Source of the DNA: Rugalucina vietnamica
Taxonomy: Eukaryota > Mollusca > Bivalvia > Lucinida > Lucinidae
Length of the DNA stretch: 64,000 nt
Reading direction: 5' to 3'
Assembly: GCA_964017185.1 (NCBI GenBank)
Contig: OZ024870.1
Span: 54,872,312 to 54,936,311 of the forward strand
Shown here piece by piece: positions 1 through 64,000 of the stretch (position 1 is its first letter; each line of letters begins with the position of its first letter). Under the pieces are notes generated by a model. The model was not told the DNA's origin. It saw nothing but the letters and a program-made list of their open reading frames with translations, and did no database searches. The translations under genes and the position numbers were made by a program.

Positions 1-323
1 CGAAAATATGTCTATGCATTATACTGAGATTTTTAGAAATGTAAAAAATTATTTTGTTTTCGACTGATTTTTTATTTTTATTTTTTTTTTATTATTATTA
101 TTTTTTTTTTTTTTTGAATATTTACTATAAGTTTGCTCACCCGTAAAAATTAAAAATTTCATCGGAAAATTTTTGATATATCTAATATTTATGATGAAAA
201 CATTGATTGTGAGTACACGTTAGAACCACCTCGGCGAGGCACACGTTAGAACTGCCTCTGCCTTCTAACGTGTACCCACAATCTATAGTTTGGATCCATG
301 TACACCCCACCTTTATCCTGATG
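1..323. mobile_element. MITE family B copy, cut by window edge
   Basis: Starts CGAAAATATGTCTATGCATT at base 1 (5 bp short of the usual CATTACGAAAACATG end) and ends CCTGATG at 323. The centre has ACACGTTAGAACCACCTCGG and TCTAACGTGTACCCACAATC. It also contains an A/T-rich run at 70-115. Confidence 0.7.
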
Positions 324-795
324 TGGGGATAGCTTTTAAAACACTACCTCGTCGTGTCATGACTCATTTTAAATTATCAGATCTTGCATAGTAATCTTTG
401 ACAAAACTATAATTATGTATATTTTTTTCATGCTCAACTCAGCTAAGACTTAAACTTATCCTGCTCATAAATGTCTAAATGCCAACCACTTTTGACATTT
501 TGACATTTATAAGCAGGATAAATTACAGGCTATGGTTATCTTATCACTGAATTCCAATTTATTTGCCAATATAATGGGTTATTTCAGTATATATGAGCAC
601 TTTCAATTTAATGCTCAGCTGAGTTGAGCATGGAAATAGTTTTATATCTCGGGACCTGATCACAGATCAGCACGCTCGTGACATATTTATTTACCATTAC
701 TTGACACTCTCGTATGATTCTTGGAATATTACAATATGTGTATCTGTCAGGTCAGATTTACACTATCTGTACACTGCTAAATGGTTTAACCTTCA
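324..795. other. No gene seen
   Basis: AT-rich; a weak inverted pair TTATCCTGCTCATAAATGTC / GACATTTATAAGCAGGATAA at about 457-523 is the only structure noticed. Confidence 0.5.
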
Positions 796-918
796 TTTGA
801 GCCGCCCCATGGGAAAACCAACAGTCTGCATAGGCGAAAACAAAGGCGCAGATCAGCGCCTTTGTTTTCGCAACTCGGATAGTACAATTTCTCCTCTACT
901 TAACTCCAAAATTTCATA
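796..918. mobile_element. Palindromic MITE family A, partial copy
   Basis: Left TIR GAGCCGCCCCATGGGAAAAC and a shortened hairpin GGCGCAGATCAGCGCC, then cut off after ACTTAACTCCAAAATTTCAT. The right half is missing. Confidence 0.65.
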
Positions 919-1369
919 TTATTCATTTGGCGCCTTTGTTGGCTTGTGTGTTGAACACTGACAAAGAAAATACCAAAATGTGAAACATTAAGGAAATGCA
1001 AAAAAGATAAGACGTTGAGAACAATAGCAAGGTGAAGCATTTTGATTGTTTCTAAATTACTTATCCATCATCAGGGTACTCATAACACCATTTTTGATTA
1101 TTAATAGGTTTTGTTGAAAGAGTTTCTAACCAATCAGATGTACTGCGATGCCATTGTCCTCCAGTTTTGTTTATCTATTTTGGTGCTCTCCAAGAATTGT
1201 TGACCGAACTTTTGTTGGGTTTATCACTACACAATATTCATTTGATATTCACTTGGAATCAAATTATTTTAAAATCATGCTCGGAATTGACTTTCGATTC
1301 GCAGGAAAAAGATTTTCTCGTCATGAACTTCTAGCATCCATCGTTTTAATTATCTGATTGACATTTAAT
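919..1369. other. No gene seen
   Basis: One 69-residue ORF without recognisable features; no repeat identified. Confidence 0.5.
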
Positions 1370-1855
1370 ACTGGAACATATTTCAAAAGCATGTCACGAG
1401 TCACACAAATGTTCCTGAGACATGCAATTTGAGAAGATGTTCTCAAGACATTTTAGTTCCCCAATAAAACGTGTACAGACAAGAAAATTACTATTGTCGT
1501 GCATTCTAGCATGCTTGAATATGACACATGCCTTTAAAATGGGCGTGTCCGGTCGTCTTCACTTTCTCGCATTGCTGATTGTTATAATGCATCATCTGCT
1601 ACATGTATAAATTACAAAAAATGAAAAAAAAAAAAAAAAAAGAAAGAAAGAAAACGACATGTAGGTCAAGAAAAGACAATCCAATCCGTTTTTCAGTCAT
1701 CTTTGCAATATCTTGTAGCTATAGGTCCTAGTCCGTTAGATTTGGTGGAAATCCATTCTGAAACTGGCGATTCTTCGCCTTTCGCAGAGAAAAGTGTACA
1801 GCGTTACACTTGCAAATATTGTTTTTATGTTTCCTTTTAAAATGACTTCCTAATT
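1370..1855. repeat. Duplicated segment, left part (partner 20279-20790)
   Basis: Shares CTGAGACATGCAATTTGAGA, TTGTCGTGCATTCTAGCATG and GGTCGTCTTCACTTTCTCGC with 20279 onward. Together with 3339-3500 it forms the host sequence for the 1.48-kb TIR element. Confidence 0.7.
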
Positions 1856-2218
1856 TTGGTAGTCTGTAAAACCTGGGCTGGGCTCGATTTTGGGCTGTGC
1901 TTTGATAAATTTTGGGCTGGGCTGGGTTCGATTTTGGGCTGGGCTCGATTGAGGGTCATTCCTGAATTAAGGTGAAAATCTCAGCATTGGCCATATTGAT
2001 GATGTGAGGTTGTAAATGTTGTTCATTAGGTGGTGTCTCATGGGAACAGGTTGGAAATAAATGAAACTAATGGTGATTCTAATTTTGCAGGAAAATGATA
2101 AATAAAAATTGTGTTAACTACAAAGCTGATCTGCTGAAGATGCTGGTCAGACTGTATGTTTGATATGTTGCTACTGCTGTTCAATACTGACCAGATTGTG
2201 TGCATGATAAGGTGTAAA

Positions 2219-2553
2219 CAAAAAATAGCTGTGTTTCCGCTAACCTGACCGACTCTGGATTTTTGCGCCGACCCTGCAGTTTTTGCCAATAAAAATAAAA
2301 TAAAACTATTTTCATGCCGACCGACCCTCAAAATTTGAAGTGGAAAACAAACTGCTATAATTTCAACAATACTAGGTCAACTCGCGTTCTTTAGCTTCCT
2401 ACTAGTTTTAAACTTCATCGCATGTTGGTTCGAGTACTTATGATTAATTTTAGCACGTTTCTACCTTTTTTTACGCATTTTCAAGAAAGAAAAAATACAC
2501 GAAAAATAAAACGATTTTCCGGCATGTTAGCGGAAACAAGGCTATTTTTATTT
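2219..2553. repeat. Inverted-repeat pair inside the TIR element
   Basis: AATAGCTGTGTTTCCGCTAAC at 2223 is mirrored by GTTAGCGGAAACAAGGCTAT near 2526. The interior has repeated GCCGACCCT phrases. Probably a small nested MITE; ends and target site are unresolved. Confidence 0.45.
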
Positions 2554-2684
2554 TACGCTTAAGTTTGAGCTGTTGTCATTGATCAGACTGTGTAAATGAT
2601 AAGTTCGTATGATTATTACGATCCGCAGTTGCCGATCAGGTTGCGTGTACGTATGATAAATCTGAACTGTTGTTGCCTTTAAGA

Positions 2685-2919
2685 TAGACTAGCTACTAGT
2701 CTGATAAATTGATAAATAAGTTTTTTTTGTCCTTTTTTGTAAATTCAAATTTTCTCTTCTTGGAAGCTAGAGCACCAGATATTTTCTGATGTACATATCT
2801 TGGCTAGATTTATCGAGACAGAGGAGTAGACACATATTATGTCCAAATGATGTTCATTTTATATAAAATTATTTTTACCTTTTGTAGATTTGTCATTTTA
2901 ACGCCTAGTGGCTAGGCTA
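2685..2919. mobile_element. MITE with 9-bp target duplication (Mutator-like), copy 1
   Basis: Inverted ends TAGACTAGCTACTAGTC and GCCTAGTGGCTAGGCTA. A perfect 9-bp direct repeat CCTTTAAGA flanks it at 2676-2684 and 2920-2928. 235 bp, no ORF. Nested in the 1856-3338 element. Confidence 0.82.
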
Positions 2920-2939
2920 CCTTTAAGACAACATGCAGG

Positions 2940-3122
2940 TAAACCTGAACAATTACTTCTGATCAGAACGCGTGCATGATAAATCTAAACTGTTGGTGTT
3001 GATCAGACTGTGTGCACAATAAAATTAAACTGTTGTCGCTGTTCAGACTGCAGGCATGATAAATCTGAACAGTTCCTGCTCAGTCTGCGTGCATGATAAA
3101 TCTGAACTGTTGGTGCTGATCA
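2940..3122. repeat. Short tandem repeats, unit about 45-50 bp
   Basis: Repeated phrase CTGATCAGACTGTGTGCATG + ATAAATCTGAACTGTTG in four diverged copies, with outliers at 2150-2215 and 2575-2680. Confined to the TIR element at 1856-3338. Confidence 0.6.
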
Positions 3123-3734
3123 GCTTTCTTCAGCACTCCTGTATTGAATATTGCTAATATTCTCAAGGGAACTGATCTGACACTACTAAAATGCATCTGG
3201 ACTGAATCATTCAGCCTTAGGGTGCATGCTGGCCCAAGTTCTGACCTTCTTTCACTTTTCACCAGAAATAACCTTGTCGGCGCTGCCTAATTTAGAGCCC
3301 AATCCGATGAGCCCAGCCCAGGTTTTACAGACCACCTGTAATTCTCGTTCTAATTCTCACAGTGACAGGGGAATCTTGTTCTCAGCATATTTTGCGTTGG
3401 TGGAAATATTGCATATTTCATATTGCATATTGATTTTGCATACGGTGATTAGTCGTGTGCACCTAGAAAATGAACTGTCAAGAATTCTCAAAAGTTGATT
3501 ATCGACAGTTGTCAAGTTTCTGTATAAATTGTTCCTTCAAAGTTAATTGTTTCCCATCCCGCGTCTGCAGAACTCGAATTAGCGTCCAACAAAGAAAGCC
3601 TCTTGACGTATTTTCTTTCTCTCAGAATATTAAAGAAAGAAAAATAATAATAAAATACCACGCATACAATGATGTATTTAAAATGCAAATATACCAACAT
3701 ACAAAATGCCTGCAGGCACTCCAACGTTATTTTG

Positions 3735-3900
3735 ATAAAAAGTAAAACTGAGATCCTTTAAGAGCAGCGAACACATTAATGAGAAAGGGGATGGGCCATA
3801 CCGTGGTTTCGACTATCAAAGTCTCGTCAGTGACCCTTTAGATTTGGCAACATGGATCCAGAGAGAATTACTGAAATTTTACAACTTTCAACATGGTAGA
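3735..3900 (-). mobile_element. Second-family retrozyme fragment
   Basis: Matches the ribozyme-bearing half of the 47-kb unit (AAAACTGAGATCCTTTAAGA through TTTGGCAACATGG). The central domain is missing, so it is a partial single copy. Confidence 0.6.
3793..3836 (-). ncRNA. Type I hammerhead ribozyme, second family, isolated copy
   Basis: Minus strand: GGGTCA, CTGACGA, helix II GACT/AGTC with loop TTGAT, GAAA, CCACGG, TA, TGGCCC. Every stem is paired. Relative to the 47-kb copy the second pair of helix II changed from G-C to A-T on both sides, a compensatory change. Confidence 0.82.
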
Positions 3901-5936
3901 TTATTGAAATATATAATTTATCATCGGACATAAAGGTTTTCGGAAGATTTCATAGGTTTCCCGCCCAAAGTTTGAGTGTTTCTGACAGCTTCTGTGTGAT
4001 TTGTATAGAAAATATGTTGCATTCGCCATAAAATTCAACATTTGATCAATGCAACAATATGGTGGAAACCTCTTGATGTTACATAAATGCAGCATAAATC
4101 TATGTCAAAAGGGGAGGGGGTCAGATTTTTTCAAAAAAATATTTTGTCAGAAAACATATTTTTTGCAATAGATTATCAAGGAAATGCTACAATATGCTTA
4201 CTGCAACCCAAAATGTTGGGTAGAAAATATTTATCAACGAATAACAGGTACAACATCTTGATAAGATTTATAACTGTAAATAGCACTGTCCATCACTTAT
4301 GCAAAAACCTGTACCTTAAATATACTATGCAAAATAAACTGAGCAACTTTTAATTTGAATAGTGACTCTGTGTCTTGTAGACATTAGGGAAGTTCTTCTG
4401 ACAATGGCTTGCATGTAACAAATTATGGTAGAACCAGTCTTTGTTTGATACTGAAGTGGCATTTGATTTGAAGCCCACGAAGGCATATCTCAAGTAAAAC
4501 ATAAACCATCAAATATTGATATACATATTTTGCACAGTATATCTATATGCATTAAAAGTGTACACTTTGTGTATACCTGTTAAAATAGGACAGTCAGTCT
4601 GTTCATTCAGGTAGAACATACATATACAGTATATTTCCATAGCCTTGTTGAATTACAAATAATGGACCTGAGCCCATTAATTGGTTTGGGGGCTTTTTGA
4701 CAGCCTCCCCCCCTTGCCCAAACATGGCATTTGGATATAATATGTCATTTACAAAATTACAGTTGTGTTTAAAATATTTTGGTTGGGCAAGGGGGGGAAC
4801 ATGGTCTTATAAAAGGTTTCCTATTTCCTATATGATGCTATATTAAATTCAAAGATTTTGTCCAATTTTTAAAGAAGTCACTGCTTGAGTTGCACAAAAC
4901 ATTACATGCCTAAATACAATAGAAACTAATATTTCGACTGCAATAAACGTCATTTCAGTGCCTGGTACGTGAGATTTTGAAAATTTCTTGGGCATTTCAC
5001 AATAGAAATCTTCCGAAAACCTTACAAAACACTCTTGAAAATGGAGGTAAAGTGCATGTAGCCTGAAAAAAATAAACAACGTAACTATTGAAGAGAATAC
5101 AGTAAGCAAACTATTGAGGACTATAGACATGTCTGGTATTTACGACTCCTAGTAAAATTTAAACACTCTTACATATTAGTTAAGATGTTTGAGGCATGCG
5201 TATATAAATATAGTGCTTGAATACGAGACAAAAGGTGCACCAAGACCCAAAGCTACCTGAGATGATGGTAAGGAGAACGTTTATTCTGTATGGGAAACTG
5301 CCTATAGAAAAGGCTAAATAAGTGTTAATTTCAAAAACACATTTTTGTCAGTGAATTAAATAGTTTGAATAAGCCTTCATTGATTCCTAGAATGTTTTCC
5401 TCCAGTACTTCCAGTACAGTGAAGGCTGTCAAAATGCACAAAAACAATCTATAATGCAAGCCCATCAAATCAAGTGACTTCGATAATTTTGTTTAGGACT
5501 GTAGCTTGTTTATATACATATTTCATGACCTAGTGTTTGAAAAGTAGCCACACCAGCTGAAAGTCTGCCCTCTGTTCTTTAACTAGTTACACTTCTGGTG
5601 AACTTTGATGATCATCACTCGTTAGTTTTTAGAAATTTGAGTGTCTGTATGCCAATGTGTTTGTTTATATCTAAGTGGTGATCCATACCTTTGTCTTGGC
5701 TTAGTAACATGTAAGCTTGTGTTAGCATATTTGAGGCAAGTCATGGTCTACATAGTCATCGGGTGCTATGTTTTGCTAAATGTTTTGTCAAAGAACCGTG
5801 TTGCTCAAAATAAGTGGGCAAATATTTACAAGCCTTAAAGCACAAATAGTCGATTTTTTTTGTTGCTTGTATGTATAAGGTACATTTATCAGACATGTAG
5901 AGTATTCACCTTGAATTTCATGTAGACAGTATTATT
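3901..5936. other. No gene seen
   Basis: Only short ORFs below 95 residues in AT-rich sequence; none has a motif or splice context that I trust. Confidence 0.5.
4705..4800. repeat. CCCCCCCTTGCCCAA inverted repeat
   Basis: CCCCCCCTTGCCCAA (about 4707) and TTGGGCAAGGGGGGG (about 4782) with a spacer of roughly 60 bp. Confidence 0.45.
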
Positions 5937-6172
5937 TGAGCCGCCTCATGGGAAAACCAACAATCTGCATAGGCGAAAACAAAGACGCAGATCAGCTTCG
6001 CGGTAACCGCGAAGCTGATCAGCGCCTTTGTTTTCGCTACTCGGATAGTACAATTCCTCCTCTACTTAAATCCGAAATTTTAAGCTTCTAGCTCTTTTCT
6101 GTGCTTGTACAGGCTGGTTTGTGTCTGACCTGTTCGGAAACCACATTGTTGGTTTTCCCACGAGGCGGCTCA
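5937..6172. mobile_element. Palindromic MITE family A, full copy
   Basis: TIR of about 28 bp: TGAGCCGCCTCATGGGAAAA... and ...TTTTCCCACGAGGCGGCTCA. An internal hairpin AGATCAGCTTCGCGGTAACC / GGTTACCGCGAAGCTGATC is flanked by GCCTTTGTTTTCGC. 236 bp, no gene. Confidence 0.8.
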
Positions 6173-6204
6173 ATTTTTTGTCATACACCTGAATGATGAC
6201 ACTG

Positions 6205-6965
6205 TATTTTATAGGCATAAGGCCTAAATGATTTATATGTGTGGTTCCGGTTTCCCTACCTACCCTAGTTTTTTCACCCTACCCTAAACATTAAAATAGT
6301 CTTTGGAGAGAAAAACAACTAAAAATAGCCACATTTCTTTATCATGAGGCTGTTTTCAGTGTTTGTTTTGACTAAATTATATAATACTTCCTACCTACTT
6401 ACCCTAATTTTTTGGGGCATGAAACAGGAACCACACATATACAGTCAACAGACATAATTGTTCGTCACCTTCGGAAAACTCCATAGACTTCAATGTATTT
6501 TCATGTTTGCAAGAAAAATTATCCTAGTTCTCCTGGTCAACATATTTTATTGTTTTTGGTGTCATTTGAAAAGTAAATACGTAAATAACGCAATAAACAA
6601 AGGTATTTTCATTTAATTCCTTGCATGCGTTTTCAAGCTACAAATTTTTAAGTCGCGAGAATTTTTTGGCAATTTTTGACCATTGGGTCACCATTGGGAA
6701 AAGTGTGTTTTTCAAAATTTCGCTAAACTTTAAACTTTTGTATTTCAAAAGTGAAAAGTCGGGACTTCACCAAATGACCTTTGTTTATTGCTTTATTTAT
6801 CAAACTTTCCAATGACACCAAAATCATAAAAATACAGTGTATGTCGACCAGAAGAGGCAGGATAATTTTTATTGTAAATGAATGCATTGAAGTATATGGA
6901 ATTTTCGAAAGTGACGAACAATTATGTCTATTGACTGTATTTCATTTAGGCCTTACAGGCAATGT
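6205..6965. mobile_element. Foldback (long-TIR) element with nested MITE
   Basis: Arms of roughly 170 bp: GCATAAGGCCTAAATGA on the left matches TCATTTAGGCCTTACAGGC on the right; inner landmarks CAGACATAATTGTTCGTCAC, TTTTGGTGTCATTTGAAAAG and GCAATAAACAAAGG are mirrored at 6787-6935. The left arm is interrupted by the element at 6238-6437. No coding capacity. Confidence 0.75.
6238..6437. mobile_element. 200-bp MITE nested in foldback arm
   Basis: Inverted ends TGTGTGGTTCCGGTTTC and GAAACAGGAACCACACA, flanked by TATA at 6234-6237 and 6438-6441. The interrupted arm, compared with the intact right arm, confirms the junctions. Interior has TACCTACCCTA repeats. Confidence 0.75.
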
Positions 6966-8808
6966 TCAAAAGTTATAGATAAAATACTTATTTGACAAAA
7001 GAAATGAAAAACGTTAACCCGTTTTTCTGGAGGGAAGCCATTAGCCGTAGTATTGACCTCTCCATATGTTTTCAGTATTCTGTCAATCATTTGACGTAAT
7101 AAGGCTCCTTAGGGGTTTATGAAGGTGCATTTTCATTTCTGTTTCTATACACGATATTGAATTCCCTTTCTTGGGCCTCACACTTCGAGGCTAGACTAGG
7201 CTAGTGTTTGTTTTGTCGGCCATTTTTTGTCACTTTCACTTCGATAAATAAATCTATTTTCTTCACGCTAACAAGATCAGTACATACGATGCTTGTCATA
7301 AAATTAAACTGGAGATGTATTGTTTAATGATATTAATTAGGGTTGCATAGTTTCAAATACTTTTAGATTATAAGACTTGGACGAACTCTCTCGTTGACCT
7401 ATTTATCGGTTTTTATCGGAAAACGATCCATATGAAATTATGTTGTTTCCAATACAGTGTTCTCTTTCACGTCCGCTGTGATGATTGACATGCGGTATCA
7501 CGAATTACCGGATTGGACTGAAACGAACCGATACTGTCCGGAACGGACATAGATAATAGGTCACCTCATAGTAGCATGTGAAGAATTTTATGTACACAAC
7601 AATACTGTGATTTACTTAGAACGCAAGAAAACCGTACCTGAAGAGTTGCACCCTGCATACATGTATCCTTACAGTAAGGATCTATGCTACATCACACGAC
7701 GCCACACAAAATGTATTTCTTAAAATGCAACCGTTTGTAATTTCAAGTGGTGACAAAATATCTAAATTGTTGTAGTGCAAAAGTTCACAAAAGATATATC
7801 AGATTTTTGGAAAAATTTTGGGGAATTCGGAAACTTTTGATTCATTTCTTTTCTGTTTCAACTATGAGACTTTTTTTTAAGTTTTGAAAGTATGTTCACA
7901 GAAAACGTCAACTTGAAATGTAACATGCCTAAAGACATGTATAATTTCACATTTTTGTCACGGAAAATAGAGTATATCCAGGCGAATGTCCGAGATATTT
8001 TGCCAGTGTTATTAAACAAACAGCTAAGGCAAAGTCTGGATCACACTACCCCTAACCAAGCCTCATGGATGCAGATTTATGGGGTTTCAGTTTAACCTCA
8101 CTTTTAAGATTATAGCCGTCACGTGCTAGCAGATTTTGGCTTATGTCACACAACCTTAGATTTGAATTATATTTATAGCACAGGTTTATAAAATTCGAAC
8201 CATACTGTATTCACACTGTCCTTCAATTATTGCTTGATTCTGTTATATTTAGTATTATTCTCTAGCAAAATAAAACTTTCATCATGTATTTTAAATCTTT
8301 GTCTGGAGACTCAGAGACACTAATCAGATTAGGCACAAGCACGACATACAACTTTGGGTCACTCAGACAGCAAGAATATATGTTTGAAATTTTGAATAAC
8401 TTCCCTAGCTCATGGAATTTTACATATGTTTGTTTGTTAAGGTCAAGTCTACATTTTTTCAGACGTGGTGATGAAACCATTCACGGTTTAACACAGTATT
8501 TGTTTTATTTGGTATCAAAATACACTATACGTTACTAAAGGAATCATTCTTCTTATCAGTGTAGACTTCTATTACAATCTCTTATTATTTTAAACTTCAA
8601 AGTTTCTATGAACCCCTCCATATAGCATGTTACTAAGAACATGCTATAATTTTCTTGTATCAAAATGTGACAATTTGCAGCATTGTTTTATACTGCAAAT
8701 ACATGTATAATATTACCATGTATTTCGATCAATACTTGAGAAAATCTTAGTTTTTGGTATCAAAATTTTTGGTCCAAAAAATTACCCCTGCCCCCCCCCC
8801 CCCCCCCC

Positions 8809-8853
<45 letters not shown>

Positions 8854-9218
8854 ACGTAATGGCAAGTATACGTCAAAATTTCAAATCAAACTTGTTTTTT
8901 TTGTGTGGAAAGGATGTCAGGCTTCCACAACAACACACAATTACAGGCATTACTTATGCATGTTTCTCAATGCAGGCTTTAAAAATATAGGCAAACTGAA
9001 TACGGGTTTTGACGTTCTCCTTGATCGACTAAGTATATGAAGATAGCTACTATCAAACAAGCAGTATAAGAGAGTGACGTAATAAGGTAATTCCAAAAAT
9101 CAATACATGTCAATGCTTTCAAACTATATTAATGTCACTGTTTCAATTCAATGTCAATTTTATACAAAATGTCAAATTTTGTTGACCAATTCATTCTCGA
9201 AGTTGGAATTGAGGGACA
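6966..9218. other. No gene seen
   Basis: Short ORFs only. A small hairpin TATAGCATGTTACTAAGAAC / ATGCTATA lies at 8622-8650 and the poly-C/A run at 8791. Confidence 0.5.
8791..8851. repeat. Poly-C / poly-A run
   Basis: Nineteen C followed by 42 A. Length may be unreliable in assembly. Confidence 0.9.
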
Positions 9219-9362
9219 CAAAGACATGTCCATGCAATATATACCCCCTTATACCCCACTTTTATATAGCAACACTGTGGTATGCAGGGGTATACCTATT
9301 TTTCTTATTTTTGCTTCAAAGCATAGATTGTGGGTACTCGTTAGAACCGCCTCGCCGAGTTT
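9219..9362. mobile_element. MITE family B, half copy
   Basis: From ACATGTCCATGCAATATATA through TGGTATGCAGGGGTATACC to the central AACCGCCTCGCCGAG, where it is truncated exactly at the palindrome centre. Confidence 0.65.
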
Positions 9363-9799
9363 TTATGAACGATTGACTTGTATACTTAGCAAAAGGCATC
9401 ATGCAGTAAGTGTAAAAGTGGTGTTTGCACACAATTTTAGTTTGAAATTAGTGAGAACCTTCGTACTTCCACTAGCTATTAGTTGATCACTAATAGCTAA
9501 AATAAAAACACTATTTGTGTAATAAATGTCGCCTCTATCGTGGATTTTCTCCATTTACATGTATATCAGTAACGTGAACATATTGAATGATTATTCCGCT
9601 TTATAGTCTTGTATCATCCCAGCGGAGAGAACGTTCATCACAAGTATTACATTCGTTAGTAGTTTTATGAAACAACACAACATGCTTTTATCTTTTTTTT
9701 CTGAAAATATGAAACAGCAGCATAAGTTGTATACAGTATACACAAACTAAACCGGAATTTCTAATTCGTTACATTAGTTTGTAGGTAAAACACATGTAT

Positions 9800-10309
9800 T
9801 GTGACGGGATAACCTCCCTTGGAAAAATAAGTTGGTGCAATGTATTAGCGGCATATTGAGTGCTTGTAATATGCAAATTACAAACTCGAAAATTTGTGGA
9901 TCGAGTAAGTGTTTATATAGCGCAGTAAACCACCCTTGGTGGATGAGCATGCTTTTCCACCGACGGGATTTGCTGTGGCTCATCTCGGCTGCACGTTACA
10001 TTTGGTGGCAGCGGTGGGATAATGACAACTGCCAGACCGGAGTTACCTTACCCATATAGTTCCCAGGGCAAGACTCGGGACGAGTCTTCTCGGAGATGGA
10101 AGTAATGAGATGGGATAGGCTCCTTTGGAAAAATACGTTGGTGCAACGTAATAGCGGCCTATTGAGTGCTTGTTATATGCAAATTTCAAACTCGAAACTT
10201 TGTGAATCGAGTAAGTGTTGAGTATATAGCGCAGTAAACCATCCTTGGTGGATGGGCATGCTTTTCAACCGACGGGGTTTGCTGTGGCTTGGTTCGGCTA
10301 AACGTTACA
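9800..10309 (+). mobile_element. TRIM (miniature LTR retrotransposon)
   Basis: Two LTRs of about 200 bp (9800-10000 and 10106-10309), both TG...CA, roughly 85% alike by eye, enclose only 105 bp. Right after the 5' LTR is TGGTGGCAGCGGTGGGAT (10003-10020), a primer-binding site fully complementary to the 3' end of tRNA-Leu (AAG-type) as I recall it. A purine-rich GGAGATGGAAGTAA (10092-10105) precedes the 3' LTR as polypurine tract. A 4-bp target duplication GTAT lies at 9796-9799 and 10310-10313. Each LTR holds TATATAGCGCAG, a plausible TATA promoter. There is no coding capacity, so it must depend on an autonomous Gypsy-type relative. Confidence 0.88.
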
Positions 10310-10326
10310 GTATTGTCTGTTCTTTT

Positions 10327-12306
10327 TAGCTCACCTGAGCCGAAGGCTCACAGATGAGCTTATAGTATACCCATGCTCCAGCGTCCGTCCGTCGTCGTCC
10401 GTCGTCCGTCCGTCCGTCCGTCGTCCACAATTTCAAAGATCTTCTCCTCTGAAACTGCTTGGCCAATCAAAGCCAAACTTCATGTGGAGCATCCTTAGGA
10501 AGGGGGAACGAAAGTTTATATAAATGGTTCAGGTCACATGACCAAGATGGCCGCCATGGCTATAAATAGCAAAAACCTTTAAAAATCTTCTTCTCCAGAA
10601 CCAGTGGGCCGATTTCCATGAAACTTGGTATGTAGCATTGGGGACGCAGGCCCATCATAGTTTATAAAAATCATGACCCTAGGATGACCTTGACCTATTT
10701 TACGGCAAGGTCAACTTAGGTCGCCAATGCATTTGAATGGGAAAAAATGGTAAAATGCTATTTAATGGGTAAAACTTACTGGGAATAGGCAAATGGACAG
10801 AAGATTAATGTTAATGGAAAATTTTACCCCTGGGGGGATGTCTGCCCCTGCCCTGGGGCTATATACATGTATATGACCATAATATTCAAACATCTTCTTC
10901 TCTGAAACCGCTAGGCCAATCAAAGCCAAACTTCATGTGGAGCATCCTTGGGAAGGGGGAAAGAAAGTTTATATAAATGGTCAAGGTCACATGACCAAGA
11001 TGGCCACCATGGCTATAAATAGCAAAAACGTTTAAAAATCTTCTTCTTCAGAACCAGAAGGCCTATGATTTTGAAACTTGGTGTGAAGCATCTGGGAATG
11101 GAGCTCTACAAAGTTTATATAAATCATGACCCTGGGATGACCTTGACTTATTTTACGGCAAGGTCAACTTAGGTCTCCCATGCATTGGAATGGGGAAAAC
11201 TAGGAAAATGTAATTAAATGGCAGAAAACTTGCTAGAAATGAGCAAATGGACAGAAGATTTATGTTTAAGAAAATATTTTGGGCCCAGGAGGTTGTCTGC
11301 CCCTGCCCCGGGGCTATATACATGTATATGACCATAATATTGAAACATCTTCTTCTCTGAAACTGCTAGGCCAATCAAAGCAAAACTTATTGTGGAGCAT
11401 TCTTAAGAAGAGGGAATGAAAGTTTATATAAATGGTCAAGGTCACATGACCAAGATGGCCGCCATGGCTATAAATAGCAAAAACGTTTAAAAATCTTCTT
11501 CTTCAGAACCAGAAGGCCTTTGATTTTGAAACTTGGTATGAAGCATCTGGGAATGGAGCTTTACAAAGTTTGTATAAATCATGACCCTGGGATGACCTTG
11601 ACTTATTTTACGGCAAGGTCAACTTAGGTCGCCCATGCATTTGAATGGGATAAAATAGGAAAATGTCATTTAATGGCAGAAAACTTTCTAGGAATGAGCA
11701 AATGAACAGAAGATTTATGCTTATGAAAAAACTCTAGGCCTAGGGGCTGTCTGCCCCTGCCCTGGAGCTATATATACATGTAGATGACCATAATATTCAA
11801 ACAGCTTTTTCTCAGAAACTGCTTAGCCAATCTAAGCCAAACTTTATGTGGAGCATCCTTAGGAAGAGGAAAGAAAATTTATATAAATGGTCAAGGTTAC
11901 ATGACCAAGATGGCCGCCATGGTTATAATTAGCAAAATTTTTTAAAAATCTTCTTCTTCAGAACCAGAAGGCCTATGATTTTGAAACTTGGCATGAAGCA
12001 TTAAGGAACGGAGGTCTACAAAATTTGTATAAATCATGACACTGGGATGACCTTGACCTATTTCACGGCAAGGTCAACTTAGATCGCCCATGCATTTGAA
12101 TGGAGAAAATTGTTAAAATGTCATTTGAAGGACAAAACTTGCAGTTAATTGGCAAATGGACTGAATTTTTATGATTTGAAAAAGTTCTGACCCTGCCCTA
12201 GGGTTATATACATGCATTGTACCATTCTAGTCTAACAAGTTTATTGGTACATGTATATATCTCAGGTCTCAGGTGAGCGTTTACAGGACCATTGGTCCTC
12301 TGGTTT
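10327..12306 (+). mobile_element. Tandem-core element ('CACCTGAGCCGAAGGCTCA' type)
   Basis: The left end is TAGCTCACCTGAGCCGAAGG, followed by a CGTC-rich stretch (10381-10430). Four direct repeats of about 455 bp start near 10432, 10887, 11341 and 11797, each with CAAGATGGCCGCCATGG and GATGACCTTGAC. The end is TCTCAGGTGAGCG, then a hairpin AGGACC-ATT-GGTCCT followed by CTGG. A hairpin plus CTRR is how Helitron 3' ends look, and tandem cores flanked by fixed ends are known in bivalve Helitron-derived elements; a 5' TC end is not evident here. Confidence 0.7.
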
Positions 12307-12927
12307 ATTTTTCATATTCTTATTTTTATTATCAACGTAAACTTTATTTCACTCAAGTGTTAGGTGTGTACTACTTACTTTTTTTCATATGTAATCGATT
12401 TTTCGAAGTTTCGTAATCAAACTGTGTATCTAATATTTTGAAAGTAGGTGCTTTGTGGACCGTATTCAAAAATGAAAGCTCCCATTTACCCCAGATTTTT
12501 TCTTTGTCGGCATTTGTTCAAAGGTACTACATGCGGCCATCAGCGCGTCTGACCGATCTTCCAAATCTGCTACATGTATTTTCTCATCCCTCTCCAAAGC
12601 TGCAGATAGCACATTTTGCTGAAATTAGGGACATGTACAAGATGCTATAAGAAGTTCAGACATTGCATGTCGTACCATAACTTCACAAAGAATAATCAGC
12701 CAATTTAAAAAGATCTTTTATGGTGGTTGTACATGTATTTTTATTTGTTTTCATACCCCATTTTAATATCAGTATATAGATTCTCAATATAAAACAAGGA
12801 AAGTAAAAGTACTTTATGTGAATGATACTACCCTGAACATCATCATATCAATTCTTTTCAGATAGTTTGGAACACATTAACTTATATCGGATGAAAACAC
12901 TTGATGTTTTAATCGAAAAGACATGCA

Positions 12928-13015
<88 letters not shown>

Positions 13016-14159
13016 TAGGGGTTAGGCGTAATCAAGATCTCACTGAAACAAAACATTAAGCAAAATACAAACCTAAAACCATTCATATTATGTATTATAT
13101 TCATACACCTGGACAGACTCAGAACAGAGCGTTTAACCAGTAATTCAGATGGTCAATCGGTAGTTTATAAGCTTTGCCCGAAGGCACAAGCAGCCCATCT
13201 ATTTCTCAGGGTTCCATTTGGCGAGGACTCTTTATGAATAGTGTGGTTGAAAACATCATAAATTGAATTGAATCGGATAAAAATGTAGGAGCGTAACTGA
13301 AATGGACACTGTAAATAACAGCTATAACTCAAGGTTCAGTTTCAGGAACAGCATACTGCTTATTATGTTCTGGTCCAAAATACGGAAGAAGTGTCATCGT
13401 AAGTGTGTTTAGAGTGTGGCACAACATATATGATAGCATTAGATCAGAAAAATGAAAATCCCCATGCATTTTTAAGTTTAAAAATTATTTTACCTATACA
13501 CCCTTGTAGTTTTGTCCGATTTAAAAATGGGAATTCCATTGCATTTTAGAAAAGCAGGCAATGATGACAGAAATAAGCACGAAAATACTCCTGACAATAT
13601 TTGTGTTTTCAGAATGACCCCACTAGTATTGCAAGTCAAAATATTTCTTATACAAGCAGTGGTGAAACCCCCACATTTTGCCTCTTTAACCTTCAGCTCA
13701 ATGGAGGGGTAGCTAATTACCATAGATGTTTCTTAAATATAACAACGGATTGTCCATTATATTTTACTATGCACTCTTTTAAGATTACAATAGCAGGATT
13801 TGTTTTACTGTATGAAATGGAATTGCAAAAACAAGAGTCACGAGTGCGCCATTGGAACTTACTTTACACCCTGCATGTCTAATTTTCTATACGTAACTGT
13901 TGTGAATCTGCTTCTTTAAAAAGACACGATTTTCTTTCATTGGTTCCAGATCTATTCATAGAAACATATCTAGGACAGGACTGAGCAGGCGGTTTTCACG
14001 CTTGATACACTATGTTTACTATTTTCATATAAGTTCCTTAAAAGTATCGGGTTTCACGTGAAAATTCGAAGACGCAGTCAGTCAATCATTTCTGACTGAG
14101 AATGCAGATGCATAAATTCAAAAACAGCTATGTACTGTATAATTTAACCACAGTTGTGC
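12307..14159. other. No gene seen, contains the microsatellite
   Basis: Overlapping ORFs at 13490-13882 (up to 93 residues) in several frames show no recognisable domain. Confidence 0.5.
12931..13014. repeat. (TC)n(TG)n microsatellite
   Basis: About 24 TC repeats directly followed by about 17 TG repeats. The 75-residue antisense ORF across it is an effect of the repeat. Confidence 0.95.
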
Positions 14160-14476
14160 CCTGACATGAAGTTGGGACTGGGGTGATCGTAATCAGTAAT
14201 TGTAATTAACTGTAAATACAATTTTCACAGTAATCACAAGTAATTGTAATCAAGATTTTGCTCAAATACGTATAATGTAATGACTGCAATTACTGATATT
14301 ATTTAAGTTGCAATCATAATTACTTTCTAATACTTTTAAATGCATAGAAAAGTCAGCAATCACTAGAAACTAAAAGGTACATTTTTAAAGAGGAAAAAAA
14401 AAATATTTGTAAAACTTTTTCTACAATGATAATCGATGAAAGTATAAAAGAATCTATGATAGGGTTGAGGCCGAGA

Positions 14477-14581
14477 CAAGGAAATCTCAGGCAAGTTTTC
14501 AGATTATTGAAGCCTCATCCGAGGCTCTGCCGATGGATGAGACCCGAATAATCTGAAAACGAGCCTGAGATTTCCTTGTTG
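14477..14581. repeat. Hairpin element
   Basis: AAGGAAATCTCAGGC...TTTTCAGATTATT is mirrored by AATAATCTGAAAACGAGCCT GAGATTTCCTT (split here). Loop about 35 bp with its own GAGGCT/AGCCTC pairing. Confidence 0.65.
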
Positions 14582-15303
14582 AGGCTTCAACAACATTATT
14601 GATTATTTTCTCACCCACCTTTTAAAACATTTTGACTCTGAATAGGCTTCAAGTTCTGTTCAGTCAGCCATTTTGTTTGGACATAAAACAATATGCAAAT
14701 TAGCCAGTGAAACAAATAAAAATAATTTTGTATTTGCACTCATCTTAAAAAAATATTAAATCATCATTTTGTTTTATTCACAAAATTCCCGGCAAAATTA
14801 AATTTTTAGATGGGAGCAGCAGACTACAATTACTCTTTATATCTTCTTGAAATTAACACCTGCTAGGCCTTTTTGTCACTGACAGTTGACACCTAGCTCA
14901 TCACTTCCTTATATGGAAGTAAGCATGAGGTGTACATTTCTATTAGCTAAATACAGAAATGTTTGACATTTTGAGACAGCTGAAATTGTACTAATACTGA
15001 GACAGAAATATCTCAGACAGGCACACAAAGGGATATGCTTGTCTGGTGGGTGTGAAAATGTACAAAACTATCATTTTCATTTTCTACATTTCCATCTGAA
15101 TCTAGAATGAAGCATGCACGAGTGTTCTGCTGAATGACTTCAGATGTTGTTAAGGTTGAGACCCCCCCCCCCCCCCGCTCCCCAAGTGATCTGTTTAAGA
15201 ATCAAGAGCAAAATAAGCAAGAATTTTTAGTTAAAATGACATTTTACTGTGTTTTTGCCTTGCATTAGAGATACAAATAGCCAGTTCATGTGAGAAATAC
15301 ATA

Positions 15304-15539
15304 TGAGCCGCCTCATGGGAAAACCAACAATCTGTATAGGCGAAAACAAAGGCGCAGATCAGCTTCGCGGTAACCGCGAAGCTGATCAGCGCCTTTGTTT
15401 TCGCTACTCGGGTAGTACAATTCCTCTTCTACTTAAATCCGAAATTTCAAGCTTCTAGCTCTTTTCTGTTACTGTGCAGGCCCGTTTGTGTCAGACCTGT
15501 TCGAAAACCACATTGTTGGTTTTCCCACGAGGCGGCTCA
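15304..15539. mobile_element. Palindromic MITE family A, full copy
   Basis: Nearly identical to 5937-6172, including the internal hairpin. Flanked by a palindromic CATATG context, so the target duplication (TA, ATAT or CATATG) is ambiguous. Lies inside the larger repeat region 14160-15965. Confidence 0.8.
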
Positions 15540-16379
15540 TATGTAACCTGTTTTCAGCTTTGCCGAGATTATGACAAAGATGGATTTACTTACGAAGTTG
15601 CTAGTTGTGAATGTTTATTTCTATCAAAACACTTATTTCGTATAAATGTCAAATGGTAGTTTCAGTTTTAGACTCTACTGGAAATATAAAAGCTGAGAGC
15701 AAACGGTATGCATGATGGATATTAAGGAACGAATGTTGATCATGTGAGCTTATAGCATAAACTGGCATCTCTTGCAATGCCCGTTATTTTATTTGAAACG
15801 TATTATTGAAATTGTTATTACAAGTATTACTTTTCTAAATAATTTTAATTGTAATCATAACATTTCTACAAGTCTTATAATTGTAATGCATTTATAATCA
15901 TTCATCACTGAAAGTAGCTGTACTGTGTTTGAATACTTTTCAAAGTATTTGGCCCCAGCCCTGATAATGAAGAAACCAACAGGAATCTAAGTGTGAATGT
16001 GTTTATATGGGAGTTTCTCTATTCATCAAAGAAATCCGGTTATCCTTTTTCCAAAAGGTGACGGAAAAACACACTTACTAAAGTATATTTTGTATCGTCT
16101 ACATCTGCTCTAAGCTTTGATATTGCATCTGGTTTTCTAGAATGCTGAATTCACATTTTAATGGAACATTGAATTTCATATTAGATTTGAACTATACAGT
16201 TATCCAAGTCAAAATCAGAAAATGGTATACTGGACACAACACTTATACAGCTCTGTTTCTTATCATCATAACATCCACAAACATAGTAATGGTGGCATCA
16301 GAAGAACAGAATGCAAAGATACAAGTATAAACACACAACTCCGTATGAAAACAAATAAAAATGCATGTACAACCACCAC

Positions 16380-17350
16380 AAGTAGACAGGTGGACTTGTG
16401 GGCAGGAAGACATGGAGGTTGGAAACAGAATGATGGGTAGACGATGAAGCAGGGAAACTATAGACAGGTAGACAGTAAGAGTCAGTCTGTCTACCTGCCC
16501 GTCGTTAACGTGTCTTGTCATTTTCACGTCCACAGGGAAATTGGAAACTGTACACCGAAAGACCAGTAGACAGGACAGGTAAATAGCTACATGTATTAGG
16601 AGACAGGTGGTTAGGGATACTCGAACACATAAAGACAAGTGAACATGTAGACAGGTGGCAGGTATACAGATGGACAAATAGTCAAGTGGGCAGGAAGACA
16701 GTAAAACCGGAAACATGTCCACCGTCCATTGTCTTTTCGCTAATAAATTTACTTTAATTTAATAACAAATTGACAAGGAAAATAAAAATATAAACAGAAA
16801 GTTCAGTAGGCATAAGGAAAGGTAGACAGGTGGACATGCGTTGCAATTATGTCCCTCCCGAATAGAAAGTCAGGGGAGACTGTAAACAGAAAGACGGGTA
16901 GACAGTTGGACGGGTAGACTGGTAGACAAAGACACAGGTAAGTTGGACAAGGAATTGTGGAGAGTCAGGTAGATAGGTAGACATGTGGTCATGTAGATAG
17001 TTGAAAACGAATACTGGGTAGGATGAACAGAATGACGAGAGGACAGGTTTGCATGTGGATATGCGAATATGCAGACTTGAAAACTGTAAGCAGAAATACG
17101 GCTACACAGGACGACAGAACACATTATACCACTTGGGCAGGCCGATAACTGGACAGGCAGACAGATTGACAGGAAACTGGAAACCTGTCTACTTGACCAC
17201 CCGTCCATCGTCCACGTGTTTCCTTATTTGTTATTTATATATGAGTGAAGAAAAAAAAACAACTGTAAACAGAAAGACCGATGGACAGGAGGGCAGGTGG
17301 TCACTGACACCGTGACGAAGAAGACAGATGCGCAACTAAACAGACAGACA
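16380..17350. repeat. Degenerate GACA/AGGT array
   Basis: Dense AGACAGGTAGACAG- and GGACAGG-type words, interspersed with recurring ACTGTAAACAGAAAGACC and ACCGTCCATCGTC phrases every 150-350 bp. The 159- and 112-residue antisense ORFs here are low-complexity and an effect of the array. Confidence 0.55.
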
Positions 17351-17712
17351 CAGGGACTGTAAATCAGGGAAATCGAAACCCTTCTACATTATCACATGTC
17401 TAGTTTGTTTACCTGTTCAACTTCCTACCCGCCCGCATGTCCTCTGGTTACATGTAAACAATAATAACATAATAAACATTTGATTGTAGTATTTTTTTAA
17501 AGTTTTATTCAATTAATCAAATTAATCATCTATAAATATTTGTGGTTTTTAAACGATCTATTTGTCGTATCTCGTATTCTTATATTGTCCCTCTGCACAT
17601 TGCTATGGTAACATGTAGAATGAAACATTTGTACTGGATTTTTAAAAACGACGAACGGATGTATTCCAAATGCGCGAGATCCGAATTAAAACTTCTTCCG
17701 AATGGACTTCCG

Positions 17713-17800
17713 ATGTCGCACTTTCATTTGGCGGACTGTCCGTATAGGTTGAACAATGTCGCACTTTCATTTTGCGGACTGTCCGTATAGGTTGAACAAT
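17713..17800. repeat. 43-bp tandem duplication
   Basis: ATGTCGCACTTTCATTTGGC... ending GGTTGAACA is repeated once, with one length difference in a T run. Confidence 0.7.
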
Positions 17801-18118
17801 ATCTGCTATCCATTTACATGTTTCAAGTACCCAGCGTTATGAAAGATGAAGATTGTTACCTGATGTACTTGCGATGACGTCATGATAATCAGTAAAAAAG
17901 TATATAACCACACCCGAATCCAGATCAAAAAGGCCAATTCCGACTCTCGATTTAACATTTTAACATTCTTTGTGAATAGATATCAAGTGTTAATGATATA
18001 TTGCATCGTCGCTCTTATGTTTTATTTGATTTTCATCTTATAGATTAGAAACAGTGTTCTCGTGTAAATTTTTCTAAATTACAGTACAAAAGTCTGACTT
18101 TCGTAGCCGGATTTAAAA

Positions 18119-18164
18119 GGGCAACTGATGAGGGTTCATTACCCGAAACTGCGCAATATAGTCC
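18119..18164 (+). ncRNA. Hammerhead ribozyme, degraded copy
   Basis: CTGATGA, helix II GGGT/ACCC and GAAA are intact. Helix I has an A-A mismatch (GGGCAA against TAGTCC) and helix III a C-A mismatch (GAAACTGCGCAATA). Confidence 0.75.
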
Positions 18165-18492
18165 ATACTTTCTCCCTTTGAATGTTTTACTGCTTCCAAA
18201 GGATCAAACTTTTATATTTTATTTGCTATTACAGCAGCTTGTGTTGTGCCGTGTGGCGGCCCTAAAAAGACTCCCCGTACATCACCCATAGTGCAGATTG
18301 TATTTTCATTTAGGTCCTTTGAGATCAGTTAAGATATTCAGAGTGTTCAAAACACTCACGTTTAGAAACATACTTCTAAGCAATGTTTAAAATATTTGAC
18401 CCCGTTTTGGAATGTCTCTTTGATTTAGACTTCTCGTGTAAATTTTTCGAAATTACAGTACAAAAGTCTGGCTTTCGTTGCCTGATTTAAAA

Positions 18493-18538
18493 GGGCTACT
18501 GATGAGGGATCATTACCCGATATTGCGCAATATAGTCC
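18493..18538 (+). ncRNA. Hammerhead ribozyme, core-mutated copy
   Basis: Helix I GGGCTA/TAGTCC and CTGATGA are intact, but the second core element reads GATA instead of GAAA, a change expected to kill catalysis. Helix II is GGGA/ACCC with one mismatch. Confidence 0.75.
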
Positions 18539-18639
18539 ATACTTTCTTCCTTTGAATGTTTTACTGCTTCCAAAGGATCAAACTTTTATATTTTATTGGT
18601 AAAACACCCCCCACACACACACAATAAAGATTTCTACTG

Positions 18640-18763
18640 AGTACCCACAATCTATGTTGGAGCAAAAAATAAAAAATAGGTATACCCCTGCAAACCACAT
18701 TGTCACTGTATCAAAGTGGGGTTTAAGGGGGTATACATTTCAAGGACACGTTTTCCTAATGAC
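18640..18763. mobile_element. MITE family B, half copy
   Basis: Starts at the centre (GAGTACCCACAATCTATG) and runs through GTATACCCCTGCAAACC to GGACACGTTTTCCTAATG. Truncated at the palindrome centre, like the 9.2-kb copy but with the opposite half kept. Confidence 0.65.
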
Positions 18764-18880
18764 AGTGTGACAGGCAAAATAAAAAGAATCGCGGCAGAGT
18801 AGTCTTGGAACAGGCAGTAAAGAAATGACTGGATGGATTAAATCGATTTAACGCCTCTACCCCACCCCCATCCTCGCACT

Positions 18881-19152
18881 CATTACGAAAACAAGTCCAT
18901 GCAATATACAGAGATTTTGTAAGTTGTAAAAAATAAAAATTTCAGTAGACATTTTTTGATTTTTTTCCTAATTTTTCTCAAAACATAGATTGTGGGTACA
19001 CGTTAGAACCGCCTCGCCGAGGCGGTTCTAACGAGTACCCACAATTTATGTTTTGGAGCAAAAATAAGAAAAATAGGTATACCCCTGCATACCCCAGTTT
19101 TTCTATTTAAAAGTGGGGTTCAAGGGGGTATACGTTTCATGGACATGTTTTC
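18881..19152. mobile_element. MITE family B, full copy with perfect central palindrome
   Basis: TIRs CATTACGAAAACAAGTCCATG and CATGGACATGTTTTCC. Central palindrome GTTAGAACCGCCTCGCCGAGGCGGTTCTAAC (18998-19032, shown in part). The 10-mer TCCTCGCACT occurs on both sides (18871-18880, 19151-19160). Confidence 0.78.
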
Positions 19153-19429
19153 CTCGCACTTACGCCATTGATACTGAATACAGCCACACCTCAAAATGGC
19201 GTCATAACAAATCTGTGATGTCACTTCCTGTTTTCTTCTGCAACTAGCAATCCTGGAAATGGATAAATGCAATTTTCAAACGTTCTCGAGCCTTAATTCT
19301 CTCATAAAATGGATAAAATGTGGATGAAGCCGCCATAATTATCTAAATCATTAAGAGAGCTTGTTTAAAATGGACAGCATTTGCTGAAAAATGCATAATT
19401 TATTCCAAAATGGAAAGTGTCATGTAAAA

Positions 19430-20009
19430 AGGCCTAGGGAATTTAAGGCCTGATTTCGGCCTCATGTGTTGGTAAAAAATTGAATTTTGGAATTTTTAGG
19501 AGAAAAGTATTGCAAATAGCGGGTATATGGCCCTGCTTATAAATTCAAACACAACTATCACATTTATATTACACATGTTGCCATGGCAACGCTCCAAAAA
19601 GCATGGAAATACCACTTTTTGCAATTTTGGGTCTATTTTTCACCATTCAACATCATTTTCAACTACCGGCCCACGCGACGAACACTTTCTTATTATGAAA
19701 TAATTATGAAGTATCATCCAGAGATATAGTATACTAAGTATCATTTTGTTCGTCGTGTGGGCTGGCACTTAAAATTAAAAAATGTGTTCAGAAATGGTCA
19801 AAAATAGACCAAAAAGTGCAAAATGTGCTGTATCTATGGTTCTTCTGGGCGTTGCCATGGCAACGCTTGTAGGATAAATGAAGTACTTGTCCTTGTTTGT
19901 AATAGAGGAGACATATGACTGTTTTAAGGAATAGTTTTCTCACCTAAATTCCAAAATTTATTTTTAGCAAAATCTGAGGCCAAAATCAGGCGTTAAATGT
20001 CCTAGTCCT
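19430..20009. mobile_element. Foldback element with palindromic RFX-type X-boxes
   Basis: Ends AGGCCTAGGGAATTTAAGGCC and GGCGTTAAATGTCCTAGTCCT are inverted copies, and similarity runs through most of the 580 bp. Each arm holds GTTGCCATGGCAAC (19577-19590 and 19851-19864), the perfect palindromic form of the RFX X-box. Inner arms carry CCCACGCGACGAAC and GTTCGTCGTGTGGG. Confidence 0.75.
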
Positions 20010-20278
20010 TTCCCATAATGTACCCGATACAATGCCTGTTTTCTGTTTATTTCATTTGTACATCCTGTAATGTAATTAATCAATTGCTGCAAATTGCATT
20101 CAAAAACATTTATTCAGTCAAAAGTTATGTCAAAACTCAATTTGAGGTTTTTGCAGAAGGTCTATGGAAAAAATTAGCTGGGGCTTATTTTGTTTTGAAA
20201 AGTTTATATGTTTTTCGATTGATACAGCACGGATTGTTTCATTAGAACTAAGAGAATCCAACTTTTAAATTAACTGAT

Positions 20279-20945
20279 GGACATTAAATACTGGAGCATA
20301 TTTCAATAACATGTCACGTGTCGCACAAATGTTCCTGAGACATGCAATTTGAGAAGATCCTGTCAAGAAACTTTAGTTCCCCAAGAAAACGTGATAGACA
20401 AGAAAATTATTATTGTCGTGCATCCTAGCATGCTTGAATATGACACATGTCTTTGAAATGGGCGTGGTCGGTCGTCTTCACTTTCTCGCATTGCTGATTG
20501 TTATAATGTATCATCTGCTGTGGGCGCATGCAAGGGCTTTGAATGAGCCGCTTAGTGACAAAACAAGAAAATGTCAATCATGTCAAGTAACGACCATCCA
20601 AGGCGTTTTTGCATTTTTACGACTGAGGAGTCTTGTGAAGCTATACTGACCACCCTGATTAGATCTTGTTATATCGGTTCGACACTCGTGTTATTATGAG
20701 TATTAACCTTCCGCAAAATTTTATTTACTGTTTAAGTTATGCCACATCTCAAATGATGATGGTAGCATTATGGGCTTTTATAGTTTCGTTCAAAATGACG
20801 TTTCTAATTTTCGTACTAATTCTCGCAGTGACAGGGGAATCTGGTAATCGGCATATTTCGCGTTCGTGGTTTAATATGGTAATTAGTACTTAGAAAATGA
20901 ACTGTCAAGAATACTTCATTCTGTTCGCATATTTCCTTGAAAAGT
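20279..20945. repeat. Duplicated segment lacking the 1.48-kb element
   Basis: Continuous counterpart of 1370-1855 plus 3339-3500. Ends with AAAATGAACTGTCAAGAAT in both. ORFs here are short and not conserved in frame between the copies, so I do not call a gene. Confidence 0.7.
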
Positions 20946-20988
20946 TATACTGACTGAGAAACTTTGGTCAAGTCGTCACTTTCTTGAA

Positions 20989-21234
20989 TGGGCCTGTGCA
21001 CGAGAAAAGCAATTTGCATTTGGGATTCCGACCAGGTCTGACACAAACCAGGCTGTACAGTCACAGAAGATGGTTAGAGGCTAGAAATTTTGGATTTAGA
21101 AGTTAGAGAAATTGTACTATCCTTGTAGCAAAAACAAAGGCGCTGATCAGTTTTGCAGTTACATGTACTGCGAAGCTGATCTGCGCCTTTGTTTTCGCCT
21201 ATGCATATTATTGGGTTTCCCATGCGGCGGCTTA
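20989..21234. mobile_element. Palindromic MITE family A, reverse-orientation copy
   Basis: Ends GGGCCTGTGCACGAGAAAAG and GGTTTCCCATGCGGCGGCTTA, with internal AGGCGCTGATCAGTTTTGCA hairpin. More diverged than the full copies. Confidence 0.7.
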
Positions 21235-21928
21235 AATTACATGTAATTATCCACATTTCTTTACAGTTTCAGTATTCTTTATTTGATCAGAAAATTTAAT
21301 TGGACGTTTGAATATCTGTAGATTTAAAAGACGGTCAAAAGCTCCATAGAGCATTTAAATAAACTTTTTCATAAGTTGCAAGAAAAGAAAAAAAAAATGA
21401 CAAAACATTTTTGAATATGCCAGACGTTCCAAAATCGACGTTGACCAATGGATCATAATTCAATATGAATGGGTCTTTTGATAAGGCCTGTGTTTTCAGT
21501 CCCTTTAGATAACAACTTTAGGTTTTAGATCATCGGAATATGACAGACGTTCCAAATACTGAGAAGGATCTAAATTCAATACAAAATGGTCGATTGATTT
21601 ACGATATATTGATAATATTTTGGTCAAGTATAATTTATACCAATCTCAAAAAGGCACGTACAAAAACATAATACAACCATGAACAGATGGCGTAGCAGAC
21701 TGGAACTATTTCTGGTAAAATCATTTTGTAATTGATTTTGCCATTTTGACATTGTTTCTTTCAAAGTTACTTTCCACAAGATACGCCGCATTTGTTAATT
21801 AATGAAATGAATATTTTCTTCTAATTAGCCAAACCTTAATTTGGTGTGATTTTGATGATTAATACTGGATCAGAATGATCCGTTCTATTCTAAATAACAG
21901 CAGAAGCCTTTGGTCTGTTTGAGGCAGA

Positions 21929-22126
21929 TGTAACGAGAGCCGAGCCACAGCAAACTCCGTAGGTGGAAAAGCATGCTCCTCCACCAAGGGTGGTTTACTG
22001 CGCTATATAGTCAACACTAACTCGCTTCACAAAGTTTCAAGTTTCTAATTTGCATATTACTAGCACTCCCGATGCCGCTAATACGTTGCACCAACGTATT
22101 CTAGCAAGGGAGGCTATCCCGTCACA
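21929..22126 (-). mobile_element. Solo LTR of the TRIM family
   Basis: Reverse-complement copy of the 200-bp LTR: TGTAACGAGAGCCGAGCCAC at one end, CTATCCCGTCACA at the other, with the same TATATAG and AGCATGC landmarks. No primer site or second LTR is attached. Flanks CAGA/AAGA are only a near match, so the target duplication has decayed or been lost by recombination. Confidence 0.8.
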
Positions 22127-23585
22127 AAGACATGGAAATGAATTCTTATGATAATACGCGATTGTAGTTTTGACTTAATATCGTTGTCCTTTGTAGCACG
22201 ATAAACTTACTTCAGGGGATACAGATGGCAGTCTCAATACAACTGACGCATTTATTACAAATAATATTACAAAGTGCGAGAGACGTGTTTAATTAAATAC
22301 GCACTCACAATTTATGCTGTAGAACTCTGACTTGCTGTTCCCGTTTCAAAGCAATGACAATTTTAGGTTTAATTTGCGGCCTTATAACTGGTAATTTCAA
22401 TCCAAACTAATAGTCTATAAGGGGACACGTAGTTTCACCGACTAAACCGTTGCCTCTGAGCATATATGTGACGTTCTCTGAGATTTTCGGTCTTGTGGAG
22501 GTGCGACGTTGACGTCACAAAACGTGAACTAAAGTTGACGTCACAAACCTGCATGCGACGGTAATTGGATTTTTGCGCACTAAGTCATTAGTTTCAAATC
22601 GCTTATAAGAAACTTATAAGAAAGGTTGAAAATTTCTAGCAAGACCTAACAGCACTCACTGTGAATGTCAGCAGAACAAAACATTGTAACTCAGTGTTAC
22701 AAACGTCTTTCCAACACCAATTAAAGACCTATTTCCGTGTCTATTGAGGGTCATTAGATAAGGGACAGTGCATTAGAAAACCTGACTCAGAATACAGGTA
22801 GGGGCCAAAACAGGAAAAATCAATATTGATTTCAGAGGGAGGCAGTTTTATTGCACAGGTTATCAGGGACCATAAAATCAATAAACAGTAGAACTACAGG
22901 TATCATCCTGTAGGGGCCTCTTCATGACCCCCTGCAGAGATATGATAATCCCCTCATTATGACAGTCCTTTGATCTATGGACCATATTGCACCATTAGTT
23001 GTCATTAACAGAATAAACAGGGGTACCACTTTTAGCTTCTTCAGAAGTAGGTCTTTAATTTCTTTACCAATTAAAAACCCTTATGAGATGCAAACTGTGG
23101 GTGGTGCATGTTTTCTCTGTTTTCTCATTAATCGTTAGCGCTATTTATTAAAGCTTTTGGACATGGATTACGAGGGGAGGGCAAAAAACCCGAAGACTTT
23201 CTTAATAACTTTTATAATTGACGTCCGATTGTTTTCGTATTTTCACAAGTGTAATAATGGTCAATTGTCGACATTCATGTAGAATCTTATTTGTCGAATT
23301 ATATTTTTGATTGGTCAAATTATATATTTCTAAAGGCTCAGAACTTCCTGTTTAGAATCACCAAGCAGTTGTGTAAGATTGGTTGCCGTAAATGAGACTC
23401 AGTCCACGCCATACAACCCTATGAAAAATGGCAAAATCGAGCGTTTTAACCGGTCAACCGCCCCCCCCCCCCCATTTCCATTTGGTATGCATTACTTCCA
23501 AACCTAACCTCTTATTTTTTATATCCTATGTTCATAGTTAGTACAAATTGTTATATCTTATCCTCACGTTTTTTACTATTAATAT
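22127..23585. other. No gene seen; two TGACGTCA sites
   Basis: GTTGACGTCACAAA occurs twice about 30 bp apart at 22509-22552. Poly-C run near 23461. No convincing ORF. Confidence 0.5.
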
Positions 23586-23816
23586 CATGGCGAAAACATG
23601 CCCATGATACAGTGACTTTAAAAGTTGTAAAATGAAAACTTTCAGTAAAAAAAAGAAGATATTTTTCTTATTTTTGCTCAAAACATAAATTGTTGGTATA
23701 CGTTAGAACCGCCTCGCCTCTAACGAGTAACCACAATCTATGTTTTGGGGCAAAATAGACATACCCCTGCAAACCCCAGTGTAACTATAGTAAAGTGGGG
23801 TTCAAGGGGTGCTGAT
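23586..23816. mobile_element. MITE family B copy
   Basis: CGAAAACATGCCCATG at the left; centre AGAACCGCCTCGCCTCTAACG; right side shortened, ending GGGGTGCTGATG. Confidence 0.65.
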
Positions 23817-24081
23817 GTATTTATTTTTTTTCCGTTTTCAATGACATCCATGACATCCATACATCATGATATATTAATTACCCCGCAAAGCAAGCTGACA
23901 CGAGAGCAGATGAATTTTCAACAAAATTAATGATAAAAATATTAATTATTCACTGCTACGAAACAAACGAAAAAGACAATCTCATTTGTATTTTATAGTT
24001 GACAAATTAAAGATGATCGTTGTGACAAGACACCTGCCTACATTGGTGGTTTATTACACACGATTTTCGCTCTTTTTTATA

Positions 24082-24280
24082 TGAGCCACTGGCGCTAGCT
24101 TAGAAAACCCATAACATGCATATGCGAAAACAAGGAAGCAGTAACTGCACAGCTGATGAGCGCCTATGTTTTTGCTAAAAGGGTAGTAAAATTCCTCTTC
24201 TAATTAAATCCGAAATTTCAAGCTTTTAGCCTTGTCCTGTGACTGACCTGATCGAGAACCAAATTGGTGGATCCCATAAA
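24082..24280. mobile_element. Palindromic MITE family A, diverged copy
   Basis: Begins TGAGCCACTGGCGC, keeps ATGCGAAAACAAGG, GCTGATGAGCGCC and AATTCCTCTTCTAA, and ends GGTGGATCCCAT. The right TIR is eroded. Confidence 0.6.
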
Positions 24281-24503
24281 GATTCGAAATGAAGGTCAAA
24301 GAATTATTGCAATTAACGATGAAATACCATCCTATGCACCAGAATTGTCTGCACAAGATTCACAAAATAACAACACTCCTTACGGTTAAAACGATATGAA
24401 TAACTCGGTCCCAGCGATCTGACAAGCATCGACCAAAACACAGTTAACTAGCACAACAGAGACGCATACAGAATAAATAAAACCGCTCCCATGAAAAGAG
24501 GTT

Positions 24504-24804
24504 TATGTGTTACTGATCGTTCCAAGTCGATACTTCTGTAGTGGTTCTTTTTGTTTTATGTCTTGGTGTTTAAAAATTTTTTTTGTGCTGTTGGCGCCTT
24601 ATGTATGTTTTCATATTTTTAGTTAAGTTAAGGTAACTGAGTGGCCACCTATTGGGAAAATAGCTGCTCATTCGGCTCACGATATGTTTCATGGTATAAG
24701 TACCTGATTGTTAGTTTGGTTTTTTCCCACCTTGGTTTTTGGAGTGGGAATCTTTTTCTGATTGCGCCTTTTCCTGATCTTTGCCTACTTGTACCTTTTT
24801 AGTA
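24504..24804 (+). mobile_element. PLE-type 3' end fragment
   Basis: Only the last 300 bp of the family's 3' untranslated region, from GTGTTACTGATCGTTCCAAG to CTACTTGTACCTTTTT. Inserted in block copy I; copies II and III continue from GCATACAGAATAAATAAA without it. Confidence 0.6.
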
Positions 24805-25416
24805 AAACCATCCAAACATATAAGCCTTATTTGTTTGCTTGGGTGGTTATAAAATTATTTATGAAGCACGTTATGAATGTCATGACATCCTACTGACATG
24901 TAAAAGTCCCATAAAATGGAGGCAACGTCCTGACATGACCATTGCTGTTGACTGGGACGTAAAGCATCAATTCCAGCAAACAAATAAAACTTCACAGATA
25001 TTACCTTAAATGCATGTACTTTGCTTAACACACAAACAACAGATGATTTAAGAGTTATATGCCCCTAGCAAACAGTTATTCAGAAAGTCAGCCAGAGATT
25101 AATTTTTTCAAGAACTCATGGAACTTATTCTCTGTCGATGCTGATAACTTCTGCAGCAGTATGCTGACATTTTTGCTCTTTCGAAAAGAGAAGTATAATG
25201 TTGTAATACATCATCATTAACCGCTAATGAACCACTGCACGAAACAATGGCCAAGAATTTGTCAGACATTATTCAAATGAGCCACGGGCATAGAATATGT
25301 ATTTTCTGTAATTCAGGACCAAATAAGACAAAACTCCACGAATAAATTTTAAGAAACTTTCACCAGCTGCAAGCTTGAATGGTTGTCATACAATTTTATT
25401 GGCAAACAGTGTATTT

Positions 25417-25687
25417 CATTATGAAAACATGCCCATGCAATATACAGAGATTTTTAAAGTTGTAAAAATGAAAATTTTCAGTATAAAATATTTGCTATTT
25501 TTCTTATTTTTGCTCAAAATACAGATTGTGGGTACACGTTAGAACCGCCTCTAACGAGTACCCACAATCTATGGTTTGGAGCAAAAAGTAGAAAAATAGG
25601 TATACCCCTGCATACCCCAGTTTTGCTACATGTATATAAAAGTGGGGTTTGAGGGGGTACACATTTCACGGACATGTTTTCCTGATG
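25417..25687. mobile_element. MITE family B, full copy
   Basis: CATTATGAAAACATGCCCATG to CACGGACATGTTTTCCTGATG. Blocks II (48230) and III (58430) read TATTTGCTG without it, so it inserted after the block duplication. Canonical copy for the family. Confidence 0.78.
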
Positions 25688-26184
25688 TGCTGAGGAAATG
25701 CGCGGTTATGCAGACTGACCCGCGTCTGTCTTGTTCGTAAAGAGAGTATGACAAAAATATCTGCCCGTAATAATGATTTAGTGCTGCAACGGAAATATTA
25801 GGATCAGGAAGTCTCATATGGCTGAAGAGAGATTGGTCTTTGAAAATGATCATGCATCATTTGGTTTAAAACGCCATTAAAATGATATAGACGTAGACAT
25901 CATAATTCAAAACAGGAAGTGTGTCATACGGCTGGTGTTGTGCCGTGTGGCGGCCGTAAAATGTCTCCCCGTACATCATCCATAGTGCAGATTATATTTT
26001 TATTTAGGTCCTTTGACATCAGTAAAGATATTTAGAGTGTTCAAAATATTCAAGTTTAGAAACATACTTCTAAGCAATGTTTAAATTATTTGACCCCGTT
26101 TAGAATGTGTCTTTGATTTAGACTTCTCGTGTAAATTTTCGAAATTAAAGTAAAATAGTCTGGCTTTCGTCGCCGGTTTAAAAA

Positions 26185-26230
26185 GGGCTACTGATGAGGG
26201 TTCATTACCCGAAATTGCGCAATATAGTCC
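26185..26230 (+). ncRNA. Type I hammerhead ribozyme, unit 1 of the 26-kb array
   Basis: All conserved core parts are present. Helix I GGGCTA pairs with TAGTCC (one G-U); core CTGATGA; helix II GGGT/ACCC with loop TCATT; core GAAA; minimal helix III TTGCGCAA closed by the A-U next to the cleavage site; predicted cut after the A at 26224. It is 46 nt long and has no core mismatch. Confidence 0.9.
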
Positions 26231-26558
26231 ATACTATCTCCCTTTGAATGTTCTTCTTGCTTCCAAAGGATCAAACATTTATATTTTATTTGATATTACT
26301 GCAGCTGGTGTTGTGCCATGTGGCGGCCGTAAATAGTCTCCCCGTACATCTTCCATAGTGCAGATTATATTTTTATTAAGGTCCTTTGAGATCAGTAAAG
26401 ATATTTAGAGTGTTCAAAACATTCAAGTTTAGAAACATACTACTAAGCAATGTTTAAATTATTTGACCCCGTTTAGGAATGTTTCTTTGATTTAGACTTC
26501 TCGTGTAAATTTTCGAAATTAAAGTAAAATAGTCTGGCTTTCGTCGCCGGTTTAAAAT

Positions 26559-26604
26559 GGGCTACTGATGAGGGTTCATTACCCGAAATTGCGCAATATA
26601 GACC
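26559..26604 (+). ncRNA. Type I hammerhead ribozyme, unit 2 of the 26-kb array
   Basis: Same fold as the 26185 copy, with intact CTGATGA and GAAA. One helix I position is a G-A mismatch (3' strand TAGACC instead of TAGTCC), which may weaken but need not abolish cleavage. Confidence 0.85.
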
Positions 26605-26932
26605 ATACTATCTCCCTTTGAATGTTCTTCTTGCTTCCAAAGGATCAAACATTTATATTTTTTTTGCTTTTACTGCAGCTGGTGTTGTGCCGTGTGGCGG
26701 CCGTAAAAAGTCTCCTCGTACATCATCCATAGTGCAGATTATATTTTATTTAGGTCCTTTGAGATCAGTAAAGATATTTAGAGTTTTCAAAACATTCAAG
26801 TTTAGAAAAATACTTCTAAGCAATGTTTAAATTATTTGACCCCGTTTAGGAATGTGTCTTTGATTTAGGCATCTCGTGTAAATTTTCGAAATTAAAGTAA
26901 AATAGTCTGGCTTTCGTCGCCGGTTTAAAAAA

Positions 26933-26978
26933 GGGCTACTGATGAGGGTTCATTACCCGAAATTGCGCAATATAGTCC
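26933..26978 (+). ncRNA. Type I hammerhead ribozyme, unit 3 of the 26-kb array
   Basis: Identical in all pairing and core positions to the 26185 copy. Predicted cleavage after ...GCAATA at 26972. Confidence 0.9.
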
Positions 26979-27184
26979 ATACTATCTCCCTTTGAATGTT
27001 CTTATTGCTTCCAAAGGATCAAACATTTATATTTTATTTTATCTTGATCATATTAATTTGCATGTGACTATATGTGATTATCCGCACTTCAAATCCAAAG
27101 CTGGGGACCGCTTCTTGATGCTAAGCTTAGACTTAACTCATATAAGCCTGGCGTCCTTTTTATGGTGCATAGGCAAACAGAATT

Positions 27185-27228
27185 ACCCCAGATGGGACGC
27201 CGCGTTCTGCGGCGTCACATCTGGGGCT
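27185..27228. repeat. GC-rich hairpin
   Basis: CCCCAGATGGGACGCCGC / GCGGCGTCACATCTGGGG with a 5-nt loop GTTCT. It stands out in an AT-rich surround. Confidence 0.6.
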
Positions 27229-27999
27229 AAATTTCATCGAAAAATGAGATAAAAATAAAAATAACACCTAAACCCCTAAAAATGAAAGTGGACTCATCCA
27301 AATGATAAGGATGGGAGAATCCATTTGTCAAATATGGGTTAAACCAGACGGACTGGAAGCCCCTAAAAAGCCATGTCGTCTGTTCGCACTAAACTTAGTG
27401 TCCTTTCTTTCTTTATGGTGTCAAAGAAGACCCTGATCATATTCTGGCTAATCCGAGACTTACTCAATATTCGCAAAGTCCAGTTTGTTACGCAGTCGCT
27501 CTTAATCGAGCAAGGACGGAAAACATTGCATCTAAAATGATACTACCCTTCACAATCTTTAAGGGCGTTATCTAGAGAGGATACCCATATCCTAAACCTT
27601 GAATCTGCAATGCTCCAACACTGTGTGGATTTATACAGACAGTGGTGATTTGGGTTCAAATACACGTGGCAAGAGAACTGAATCACACTGAAGAAAATTA
27701 AATGTCTAGGAACGTTAAAATAAGTGGGAAATTTATCAAGTGTGGATTTTTTTTAGAATTTATAGAACTGGAAACGATATCAATGGAATAACTGGAGTGT
27801 AAATAAGTGTAGCATTGAATTGCAGGATTCAAAATTTGTAAACGTGAAGTAATGCGCAATCTCTCGAGAAACATTTCCGACAAAGAATGCGTCAATCTCA
27901 TTTTCAAACTCAATTTTTCATAATTGGTTCACATAAGTTATTTGTAATGTACTTCTCACTTGTCAAATCTGCAGAGGAAAAACCCTCATCCTCGTTTTA

Positions 28000-28075
28000 A
28001 GCGCACCTGAGCCGAAGGCTCATACATATCTTATAGGATATGCAGGTACCAGGCGTCCGGTCGTCGTCTATTACC
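28000..28075 (+). repeat. Left-end fragment of the tandem-core element
   Basis: CACCTGAGCCGAAGGCTCAT followed by TATAGGATATGCAGGTACC and a GTCGTC stretch matches the left end at 10327. No tandem core follows. A more eroded version is at the related position 49890-49950 of block copy II. Confidence 0.55.
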
Positions 28076-28631
28076 CTTAAACACTCCTCTGTGACTCAGC
28101 ATACATGTACCCTAAAGAGGTTTTCATAAGCATAAAGAAAAAAGTTTCGCTTTTACAAAAGATGCTTATGTTACGTAATGGGACTAGCAGAAATAAATCA
28201 TATTAGTCTGCCATAAACATTCTGTTATAACAGCACCCTCTGTTTCTGTCAAAGGCAAAGTATCTGCCAAAGTCCCAGCAAGTCGTCTTGGCATGTTTTC
28301 GCAACAAGAACTTTGTAAATATATTACCAGGAAAATTACATAACTCGTTCTCTCATTAGAATCGAAAGTGTTTGCCAAATGAAACAGCTTGAAGTCTTAA
28401 AAACGTTTAGGTCTAAGACGAAGAAGAATTTGAAGAACAAAAAAAGCAATACTTAAAAACCCTTCCTTAAAAATCTCATGAAACAGTAGACAAAAGTAAG
28501 AAAGTTAATAGTTTGAGGTTTGCATACGTTTGTAAACAAAAAGTAAAATAACATCATTTATGCCCTTATTATTAAAAGTGGTCATAATAATGGCGGGTCT
28601 ATTCGTAATGAATGTCCGAGAACAAATCAAG

Positions 28632-30040
28632 AAACCAAGCCCATGAAATGTACACCCACTTGAGACCCAGTTTATAGTAAAGTAAAACTTGGGTGCCAAT
28701 GAAAAGGTACAAGTAGGCAAAGATCAGGAAAAGGCGCAATCAGAAAAAGATTCCCACTCCAAAAACCGAGGTGGGAAAAAAAACCAAACTAACAATCAGG
28801 TACTTATACCATGAAACATATCGTAAGCCGAATGAGCAGCTATTTTCCCAATAGGTGGCCACTCAGTTACCTTAACTTAACTAAAAATATGAAAACATAC
28901 ATAAGGCGCCAACAGCACAAAAATTTTTTTTAAACACCAAGACATAAAACAAAAAGAACCACCACAGAAGTATCGACTTGGAACGATCAGTAACACAAAG
29001 TTACTGGCGGGCTTAAACCGGTTTTACATGGCCATAACCTCACCCTCAGCTTCTGCAGTGGTTCATAACATTTAGTTAGTTATTCGGTCCTCGTGGTGAA
29101 TCTCTAACTAGTCAATGAATCATCAAGAACAAACAAATAAATCATGATAAACATCCTGATGGATCAAAAACCAGGACTCACAGACTGAGTAAGCTGCCCG
29201 ACGATGGAGATCCCTGGGCGCCGAATAACGTACTAACTCCGGAGCAAAAGAAAAACACGAGTTGGACCCCGGTGGGCCAAGCAACAGACAAGAAGCTCCG
29301 GCCCCAACCAACTAAAATGAATAGCTTTATGTCGGGGCCATCATAGAGTCTGACGCCCACCCACCGGCGTGCAATTAAAGAAGGCAGCATAGTTATCAAC
29401 CATGATTGGGTTAAAAACTAAGCATGCAGACTGTCGCATAACATTTAAGTTATAACCTACACGTCTGTAACGTGTTATGATTTTTCTGAACTGAAAAGAA
29501 AAATCATTAATTCCTTTAAGTTTCTTAAATTTGTAAACCAAGTCACCATAAAATTCAGGTTCCGAAAGGCCCTCACTTAAAAGCGTCTTTAACCCAACAT
29601 TATATTTGGAAATCAATTCATAGTGTCTACGATAAAATTTAGAAAATGTTTTTCGAAGTTTATGATACCGATAGCCCTGTTGGAGAAGTTTCGCCGTTAA
29701 ACATTTATTTCGAGCGTTGAAGTCTGTAACATGATTGCAGACTCTAGCACACCTAATAAGTTGCGAAATGTATACACCATAAGAAGCACGACGAGGAACG
29801 TCACCATCCAAAAAAGGAAAATTTACTATATCAATTATGGCGGGTCATAATAATGGCGGGTCTATTCGTCGTGATACATCGTGATTTGTCTCATTTTTGA
29901 CCAAAAACATAGATTGTGGGTACTCGTGAGAACCTCCTTTGGAGCAAATATATTAAAAATATTATTTTTGTTTTCTTAAAACGTTTTCAATTTTTACAAC
30001 TCAGAAAAAAATCTGTACAAGGACTACAAGTTTTCATCAT
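28632..30040. mobile_element. MITE family B copy split by the PLE insertion
   Basis: Right-end part at 28632-28700 (CCCATGAAATGTACACCC) and left-end part at 29885-30040 (TAGATTGTGGGTACTCGTGA, CAAGTTTTCATCATGAAAC), separated by the PLE copy at 28704-29838. The intact counterpart is at 62995-63222. Confidence 0.65.
28704..29838 (-). mobile_element. PLE-type retroelement, 5'-truncated, with RT fragment
   Basis: Same 3' region and RT C-terminus as the 59-61 kb copy. The RT part (29341-29838) reads DGDVPRRASYGVYISQL through NYAAFFNCTPVG, then shifts frame, so the usual end is lost. It sits inside a palindromic MITE (28632-30040) that is uninterrupted in the related block at 62995-63222. A stretch of about 25 bp, GGTCATAATAATGGCGGGTC and following bases, occurs both before (about 28582) and after (about 29848) the insertion. 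Confidence 0.7.
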
Positions 30041-32055
30041 GAAACTGGGCAACCCCTGTCTAGATATACTCTTGTAAGCATTTATGAATCTCTACATTTA
30101 TGTAGTTCCAATATGATTCTGATAAAGTCTTTACGACTGCGAACTAAACGAATCCATAAATCTTATGTTCCCATCTCAGCGCACAAGCTGTCTTGCGACA
30201 CACCCTCCTGAGAATACACCTACTTCAAATACTTCTGCAACAGTTTTATGTGTCTCTATCCCGAATGAGCCGACTCTGGGAATTTTGACAAACCATCACC
30301 ATAAGTATATTCTTCACACGACCATGTGCCACTATCTCTTCTTGCCTGTTGTCCTGTGTTAGATCACATCCTTCTTCCGTAAATGCACTTTATACATTTC
30401 ACGCTGATATTATGATCCACAATGATATGCCTGACCACTGCGCTGATATGCACCCTTGTATTTGGCTGTGCCTGTCATGTAGATAATAAGTACTGAATTT
30501 ATGAGCTGGCACAATTTATACCCTTTTTATTGACCCTAAACTGTTAAGTATTATTTTATGGGGGTTGGTTTCATACCTCAAGCCCGCTTAATTCGTTAAA
30601 TTTATATTTATGCTACCTCTGCTGAGTTCATTTCAAGAGACTCTCTGGGAACTTTTCAATACAGCATGAAACCGATATTAACTCTCATAATTATGCATTA
30701 TTCTTTTTGGGATTTAATTTTGACAACAAGGACTAAGAAACCCTACATTAAATGAGAGACTTGATATAGCTGAACAGTTTGCAACAATTTTCACGAGAAT
30801 TAACTAAGACATAACGACGTTATATAAGCTTATAAATTATGTGTGAATCAAGAATGAGGCTGTGAGGATATGACGTCATACAATGATACGTCACAATCAG
30901 GGATACATTTAAAATCAAGAATTTCCGTATATATTAGCTAATGAATGTGGACAACGTGATTTCCATTCATTCATTGAAATGAAATGAGGTGGTTCATTTT
31001 TGTCGAGTGTGCAAAATTAGACAAATAGTGTAAAGTATTTTTTTTTCATTTAATTATGGTCCCATGACTTGCTCCACCATAGTCTCTATAAAACGTAAAC
31101 ATTGCCAATACTCTTTCAATTTATAGCAACATTGATTTTCATAAAAAATGACTAAATGATAGTCTTGCCAGCTACCCTCTTCTGTAACAAAAACAGAATC
31201 TTTTGGCCTTTTAGCTTATTGGTGTACAGTCAATGTTACAGCTGCATGAAGAAACAAGCGACAATTTCTCTTACATTAGCTCTTATATGCCCTTACAGAA
31301 CCGCGCCATCGTCGTCTCTGACATTTCTAGAAGCTGTTTTATCTTAAATTAGCCAGCCAACATTCCTTTTCAATTTGCATGCGTCTCACGACGTAAAAAA
31401 GCAAATTTCATATAATATGAATAATTTAGATACAAAACCGTACCCCTATGGTGTGATAGTGAAAAAGTGTATCATTTAAAATGAAAATTGACTCTTTACA
31501 GATTCAACAGAAGAGACAGGGAGCTGATTATTCTACTCTCAGAGGCTTTAATAAACTGTCTGGGCTATATTTCCAGCTGTCTAAGCCTATTTAGTTTCAA
31601 TGTCATAATTCTTTTGTGACCGAAGATACTTTTGTGCAATAAGAGATCGATTTGAGACACGTGGATCGGAAAGCATGATTAATTTCTGAGAAATCATTGT
31701 TATAACATGTTATTACATGTATGACTAGATTTATTTGAATTCACAGTGCAGCACGTGTCATTGTGTAATTTCAGTGATAGCTCATCTAACGGTGCATGAA
31801 ATATGCGGAACATACATGTATGGAAGATCAGTTGAACTACGTTTGCATCTGTATATTTCATGAGAATTCTCATTGGAAATCAAAATAGATGCATATTACG
31901 AGGTTTGGCAGGAAAGTTCGTAGACACCATTAGTATTTTTAGCAGGAAAAGAAATTCTGTCAAAATGAATATATCTGGGTTTGCAAAAATATTTCATGAG
32001 CAAATAGACGAAATTTTATGAAAATTTGGCCAACACGACATCTTCTACAGCCTTT

Positions 32056-32846
32056 AACAGTTTAGAAAAATCATAACACGTTACAGACGTATAGGTTATA
32101 ACTTGAATGCTATGCGACAGTCTGCAAGCTTAGTTTTTAACCCAATCACGGTTGATAACTATGCTGCCTTCTTTAATTGCACGCCGGTGGGTCGGGCGTC
32201 AGACTCTATGATGGCCCCGACTTAAAGCTATTCATTTTAGTTGGTTGGGGCCGGAGCTTCTTGTCTGTTGCTTGGCCCACCGGGGTCCAACTGATGTTTT
32301 TCTTTAGCTCCGGAGTTAGTAAGTTATTTTGGCGCCCAGGGATCTCCATCGTCGGGCAGCTTACTGAATCTGTGAGTCCTGGTTTTTGATTCATCAGGAT
32401 GTTTATCATGATTTATTTGTTTGTTCTTGATGATTCATTTACTAGTTAGAGATTCACCACGAGGACCGAAGAACTAACTAAATGTTATGAACCACTGCAG
32501 AAGCTGAGGGTGAGGTTACGGCCGTGTAAAATCGATTTAAACCCGCCAGTAACTTTGTGTTACTGATCGTTCCAAGTCGATACTTCTGTGGTGGTTCTTT
32601 TTGTATTATGTCTTGGTGTTTAAAATATTTTTGTGCTGTTGGCGCCTTATGTATGTTTGCATATTTTTAGTTAAGTTAAGGTAACTGAGTGGCCACCTAT
32701 TGGGAAAATAGCTGCTCATTCGGCTTACGAAATGTTTTCATGGTATAAGTGGTGTTAGTTTGGTTTTTTCCCACCTTGGTTTTTGGAGTGGGAGTCTTTT
32801 TCTGACTGCGCCTTTTCCTGATCTTTGCCTACTTGTACTTTTTTAT
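32056..32846 (+). mobile_element. PLE-type retroelement, short 3' copy
   Basis: Begins within the RT C-terminal coding part (about 32056-32225, AAATCATAACACGTTACAGA onward) and runs to the shared 3' end TACTTGTACTTTTTT. Carries several substitutions relative to the 50.8 and 59-61 kb copies. No intact ORF. Confidence 0.6.
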
Positions 32847-35129
32847 GTGCACCTCCCTAACCGGGAGCGGGGCAAGGGTCAACGTCTCAGTGACGTTACT
32901 TGAAGTTTATTGCTGTCAGTGCTTTATATATTTCTAACAAGCTTAACCGATGTTTCAGAGTTATTCCACATAGGGTCCTTGGATATCGGTACAATTTTAT
33001 TTTGTGTATGATCCAGCTGTCAAATGCAGATTTGTGCCAACTGTCCTCAGGTTCTCTGATGACCGGTTGAACATATGAAACCATTTTCATTCGCTGAGAA
33101 TGTAAGACGAGTGCCCTTCCGCCGCCGTTTATCATCTTAGATGATCTATCGAGCATCGAAAAATCAACTCTGCCACTTGTAAACTAGTGACGGACAAGCC
33201 TATAGCTTTTATGTTGTTGTTTATATCATTTCCATCGTGTTTGTTGGCCATTTCAATAATAAAAATACACAATTTTATGGTTATCGGCTGTTCTCCGACG
33301 TCAAAATTACGCCATTTTTTTCAAACATTTTTTTCGGACTGCATCCGAAAGTTTATTCACAGATATCAAACTGTACTTCCGCCAAGGCCCAAGCATTCAG
33401 AAAACGTTATTTATTGAACATTCTTTCAGGATCAAAATATTTTAACGTTACAGAACACTTCCGTGCCGTTTCACAAACAAAAACAGAATGTGAAAATCGT
33501 CACATTTTATCACGTTTTGAAACCTGCCCCGCACGGCCCTGCCCTCAAGCAGAAAAGTGGCCATACCAAGCGTGTTATTACTTCAAATTGCACAAAAGGG
33601 GGGGTCTCATATGCGCCCACGCACCAATTTTGTTCTTGCTTTGCATGGTGAATGCCTTCATTCTAACAACTATAAAAATGCATTTACATATGTATTTGTT
33701 TTGAAAAACATTTTTAAGTCTCAGGATACCACCCTGACTTACTCCACCTTTGTGACCATACCTGCGTTATTCTTTGCCTATATATTATAACTTATTTAAC
33801 TTTTATTAAACCAATTAAAACTGGTATTCAAAAAAGACTCCACATGGGTGACTTTGATACCATTTTGGCTTAAATAGATTAACAGATAGGGTTTTCATGG
33901 AAACTTAAACTTGAAATTCTCAAAATTTTATTAAAAATAATTTCGAGAATGACAAATTGTGTCTCATATTTTGATATTTTCCAGTGCTTGTCAACCTATG
34001 ATACTGTCCATAAAATTGGCCAGTGGTACTCTCTTTATGCTGGTAAAGTTTTATAAATTTTCAAAACCGGTAACACTGTTAAAATGTACATGATATACAT
34101 GTTGGTCAATTTTTGACGAAAATGGATTTTAATGTTTTTAGCTGTTTTTTCGTCTAAAATCATGTTATTCCATAATTTTATCATTGGAAATGAAAAATTA
34201 CATCAGTAATATGAATTCTTAAAATAAAAATGGTTATTTGATTTGGCAATTTCACATATGTTATAGTGACCTGCCTCAAAGTTATTATTTTTCATTAATT
34301 GATCAGCAAACATTTTCAGGTTTAAATATATAAATGAAATGTTTTTGTTTCTATAATTTCATCACGTAATATTTCTTTAGGTTTAGATGCATTTGGATAA
34401 TTCTACTTGAGTAACATTCCTTTTAATTTGTGATTGACCACCGTAATGGTAATAGACATTTGACTGATTCCTCCATTTGTTTTACCATCTTTGTATTGTC
34501 GTTTATAAGATCTTAACTCATTTAATTGTTGCTGACGCCAACTTTAGTTAAAATATTGACAAGAATACCAAATACAGTGGCACTTTCTAACTTTTCGATC
34601 ACTATTATCTTTATACTTATCCAGTAAGTGGCTAAGTGCATAATTCAGCTGTGTGACAGGCTTTTTGTAAGTGTTCAGATGTGATGCTCAGGTATAGCTT
34701 TCACTTTTAATATCAGATTTGTTTTAATTCTCCATTAAACATATCCATTTTTGACAATATTTCTACCATTTAAATGTGTTTTTTTTCCTATTTTTGAAAT
34801 GAATATTAGAGTTATGAAAAATGCAATTGAGCTGTAAGACAAATATCCAAACTTGATTATTAAAAATATGAAGGTTTATAACACATTTATGAATCCATAA
34901 ATGTTCATGCATTTATTTGAATAAATAGTCAATTATAAATGCAGCAAAATGTTTGTGATTTCATGCTGATGGTTGTCTAGATAATCTTCTTTAACCCTAT
35001 CCTTAGTTAGAAATCATAGCTGTTTTGTTAATTATATGTCAGCTAGGTAAAAAAAACTTGTCAGCTTCATGTAAGTTTGTAAGTTCAAAATCCCCATTTC
35101 GATTAAGGGTTTCCAATATTGTTATGTGT

Positions 35130-35300
35130 TGGACAGACAGACAGACAGACATAACTTTATTCTCTTAAAGTCAAATGAATGACATATTAAGGAATTACAT
35201 ACATAAACATATATACAAATGGTAGCAGAGGTGGCAATGTACATAATATATTTACGCTCAAAAATCTTTGTAGAACTTAACTAGACGGTGGGGATGGGGG
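35130..35300 (-). mobile_element. Probable non-LTR retrotransposon 3' end
   Basis: On the - strand, AGAGAATAAAGTTATG followed by (TCTG)n resembles a LINE 3' end: AATAAA signal then a short tandem tail. No RT coding was found next to it, so it is a fragment at best. Confidence 0.4.
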
Positions 35301-36099
35301 GAGAAAATGGCTACAGCAATGTTAATGTGGTAGCATCGTGTTACCTTTGCAAACATCCTGGTATTTCAAAGTCAGTGCTAAGTGGAAATCGATGATGTAG
35401 AATTTTATTTCCGTATTCACTTTGCTCTACGCCAAAGTGTTTGCATAGGCAAGGGTTGTTACCATACCCAGTTGTATAAAGAGATCATCTACGTGTTACT
35501 TCCCTTATATTGTATGTCAATTTAGTGTGGGCCTCGTCGCTAGAAAAAAAAAAAAAAACGAGAGAAAAAAAGGTAAAAAGAAATTAATTTATTAAATACA
35601 ATAAATATCTTGAAACTATCAGCATTGAATTCTAACAGAAATCGGGCCTTCCTGTCTTGTAGGATATCAATCCAGGCAAAGTACCCGCTTTAGGTCTTGA
35701 TATAAAAAGGCTGTTTATTTTGCGAATTCTCGCGACGTGGCCCATTCTATTTGACAGTCAAAACAACATAGTAGTAATCAAGTGGAAAAAAGCTCGTGCG
35801 CCCACGAGATACATTTAGGTGACGAGGCCGCGCGACATATTTTAGTGTATTCGAGGGGAAAGAAAATGGTGACACGATTCTAAATTTGGATTAATAAATT
35901 AGTGTATTGTGTCTCAAGAAACGAAGATAGGTTTCAAGATGAGGCAAATCCTGTCAGCCGCAGCATAAGCAGCTGTTAATTCATTATGCTGTAGGTCTGT
36001 AGATTTGTACTTCCACAGCTATTCGGGTCAAGCATAAATAGAATATGTTCGGCCTCGTCACGACAAAAGGTACTTTTGTAATATTACATTGCTAAAATT

Positions 36100-36560
36100 C
36101 TTCTCTGTCTGTGCAGGTTTGTGGCTTATTCTAGTCATGTATACATGTAAATCAGTCATGTTATTCTTATAGAATCATAATTATGTATCTACGCTGGTGT
36201 GTATTGCATTAGTACATGATGTCGTCATATTACAGCCAGTTTGCAGGCACACGTTGGCCTGTGTTGGTTTGCATACTCGTCCTGGTCATGCGTTGATCAG
36301 TCAAGTTCAGCCAAATCATGAAAAAAGTACATTTATGTTGATACAATATTAGATCGTCAAAATATTCGCACAAAGCATGTACATTAGTATAACAATTTCG
36401 TATTACAGACAACTAACAGGCGCATGATGTATATTTACCGGCCTGTGCAGGTTTGCGTACTCATCCGGGTCATGTATAGATCGGGCATGCAAAACTTATC
36501 TTGGTCATGAAAAAGGTACATTTGATTGTTACTATATGATATCGTCTATAATAACGTACA
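36100..36560. repeat. Diverged tandem repeat, unit about 150-190 bp
   Basis: Phrases CCTGTGCAGGTTTGCGTACT, CGGGTCATG and TCATGAAAAAGGTACATTTG recur at about 36110, 36260 and 36446. Confidence 0.5.
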
Positions 36561-37510
36561 ATTCGAATAAGGTAATCAGAAGTAGTAGAAAAATCGTTTT
36601 TGTACTGTGTTTCTGCGTGCACCTGCACTCATGTGTGTATGTGAGTAATACATAACGAGTTAAAGAGACCGAGAAAGGGTTTTATAAAGTGCAAATACAT
36701 GTGGAGAGTGCTGATCTACTGTCATTCCCTACTGGGTCACCAACTGTAGTGGACCATCAAGGAAAGACACACAGCAAACATTCAAGGCAAGGAAATCGCA
36801 AGAGGCACTTGTTAACATATCCCGTGCCTTGGTCGTTACCGTTGCCGAAACGAAATGCAGCGGTATTAGGGTCAGGCTAGAGAGGGAGGGATGTATCAAA
36901 ATCCAATCTCGGTACGTGTATGTTTGAAACTTCCAGTAATATGTTTGCCTGCTGTAGCAGGTGATAAAATGCATGCATAAGATTAATAGCTTTCATCTTA
37001 AATATGATATATGGTATGACCTGTTTCAAACATGCTATTATATTGGTAAAATGCTGTCTAGTAAGTACATGTGTTTAATGCTTCAAATGGATGAGAAAAG
37101 AAAAAAAAACACAAGTAGTTAACCAGTTCCTCTTGTTAATAGTAACTTATCATATAATTTTATCTATTGATATTTCGTTTTCCCTCTTCATCCTCTTGGC
37201 TTTGCTTCATTATATACTTGGGTGGATGGGGTGTTTTTTTCTGAGGTCGTGATATAGTAATCAGCAGGAAATGAACTGTCCTTAGCCTCATTGGGTTTAT
37301 TTTATGCAAAATGCTAAATCCCTTAGGTTTTCCATATGGCGTGAGTTACAGGATGTAGAAATCAACAACTAGCTGTATAAGCTTATTTAATTAATTAATA
37401 CCTAAACAACGTAATTTTTGGAAAAAAAATAATCAAAACAGTAAAAACTAGGTCATTGCATCATAAACATGAATGCACTATAGAGAATGGCTAACTAATA
37501 GATAGAATGA

Positions 37511-37554
37511 TTAGATTTTAGAGCATGATTGAATCATGTTCTAAAATCTAATTA
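37511..37554. repeat. Near-perfect hairpin
   Basis: TTAGATTTTAGAGCATGATT faces AATCATGTTCTAAAATCTAA with one mismatch and almost no loop. Confidence 0.6.
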
Positions 37555-38437
37555 TGAAAACTAAAAGGTCCAAGACAGGGTGCAATTTTCTCACTTAAAT
37601 CAATATTCAAAATAAATATAATAGCATTGATGGTCATGCAAGACACGAAATTGTTTAGCTGGAAAATTATTCACAAAAAGTTTGCTTTGTAACATGTGAG
37701 TAACATTAAATACTTATAATTGGATAAATCATTATTAATTTTGCGTTTTCAGAATTCTGACTTGTATCATTCAATGTTCTAGAAAAAGATGTTACCGGTC
37801 TTCAAATTTCATGCACTTTTCAGCATATAATCTATATATGTGTAGCCTAATTTGAGGTTAAAATTATAGGTTGACAAAACCTGGAACATGTTAAAATTGA
37901 AAATCAAACATGTGGTTACACCATTATGGAGCTTAAATTTAGGGTTGTCTGCAAAACAAATGATAATCAGCTGAATTCAATATTATAGCTATCAACAAGT
38001 ATGCAATACCACAATGATGGGTGATCATTCTAGATCATTTTACAAACAAACATAGTTAAGAAGAGGCTATTATGACGATTATGGGCAACTTTAATCACAC
38101 ACACCCCTAAATTCAGACCCCCTCTAATACAAAATGTTGTATTTAAAAATTTTAAGAAGTTAAGAGAAAATCTATATTACTAATAAAGCGGTCATGCACC
38201 AAGCAAGCAATATGCATAATATTATAAAAATCGGTGCGTGGGCAGAACCCTATGTAAATTTCATATAGCGTAAGACCCCCCCCCCCTTTCTGAAATATAC
38301 TCAAAAGATATTGCTGCTTGAAATTATGCTAAAGGCTTCTTCAACGACGCGTTACTTTTTCTGATAGCTGGAGTGTCTACGAACTTTCTTGCCATACCTC
38401 GTAAAATATTCCGTTGCATTATTTCAGTGAATAAAAA

Positions 38438-38600
38438 TAAAACTGAGATCCTTTTAGAGCAATGAACATATTAATGAGAAAGTGTATGTGTCATACCGTG
38501 GTTCCGGCTACTTAAGCCTCTTCAGTGACCCTATAGATTTGGCAACATGGAACCAAAGTGAATTACAAAATTTTTGCATCTTTTCAACAAAAATTATCAG
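38438..38600 (-). mobile_element. Second-family retrozyme fragment with mutated hammerhead
   Basis: The ribozyme region spans about 38488-38531 on the - strand: CTGAAGA and helix II GGCT/AGCC are intact, but GAAA reads GGAA, which should abolish cleavage. Flanks match the 3.8 and 47 kb copies (AAACTGAGATCC, TAGATTTGGCAACATGG). Confidence 0.65.
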
Positions 38601-39340
38601 CAACTTGTACAATCAAGACCAATGTCCTCGGGAGGTAAAACTCACAGGTGGGATACAATGGAAATGCACAAATATGTATTGATATATAGAAAACATACGT
38701 TAAGCCGAAGCAGGAGCATATAAGAGAGCTTATACATGTATGCTCCTCAGGTCGAAGGAACAGCTATTTTCCCAACGATGACCACTCTGTAATTTTATCC
38801 GAACTTATCTAGACTCTAATGATATATTTAGTGACACATTAAAGGCACAAACAGCACAAGAAATCGACACAAAATCATTAAAATAACAAAGCCAGAAACA
38901 AAGTACCGCATTGGAACGGTCAGAAATACAAAATTACCGGGATCTCAACCTCGCTCTCAGCTTGCTTCGTCAGTTGTAAGTCAAATGACACCATTGGAAT
39001 TGGAGCAAAAGAAAAAAATACTAGCTGAACCCCAGTGTGGACTGAACAACAGACAGCGATGTACGTAAGTTTTAACACTGCGCTGAATCGAGTGATATAG
39101 ATCGGCATTTCTCAATATCGCGAGATTGACGAGAATATAATCACACTATTGAGATATTGTGTCGATCGATCGCTGACACTGTCGACAGTATGATAAAGTA
39201 CCGTGACTTCATTAGCCATAGTAGGATAATACCCTGTTATTTTCGGTGAAATCTTGCCCTTGCGAATAATCAGACAGCAAGTGGGTAGCAGCATAAAGCA
39301 AAAGCAAGTTTTGTATATGCAAAAACAAAGATGCATATTT
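38560..39340. repeat. Duplicated segment (partner 52168-52990)
   Basis: Shares ATCGCGAGATTGACGAGAAT, ATAAAGTACCGTGACTTC and TTATTTTCGGTGAA. Contains a diverged PLE-type 3' relative on the - strand (about 38700-39075). No convincing gene. Confidence 0.6.
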
Positions 39341-39458
39341 ATAGCTAATCTGTTTGCATATGTACATGTACATAGCTCAGTCAGTCTCTATTTCGTAATC
39401 CACAATTTAAAGTCTGTGACAATGTTCGGTGGTTGTACAGTCCGGTTTGTGTTAATTA

Positions 39459-39741
39459 TCACGATAACATGTCTGTGTTATGTGTACCCCTGTATATCCA
39501 ACTTTTATATAGCAAAACTGGGGTATGGAGGGGCATACCTATTTTTCTTATTTTTGATCCAAAACACAGATCGTGGGTACTCGTTAGAACCGCCTCGCCG
39601 AGGCGATTCTAACGTTTACCCGCAATCTATGTTTTGAGCAAAAAATAAGAAAAATATCAAAAATTTTATAATAATGAAAATTTTCAATTTCAACAACTTA
39701 AGAAAAATCTGTATATTGCATGGGCAAATTTTCGTAACGAT
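39459..39741. mobile_element. MITE family B copy between 33-bp direct repeats
   Basis: Full inverted structure with centre GAACCGCCTCGCCGAGGCG. On the left, TTCGGTGGTTGTACAGTCCG (39425-39456) and on the right its near copy (39743-39775) abut the element. Confidence 0.72.
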
Positions 39742-39926
39742 CTTCGGTGGTTGTACAGTCCAGTTTGTAGTTAATCTTGTCGGAACTGAAGTCAAGACTC
39801 TCGTTATGAGGCTCAAATAAGTGTGAATCGCTATCGATCACCATTTTCTTGATCTGATGATGGATAAGACCCCAATTTTCTGAGCCAATCTATGTTGTCC
39901 ATCATAATCGAGATTTCCTTCAGCAA

Positions 39927-40178
39927 GATTGAATCATCAGGAAAACATGTCCGTGAAATGTATACCCTGTTAAACCCCACTTTTATATAGAAAACTGGGA
40001 TTTGCAGGAGTATATCTTATTTTCGATCCAATACCTAGATTGTGGGTTCTCGTTAGAACCCACGTGTATCCACAATCTATGTTTTGAGCAAAAATGTTAA
40101 AATGTCTTTTTTTTCCAGTGAAATTTTCAATGATCAAAAAAATCTCTGTATATTGCATGGACGTGTTCTCGTAATGTG
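39927..40178. mobile_element. MITE family B copy with 5-bp flanking repeat
   Basis: CATCAGGAAAACATGTCCGTG to CACGTGTTCTCGTAATG type ends; flanked by TGAAT on both sides. The centre is shortened (GTTAGAACCCACGTGTATCC). Confidence 0.68.
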
Positions 40179-40239
40179 AATGGACTCTGTATATTGCATG
40201 GATGTGTTTCGTCATGTTCATTGACTTGTTAGAGATTGT

Positions 40240-40760
40240 TGTATGTTTTAGAGTCGATTTATTTTCGCTGTTTGAACCTTAAGTACGTTTTTATATTCTT
40301 ATTTAAGTTCGGGTAACTGAGTGGCCGCCTATAGGGAAATAGCTGCTCACTCGGCTTACGATATGTTTTCTAAGTATAAGTACCTAAGGCGGCCCCCGTG
40401 GCCGAGTGGTTAAGAGCGCTGATATTTTATTACTGCACTTAACCATTCGATCATCTGGTGTGGGTTCGAGCCCCGCTCTGGCCACATGTGAGACAAGCCA
40501 AGTTCTGCTTGCGGGTGTGTCAGGTGGTTTTTCTCGGGGTTCTCCCGTTTTCGCCCCACCTACTGATTGGCCCGTCTCATATGAGCTGAAATAATCTTGA
40601 AAGGGACGTTAAACTGAATAAAAAAATAAATAAATAAAAAAAAAAAAAAATAAGTACCTAATTGTCAATTGATTTTTCCCACCTCGGTTTTTGGAGTGAG
40701 CATTTCTTTCTGATTGTGCCTTTTGATTGCCTACATGTACCTTTTTGCAGTTGGAGTTTG
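40240..40760 (+). mobile_element. Diverged PLE-type 3' fragment split by a SINE
   Basis: Recognisable landmarks are AACTGAGTGGCCGCCTATAG, TCGGCTTACGATATG, CCCACCTCGGTTTTTGGAGT and the terminus CATGTACCTTTTT. It belongs to a subfamily also seen at 58975-59138. The SINE at 40388-40649 interrupts it with a clean target duplication, so the SINE is younger. Confidence 0.5.
40388..40649 (+). mobile_element. tRNA-derived SINE
   Basis: The head resembles a class II tRNA: an A-box-like TGGCCGAGTGGTTAAGAGCG and a B-box GGGTTCGAGCCCC, expected RNA polymerase III promoter parts. A tRNA-unrelated body follows with TGTCAGGTGGTTTTTCTCGG and GGCCCGTCTCATATG, ending in AAAGGGACGTTAAACTGAAT plus an A-rich tail. 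A 12-bp target duplication ATAAGTACCTAA lies at 40376-40387 and 40650-40661. The body looks like the conserved core of molluscan SINEs, but I cannot assign a named family. Confidence 0.85.
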
Positions 40761-40761
40761 G

Positions 40762-41460
40762 ACCTGACAGTCAAGGTTTTCAATCTGACGATTCATCTTC
40801 ATTGCCTTTGACTTCACTTTCTTGTAAGTGCATGTGTGATCAAACAATGTATCAAATCTCTTGTAATAGATGATACGAGCTCGTATTCAAAAATATATGT
40901 AGCACAATAAGAAACGGTTCGGTGGTTTTTGGGAGAAAACAAACGGTTCCTCTGTTTCATCATCTATTCAAATGTCCATTTTGGGCTTCAACGACATGTT
41001 TGTTTATGAGTGTGCCAGTTCCTGTTGAACTTTTATGTGAGACATACCTTAACTATCGATTATATATATGTGCGTGTCATATATACATACAAGGCAAAAC
41101 ACAAATACACCGCTCTGCTTGAAAGGACCTTTGCCCTTAAAGAAACTTACCCGTATCTAGTCGCCGAAATACATGTGGTGTAAAAACTAAAACTATTGGA
41201 TGAAACCGGATTACATTTGCAAAAGTAAACAAGGTGAATGTATTTTTATTTATACCCTTCACATGTACTACAAAAATCATTTTATGCCTCATTCATCTCT
41301 AACTCTTTTCTTTTATTTCATTTGTATTAGTATTTGCAATTTTATTTTGCGCACATTCAATATTCGAACATATATAAAATACTTAAACCGACGACAAGAT
41401 GCACAACGCATACACATTGAAGCAATGGGGCTTAATTAACGGTTTTTACTTAAATTCTAG
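40762..41460. other. Region upstream of the GMC gene, no feature seen
   Basis: No clear TATA box or repeat; two short ORFs without similarity that I recognise. Confidence 0.45.
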
Positions 41461-41468
41461 ATCATAAA

Positions 41469-43250
41469 ATGGGTTGGTATTGGAAAGCAGCAGTGACTCT
41501 TGCACTTGCACACACGTGACGTTCTGTTTACTCGCCACCATTTTGAAACCGAGGCGATCCATGACGAATATGACTATATTGTTATTGGCGGGGGCTCGGC
41601 TGGTTCCGTTGTAGCCACAAGACTCTCCGAAGATGAACGAACGACAGTTCTTCTTCTTGAAGCTGGTGACCATTATGTTAAATATCCCATAATGAGTATT
41701 CCTCTACTGTGGCCGATGTCTTTAGGAACGGAGCATGACTGGAACTACCCAATGAAATCACAAAGTCAGTCATTTTGGGGACTGAATGACAACCAGGCTG
41801 TTTGGCATGGTGGACGTGTCTTAGGTGGAAGTGGAATGCTGAATGTTTTAATGTGGATAAGGGGTTCTAAGGATGACTTTAACGAATGGGCGAATAATGG
41901 ATGTAAAGGCTGGAGTTACGTTGATGTATTGCCGTATTTTCGTCTGAGGACATGCTGGTCGATGATTTGAAGTCATCTAAATATCATTCGACAGGTGGAC
42001 CCATCGCTATAAGCGACCCAATTGTGACTCCTCTCGGGGATTTGTATCTAAAAGCGGGAAAAGAACTGGGGTATAAGATATCAGATTATAATGGAGAAGA
42101 ACAAGAAGGATTTAGTCGAATGCAAACAAACATACGTGATGGAATAAGAAGTAGCTCAGCAGCTGAATTCATCGCACGATCAACCGGAAGAAACAATCTT
42201 CATTTAGCTTTGAGGAGTTTTGTCACTAAAATTGAAATAGAAAACCTAAAGGCAACCGGGGTATTTGCCATTCGAAATGGTAGAAAGCAGTTTATAAAAG
42301 CAAGAAAAGAAGTGATTGTGTCCGCTGGAGCAATCAACACTCCAAAATTGTTGATGTTGAGTGGCATAGGACCAAAACGCCACGTGAATGACATTGGCAT
42401 TAAAGTAGTAAAAGATCTGCCAGTGGGACAAAATTTGCAAGATCATATGATGTTGAATATGTATACTGGAATAAACTCTTCTTTAAGTGTGACAGCTGAG
42501 CGCGCACAAACATTGTGGAGTATCATTAATTACAAACTATTCGGGAAGGGACCACTTTCAATCGGAGGCAGCGAGGGGGTAGCGTTCCTCCACACAGATG
42601 AGACAACAAGAACAAAAACTTATGCTGACATTCAACTCATATTTTCTAGCAGTTTTCCACATGATTTGTCGGCCTTTAATCTGGGAAAGGATGTATCCTA
42701 TGAATACTTAGCTGCAACTCCAAACGAAGATGGATTTGGTGTTTCCGTAGTGCCCACCCATCTTAAAAGCAGGGGCTCTGTCAAACTGAGGAGTTCTGAT
42801 CCATTCGATCCTCCTATTATTGACCCACAATATCTGACAGACACAGAAGACATAAATTCAATAATTTCGGGGTTGAAAATCTGGGAAAAACTGATGCTGA
42901 CGTCAACGTTTCAGAGTATAGGAGCTAGTATGAACAGATCAAAGATGTCGTTTTGTTCTCAGCATGAGTTCCGATCAAATGCATACTGGGAGTGCCATAT
43001 CCGCCATCTTGCTCTGTCTATGACACATCATGTAGGGACGTGTAAAATGGGTTCTGAAGACGATCCTACTACAGTGGTTGACTCCACATTGAAGGTTAAG
43101 GGGATAACTGGACTCCGTGTGGTCGATGCTTCTATATTCCCTAATATAACTGCTGGGAACATATATGCACCTGTTATAATGGTGGCAGAGAAAGCCGCGG
43201 ATATGATAAGAGGCATAGACAGTGTTCAAAAGTTCAGGAATGTTAAATGA
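41469..43250 (+). CDS. GMC-family oxidoreductase (choline/glucose dehydrogenase-like), frameshifted
   Basis: FAD-dependent glucose-methanol-choline oxidoreductase, about 575 residues across frames, the usual family length. Visible in order: the N-terminal Rossmann dinucleotide motif VIGGGSAGSVVATRLSED followed by VLLLEAG; GMC signature 1 around GGRVLGGSGMLNVLMWIRG; signature 2 GAINTPKLLMLSGIG; and the C-terminal catalytic region MTHHVGTCKMGSEDDP with VVDASIFPNITAGNIYAPVIMVAEKAADMI. The family oxidises alcohol groups with FAD; the substrate cannot be read from sequence. The frame breaks near 41944-41952: the upstream frame ends RLRTCWSMI-stop, while the homologous reading SEDMLVDDLKSS continues one frame over. 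A hydrophobic start MGWYWKAAVTLALAHT at 41469 lies in yet another frame from the body, which becomes readable at about 41515, so a second frameshift is likely. No GT-AG intron explains either break. It is therefore an intronless young pseudogene or has sequence errors. The family call is secure; functionality is not. Confidence 0.88.
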
Positions 43251-43335
43251 AAATAACAGACAAAATATATTTATCAGCTGGGCCCGGAAAGACTTCTGAT
43301 TATGGTGACTGTTTTAATTGTTACTGTTTCTGCAG

Positions 43336-43537
43336 CCCTTGATGAAAAGGAAGTAAATAGGTGTAGGGTAAGGGTCATAACGATTTTATATCAGCATAAA
43401 ACTAATATAAAAAAAATCTTGAAACATTTAGAGCAAAACCCGAATCATTGCCCTAAATATCATGGCCCTGATTTAGCCCCAATGTATATTTGCGATTTTC
43501 TTCGTCTGAAATCTGAGTTCTATAACGTCACGCGCAG
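43336..43537 (+). CDS. Candidate coding exon of unknown protein
   Basis: A 202-bp open stretch begins right after a strong acceptor (pyrimidine-rich run ending TTTCTGCAG at 43335) and ends at a donor-like CAG/GTATGA (43537/43538). It encodes about 67 residues with spaced cysteines (CRVRVITILYQHK, then NPNHCPKYHGPDLAPMYICDF). I do not recognise a family. It starts about 85 bp after the stop codon of the GMC gene. Alternatively an ATG at 43302 would give an 83-residue peptide with a hydrophobic start (MVTVLIVTVSAAL) that could be a signal peptide. Chance remains possible because flanking exons were not found. Confidence 0.3.
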
Positions 43538-43874
43538 GTATGAACTTTGTTAACGTCAAAGTGCTCCATTCGTTGTATGTAGCCATACTTTGAGACCTAA
43601 AATTTCATTGGTTTGATAAAAAAAAAAAAACCTTAAAGTATACATTGTTGCGTAGAAATAGTGTGCAAAGTTATGACTTTCTTCTGTGAAAACAAATAAC
43701 ACATCAAGAACAGTCCGGGAACCGTTAGTATACCTCGTACATAATTCTACAAACACCAAGAGCCTAACACGCACGAAACACTGGCATACGGACAGCTTTA
43801 GTTTGATGTATCTGAAAACCCTCGCCCTCCAGTGTGAATATAATGTATGTGTAGTCTTGTTGTACCATTTTGCA

Positions 43875-44110
43875 TAGACTAGCTACTAGTCTGATATATA
43901 AGTTTTTGCCCTGTTTGTAATTCTAAATTTTCTTTTCTTGAAAGCTACATTATGTAGAACACCAAATATTTTCTGATGTACATATCTTGGGTAGATTTAA
44001 AATCGAGACAGAGGAGTAGATCCACATTATGTCCAAATGATGTACATTTTTTTAAAAAAAAGATTTTTACCTTTGTAGATTTGTCATTTTAACGCCTAGT
44101 GGCTAGGCTA
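43875..44110. mobile_element. MITE with 9-bp target duplication (Mutator-like), copy 2
   Basis: Same family and orientation as 2685-2919, 236 bp. Flanked by CATTTTGCA (43866-43874) and CACTTTGCA (44111-44119), 8 of 9 matching. Two independent 9-bp duplications point to the Mutator superfamily. Confidence 0.82.
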
Positions 44111-44231
44111 CACTTTGCATACCACTCTTTGATTTCATTCACACACGACACCACTCTTTTAGCCAGCGTTTTGGCTTATCCTGGTTTGACAGCGTTTTGT
44201 TTGACCTGTATATCTGAACGGCATTCGAAAC

Positions 44232-44408
44232 TAAGCCTGTGCATGAGAAAACCAACAATTTGGGTTCCGACCAGCAGGTCCGTCACAAACCGGGCTGTAC
44301 AGTCACAGAAGGTGGTTAGAGACTGGAAATTTTGGATTTGTACTATCCGTGTAGCGAAGCTTTGTTTTTTGCCTATGCAGATCGTTGGTTTTCCCATGCG
44401 GCGGCTCA
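44232..44408. mobile_element. Palindromic MITE family A, internally deleted copy
   Basis: Ends GCCTGTGCATGAGAAAACC and GGTTTTCCCATGCGGCGGCTCA; the hairpin centre is lost. The related block at 54505-54535 lacks it (CGAAACTAAGCAAGAAC), so filled and empty sites can be compared. Confidence 0.75.
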
Positions 44409-45157
44409 ACTAACTAAGAACAAATCACTTTGTAATCATAACACATCAGCAAAAAGCATGTGCCGTTATGTCAGCAATGGCGTTTCAGATAGACGAGTCG
44501 GAAGGTTACTCACGTCATATACAAACATGGAGCATAGCACATATTCCAACGAGCCCGATAAATGCAATGATGACACAAAGCCCTTGATGTTCTCTTGGTA
44601 GAAGTTTCATACACCAAGCTGCTGTTTTGCGGTCCAAAACGATCACCACAAACCGCACTTTGATCACATATGTCACTTTGATCACATATATGTATTCCTT
44701 AGAATCGGCTCATTCCGATTAAATCTCCGATCTTTTGATTTATAGAACAATTTTCATCTTATCTACATGACGTATTACGTAATCTGAAAATTAAGCTGTG
44801 TTAAATTTCTACTTTAAATCCCTTTCGTGACTAAAATAGTCTAATTAAGTGATAAAGTTGGTGCAACAATAATCTAGAGCTCAATTAAGCATTATCTGAG
44901 AAATGAACATTATGCCAAGATGTCTGTAATTCCTCCATAAATTGTCTCCGTGTCAAGTGTCAGGAAGAGACAAAATCGAATAATTTAATGAGTTTGTCTC
45001 CTGAACTTATTTTGAACTATACATATATATGAATGGTAGACGCACAATAGGGTCTCAAATAGAAAAGCTGTTTCTGAAAGCTGGTAAAAGGCTGTCTCTT
45101 GACAAAGATGATTTAATTTCAATTCAACAAAAATTCCTTCTCAGAATACATAGAGGA

Positions 45158-45312
45158 TATTCAAGTTTTTGGAGTGAATATGAGTTTTATTTCATTGAGT
45201 GAAGTGAAAAAAATTTATATTTCATGAGTGCCGAAGGCACGAATGAAATATACAATTTTTCACTTCACGAGATGAAATAAAACTCATATTCACGACAAAA
45301 ACTTGAATTTTC
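45158..45312. repeat. Long hairpin with GTGCCGAAGGCAC centre
   Basis: Arms of about 70 bp (ATTCAAGTTTTTGGAGTGAA and its mirror) around a loop GTGCCGAAGGCAC at about 45230. Absent from block copy III. An RNA copy would form a long double strand. Confidence 0.7.
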
Positions 45313-45358
45313 TTTTTATTATATTGTATGTAGTCATTGTAACGTTGCGCGCTAAAGC

Positions 45359-45440
45359 ATATGACGTCAAAATCTTAAATGACGTCATTACGTCACGTCA
45401 TTACGTCGCTATTGTGTGTGAACGTTCATTGCGTCAACAA
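45359..45440. promoter_or_regulatory. Cluster of CRE-like TGACGTCA motifs
   Basis: ATGACGTCAAAA, ATGACGTCATTACGTCACGT and CATTACGTCGC in about 60 bp. These match the CREB/ATF site by sequence only. No gene start is recognisable nearby. Confidence 0.3.
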
Positions 45441-45520
45441 TAGCAAAGATTATAAAATTGAGTTATGTATAAATTAGAAATGAAACGGTGGAATCGTAAT
45501 TTGCGTATTCCCAAATCTTA

Positions 45521-45580
45521 TATTTTCACATGTGAAAATATAACTTTTTTATATTTTCACATGTGAAAATATAACTTTTT
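45521..45580. repeat. Tandem palindromes ATATTTTCACATGTGAAAAT
   Basis: The 20-bp palindrome ATATTTTCACATGTGAAAAT occurs twice, each followed by ATAACTTTTT. Confidence 0.6.
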
Positions 45581-47094
45581 CAAATATTGGTTATATTTAA
45601 TACATATTTCTCTATATTTCATCACTTGCTATATAATAAAAAAATGATATTTGTTCGTTGCAGGAAAAAATATGTTTTAGACGGTTTCGATCAGCCAAAC
45701 ATGGAACTAAAAGCGTTTGCTAGAGCCATCAATTCCAATTTAGTAAGGGTCCTGGATAATTAATGCAATGCATTTGAAAGGCTCATACCACAAACATGCC
45801 TTTGTTCTCGTATTGTTTGTCAGCCTATGTCTTGATGGTCTCGCTGTTTTATGTTTGATATCATAAAATTCTCAGTGGAGTATTATCCTAGCATCTTAAA
45901 ATTACATTTTGGGCTGACTAATGGTGTGCCCAAATCTGATTTAGAATCTACAATCAATGCGCTGTAAACTATTATCATCCTTCCCATTGGTACGAAGAAA
46001 ATCGTACTGAAAATTCTTAATATTTTCTTCCGAACTAAATCGTACTGAAAATTCTTAATAATTTCTTCCGAACTAATTTGTGGTGTGTAGAACAATCGTC
46101 GCAAATTGTTCGCTCTACTCGAGCTGACAAATGAAATATGTGAGGCCAACTATGGCATCACAGTATCGATACAGTTTTCAAAATTAGGCACGTAAGCATT
46201 GGCATCTATTTCTGTAGCATTACTTGCATGACATCACTAACCAATACAACTAGGCTTAATCTTGACCTTAATTTAGTTCATGTATTGGCCCATTATACGC
46301 TAAAAATTCGTATTCTCTGCTGATTCGTCCTCTAACTTTAAAGACCGAATTTAGTCTTGTAAAGGCAAGCGTCATCTAACCTTACATCGAATGGGTCGCC
46401 CTTCTGTTGAATGACAATGAGAATTTACAGGATGCCCCCGAGTTTATCACAATAACCTAATTTGCAACTTTATTTCACTCATTTTTGCAAGCTTGTGGAT
46501 CGGAAGGTTTCAACTATACATTAGAGTTATAGCAGATTCATGGTCGGATTATATTTGTCCTCGCCTTGCTCCAGAACCTGACGCATGTCCGTGGAATGTA
46601 CAATACTGCTATCCTTGCTCCAGTACTGATAAGCTCTATTTCATTAGTTTCTGACACAAAATTTGCTGTGCCTAAAATATGTATACACGTATTCAAAATT
46701 TGTTTTTACTGGACATACATGTTGCAAAAATCATACTCATTAGATGTAAGCCTCTGCACAAATGTAAAATGCTCGTCCTCTGTGACCCACACATGTAATA
46801 TAACGATCACGTGATATTAAAAATCTTACAAAGCAAGCTGACACCACAGCAAACGAATTTAAAAAAAAATAATGATAAAAACATTTATTATTTACTGCTA
46901 TGAAACAAACGAAAAAGACAATCTCATTTGTATTTTATAGTTGACAAAATAAGGATGATCATTGTGACAAGACACCTGCCTACATGGTTTATTACATACG
47001 ATTTTCGTTATATTTTATATAAGAACTAGAACATGAAATAAAGATAAAACTGAGATCCTTTAAGAGCAGTGAGCATTTTAATGAGAAAGGGGAT

Positions 47095-47138
47095 TGGCCA
47101 TACCGCGGTTTCGGCTACTTAAGCCTCTTCAGTGACCC
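47095..47138 (-). ncRNA. Type I hammerhead ribozyme, second family, unit a
   Basis: Minus strand: helix I GGGTCA against TGGCCA (ends in one mismatch); core CTGAAGA; helix II GGCT/AGCC with loop TAAGT; core GAAA; helix III CCGCGG; cleavage triplet GTA. CTGAAGA fits the CUGANGA consensus. Confidence 0.82.
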
Positions 47139-47446
47139 TATGCAGCCGAAGAGAATTACTGTAATTCAGGGTAGTGGATACAAATCTAGTAGTAAATACA
47201 AATGGGGCCAGATATCTAAAACGTTGGTTATAAAATGAATCTAAACCGATAATAATTTTCTGATTTCTCAGAATACCCTCGCTGATCTCAAAGGACCAAA
47301 AGGAAAATATAATCTGCACTATGGACCTTCTACGGGGTGACTTTTTACGGCCGCCACACGTAACAACACTATCTGCAGTAATAGGAAATAAAGATAAAAC
47401 TGAGATCTTTTAGCAGTGCAGTGAGCATATCAATGAGAAAGGGTAT

Positions 47447-47493
47447 GGGCCATACCGCGGTTTCAGTTACCACCTAAGCCTCTTCAGTGACCC
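47447..47493 (-). ncRNA. Hammerhead ribozyme, second family, unit b (diverged)
   Basis: Helix I GGGTCA/TGGCCC, CTGAAGA, GAAA and CCGCGG are intact. Helix II (GGCTTAGGTGGTAACT) has an enlarged loop and one broken pair, so activity is doubtful. Confidence 0.72.
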
Positions 47494-48512
47494 TATAGAT
47501 TCGGCAACATGGAGCCAAAGAGGATTACTGTAATTTTGCATCTTTCAACAGGGTAGTAGATACAAAGACTAGTAGCAAATCCAAACTCTGAAAGGTACGA
47601 AAAGAAAGTCAAGGGGTCGATACAATTAAAGCTAAACTCCCAGCCTATGCACCAGGAGGGGCTAACGGTCAACATAATATTCACAAAATAACAACACGCC
47701 TAACAGTCAAAACGATATGACCTACTCTTTCCCAGCGATGTAGTCATCTGGCTAGCATCAAACAAAACACAGTTGACTAGCACAACGGAGAGGCATACAG
47801 AATAAATAAACTTCACGGATTAATTCATAAGTGCATGTACTTTGCTTACCACACAAACTGCAGATGTATTAAAAGTTATATGCCCCTATCAAAAAGTTAT
47901 TCAGAAACTCGAAAGTGAATTTTTTTCGGAGACAATTTCAAGAACTCCTGGAACTTTTACTCTGTCGATGCTGGTCACTTCTGCAACAGCCTGCTGACAT
48001 TTTACTCTTACTGAAAAGGGAAGTATCATGTTGTAATTCATCATCATTAACCGCTAATGAACCATTGCACGAAACAAGGGCCAGGAATTTGTCAGACATT
48101 ATATGAATGAGCCACGTGCAGTGAATATGTATTTTCTGTAATTCAGGACCAAATATTAAGACAAATGTACAAATTAAGAAACTTCACCAGCTGCAAGCTT
48201 GAATGGTTGTCATACAATATTATTGGCAAAAGTATATTTGCTGAGGGAATGCGTGGCTATGCAGACTGACCCGCGTTCGCAAAGAAAATATGACAAAAAA
48301 TTCTGCCTGTAATAATGATTTAGTGCTGCAACGGAAATATAAGAAGCAGGAAGTCTCATATGGCTGAAGAGAGATTGGTCTTTGAAAATGATGAAGCATC
48401 ATTTTGTAAAAACGACAAGAAAATGACACGGAAGTAGACATCATAATTCCAAGAAGGAAGTGTATCATCTAATATTTTTCTCGTGATTACGTAAAATTTG
48501 CATCTGACCATA

Positions 48513-48556
48513 TGAGCCGCTGCACCAGAAAACCATCAATATGCATATAGGAATGG
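48513..48556. mobile_element. Palindromic MITE family A, end fragment
   Basis: ATGAGCCGCTGCACCAGAAA, ACCATCAATATGCATATAGG only. Confidence 0.45.
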
Positions 48557-49149
48557 AACCCAAAGGCCATAACGCCTATTCGCCGCTCACTAAACTTAGA
48601 GTCATTTCTTTCCTCATGATGTCACTGAAGACCCTGGTAATTTCGTAGGACTATAATGGCGAACCCGAGAACCCCAGCCCGCTCGATTTGGAAGTAAAAA
48701 ATTATTGCATGCTGTGCCATTTCCTGATCATTGTCTACTATGACCTTCTTACAGCAAGGACCGAAAACATTGCTTTTAAAACGACACCATCCTTCACAAT
48801 CTTTAAGGGCTTTATTGATAGAGGATACTTATGGGAAAATTCTTAATGTTTCAAAACAGGTTGGATTTTGGTTCAAGTACACGTGGCAGGAGAACTTTGA
48901 TTAAATGTACTGAATCAAATTGAAGAAAATTATGTAATTGTCTAGGAACGTTAAAATATGTGGGAAATTCATCAAATGCGGAATTTCTTAGAATTTATAG
49001 AACTGGAAACGGCATCAATGGAATTAGTGAAGTGTAAATAAGTGTTGATTCAAAATTTGTAAACGTGAAGTAATACGCAATCTCTCGACAAAGAATCATA
49101 CAGACTTACATTTTCAACAAAGGATGTGTCAATCTCATTTTCAAAAAGT

Positions 49150-49705
49150 AAAAGAAGGCAACCATCAGGAAATGACGCAATCAGAAAGAAATTCTCACTC
49201 CAAAAACCGAGGTGGGAAGAAACCAAACTAATGATCAGGTACTAATATTAGAAAACATGAGCGGCTATTTTCCCAAAAGGTAGTCACTCAGTCACCTTAA
49301 CTTAAAATATGAAACCATACATAAGGTGCTGACAGCAAAAAAATCAACACCAAGACATAAAACTAAAAGAATTGCCACAGACGTAGATCAGTAATATAAA
49401 ATCACTGGCGGGCAGGCGCCTAACCTCACCCTCAGCTTCTGTAGTGGTTCACATCTAGTTAGTTGCTCTGTCCTCTTAATGAATCTCTAACTAGTCAACG
49501 AACCATCAAGGACAAACAGATAAATCACGAAAACCACCATGATGAATCAAAAACGAGAACTCACAGATTCAGTAAGCTGTCCGACGATGGAGATCCCTGG
49601 GCGCAAAATAACTTACACTGAAATTCCAGTGCAAACGTTAAACACCAGTTGAACCCCGGTGGGCCAAGCAACAGACAAGAAGGTCCGGCCCCAACTAAAC
49701 TCGAT
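49150..49705 (-). mobile_element. PLE-type 3' end fragment
   Basis: Minus-strand, diverged 3' region from AGGTGGGAAGAAACC through the GGCCCCAAC segment that borders the RT stop in other copies. The equivalent point of block copy I (about 27900) lacks it. No coding potential. Confidence 0.5.
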
Positions 49706-49889
49706 ATTTCATGGCAAGCCACTAGGATAAATGATGGATAATTTTATGCTGTTATAACTACTATGTTCAAATTTCTGGCCATATGCATTTAATTTATGAT
49801 ACAATAATTGGTTTATGTAAGTTATTTGTAATGTACTTCTCACCTGTCGAATGAATCTGTAGAGAGAAAAAATCTCATCCCCGTTTTAT

Positions 49890-49955
49890 TCTCGGCTCAT
49901 AAGTGTCTTATATGATATGCAAGTACCCGGCGTCCGTCAGTCCGTCAACATTTTT
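49890..49955 (+). repeat. Eroded left-end fragment of the tandem-core element
   Basis: CTCGGCTCATAAGTGTCTTA, ATATGCAAGTACCCGGCGTC and CGTCAGTCCGTC correspond to 28000-28075. It is ancestral to the block duplication, since both copies have it at the same point. Confidence 0.45.
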
Positions 49956-50844
49956 AAACGACTTCTCATCCCTGACTCAGCATATACGTGTACGTACCTC
50001 AAAGAGGTATTTATAAGCATAAAGTAAATACTTTCGTTTCTACAAGAGACGCTCATATTACGTAATGGGACTGGTAGAAATTAATCATATCAAAAAATTT
50101 CACGAGAATCAACTAAGAAAAAAGGCTGTTATATAAGCTTATAAATTCTGGTTGTGTGAATCAAAATGAGGCTGTGAGGATATGACGTCATATGTAACTC
50201 AAAATTAAAAGAATCCGTGCAAATTAGCTTACGAAAGTGGACAATATGATTTCCATTCATTCACTGAAATGAAATGAGCTGGTTCATTTTTTGTCGAGTC
50301 TGCAAAATTAGCCAAATAGTGTAAAGTAGTTGTTTTCTTCATTTATGGTCCCGTGACTGGCTCCACAATAGTCTCTATAAAACGTAAACATTGCCAATGC
50401 TCTTTCAATTTATAGCAACACTGATTTTCATAAAATAGAGGCTAAATGTTAGTCTTGCCAGCTACCCTCTTCTGTAACAAAAACAAAATCTTTTAGCCTT
50501 TGAGCTTATTGGTGTACAGTCAGTCATGCATTGCAAATGTTACAGCTGCACTGTCTCTTACACCATAGCCCTTATATGCCATTACCGAACCGCGCCATCG
50601 TCGCTCCTGGCATTTCTAGAAGGTTCTTGAAGCTGTTTTATCTAAAATTAGCGAGCCAACCTTCCATTTCAATTTACGTACATGCGTCTCCCGACGTAAA
50701 AAAGCAAACTTCATATCACATGAATAATTTAAATAAAAACCGTACCCCTATGGTGTGATAGTGTAAAATTGTATCATTGAAAATGAAAATTGATTCTTTA
50801 CAGATTCAACAGAGGAGACAGAGAGCGGATTATTCTATTCTCAG

Positions 50845-51788
50845 AAGATTTTAAATTTTATCGTAGACACTATGAATTGATTTCCAAATATAATGTTGGG
50901 TTAAAGACACTTTTAAGTGAGGGCCTTTCGGAACCTGAATTTTATGGTGACTTGGTTTACAAATTAAAGAAACTTAAAGGAATAAATGATTTTTCTCTTC
51001 AGTTCGGAAAAATCATATCACGTTACAGACGTATAGGTTATAACTTGAATGTTATGCGACAGTCTGCATGCTTAGTTTTTAACCCAATCATGGTTGATAA
51101 CTATGCTGCCTTCTTTAATTGCACGCCGGTGGGTCGGGCGTCAGACTCTATGATGGCCCCGACTTAAAGCTATTCATTTTAGTTGGTTGGGGCCGGAGCT
51201 TCTTGTCTGTTGCTTGGCCCACCGGGGTCCAACTGGTGTTTTTCTTTTGCTCCGGAGTTAGTAGGTTATTCGGCGCCCAGGGATCTCCATCGTCGGGCAG
51301 CTTACTCAATCTGTGAGTCCTGGTTTTTGATTCATCAGGATGTTTATCATGATTTATTTGTTTGTTCTTGATGATTCATTGACTAGTTAGAGATTCACCA
51401 CGAGGACCGAAGAACTAACTAAATGTTGTGAACCACTGCAGAAGCTGAGGGTGAGGTTAGGTACCTGTAAAACCGGTTTAAGCCCGCCAGTAACTTTGTG
51501 TTACTGATCGTTCCAAGTCGATACTTCTGTAGTGGTTCTTTTTGTTTTATGTCTTGGTGTTTAAAATTTTTTGTGCTGTTGGCGCCTTATGTATGTTTTC
51601 ATATTTTTAGTTAAGTTAAGGTAACTGAGTGGCCACCTATTGGGAAAATAGCTGCTCATTCGGCTTACGATATGTTTCATGGTATAAGTACCTGATTGTT
51701 AGTTTGGTTTTTTCCCACCTCGGTTTTTGGAGTGGGAATCTTTTTCTGATTGCGCCTTTTCCTGATCTTTGCCTACTTGTACCTTTTA
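50845..51788 (+). mobile_element. PLE-type retroelement, 5'-truncated, with RT C-terminus
   Basis: RT codons run from about 50850 to the stop at 51165-51167 (YRRHYELISKYNVGLKTLL through GRASDSMMAPT), followed by the family's 3' region ending TTGTACCTTTT. The related block at 31500-31580 lacks this insertion: its CTTTAATAAACTGTCTGGG joins sequence found on either side here. A short duplicated TTTTA at the junctions fits target-primed insertion. It is a 5'-truncated dead copy. Confidence 0.72.
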
Positions 51789-52167
51789 ATAAACTGTCTG
51801 GGCTATATTTCCAGCTGCTTAAGTCTATTTGATTTCAATGTCATAGTTATTGTGTACATGAAGATACATTTTGCAACAAGAAATCGATTTGAGACACGTG
51901 TGTCGGAAAGCATGATTAATTTCTGAGAAACATTGTATAACATGTTATTACATGTATGATTAGGTTTATTTGAATTCGCAGTGCAGCACGTGCCATTGTG
52001 TAATTTCTATTTTAGTTTGCCTAACGGTGCATGAAAATTCGGAACATACATGTAGCGAAGATCAGTAATAGCACGTTTGTCTAAAGAACTCTCAGTAAAA
52101 GGAAAAACAAAATAGATGCATACTTAAATCCATTGCTAATATTTCAGTGGAGCATGTTTTTCAACAA

Positions 52168-52990
52168 AAGATAAAAGATATCAGGAACTTGTACAATCCA
52201 AACCAAAGTCCCTAGAATCTCAGGTGTGAGACAACCGAAAAGACACAAGTAGATACTGATACAAAGAGAACTTGGGCAACAGGGAGCAGCTATTTTTCTA
52301 ATAATGGATACTCTGTGAACTTATATAGACTCTTATATTATATGAAGTGGCACATAAAAGGCGCAAACAACACAAGACACCGACACCAAAACGTTATACA
52401 AATAGAACCACAAAAGAAAGCACAGCAAACGACATCAAAATAATAGAACCAGAAAAGAAACACGGCATTGGAACGGCCAGTAATACAGAATTACCGGGAT
52501 CTCAACCTCGCCCTCAGCTTCTGCAGTGGTTCAACCTTTTTCAGTTGAATAACGCTGAATCTCTAACTAATCAATGACATTTCATGATCAAAATCTTTGA
52601 TAATGATCGCCATGGTAAGTAAAAATAACGAGGACGGGAATGTGCGTCCTTGTAAGTCAAATAACACCATTGACATTGGAGCAAAAGAATACTAGCTGAA
52701 CCACGGTGGACTGAACAACAGACAGGAATGTACTTCAGTTTTAACTTTGCACTTAATCGAATAGACCAGGATTTTCTCAGAGTAATAATATCGCGAGATT
52801 GACGAGAATATAATCACAATATCGAGATATTTTGTCGATTGATCGCTGACACTATCGACAGCATGATAAAGTACCGTGACTTCGTTAGCCATAGTTGGAT
52901 AATTCTCTGTTATTTTCGGTGAAGTATTGCGAACAATCAGACAGCACGTGAGTAGCGTCATGCAGCAAAAACAAGTTTTGTATAAGCAGA
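52168..52990. repeat. Duplicated segment (partner 38560-39340)
   Basis: Same anchors as 38560-39340, including CAGGAACTTGTACAATCC and the diverged PLE-type 3' stretch (52260-52750). No convincing gene. Confidence 0.6.
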
Positions 52991-54436
52991 AAACGAATAA
53001 GAAGAAAATTACTTTCCGTTATTAAGTGTAATGAGCGCTAGGTGTCGCTTTGATAGCGGAAAGGCGGGAAAGTCTTTGGCTACACGTGCCAGTTAAGGTG
53101 TAAAATCACTTCAGCTTTGGACAGTCGGTCGTACAGATCGATTTATTTTATTTTTTCATGACAAATTTTGAAGTATTGCTGTGTTTGACGGACTGGGGAC
53201 TCATTATTATAGGGAAGGTTTTATGTCATCAGCATAGACATGATTTTTTGCAAAGGGACATATATATTTAAGATGCTGCAGAGGAATTTTGTAGAGCTTG
53301 AAAAGATCTTGCATCATAAAGATTATTTTGTTTTAGGAAACAATTAGCTTTTTGATGAAACATGTTTATTATGTTTATAATATGTTTAATATGTCTTAAT
53401 TCAGTCGTCTGTCCGACGTCAGTGCTCAAGGCAATTTAATATATGCAATTTTGAAATTGATATATTTGTTAGTTATTTTTGATGCTGCGTATGAAATGGT
53501 AGAAAAATGATTTGCCTTAAATGTGGTATGATCTAGATTTCAATTGTGCACTCGTTTTACGGATTTTTACCCCCCCCCCCCCCTCCCCCGAAGTAAGTGT
53601 CCGGTTTCTTTTGTCGGTCAGTATATCTAGAAAATAGTTTGTACAAGTAATTGATATAAACTTACGAGGGGGCGGAGCCCCCGAGTAGTTTATATCAATT
53701 ACGAGTACAAACATTTTCTAAATAATTTGTATCATGGTCCAAACAGGATCAAGTGTTTTAATATTCAAAATTTTGATGAGTCACGTGATGTTGTTTTAAT
53801 GGGTCTCTGTAATCATGAATGACAGATTTAGATGCCGTAACCTAGTTTCCACATTCATTGCTGATAAGCTTTTTTGACTCTCAATCTTTACTCTGTATCC
53901 TATGCAGGGCAAAAGAAAATAAACAACCAGAAATAAAATATCAAAATATACTAAAAGATGGCCAGAACAGACAAAATATAGAAAAGCTTCTCCAAAATAA
54001 CTCCTTTACAATTTTTACTCTATAGATTGCAAGTGTTCAACACTGTATGTTTTGTTTTACATACAGCTGTATGTACTGGCTCTAAATATTAGTAGCTGTG
54101 GCACACGCTGGTTCCTAGCACCCCAATAGAGTCTGCTTTACAAACTTGAAAAAATCATTGTTTGAGACAACAGGTGTCTGGGATATATATCAAAACTGAC
54201 ATGATCGTGCTCTTACTACCCCGTGCAGTGTATGGTAGTAAGAGCATGGCCTACATTTTAGACAAAGCATAAGTGAGTGGAAATTTTAAGCTCCGCCTTC
54301 TTACTAAGACACTCTGGTTATCTAGCATTTGTGGTTGATTCAAATATTTCATACGCAACATCAAAGGGAAAACTCTAGACCATGATACAATTCTCTCTGT
54401 GATTGAATGGAAAACATATTCTTCACACCTATCTTT
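52991..54436. other. No gene seen apart from the hairpin
   Basis: AT-rich with a poly-C run at 53571 and the hairpin at 53626. Longest ORF 65 residues. Confidence 0.5.
53626..53723. repeat. Hairpin with GGGGGCGGAGCCCCC centre
   Basis: Arms TTTGTACAAGTAATTGATAT and ATATCAATTACGAGTACAAA flank CGAGGGGGCGGAGCCCCCGAG. Preceded by a poly-C tract at 53571-53588. Confidence 0.65.
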
Positions 54437-55124
54437 TAGCAACCTTGTGACTTATCCTGGTTTGACAGCGTTTTGTTTGAGGTGTAGATCTGAACGGCAT
54501 TCGAAACTAAGTGCCGTTCATTCGAAACTAAGCAAGAACAAATTACTATATAATCTTAACTCATCAGCAAAAAGCATGTGCCTTTATGTCAGCATGGCGT
54601 TTCAGATAGACGAGTTGGAAGGTTACCCACACATGGAGCATAGCACAACGAGCCCGAGAAATGTCACGGTCTAATGCAATGATTACGCGAAGCCCTTGAT
54701 GCTGTCTCAGTAGAAGATTCATATACCCATATACCAAGCTGCTGTTGTGCGGTCGACAAAGATCACCACAATCCGCACTTTGATCACATATATATATTCC
54801 CTGGAATTGGCTCATTCAGATAATCTCCGATCTTTTGATTTATAGAACAATTTTCATCTTATCTACATGACGTATTACGTAATCTGAAAATTAAGCTGTG
54901 CTAAAATTCTACTTTAAATCCTTTTCGTGACTAAAATAGTCTAATTAAGTGATAAAGTTGGTGTAACAATAATCTAGAGCTCAATTAAGCATCATCTGAG
55001 AAATGAACATTATGCCAAGATGTCTGTAATTCCTCCATAAATTGTCTCCGTGTCAAATGTCAAGAAGCGACAAAACGAATAATTCAATGAGTATGTCTCC
55101 TGAACGTTTTTTGAACTATACATA

Positions 55125-56065
55125 CACTACTAAAAGTTTGATAAGGATCACTTTTTCAGTATTATTCCAGGGGACCTATAACAAATATATTTTCACAATT
55201 CTTACAAATATGCGTAGGACATTTTATCCATGTAAAGAAAATTGAAAGTTTGATTAAATTCTCGCTTTTTATTTTTTCAAAACATGGATCCGAACACATG
55301 CACCCCTAAAAATTGCCATAACACAAAGCAAGTGGGTTGTCCTAGGGGGTACACATTTTTTCCTTACACTAATTTCAAGAAACATTTCAGCACGAAAGGG
55401 TTTCTTTGTGTGAAAAGTTTGATATCCAAGTGATAAAATACAGATTTTTAAAAATTCCAAAAATTTGTAATTTTTGGTCAAAAATGCGTTTTTCACCAAA
55501 AAAATCGAAAAATATTTTTTTCGCTCAAAATGTTCTCCTTAGCATTGTGAGTATGAAACTGAAAACCGATTTTGAATACGCACTCTGGTTGGTTCAAAAA
55601 AGAGTTTTTAAAATGTGTTGTCAAATGTTTTACTCACATAATGCAACTTTCCATTAAGAACATGTTCACTCCAATAACAAATGTTTTAAAACGCTGTAAA
55701 ATCTAAACCAATGCCCGTAGCTCAAATCGGTTTTCTGTTCCAAACTTGCAGCTTAAAGGACAACATTTTAAGCCAAAAATTTCGACATTTCGATTATCAA
55801 AACAAATTTTGCAGGTGAATGAACCAGTAAGATGGGGTGAATGACAGAATTGGATAAGGTAGGCAACAGTGATAACTTCAATTTCAGAGGGGTTCTATCG
55901 TTTCTGCAATCTGCGAAAAGTGCTCGCAGGCAATGCGAAAGAAGATTGAAAGTCTGCACAGTGATGTTTCTGCTACATATCTATAGCAAAAGTTTAAGTG
56001 TTAGATCACCAGTATGCCCTGTGAACAAAAATAAAGTTTTGATCCCTATCAAACTTTTAGTAGTA
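55125..56065. mobile_element. Tc1/mariner-like TIR element, 941 bp, no transposase
   Basis: Ends CACTACTAAAAGTTTGATAA and (reverse) TACTACTAAAAGTTTGATAG, about 26 bp of inverted repeat. TA target duplication at 55123-55124 and 56066-56067. The related block at 45017-45030 reads GAACTATACATATATATGAA with no element, exactly the predicted empty site. The interior is AT-rich with only short chance ORFs. Confidence 0.85.
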
Positions 56066-57324
56066 TATATATGAATGGTCGACGCACAATAGGGTCTCAA
56101 ATAGAAAAACTGTTCCTGAAACCTGGTAAAAGGCTGTCTCTTGACAAAGATGATTTAATTTCAATTCAACAATAAATAAAATAAAATAAAATAAAAAAAA
56201 AATAAAAAAACAGCGACGTCATATGACAAATTTCCTTCCGAACTCACTGGTGGAGTGTACAATTATCGTCGCAAACTCGAGCTGATAAATTTGAAATATG
56301 TGAGGTCATTATTGGCACTACTGTATCGATATAGCTTTCAGAAGATTAGGCACCTAAGCATTGGCATCTACTTCTGTAGCATTACTTGCATGACATCACT
56401 ATCCAATACAACTAGGCTTAATCTTGACCTTACTTTAGTTGATGTATTGGCCCATTTATCTTTCACTCTTATAGCAACGCTAAGAAAGTCGAATTCTCTG
56501 CTGATTTCGTCCTCGAATTTAAAGACCGAAGGAGAATATATAGTCTTGTAAAGACAGGCATCTTATAAAGATCGGCATCATCTAACCTTCCATCGATTGG
56601 GTCGCCCTTCTGTTGGATGACAATGAGATCTTAAAGGGTCTGTTGCTCTTTTTTGCAAGCTTGTGGATAGGGTGTGTTAGACCTAAAAAGATTCATTATA
56701 GTTATAGATGATTCTGGGTCGGAGTATCTTCGTCTTCGCCCTTACGCCAGGGCCTGACGCATGTCCGTGCCATGTATAATATTGCTATCCTTCCTGCAGA
56801 ACTGATAAGCTCTATTTCATTAGTTTCTGCCACAAAATTTGCTCTTTGCCTAAAATGTGTACACGAATTCATAATTTGTCTTTACTAGGCGTACAAAATC
56901 ATAAAAATCATACTCATGAAATGTAAGCCTCTGCACAAATGTAAAAAGCTCGTCCTGTGTGATCCAAACACGTGTAATTTAAGATCATTTAAGGATTGTT
57001 TTCGATAACATCCATACATCACGTGATATTAATAACCTCGCGAAGCAAGCTGACACAAGACCAGATGAATTTAAAAAAAAATAATGATATAAATATTAAA
57101 TATTCACCGCTACGCAACAAACGAAAAAGACAATCTCATTTGTATTCTATAGTTGACAAAATAAACATACTCATTGTGACAAGACACCTGCCTACATTGG
57201 TGGTTTATTACACACGATTTTCGTTATATTTTATATAAGAAGTAGAACATGACACTGAAAGGTACGAAAAGAAAGACAAGGGTCGATACAATTAAAGCTA
57301 AACTCAAAGCCTATGCACCAGGAG

Positions 57325-57640
57325 GAGTGAAAAGGTACAAGTAGGCAAAGATCAGGAAAAAGCGCAATCAGTAAAAGATTCCCACTCCAATAACCGAGAT
57401 GGGAAAAAACTAAATTAACAATCAGGTACTCATACCATGAAAACATATTGCAAGCCCGAATGGGCAGCTATTTTCCCAGTAGGTGGCCACTCAGTTACCT
57501 AAGCTTAACTAGAAATATGAAAACATACATAAGGCGCCAACAGCACAAAAAATTTTAAACACCAAGACATAAAACGGAAGAACCACCACAGAAGTATCGC
57601 ATTGGAACGATCAGTAATATAAAATTACTGGCGGGCTTAA
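57325..57640 (-). mobile_element. PLE-type 3' end fragment
   Basis: Minus-strand copy starting at the shared terminus AAAAGGTACAAGTAGGCAAA and ending in the TTACTGGCGGGCTTAA segment. Inserted in block copy III between sequences that are contiguous in copy II (about 47650-47670). Confidence 0.55.
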
Positions 57641-57972
57641 TATTCGCAAAATAACGGCATAATATTCGCAAAATAACGGTACGCCTTACGGTCAAAACGA
57701 TATGACTCTTACCCAGCGAGGCAGCCATCTGACTTGCATCAACTCAAACACAGTTGACTAGCACAGCAGAGAGGCATACAGAATAAATAAACTTGACGGA
57801 TTAGTACAAGTACATTTACTTTGCTTTCCACACAAACAGCAGATATTTTTAGAGTTAGAAGACAAGTGTTCAGAAAGTCGACCAGTGATTAACTTTTCGG
57901 AGACAATTTCAAGAACTTCTGGAACTTACTCTCTGCTGATGCTGATTACTTCTGCAAGAGGCTGCTGACATT

Positions 57973-58193
57973 TGAGCCATAACATAAGAAAACCAGTTCT
58001 AAACAGGTAGTACATATACCGAGCTGTACATACACACAAGATGGCTGGAGAGTGGAAATTTTGTATTAGGAAGTAGAAGAATTGTACTGTTCGTGTAGCA
58101 AAAAGAAAAAAACGGCGCTGATCAGCTGCGCAGTTACATCTGCACCTTTGTTCTCGCATATGCGAAATGTTGGTTTTCTCATGACGCGGCTCA
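57973..58193. mobile_element. Palindromic MITE family A copy
   Basis: TGAGCCATAACATAAGAAAA to TGACGCGGCTCA, with a GCGCTGATCAGCTGCGCAG hairpin. Blocks I (about 25158) and II (about 48000) read GCTGACATTTT without it. Confidence 0.75.
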
Positions 58194-58663
58194 TTATTAC
58201 TCTAAAGAGAAATGTAATGTTTTAATTCATCATCATTTACCGTTAATGAACCACTGCACGAAACAATGGCCAAGAATTTGTCAGACCTCATTTAAATGAG
58301 CCGCGTGCAATGAATATGTATTTTCTGTAATTCAGGACCAAATGAGACACAGATTACCTGTACGCATAAGAAACTGTCACCCACTGACAAGCTAGGATGA
58401 TTACTATACAATCTTACTGTCGACAACATATTTGCTGGTGAAATGCGCGGCTATGCAGACTGACCAGCAAAGAAAAAATACAAAATGTCTCACAGCCGGT
58501 CTGTAATAATGATTTAGTGCTACAACGAAAATATTAGAAGCAGGAAGTATCATATGGCTGAAGAGCTATTGGTCTTTGAAAATGACGATGCATCATATGG
58601 TTTAGAACGCCAAGAAAGTGTCATGGAAGTAGACACCATAACTCCTAAAAAGGAATTGTTTGA

Positions 58664-58800
58664 ATAAAAACATAGATTGTGCGAGACGGTTCTAACGTGT
58701 ACCCACAATCAATGTTTTTAGCGAATTAAAAGTAACAACATTTTTCCAATGAAATTTTCAGTTCATCTCTATATTTTGCATGGACAAGTTTTTGTAATGG
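58664..58800. mobile_element. MITE family B, short copy
   Basis: ACATAGATTGTGCGAGACGG, TTCTAACGTGTACCCACAAT and the end TTGCATGGACAAGTTTTTGT. The left half is mostly missing. Confidence 0.55.
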
Positions 58801-59139
58801 TTGAAATCTAAAGTCGTGGTCCGCTTCTAGACGGCATGAGAACGGAACTAAACTAAGTGTCCTTTCCATTTCTCCATGATGTCACTGAAGACCCTATTCT
58901 GGCTAAGTCGAGACTTCCATAGTCGCAAAGCCAAGTCTGGTTCGTTCGACTTTTTACGCAGTGGCTCCTTTTGTTTCAATGCGATACTTCTGTTGTGGTT
59001 CTAATTGTTTGATGTTTTGGTGCAGTGTTTGTGCTGCTTCCTGCCTATCTTCGTTTTAGTCAAGTTCGGGTATCTGAGTGGCCGCCGATAGGGAAATAGC
59101 TGCTCGCCCGGCTTACGATATGATTTTTTAGTATAAAGA

Positions 59140-61186
59140 GGTACAAGTAGGCAAAGATCAGGAAAAGGCGCAATCAGAAAAAGATTCCCACTCCAAAAAC
59201 CGAGGTGGGAAAAAACCAAACTAACAAACAGGTACTTATACCATGAAACATATCGTAAGCCGAATGAGCAGCTATTTTCCCAATAGGTGGCCACTCAGTT
59301 ACCTTAACTTAACTAAAAATACGAAAACACACACAAGGCGCCAACAGCACAAAAAATTTTAAACACCAAGACATAAAACAAAAAGAACCACCACAGAAGT
59401 ATCGACTTGGAACGATCAGTAACACAAAGTTACTGGCGGGCTTAAACCGGTTTTACAGGTACCTAACCTCACCCTCAGCTTCTGCAGTGGTTCACAACAT
59501 TTAGTTAGTTCTTCGGTCCTCGTGGTGAATCTCTAACTAGTCAATGAATCATCAAGAACAAACAAATAAATCATGATAAACATCCTGATGAATCAAAAAC
59601 CAGGACTCACAGATTGAGTAAGCTGCCCGACGATGGAGATCCCTGGGCGCCGAATAACCTACTAACTCCGGAGCAAAAGAAAAACACCAGTTGGACCCCG
59701 GTGGGCCAAGCAACAGACAAGAAGCTCCGGCCCCAACCAACTAAAATGAATAGCTTTAAGTCGGGGCCATCATAGAGTCTGACGCCCGACCCACCGGCGT
59801 GCAATTAAAGAAGGCAGCATAGTTATCAACCATGATTGGGTTAAAAACTAAGCATGCAGACTGTCGCATAACATTCAAGTTATAACCTATACGTCTGTAA
59901 CGTGATATGATTTTTCCGAACTGAAGAGAAAAATCATTTATTCCTTTAAGTTTCTTTAATTTGTAAACCAAGTCACCATAAAATTCAGGTTCCGAAAGGC
60001 CCTCACTTAAAAGTGTCTTTAACCCAACATTATATTTGGAAATCAATTCATAGTGTCTACGATAAAATTTAGAAAAGGTTTTTCGAAGTTTATGATACCG
60101 ATAGCCCTGTTGGAGAAGTTTTGCCGTTAAACATTTATTTCGAGCGTTGAAGTCTGTAACATGATTGCAGACTCTAGCAAACCTAATAAGTTGCGAAATG
60201 TATACACCATAAGAAGCACGACGAGGAACGTCACCATCCAAAAAAGGAAGATTTACTATATCAAAATCAAAGTCATCGCGCCTATCATAAATTTTAGAAG
60301 AAACAAATCCATTTGCAACAGAAAGATGTAGATCTAAAAAGGGGGCTTCGGTATCTGAGATATTAGCTTTGTTCAACTGAAGTTCAGGTGGATAAATTTG
60401 ATTGACCATACCTTCAAAATAAGGGTTGTCAATGTTCAAAAGGTCATCGAGGTACCTAGATGTGGAATTAAAAGCCTCGATAACATCAGCTTGATTATCA
60501 TGGTTAAGAGAATCCATGAAATCTCTTTCGTAGCAGTATAAAAATAAATCAGCTACGAGAGGTGCGCAATTTGTACCCATCGGAATTCCAACAATTTGTC
60601 TGTATAACTTGGTCCCAAATCTAATATAAATATTATCAAGGAGATAGGATAAGGCGTCGCACACATTCTGACATGACCAAAGGGTATACCGACTTTGGTC
60701 AGAGGAAGTGAAAAAAGCCTTTCTGTCATTACATGCCAAATAAAGTGAACCATAGTTTTTTAATGCCCTTTTGAAGGTCCACTCTATCAAATCCAGAAGT
60801 TTTTCTTTAATTAGATTATGTGGTAATGTTGTATACAGAGTAGAAAAATCATATGTGGACAAGCTTGTCGCACGGAACCCTCTACACTTCAATTTACTGA
60901 GCACCTCACCAGAATTTTTTATTGACCAAAACCAATTTTTATTTGAAGTTTCATACACTGTCTCACAGTATCTTATAACATGAGATTTGATAGCAGTAAG
61001 ACAAGAAGTTAATAATTTAGAAAGTTCAGTGGTAGTACAAGAGCTAGAATTTGCAATAAATCTAGCTTTGTATGGTCTTTTGTGAAGCTTAGGTAACCAA
61101 TACATCGTAGGAAGTTTGTCTTGGCCTTCATTGACACAAACAGAAAACTTAACAGGTAAATCGTTTAAGTGGGCATTTACTGATTG
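59140..61186 (-). mobile_element. PLE-type retroelement copy, longest in window
   Basis: Contains the RT ORF above plus a 3' untranslated part ending GCCTACTTGTACCTCTTT (- strand). Other copies share the GCCTACTTGTACCTTTT end, which defines the 3' terminus. There is no poly(A) or LTR. The 5' side is cut off near 61190, where unrelated block sequence resumes. Directly adjoining in opposite orientation at 58975-59138 is a diverged 3'-end relative, so two copies meet head to head at their 3' ends. Confidence 0.7.
59756..61177 (-). pseudogene. Penelope-like reverse transcriptase, 5'-truncated ORF
   Basis: Open reading of about 473 residues; the homologous part starts near NAHLNDLPVKFS and an in-frame stop lies upstream at 61187-61189. 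RT motifs in order: LPKLHKRPYKARFI (fingers), STYDFSTLYTTLP (motif A, first catalytic Asp), GIPMGTNCAPLVADLFL (motif B), SRYLDDLLNID (motif C, YLDD) and EAPFLDLHLSV, followed by a C-terminal region with RASYGVYISQLIRFARVC. The LPK-H-K start and the FLD motif after YLDD fit PLE-type RTs better than LTR or LINE RTs. It ends PVGRASDSMMAPT-stop with no GIY-YIG endonuclease visible, so it is an endonuclease-lacking type or uses another ORF. The polymerase core looks intact; the N-terminal part is missing. About 620 bp of 3' non-coding sequence follows, down to 59140. RT call 0.9, PLE assignment about 0.65. Confidence 0.75.
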
Positions 61187-62994
61187 TCAATTTAGTTTCC
61201 CCCAACACACACTCCCCTCGCTCGATTTTTGGAGTAGGAATTTCTTTCCGACCGCGCCATTTCCTGATCATTGTCTACTTTGACCTTACAGCAATGACCG
61301 AAAACATTGCATCTAAAACCATACCATCCTTCAGAAACTTTAAGAGCTTTACTAATAGAGGTTACCCATAGAAACTTTGTATCCTTAATATGGAATCTGC
61401 AATGTTTCAAAACTGGTTGGATTTTGGTTCGAGAACACGTGGCAAGAGAACTTTTATTAAATGTACTGAATCAAACTGAAGAAAATTGAATGTCTAGGAA
61501 CGTTTAAATGCGTGGGATATTCATCAAATTGGAATTTCTTAGAAATTATAGAACTGGAAACGGTATCAATGGAATTAGTGAAGTGTAGATAAGTACAGCA
61601 TTGAATTGCATGAGTCAAAATTTGTAAACGCCCGGTAATGCGCAATCTCTCGACAAAGAATCATAAAGACTTACATTTCCAACGAAGGATGCATCAGTCT
61701 CATTTTCAAACTCGATAGGGGAAATTTTCGATATAAGTTAAAAAAAAAAACTTCTCCACAGAAACTACAAGGGGATTGGAGCCTGTACTTGGTATTATAT
61801 GTTCAGGAAATAAGCCTCCACTACATAAATTGTGCTTTATTCCAGTTTGATAAGAACGCTGGTTGCTATAGCAAGTTTTAGTTCCCATAGAAGTGAAATT
61901 TCTTAAGTCTCATTGGGGATATTTTTCAAACATGCTGATTGAGTAGTTCTCTACGTTTCACATGGCTTTCGTCCCAATCGCTTATTTTAAAGTACACCGG
62001 AGTAAATTTACCCACGTGTGTATTTGGTGCATGCGAATTGGACTTAAGTTTATGACCAGTGTAATTGTATCGCAATTACGTTTAAAGATTTTAACAAGTA
62101 CATTCTGTCATAGCAACGATTTGTTAAATAAAATTAACTTTTTTCTTTTATGAAGGTGTTATACTTCATGCTAAATCAAAGGTGACGCTTCATAGACTAA
62201 CACTTAAATGTTGATTTTTAATATTTTTTTCTCAAATTTCACTGTCTACAAAATATAATATAATAATTTCTCTACATGCATATCTACTAAAGACTAAAAT
62301 GCTGGGTAGATAAAGGACAAACAAACTTTTTTTTTAATTCAGGCATACACATGTAATATGGACATAATATGATAGTGCAAGGTACTATGATGTGACTAAT
62401 GATTTCAGTCTTTCCGATCTGACATACTACACTTTTCTAACAACATAACTTAAAGAGGTTTACATAAGCAAAAAGTAAATAGTTTCACTTCTACAAGAGA
62501 TGCTAATATTACGTAATGGGACTGGCAGAAATAAATCATATTAGTCTGCCATAAACATTTTGTTATAACAGCACCCTCTGTTCCTGTCAAATTCAATTTC
62601 TTTTGCAAAGTATCTGCCAAAGTCCCAGCAAGTCGTCTTGGCATGTTTTCGCAACAAAAACTTTGAAAATATATTGCCAGGAAAATTACATAATTCGTTC
62701 TCTCATTAGAATCGAACGTGTTTGCCAAATGAAACAGCATGAAATCTTAAAAACGTTTACAGGTCTAGAAGAATTTGAAAAACTTATAACCTTCCTTTAA
62801 AAAAACCCTCATGAAATATTGGGGGGAAAAAGACATTTCGTACGAAAGTTAAATAGTTTGGGTTTTCATACGTTTGTAAACAGAAAGTAAAATATCATCA
62901 TTCATGATGCCACTATTAATAAAAGTGGACTAATAAATGATAATGATGGCGGGTCTATTCGTAACGAATAACTTAAAATGTCCGAAAACAAAAT

Positions 62995-63222
62995 CAGGAA
63001 ACCATGCGCATGAAAAGTATGCCCCCTGGAGCCCCAATTTTTGTATATAGTAAAACTGGGGTGTGAAGGGGTATACCATTTGTCTCATTTTTATCCACAA
63101 AATAGATTGTGGATACTCGTGAGAACCGCCTTTGGGGCAAAAATATTAAAACTATCATTTTTTTTTTTATTACGAAAGTTTTCAATTTTTACAATCCGTA
63201 CAAGGTCAAGTTTTCGTAATGA
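62995..63222. mobile_element. MITE family B copy
   Basis: AACCATGCGCATGAAAAGTA through AATAGATTGTGGATACTCGT to CAAGTTTTCGTAATGAAAC. Counterpart of the split copy at 28632-30040. Confidence 0.65.
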
Positions 63223-64000
63223 AACTGGGCAACCGCTACCTTCATATACTCTTGTAAGCATTAATGAATCTCTACATTTATGTGTTTCCAGTATAATTCT
63301 GATAAAGTCTTAATGAGTGCGAACTAAATGAATCCATAAATCTTATGTTCCCATCAGCAGCGCACAAGCTGTCTTGCGACACACCCTCCTGAGAAAACAC
63401 CTACTTCAAATACTTCTGCAACAGTTTTATGTGTCTCTATCCCGAATGAGCCGACTCTCGGAATTTTGACAAACTATCTGCATAAGTATATTCTTCACAC
63501 GACCATGTGCCACCATCTCATCTGTGTTCTTCTGTAACTGCACTTTATACATTTCATGCAGATATTACGATACACAATGATATGCCTGACCACTGCGCTG
63601 ATATGCACCCTTGTATTTGGCTGTGCCTGTCATGTAGATAATAAGTACTGAATTTATGAGCTGGCACAATTTATACCCTTTTTATTGACCCTAAACTGTT
63701 AAGTATTACTTTATGGGGGTTGGTTTCATACCTCAAGCCCGCTTAATTCGTTAAACTTATATTTATGCTACCTGTGCTGAGTTCATTTCAAGAGACTCTC
63801 TGGGAACTTTTCAATACAGCATGAAACCGATATTAACTCTCATAATTATGCATTATTCTTTTTGGGATTTAATTTTGACAACAAGGACTAAGAAACCCTA
63901 CATTTAATGAGAGACTTGATACAGCTGAACAGTTTGCAACAATTTTCACGAGAATCAACTAAGACATAAGGAAGTTATATAAGCTTATAAATTATGTGTG

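Follow-up and report, generated by a model that had tools for sequence, protein, structure and literature searches.

Which enzyme moves the retrozymes of animals, and why do these elements lie in tandem? Both questions are raised by a short array of 374-bp repeats in a bivalve genome. In 2020 it was proposed, from common hammerheads, tandem copies and co-existence, that Penelope-like elements (PLEs) might move retrozymes (PMC7229834); a 2020 review reports that metazoan retrozymes show no conserved motif revealing an autonomous partner (PMC7761336). In this study, we analysed a window of 64,000 nucleotides, that is, the whole stretch of DNA at C2:54872312-54936311, in the 1.09-Gb, 47-contig assembly of one bivalve species. 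We consider it likely that the array is a metazoan non-LTR retrozyme whose circular RNA parasitises a Penelope-like element. The patterns that we computed directly are fixed 3' ends, scattered 5' ends, homogeneity of the arrays, a motif at a similar offset in both elements, and conservation of motif and ribozyme; cleavage, circularisation, protein binding and transposition are inferred.

The array, named A1, and its hammerheads are the following.

25931..27039, + strand: retrozyme array A1, three 374-bp units, a 3-mer minus about 13 nt on the 5' side (delimited from TRF and paralogous arrays genome-wide)
26185..26230, + strand: hammerhead of unit 1, defect-free; cleavage expected after 26224
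26559..26604, + strand: hammerhead of unit 2, with a single mismatch in helix I (TAGACC); expected to cut after 26598
26933..26978, + strand: hammerhead of unit 3, defect-free; cleavage expected after 26972

TRF reports A1 as one array with a period of 374, 3.0 copies and 95% matches. The first-pass annotation had claimed three ribozyme motifs exactly 374 bp apart, and their starts at 26185, 26559 and 26933 bear this out. The parts that it named, including a 4-bp helix II and a minimal helix III, can also be read in the sequence, in the order helix I GGGCTA/TAGTCC, CTGATGA, helix II GGGT-TCATT-ACCC, GAAA, TTGCGCAA, TA. This geometry is that of a type I hammerhead, in which helix III is the very short self-complementary TTGCGCAA (2-bp). 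Units 1 and 3, for which defects of core and pairing had been denied, are both clean, and the only defect of unit 2 is its mismatch in helix I. A descriptor composed after the A1 motifs had been seen finds the three A1 sites and two minus-strand sites (47132 and 3830) in the window; it has 0 matches in 60 dinucleotide shuffles, on which ground we rejected a chance origin of the motif. The same annotation had named Infernal scores below threshold for all units as one outcome that would refute it, and formally this outcome has occurred, as every unit lies under the Rfam gathering score. Hammerhead_1 is absent from the 10 rows of a relaxed-limit Rfam search of A1, whose best match is RAGATH-1-hammerhead (RF03152), at 23.7 bits for unit 3 and 18.6 for unit 1. 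With a cut-off of 56.3 bits, A1 falls outside RF03152. We think that the scores stay under threshold because helix III is only 2 bp long.

Such a short helix III bears on how the ribozyme would work. Two forms of it, TTGCGCAA and TTGTACAA, are both self-complementary. The second occurs in 34 of 138 scanned hammerheads, as against 3 single-step intermediates, in a scan that counts overlapping loci repeatedly and in which at least 12 of the 34 cases come from one array; counted otherwise, it is present in 8 of 51 arrays and in 126 exact copies genome-wide. When two copies are cofolded, a classical dimeric hammerhead results (-33.5 kcal/mol), whereas a single copy folds into a non-hammerhead structure (-9.5 kcal/mol). 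These folding models suggest that cutting is probably most efficient when two RNAs pair and form a common helix III of 10 self-complementary bp. However, the support that the two forms lend to a dimer is weakened because both changes sit on CpG sites, where paired deamination could mimic covariation. The hammerheads of PLEs (RAGATH-1) reportedly cleave as dimers, an observation attributed to Lunse et al. in 2017.

The A1 units belong to a large family. When a 37-nt pattern of the core was searched for in the genome, allowing up to 3 mismatches, 4,928 matches were found (2,354 + 2,574), as against 0 for its reversed control. An intact hammerhead is found in 66 of the 98 full units of the similarity-sampled set. 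The arrays are plain repeats of a unit with 35% GC and a longest ATG ORF of 36 aa. Set against the description of metazoan non-LTR retrozymes, the family has the tandem repeats of 150-450 bp in many copies (374 bp, 4,928 core matches), the non-coding unit with less than 50% GC, and one type I hammerhead per unit as judged by descriptor and geometry, the Rfam thresholds being missed. The usual highly self-paired circular RNA is not seen: the circular fold of the unit is 59% and 63% paired, with z values of -0.97 and -0.66 against shuffles, and its stability is thus not above that of shuffles, for a feature on which the source sets no cut-off. The plant LTR retrozymes, with type III hammerheads in LTRs and 4-bp duplications, are another class, since the hammerheads are of type I here and duplications are not above control. 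Altogether, the bivalve-type retrozyme of the first-pass annotation is supported by the 374-bp tandem units, the type I hammerhead with a tiny helix III and the 35% GC, and further by the lack of a long ORF, the thousands of copies and the bivalve host. We place the A1 family among the metazoan non-LTR retrozymes, as an addition to a class already known; self-cutting and 374-nt circles are predicted from its sequence. No relatives of it were found in bacterial and archaeal genome contigs. The sole match in a viral contig, a hammerhead at L001:5650 (-) of a 36-kb IMG/VR contig, has the same helix II and loop letters and a long helix III; we judged it convergent and unrelated. Two weaker hammerhead-like Rfam matches lie near it in that contig.

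The window holds further copies, overlooked in the earlier annotation.

18057..18597, + strand: array A2, same family as A1, 1.45 units; 3' terminus as in A1, 5' end different
47034..47585, - strand: sister family B, copy with two hammerheads (dimer); same 3' module, diverged motif at 47331-47367
3735..3899, - strand: sister family B, copy with a single hammerhead, also found by the descriptor
38430..38589, - strand: sister family B, decayed copy with a single hammerhead

Both hammerheads of A2 (18119-18164 and 18493-18538) carry defects. Between the hammerheads of families A and B, pairing is kept by two-sided changes: pair 5 of helix I goes from U-A to C-G, pair 3 of helix II from G-C to C-G and, in one B copy of the window, pair 2 of helix II from G-C to A-U. 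As to the surroundings of these copies, a large block is present three times in the window, at 24.3-31 kb, 46-52 kb and 56-64 kb; these copies have diverged and differ in the insertions that they carry. In an empty-site test, the joined flanks of A1 were compared with two paralogous blocks, and the alignment is strongly diverged at the junction. The window also contains a 455-bp tandem repeat (10425-12183; 3.9 copies, 87% alike) and a GMC oxidoreductase gene (41497-43250). Bivalves are all the organisms named among the 120 relatives listed for this gene (Mya, Mercenaria, Ruditapes, Mactra), most listed rows being nameless; on this ground we take the host to be a bivalve.

How the copies were inserted can be read from their ends. 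We combined a first sample of 41 arrays (39 loci from a similarity search and the two window arrays), which favours arrays of at least 2 units, with a second sample of 30 loci from a pattern search, taken in order along contig C1, which requires an intact core and therefore misses short inserts that end at the cleavage site. Nine rows with duplicated flanks or overlapping places (L016, L022, L036; L057, L062, L063, L068, L069, L073) were removed, which reduced these 71 arrays to 62. Unit positions are numbered from the first base 3' of the cleavage site. We found that the 3' end is fixed: it lies at position 64-67 in 44 of the 62 arrays and at 57-77 in 58 of them. Under uniform placement, such clustering has a chance of about 10^-71.5, for a bin picked after the data had been seen. 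The four exceptions end at 18, 204, 229 and 254, and in the first of these the unit sequence picks up again at 19 beyond an interruption, to stop at 65; among the dropped rows, L016 has its 3' end at 216. In A1, this terminus is the following.

27029..27039, + strand: fixed 3' terminus ATATTTTATTT, ending at unit position 65/66; putative start of reverse transcription

The alignment of A1 itself extends by chance to unit position 72. On the other side, 5' ends are scattered and come within 3 nt of the cleavage site in only 1 of the 62 arrays; there is therefore no run-off spike at the cut RNA end. In the first sample, 5' ends did cluster close to the ribozyme, which we ascribe to the length selection of that search. 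Arrays measure from 0.27 to 14.3 units, the largest value being that of one array, and 12 of 24 inserts sampled by pattern are shorter than one unit. In 34 arrays, we looked for target-site duplications next to the insertion or up to 100 nt away, and found none above mismatched-flank controls. In the description of metazoan retrozymes, duplications of more than 4 bp apply "when present". A C directly follows the inserted sequence in 25 of 56 retrozymes, and in 7 of 17 copies of the PLE to which we now turn.

Its copies and fragments in the window include the following.

59132..61186, - strand: Naiad-like PLE, 5'-truncated copy with an RT ORF at 59756-61186, 99.5% identical to L079:124-2175; proposed mobiliser family
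50849..51791, + strand: Naiad-like 3' fragment, ending at the element's fixed 3' terminus
28699..29834, - strand: Naiad-like 3' fragment, ending at the same terminus
32058..32846, + strand: Naiad-like 3' fragment, ending at the same terminus
24506..24801, + strand: Naiad-like 3' fragment, ending at the same terminus

L079, our reference, is a tandem PLE locus with a period of 4,231 bp (nearest spacings 4,230 and 4,232); head-to-tail copies of the element, about 4,231 bp apart, stand at C1:100815124, 100819354 and 100823586. Its frame of 1,101 codons contains three in-frame TGA codons and encodes an N-terminal GIY-YIG-like stretch, recognised by eye, followed by the RT, in which candidate PLE motifs were likewise read by eye. 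Straddling the end of the RT ORF, SECIS_1 scores 39.0 bits in L079 (at 1524 and 5754), against a cut-off of 35, and 37.4-39.0 bits in four window copies (32200, 51142, 59714 and 29285). Naiad PLEs, reportedly described by Craig et al. in 2021, are said to carry in-frame TGA codons, a 3' SECIS and a nuclease-like stretch before the RT. Our element has the SECIS and the in-frame TGA codons of that type, and may thus be a retrotransposon that uses selenocysteine. Searches of Pfam and PDB with its protein gave no useful match, Pfam finding no domain. For this reason we call the partner Naiad-like on the grounds of these sequence features. An AlphaFold model of the RT was too poor for use (pLDDT 40.5). 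With the window RT ORF as query, the best 89 of 34,379 candidates are 99-100% identical, 88 of them without a stop. The 3' ends of the PLE fall at L079 2168-2178 in 17 of 20 sampled copies, seven window copies ending at 2171-2175; of the other three, two continue in tandem and one has a different structure. In L079, the one full PLE unit checked, no hammerhead was recognised, and the ribozyme is therefore not what the retrozyme and the PLE have in common. The PLE protein had no match in the viral contigs searched. Penelope-like RT proteins that are 77-82% identical (P0022 and P0024) and filed in bins of Candidatus Thiodiazotropha are most likely host DNA in symbiont assemblies, which suggests that the contaminating host is a lucinid-like relative.

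What the two elements do have in common is a motif of 41-47 nt, which occurs at the following places in the window.

25937..25977, + strand: PLE-shared motif of A1 unit 1, from unit position 85; 95% identical to L079:2190-2230
26310..26350, + strand: PLE-shared motif of A1 unit 2; 93% identical to L079:2190-2230
26684..26724, + strand: PLE-shared motif of A1 unit 3; 95% identical to L079:2190-2230
18238..18283, + strand: PLE-shared motif of array A2; 95.7% identical to L079:2184-2230, E 3e-14

Over this motif, the 113 full retrozyme units without exception resemble the beginning (5') of the Naiad-like PLE, with a median identity of 97.6%. The best match has an E value of 9.8e-16, and the best match anywhere else in the PLE unit 1.6; outside the motif, no similarity to the PLE unit was found in the 113 full units. 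The motif occupies a similar place relative to the insertion ends of both elements. In the retrozyme it begins at unit position 85, 18-19 nt past the 3' end of the insertion; in the PLE, its GTTGTGCC begins at L079 2190, 11-21 nt past the observed 3' ends. The 5' motif region is kept in 8 of the 20 PLE copies, seven with the exact 19-mer at 2190 and one with a variant. The 12 copies without it comprise one that reaches only to the junction, one of another region and ten truncated or unmatched. We rejected a retrozyme inserted in the PLE, as only 41-47 nt are common, there is no hammerhead, and the place is constant in the copies that keep the region. A second retrozyme/PLE pair, through family B, was also rejected: a partner search with the diverged B motif returned 2 places, the window copy and a near duplicate of that locus.

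The motif and the ribozyme are the slowest-diverging parts of the unit. Non-CpG divergence in 39 arrays is 1.9% in the motif block (67-138), 1.1% in the hammerhead and 3.7% in the rest; the corresponding values in 12 separate arrays are 3.2%, 1.9% (biased by the selection of arrays) and 6.6%. When all 72-nt windows are ranked, this block comes 5th of 372 in one sample and 6th of 371 in the other. Moreover, one A and one B unit are 80-93% identical across this block and 27-73% over most of the remaining sequence. The arrays are also internally homogeneous. Among the 113 full units, divergence is 2.1% within arrays versus 6.6% between them; of the 98 units that belong to multi-unit arrays, 82 find their nearest neighbour within their own array (2.8 in label shuffles), and 30 of 36 multi-unit arrays are monophyletic. 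Of 300 variants segregating inside an array, 137 are private and 53 are seen again in at least three other arrays, whereas those fixed in an array are private in 48 of 369 and recur in 256. This homogeneity fits repeated laps copying one circular RNA, the alternatives being a recent linear multimer or local homogenisation.

A life cycle can be proposed from these data. Read-through transcripts of tandem copies would be cut by the hammerheads, probably best pairwise, into 374-nt monomers, which a host ligase would close into circles. Such closure has been demonstrated in vitro for other retrozymes (PMC7229834). The PLE reverse transcriptase would then bind the 41-47-nt motif of the circle and begin reverse transcription from a fixed position some 18 nt upstream of it, an RNA 3' end being unnecessary by analogy with the Anolis PLE. 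The Anolis enzyme starts reverse transcription at an internal RNA site, 111-118 nt into the ORF, and needs RNA reaching past the start, to 172 (PMC11167929). The retrozyme has this layout laid out on a ring, which is why we propose a PLE enzyme that binds the motif and starts about 18 nt upstream. Lapping the circle, it would produce insertions that measure 0.3 to 14 units, always stop at the same 3' position and vary in where their 5' end falls. Several observations count against this parasite model: duplications not above control, the Rfam misses, a circle no more stable than shuffles, a full PLE unit (L079) in which no hammerhead is recognised, the CpG position of the two helix III changes, the 53 of 300 within-array variants that recur, the 4 of 62 arrays with other 3' ends and the single species. 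Of note, the best-scored PLE copies (the best 89 of 34,379 candidates) are 99-100% identical and the arrays differ by several percent; hence, the true partner may have been an ancestor of the PLE seen today.

The homogeneity of the arrays could also arise if the same PLE enzyme had copied uncut linear multimers of older arrays, with the hammerhead mattering little for movement. We give this reading a smaller but real chance, one that overlaps with that of the circle model because the circle step is the only difference between them. In its favour, hammerhead mutants of the Anolis PLE left in vitro insertion unchanged, and unprocessed RNA was judged the dominant substrate (PMC11167929). However, differences within arrays are private more often than fixed ones, the ribozyme is conserved, and four multi-unit arrays (L025, L028, L033 and L040) show zero counted substitutions between units, although copying from a source array that was itself young and homogeneous would give the same picture.

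The position of the motif weighs on another reading, namely that it is a promoter or transcription signal rather than a recognition site for the RT and that some other retroelement mobilises the retrozyme. The motif does lie at the 5' start of the PLE unit, a possible place for a promoter, and retrozymes seem to be promoterless according to the 2020 review (PMC7761336), so that a transcription signal would have to come from elsewhere. Yet transcription leaves unexplained why, in the retrozyme and the PLE alike, the motif follows so closely on the fixed 3' end of the insertion, and in the Anolis PLE the needed RNA likewise reaches past the start site (PMC11167929). We therefore regard this reading as improbable. 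Finally, we give hardly any credence to a true satellite carrying a relic hammerhead, since unequal crossing-over and gene conversion would also yield homogeneous arrays and might grow one of 14.3 units, but 58 of 62 arrays have the fixed 3' boundary although their flanks differ, and many inserts are below one unit (12 of 24, pattern-sampled), both of which are marks of retrotransposition, and the motif and ribozyme modules are both conserved.

If the retrozyme is indeed a circle-borne parasite of the PLE, a circle without a 3' end is copied over many laps from a fixed internal site. This would tell us which enzyme moves metazoan retrozymes and why they stand in tandem. We lean, with less assurance, toward the broader idea that animal retrozymes in general are PLE parasites of this sort, each with a compact start module of the local PLE. 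The motif that points to the probable partner sits by the fixed insertion end, where internal initiation by a PLE would place it, and the question of the retrozyme partner can now be tested with one purified RT and a 374-nt RNA. Our literature search, incomplete in coverage, found no report of a motif link between retrozymes and PLEs. Thus, as far as the literature surveyed goes, the fixed end and the common motif are new evidence.

Among known systems, the closest by description are the retrozymes of Mytilus galloprovincialis, of 350-390 bp and with about 5,000 hammerheads (Cervera and de la Pena, 2020; PMC7229834). Tandem units, type I hammerhead, low GC and bivalve host are alike, a likeness at the level of description; what differs here is that the insertions share a fixed 3' end and that the unit carries a motif of the local PLE. 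With the Anolis PLE, our elements have in common genomic 3' ends on internal start sites and RNA needed past them, both putative in our case, and tandem arrays (Frangieh et al., 2024; PMC11167929). In contrast to PLEs with internal initiation, the retrozyme is non-coding, while in the local PLE a GIY-YIG-like stretch stands at the N-terminus and no hammerhead was recognised. This local PLE resembles Naiad in its in-frame TGA codons, its 3' SECIS and the nuclease-like stretch ahead of the RT. The retrozyme hammerhead has the same order of parts as RAGATH-1 (RF03152), whose model has a hairpin upstream of the hammerhead; however, the helix III of that model is longer, and the score is 23.7 versus 56.3 bits. 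A last comparison is with SINE/LINE pairs, in which a non-coding element borrows, as a common 3' tail, the RT-recognition sequence of an autonomous element. Unlike in those pairs, the partner here is a PLE and the template probably a circle, and the common sequence therefore lies downstream of the insertion end and is missing from truncated inserts.
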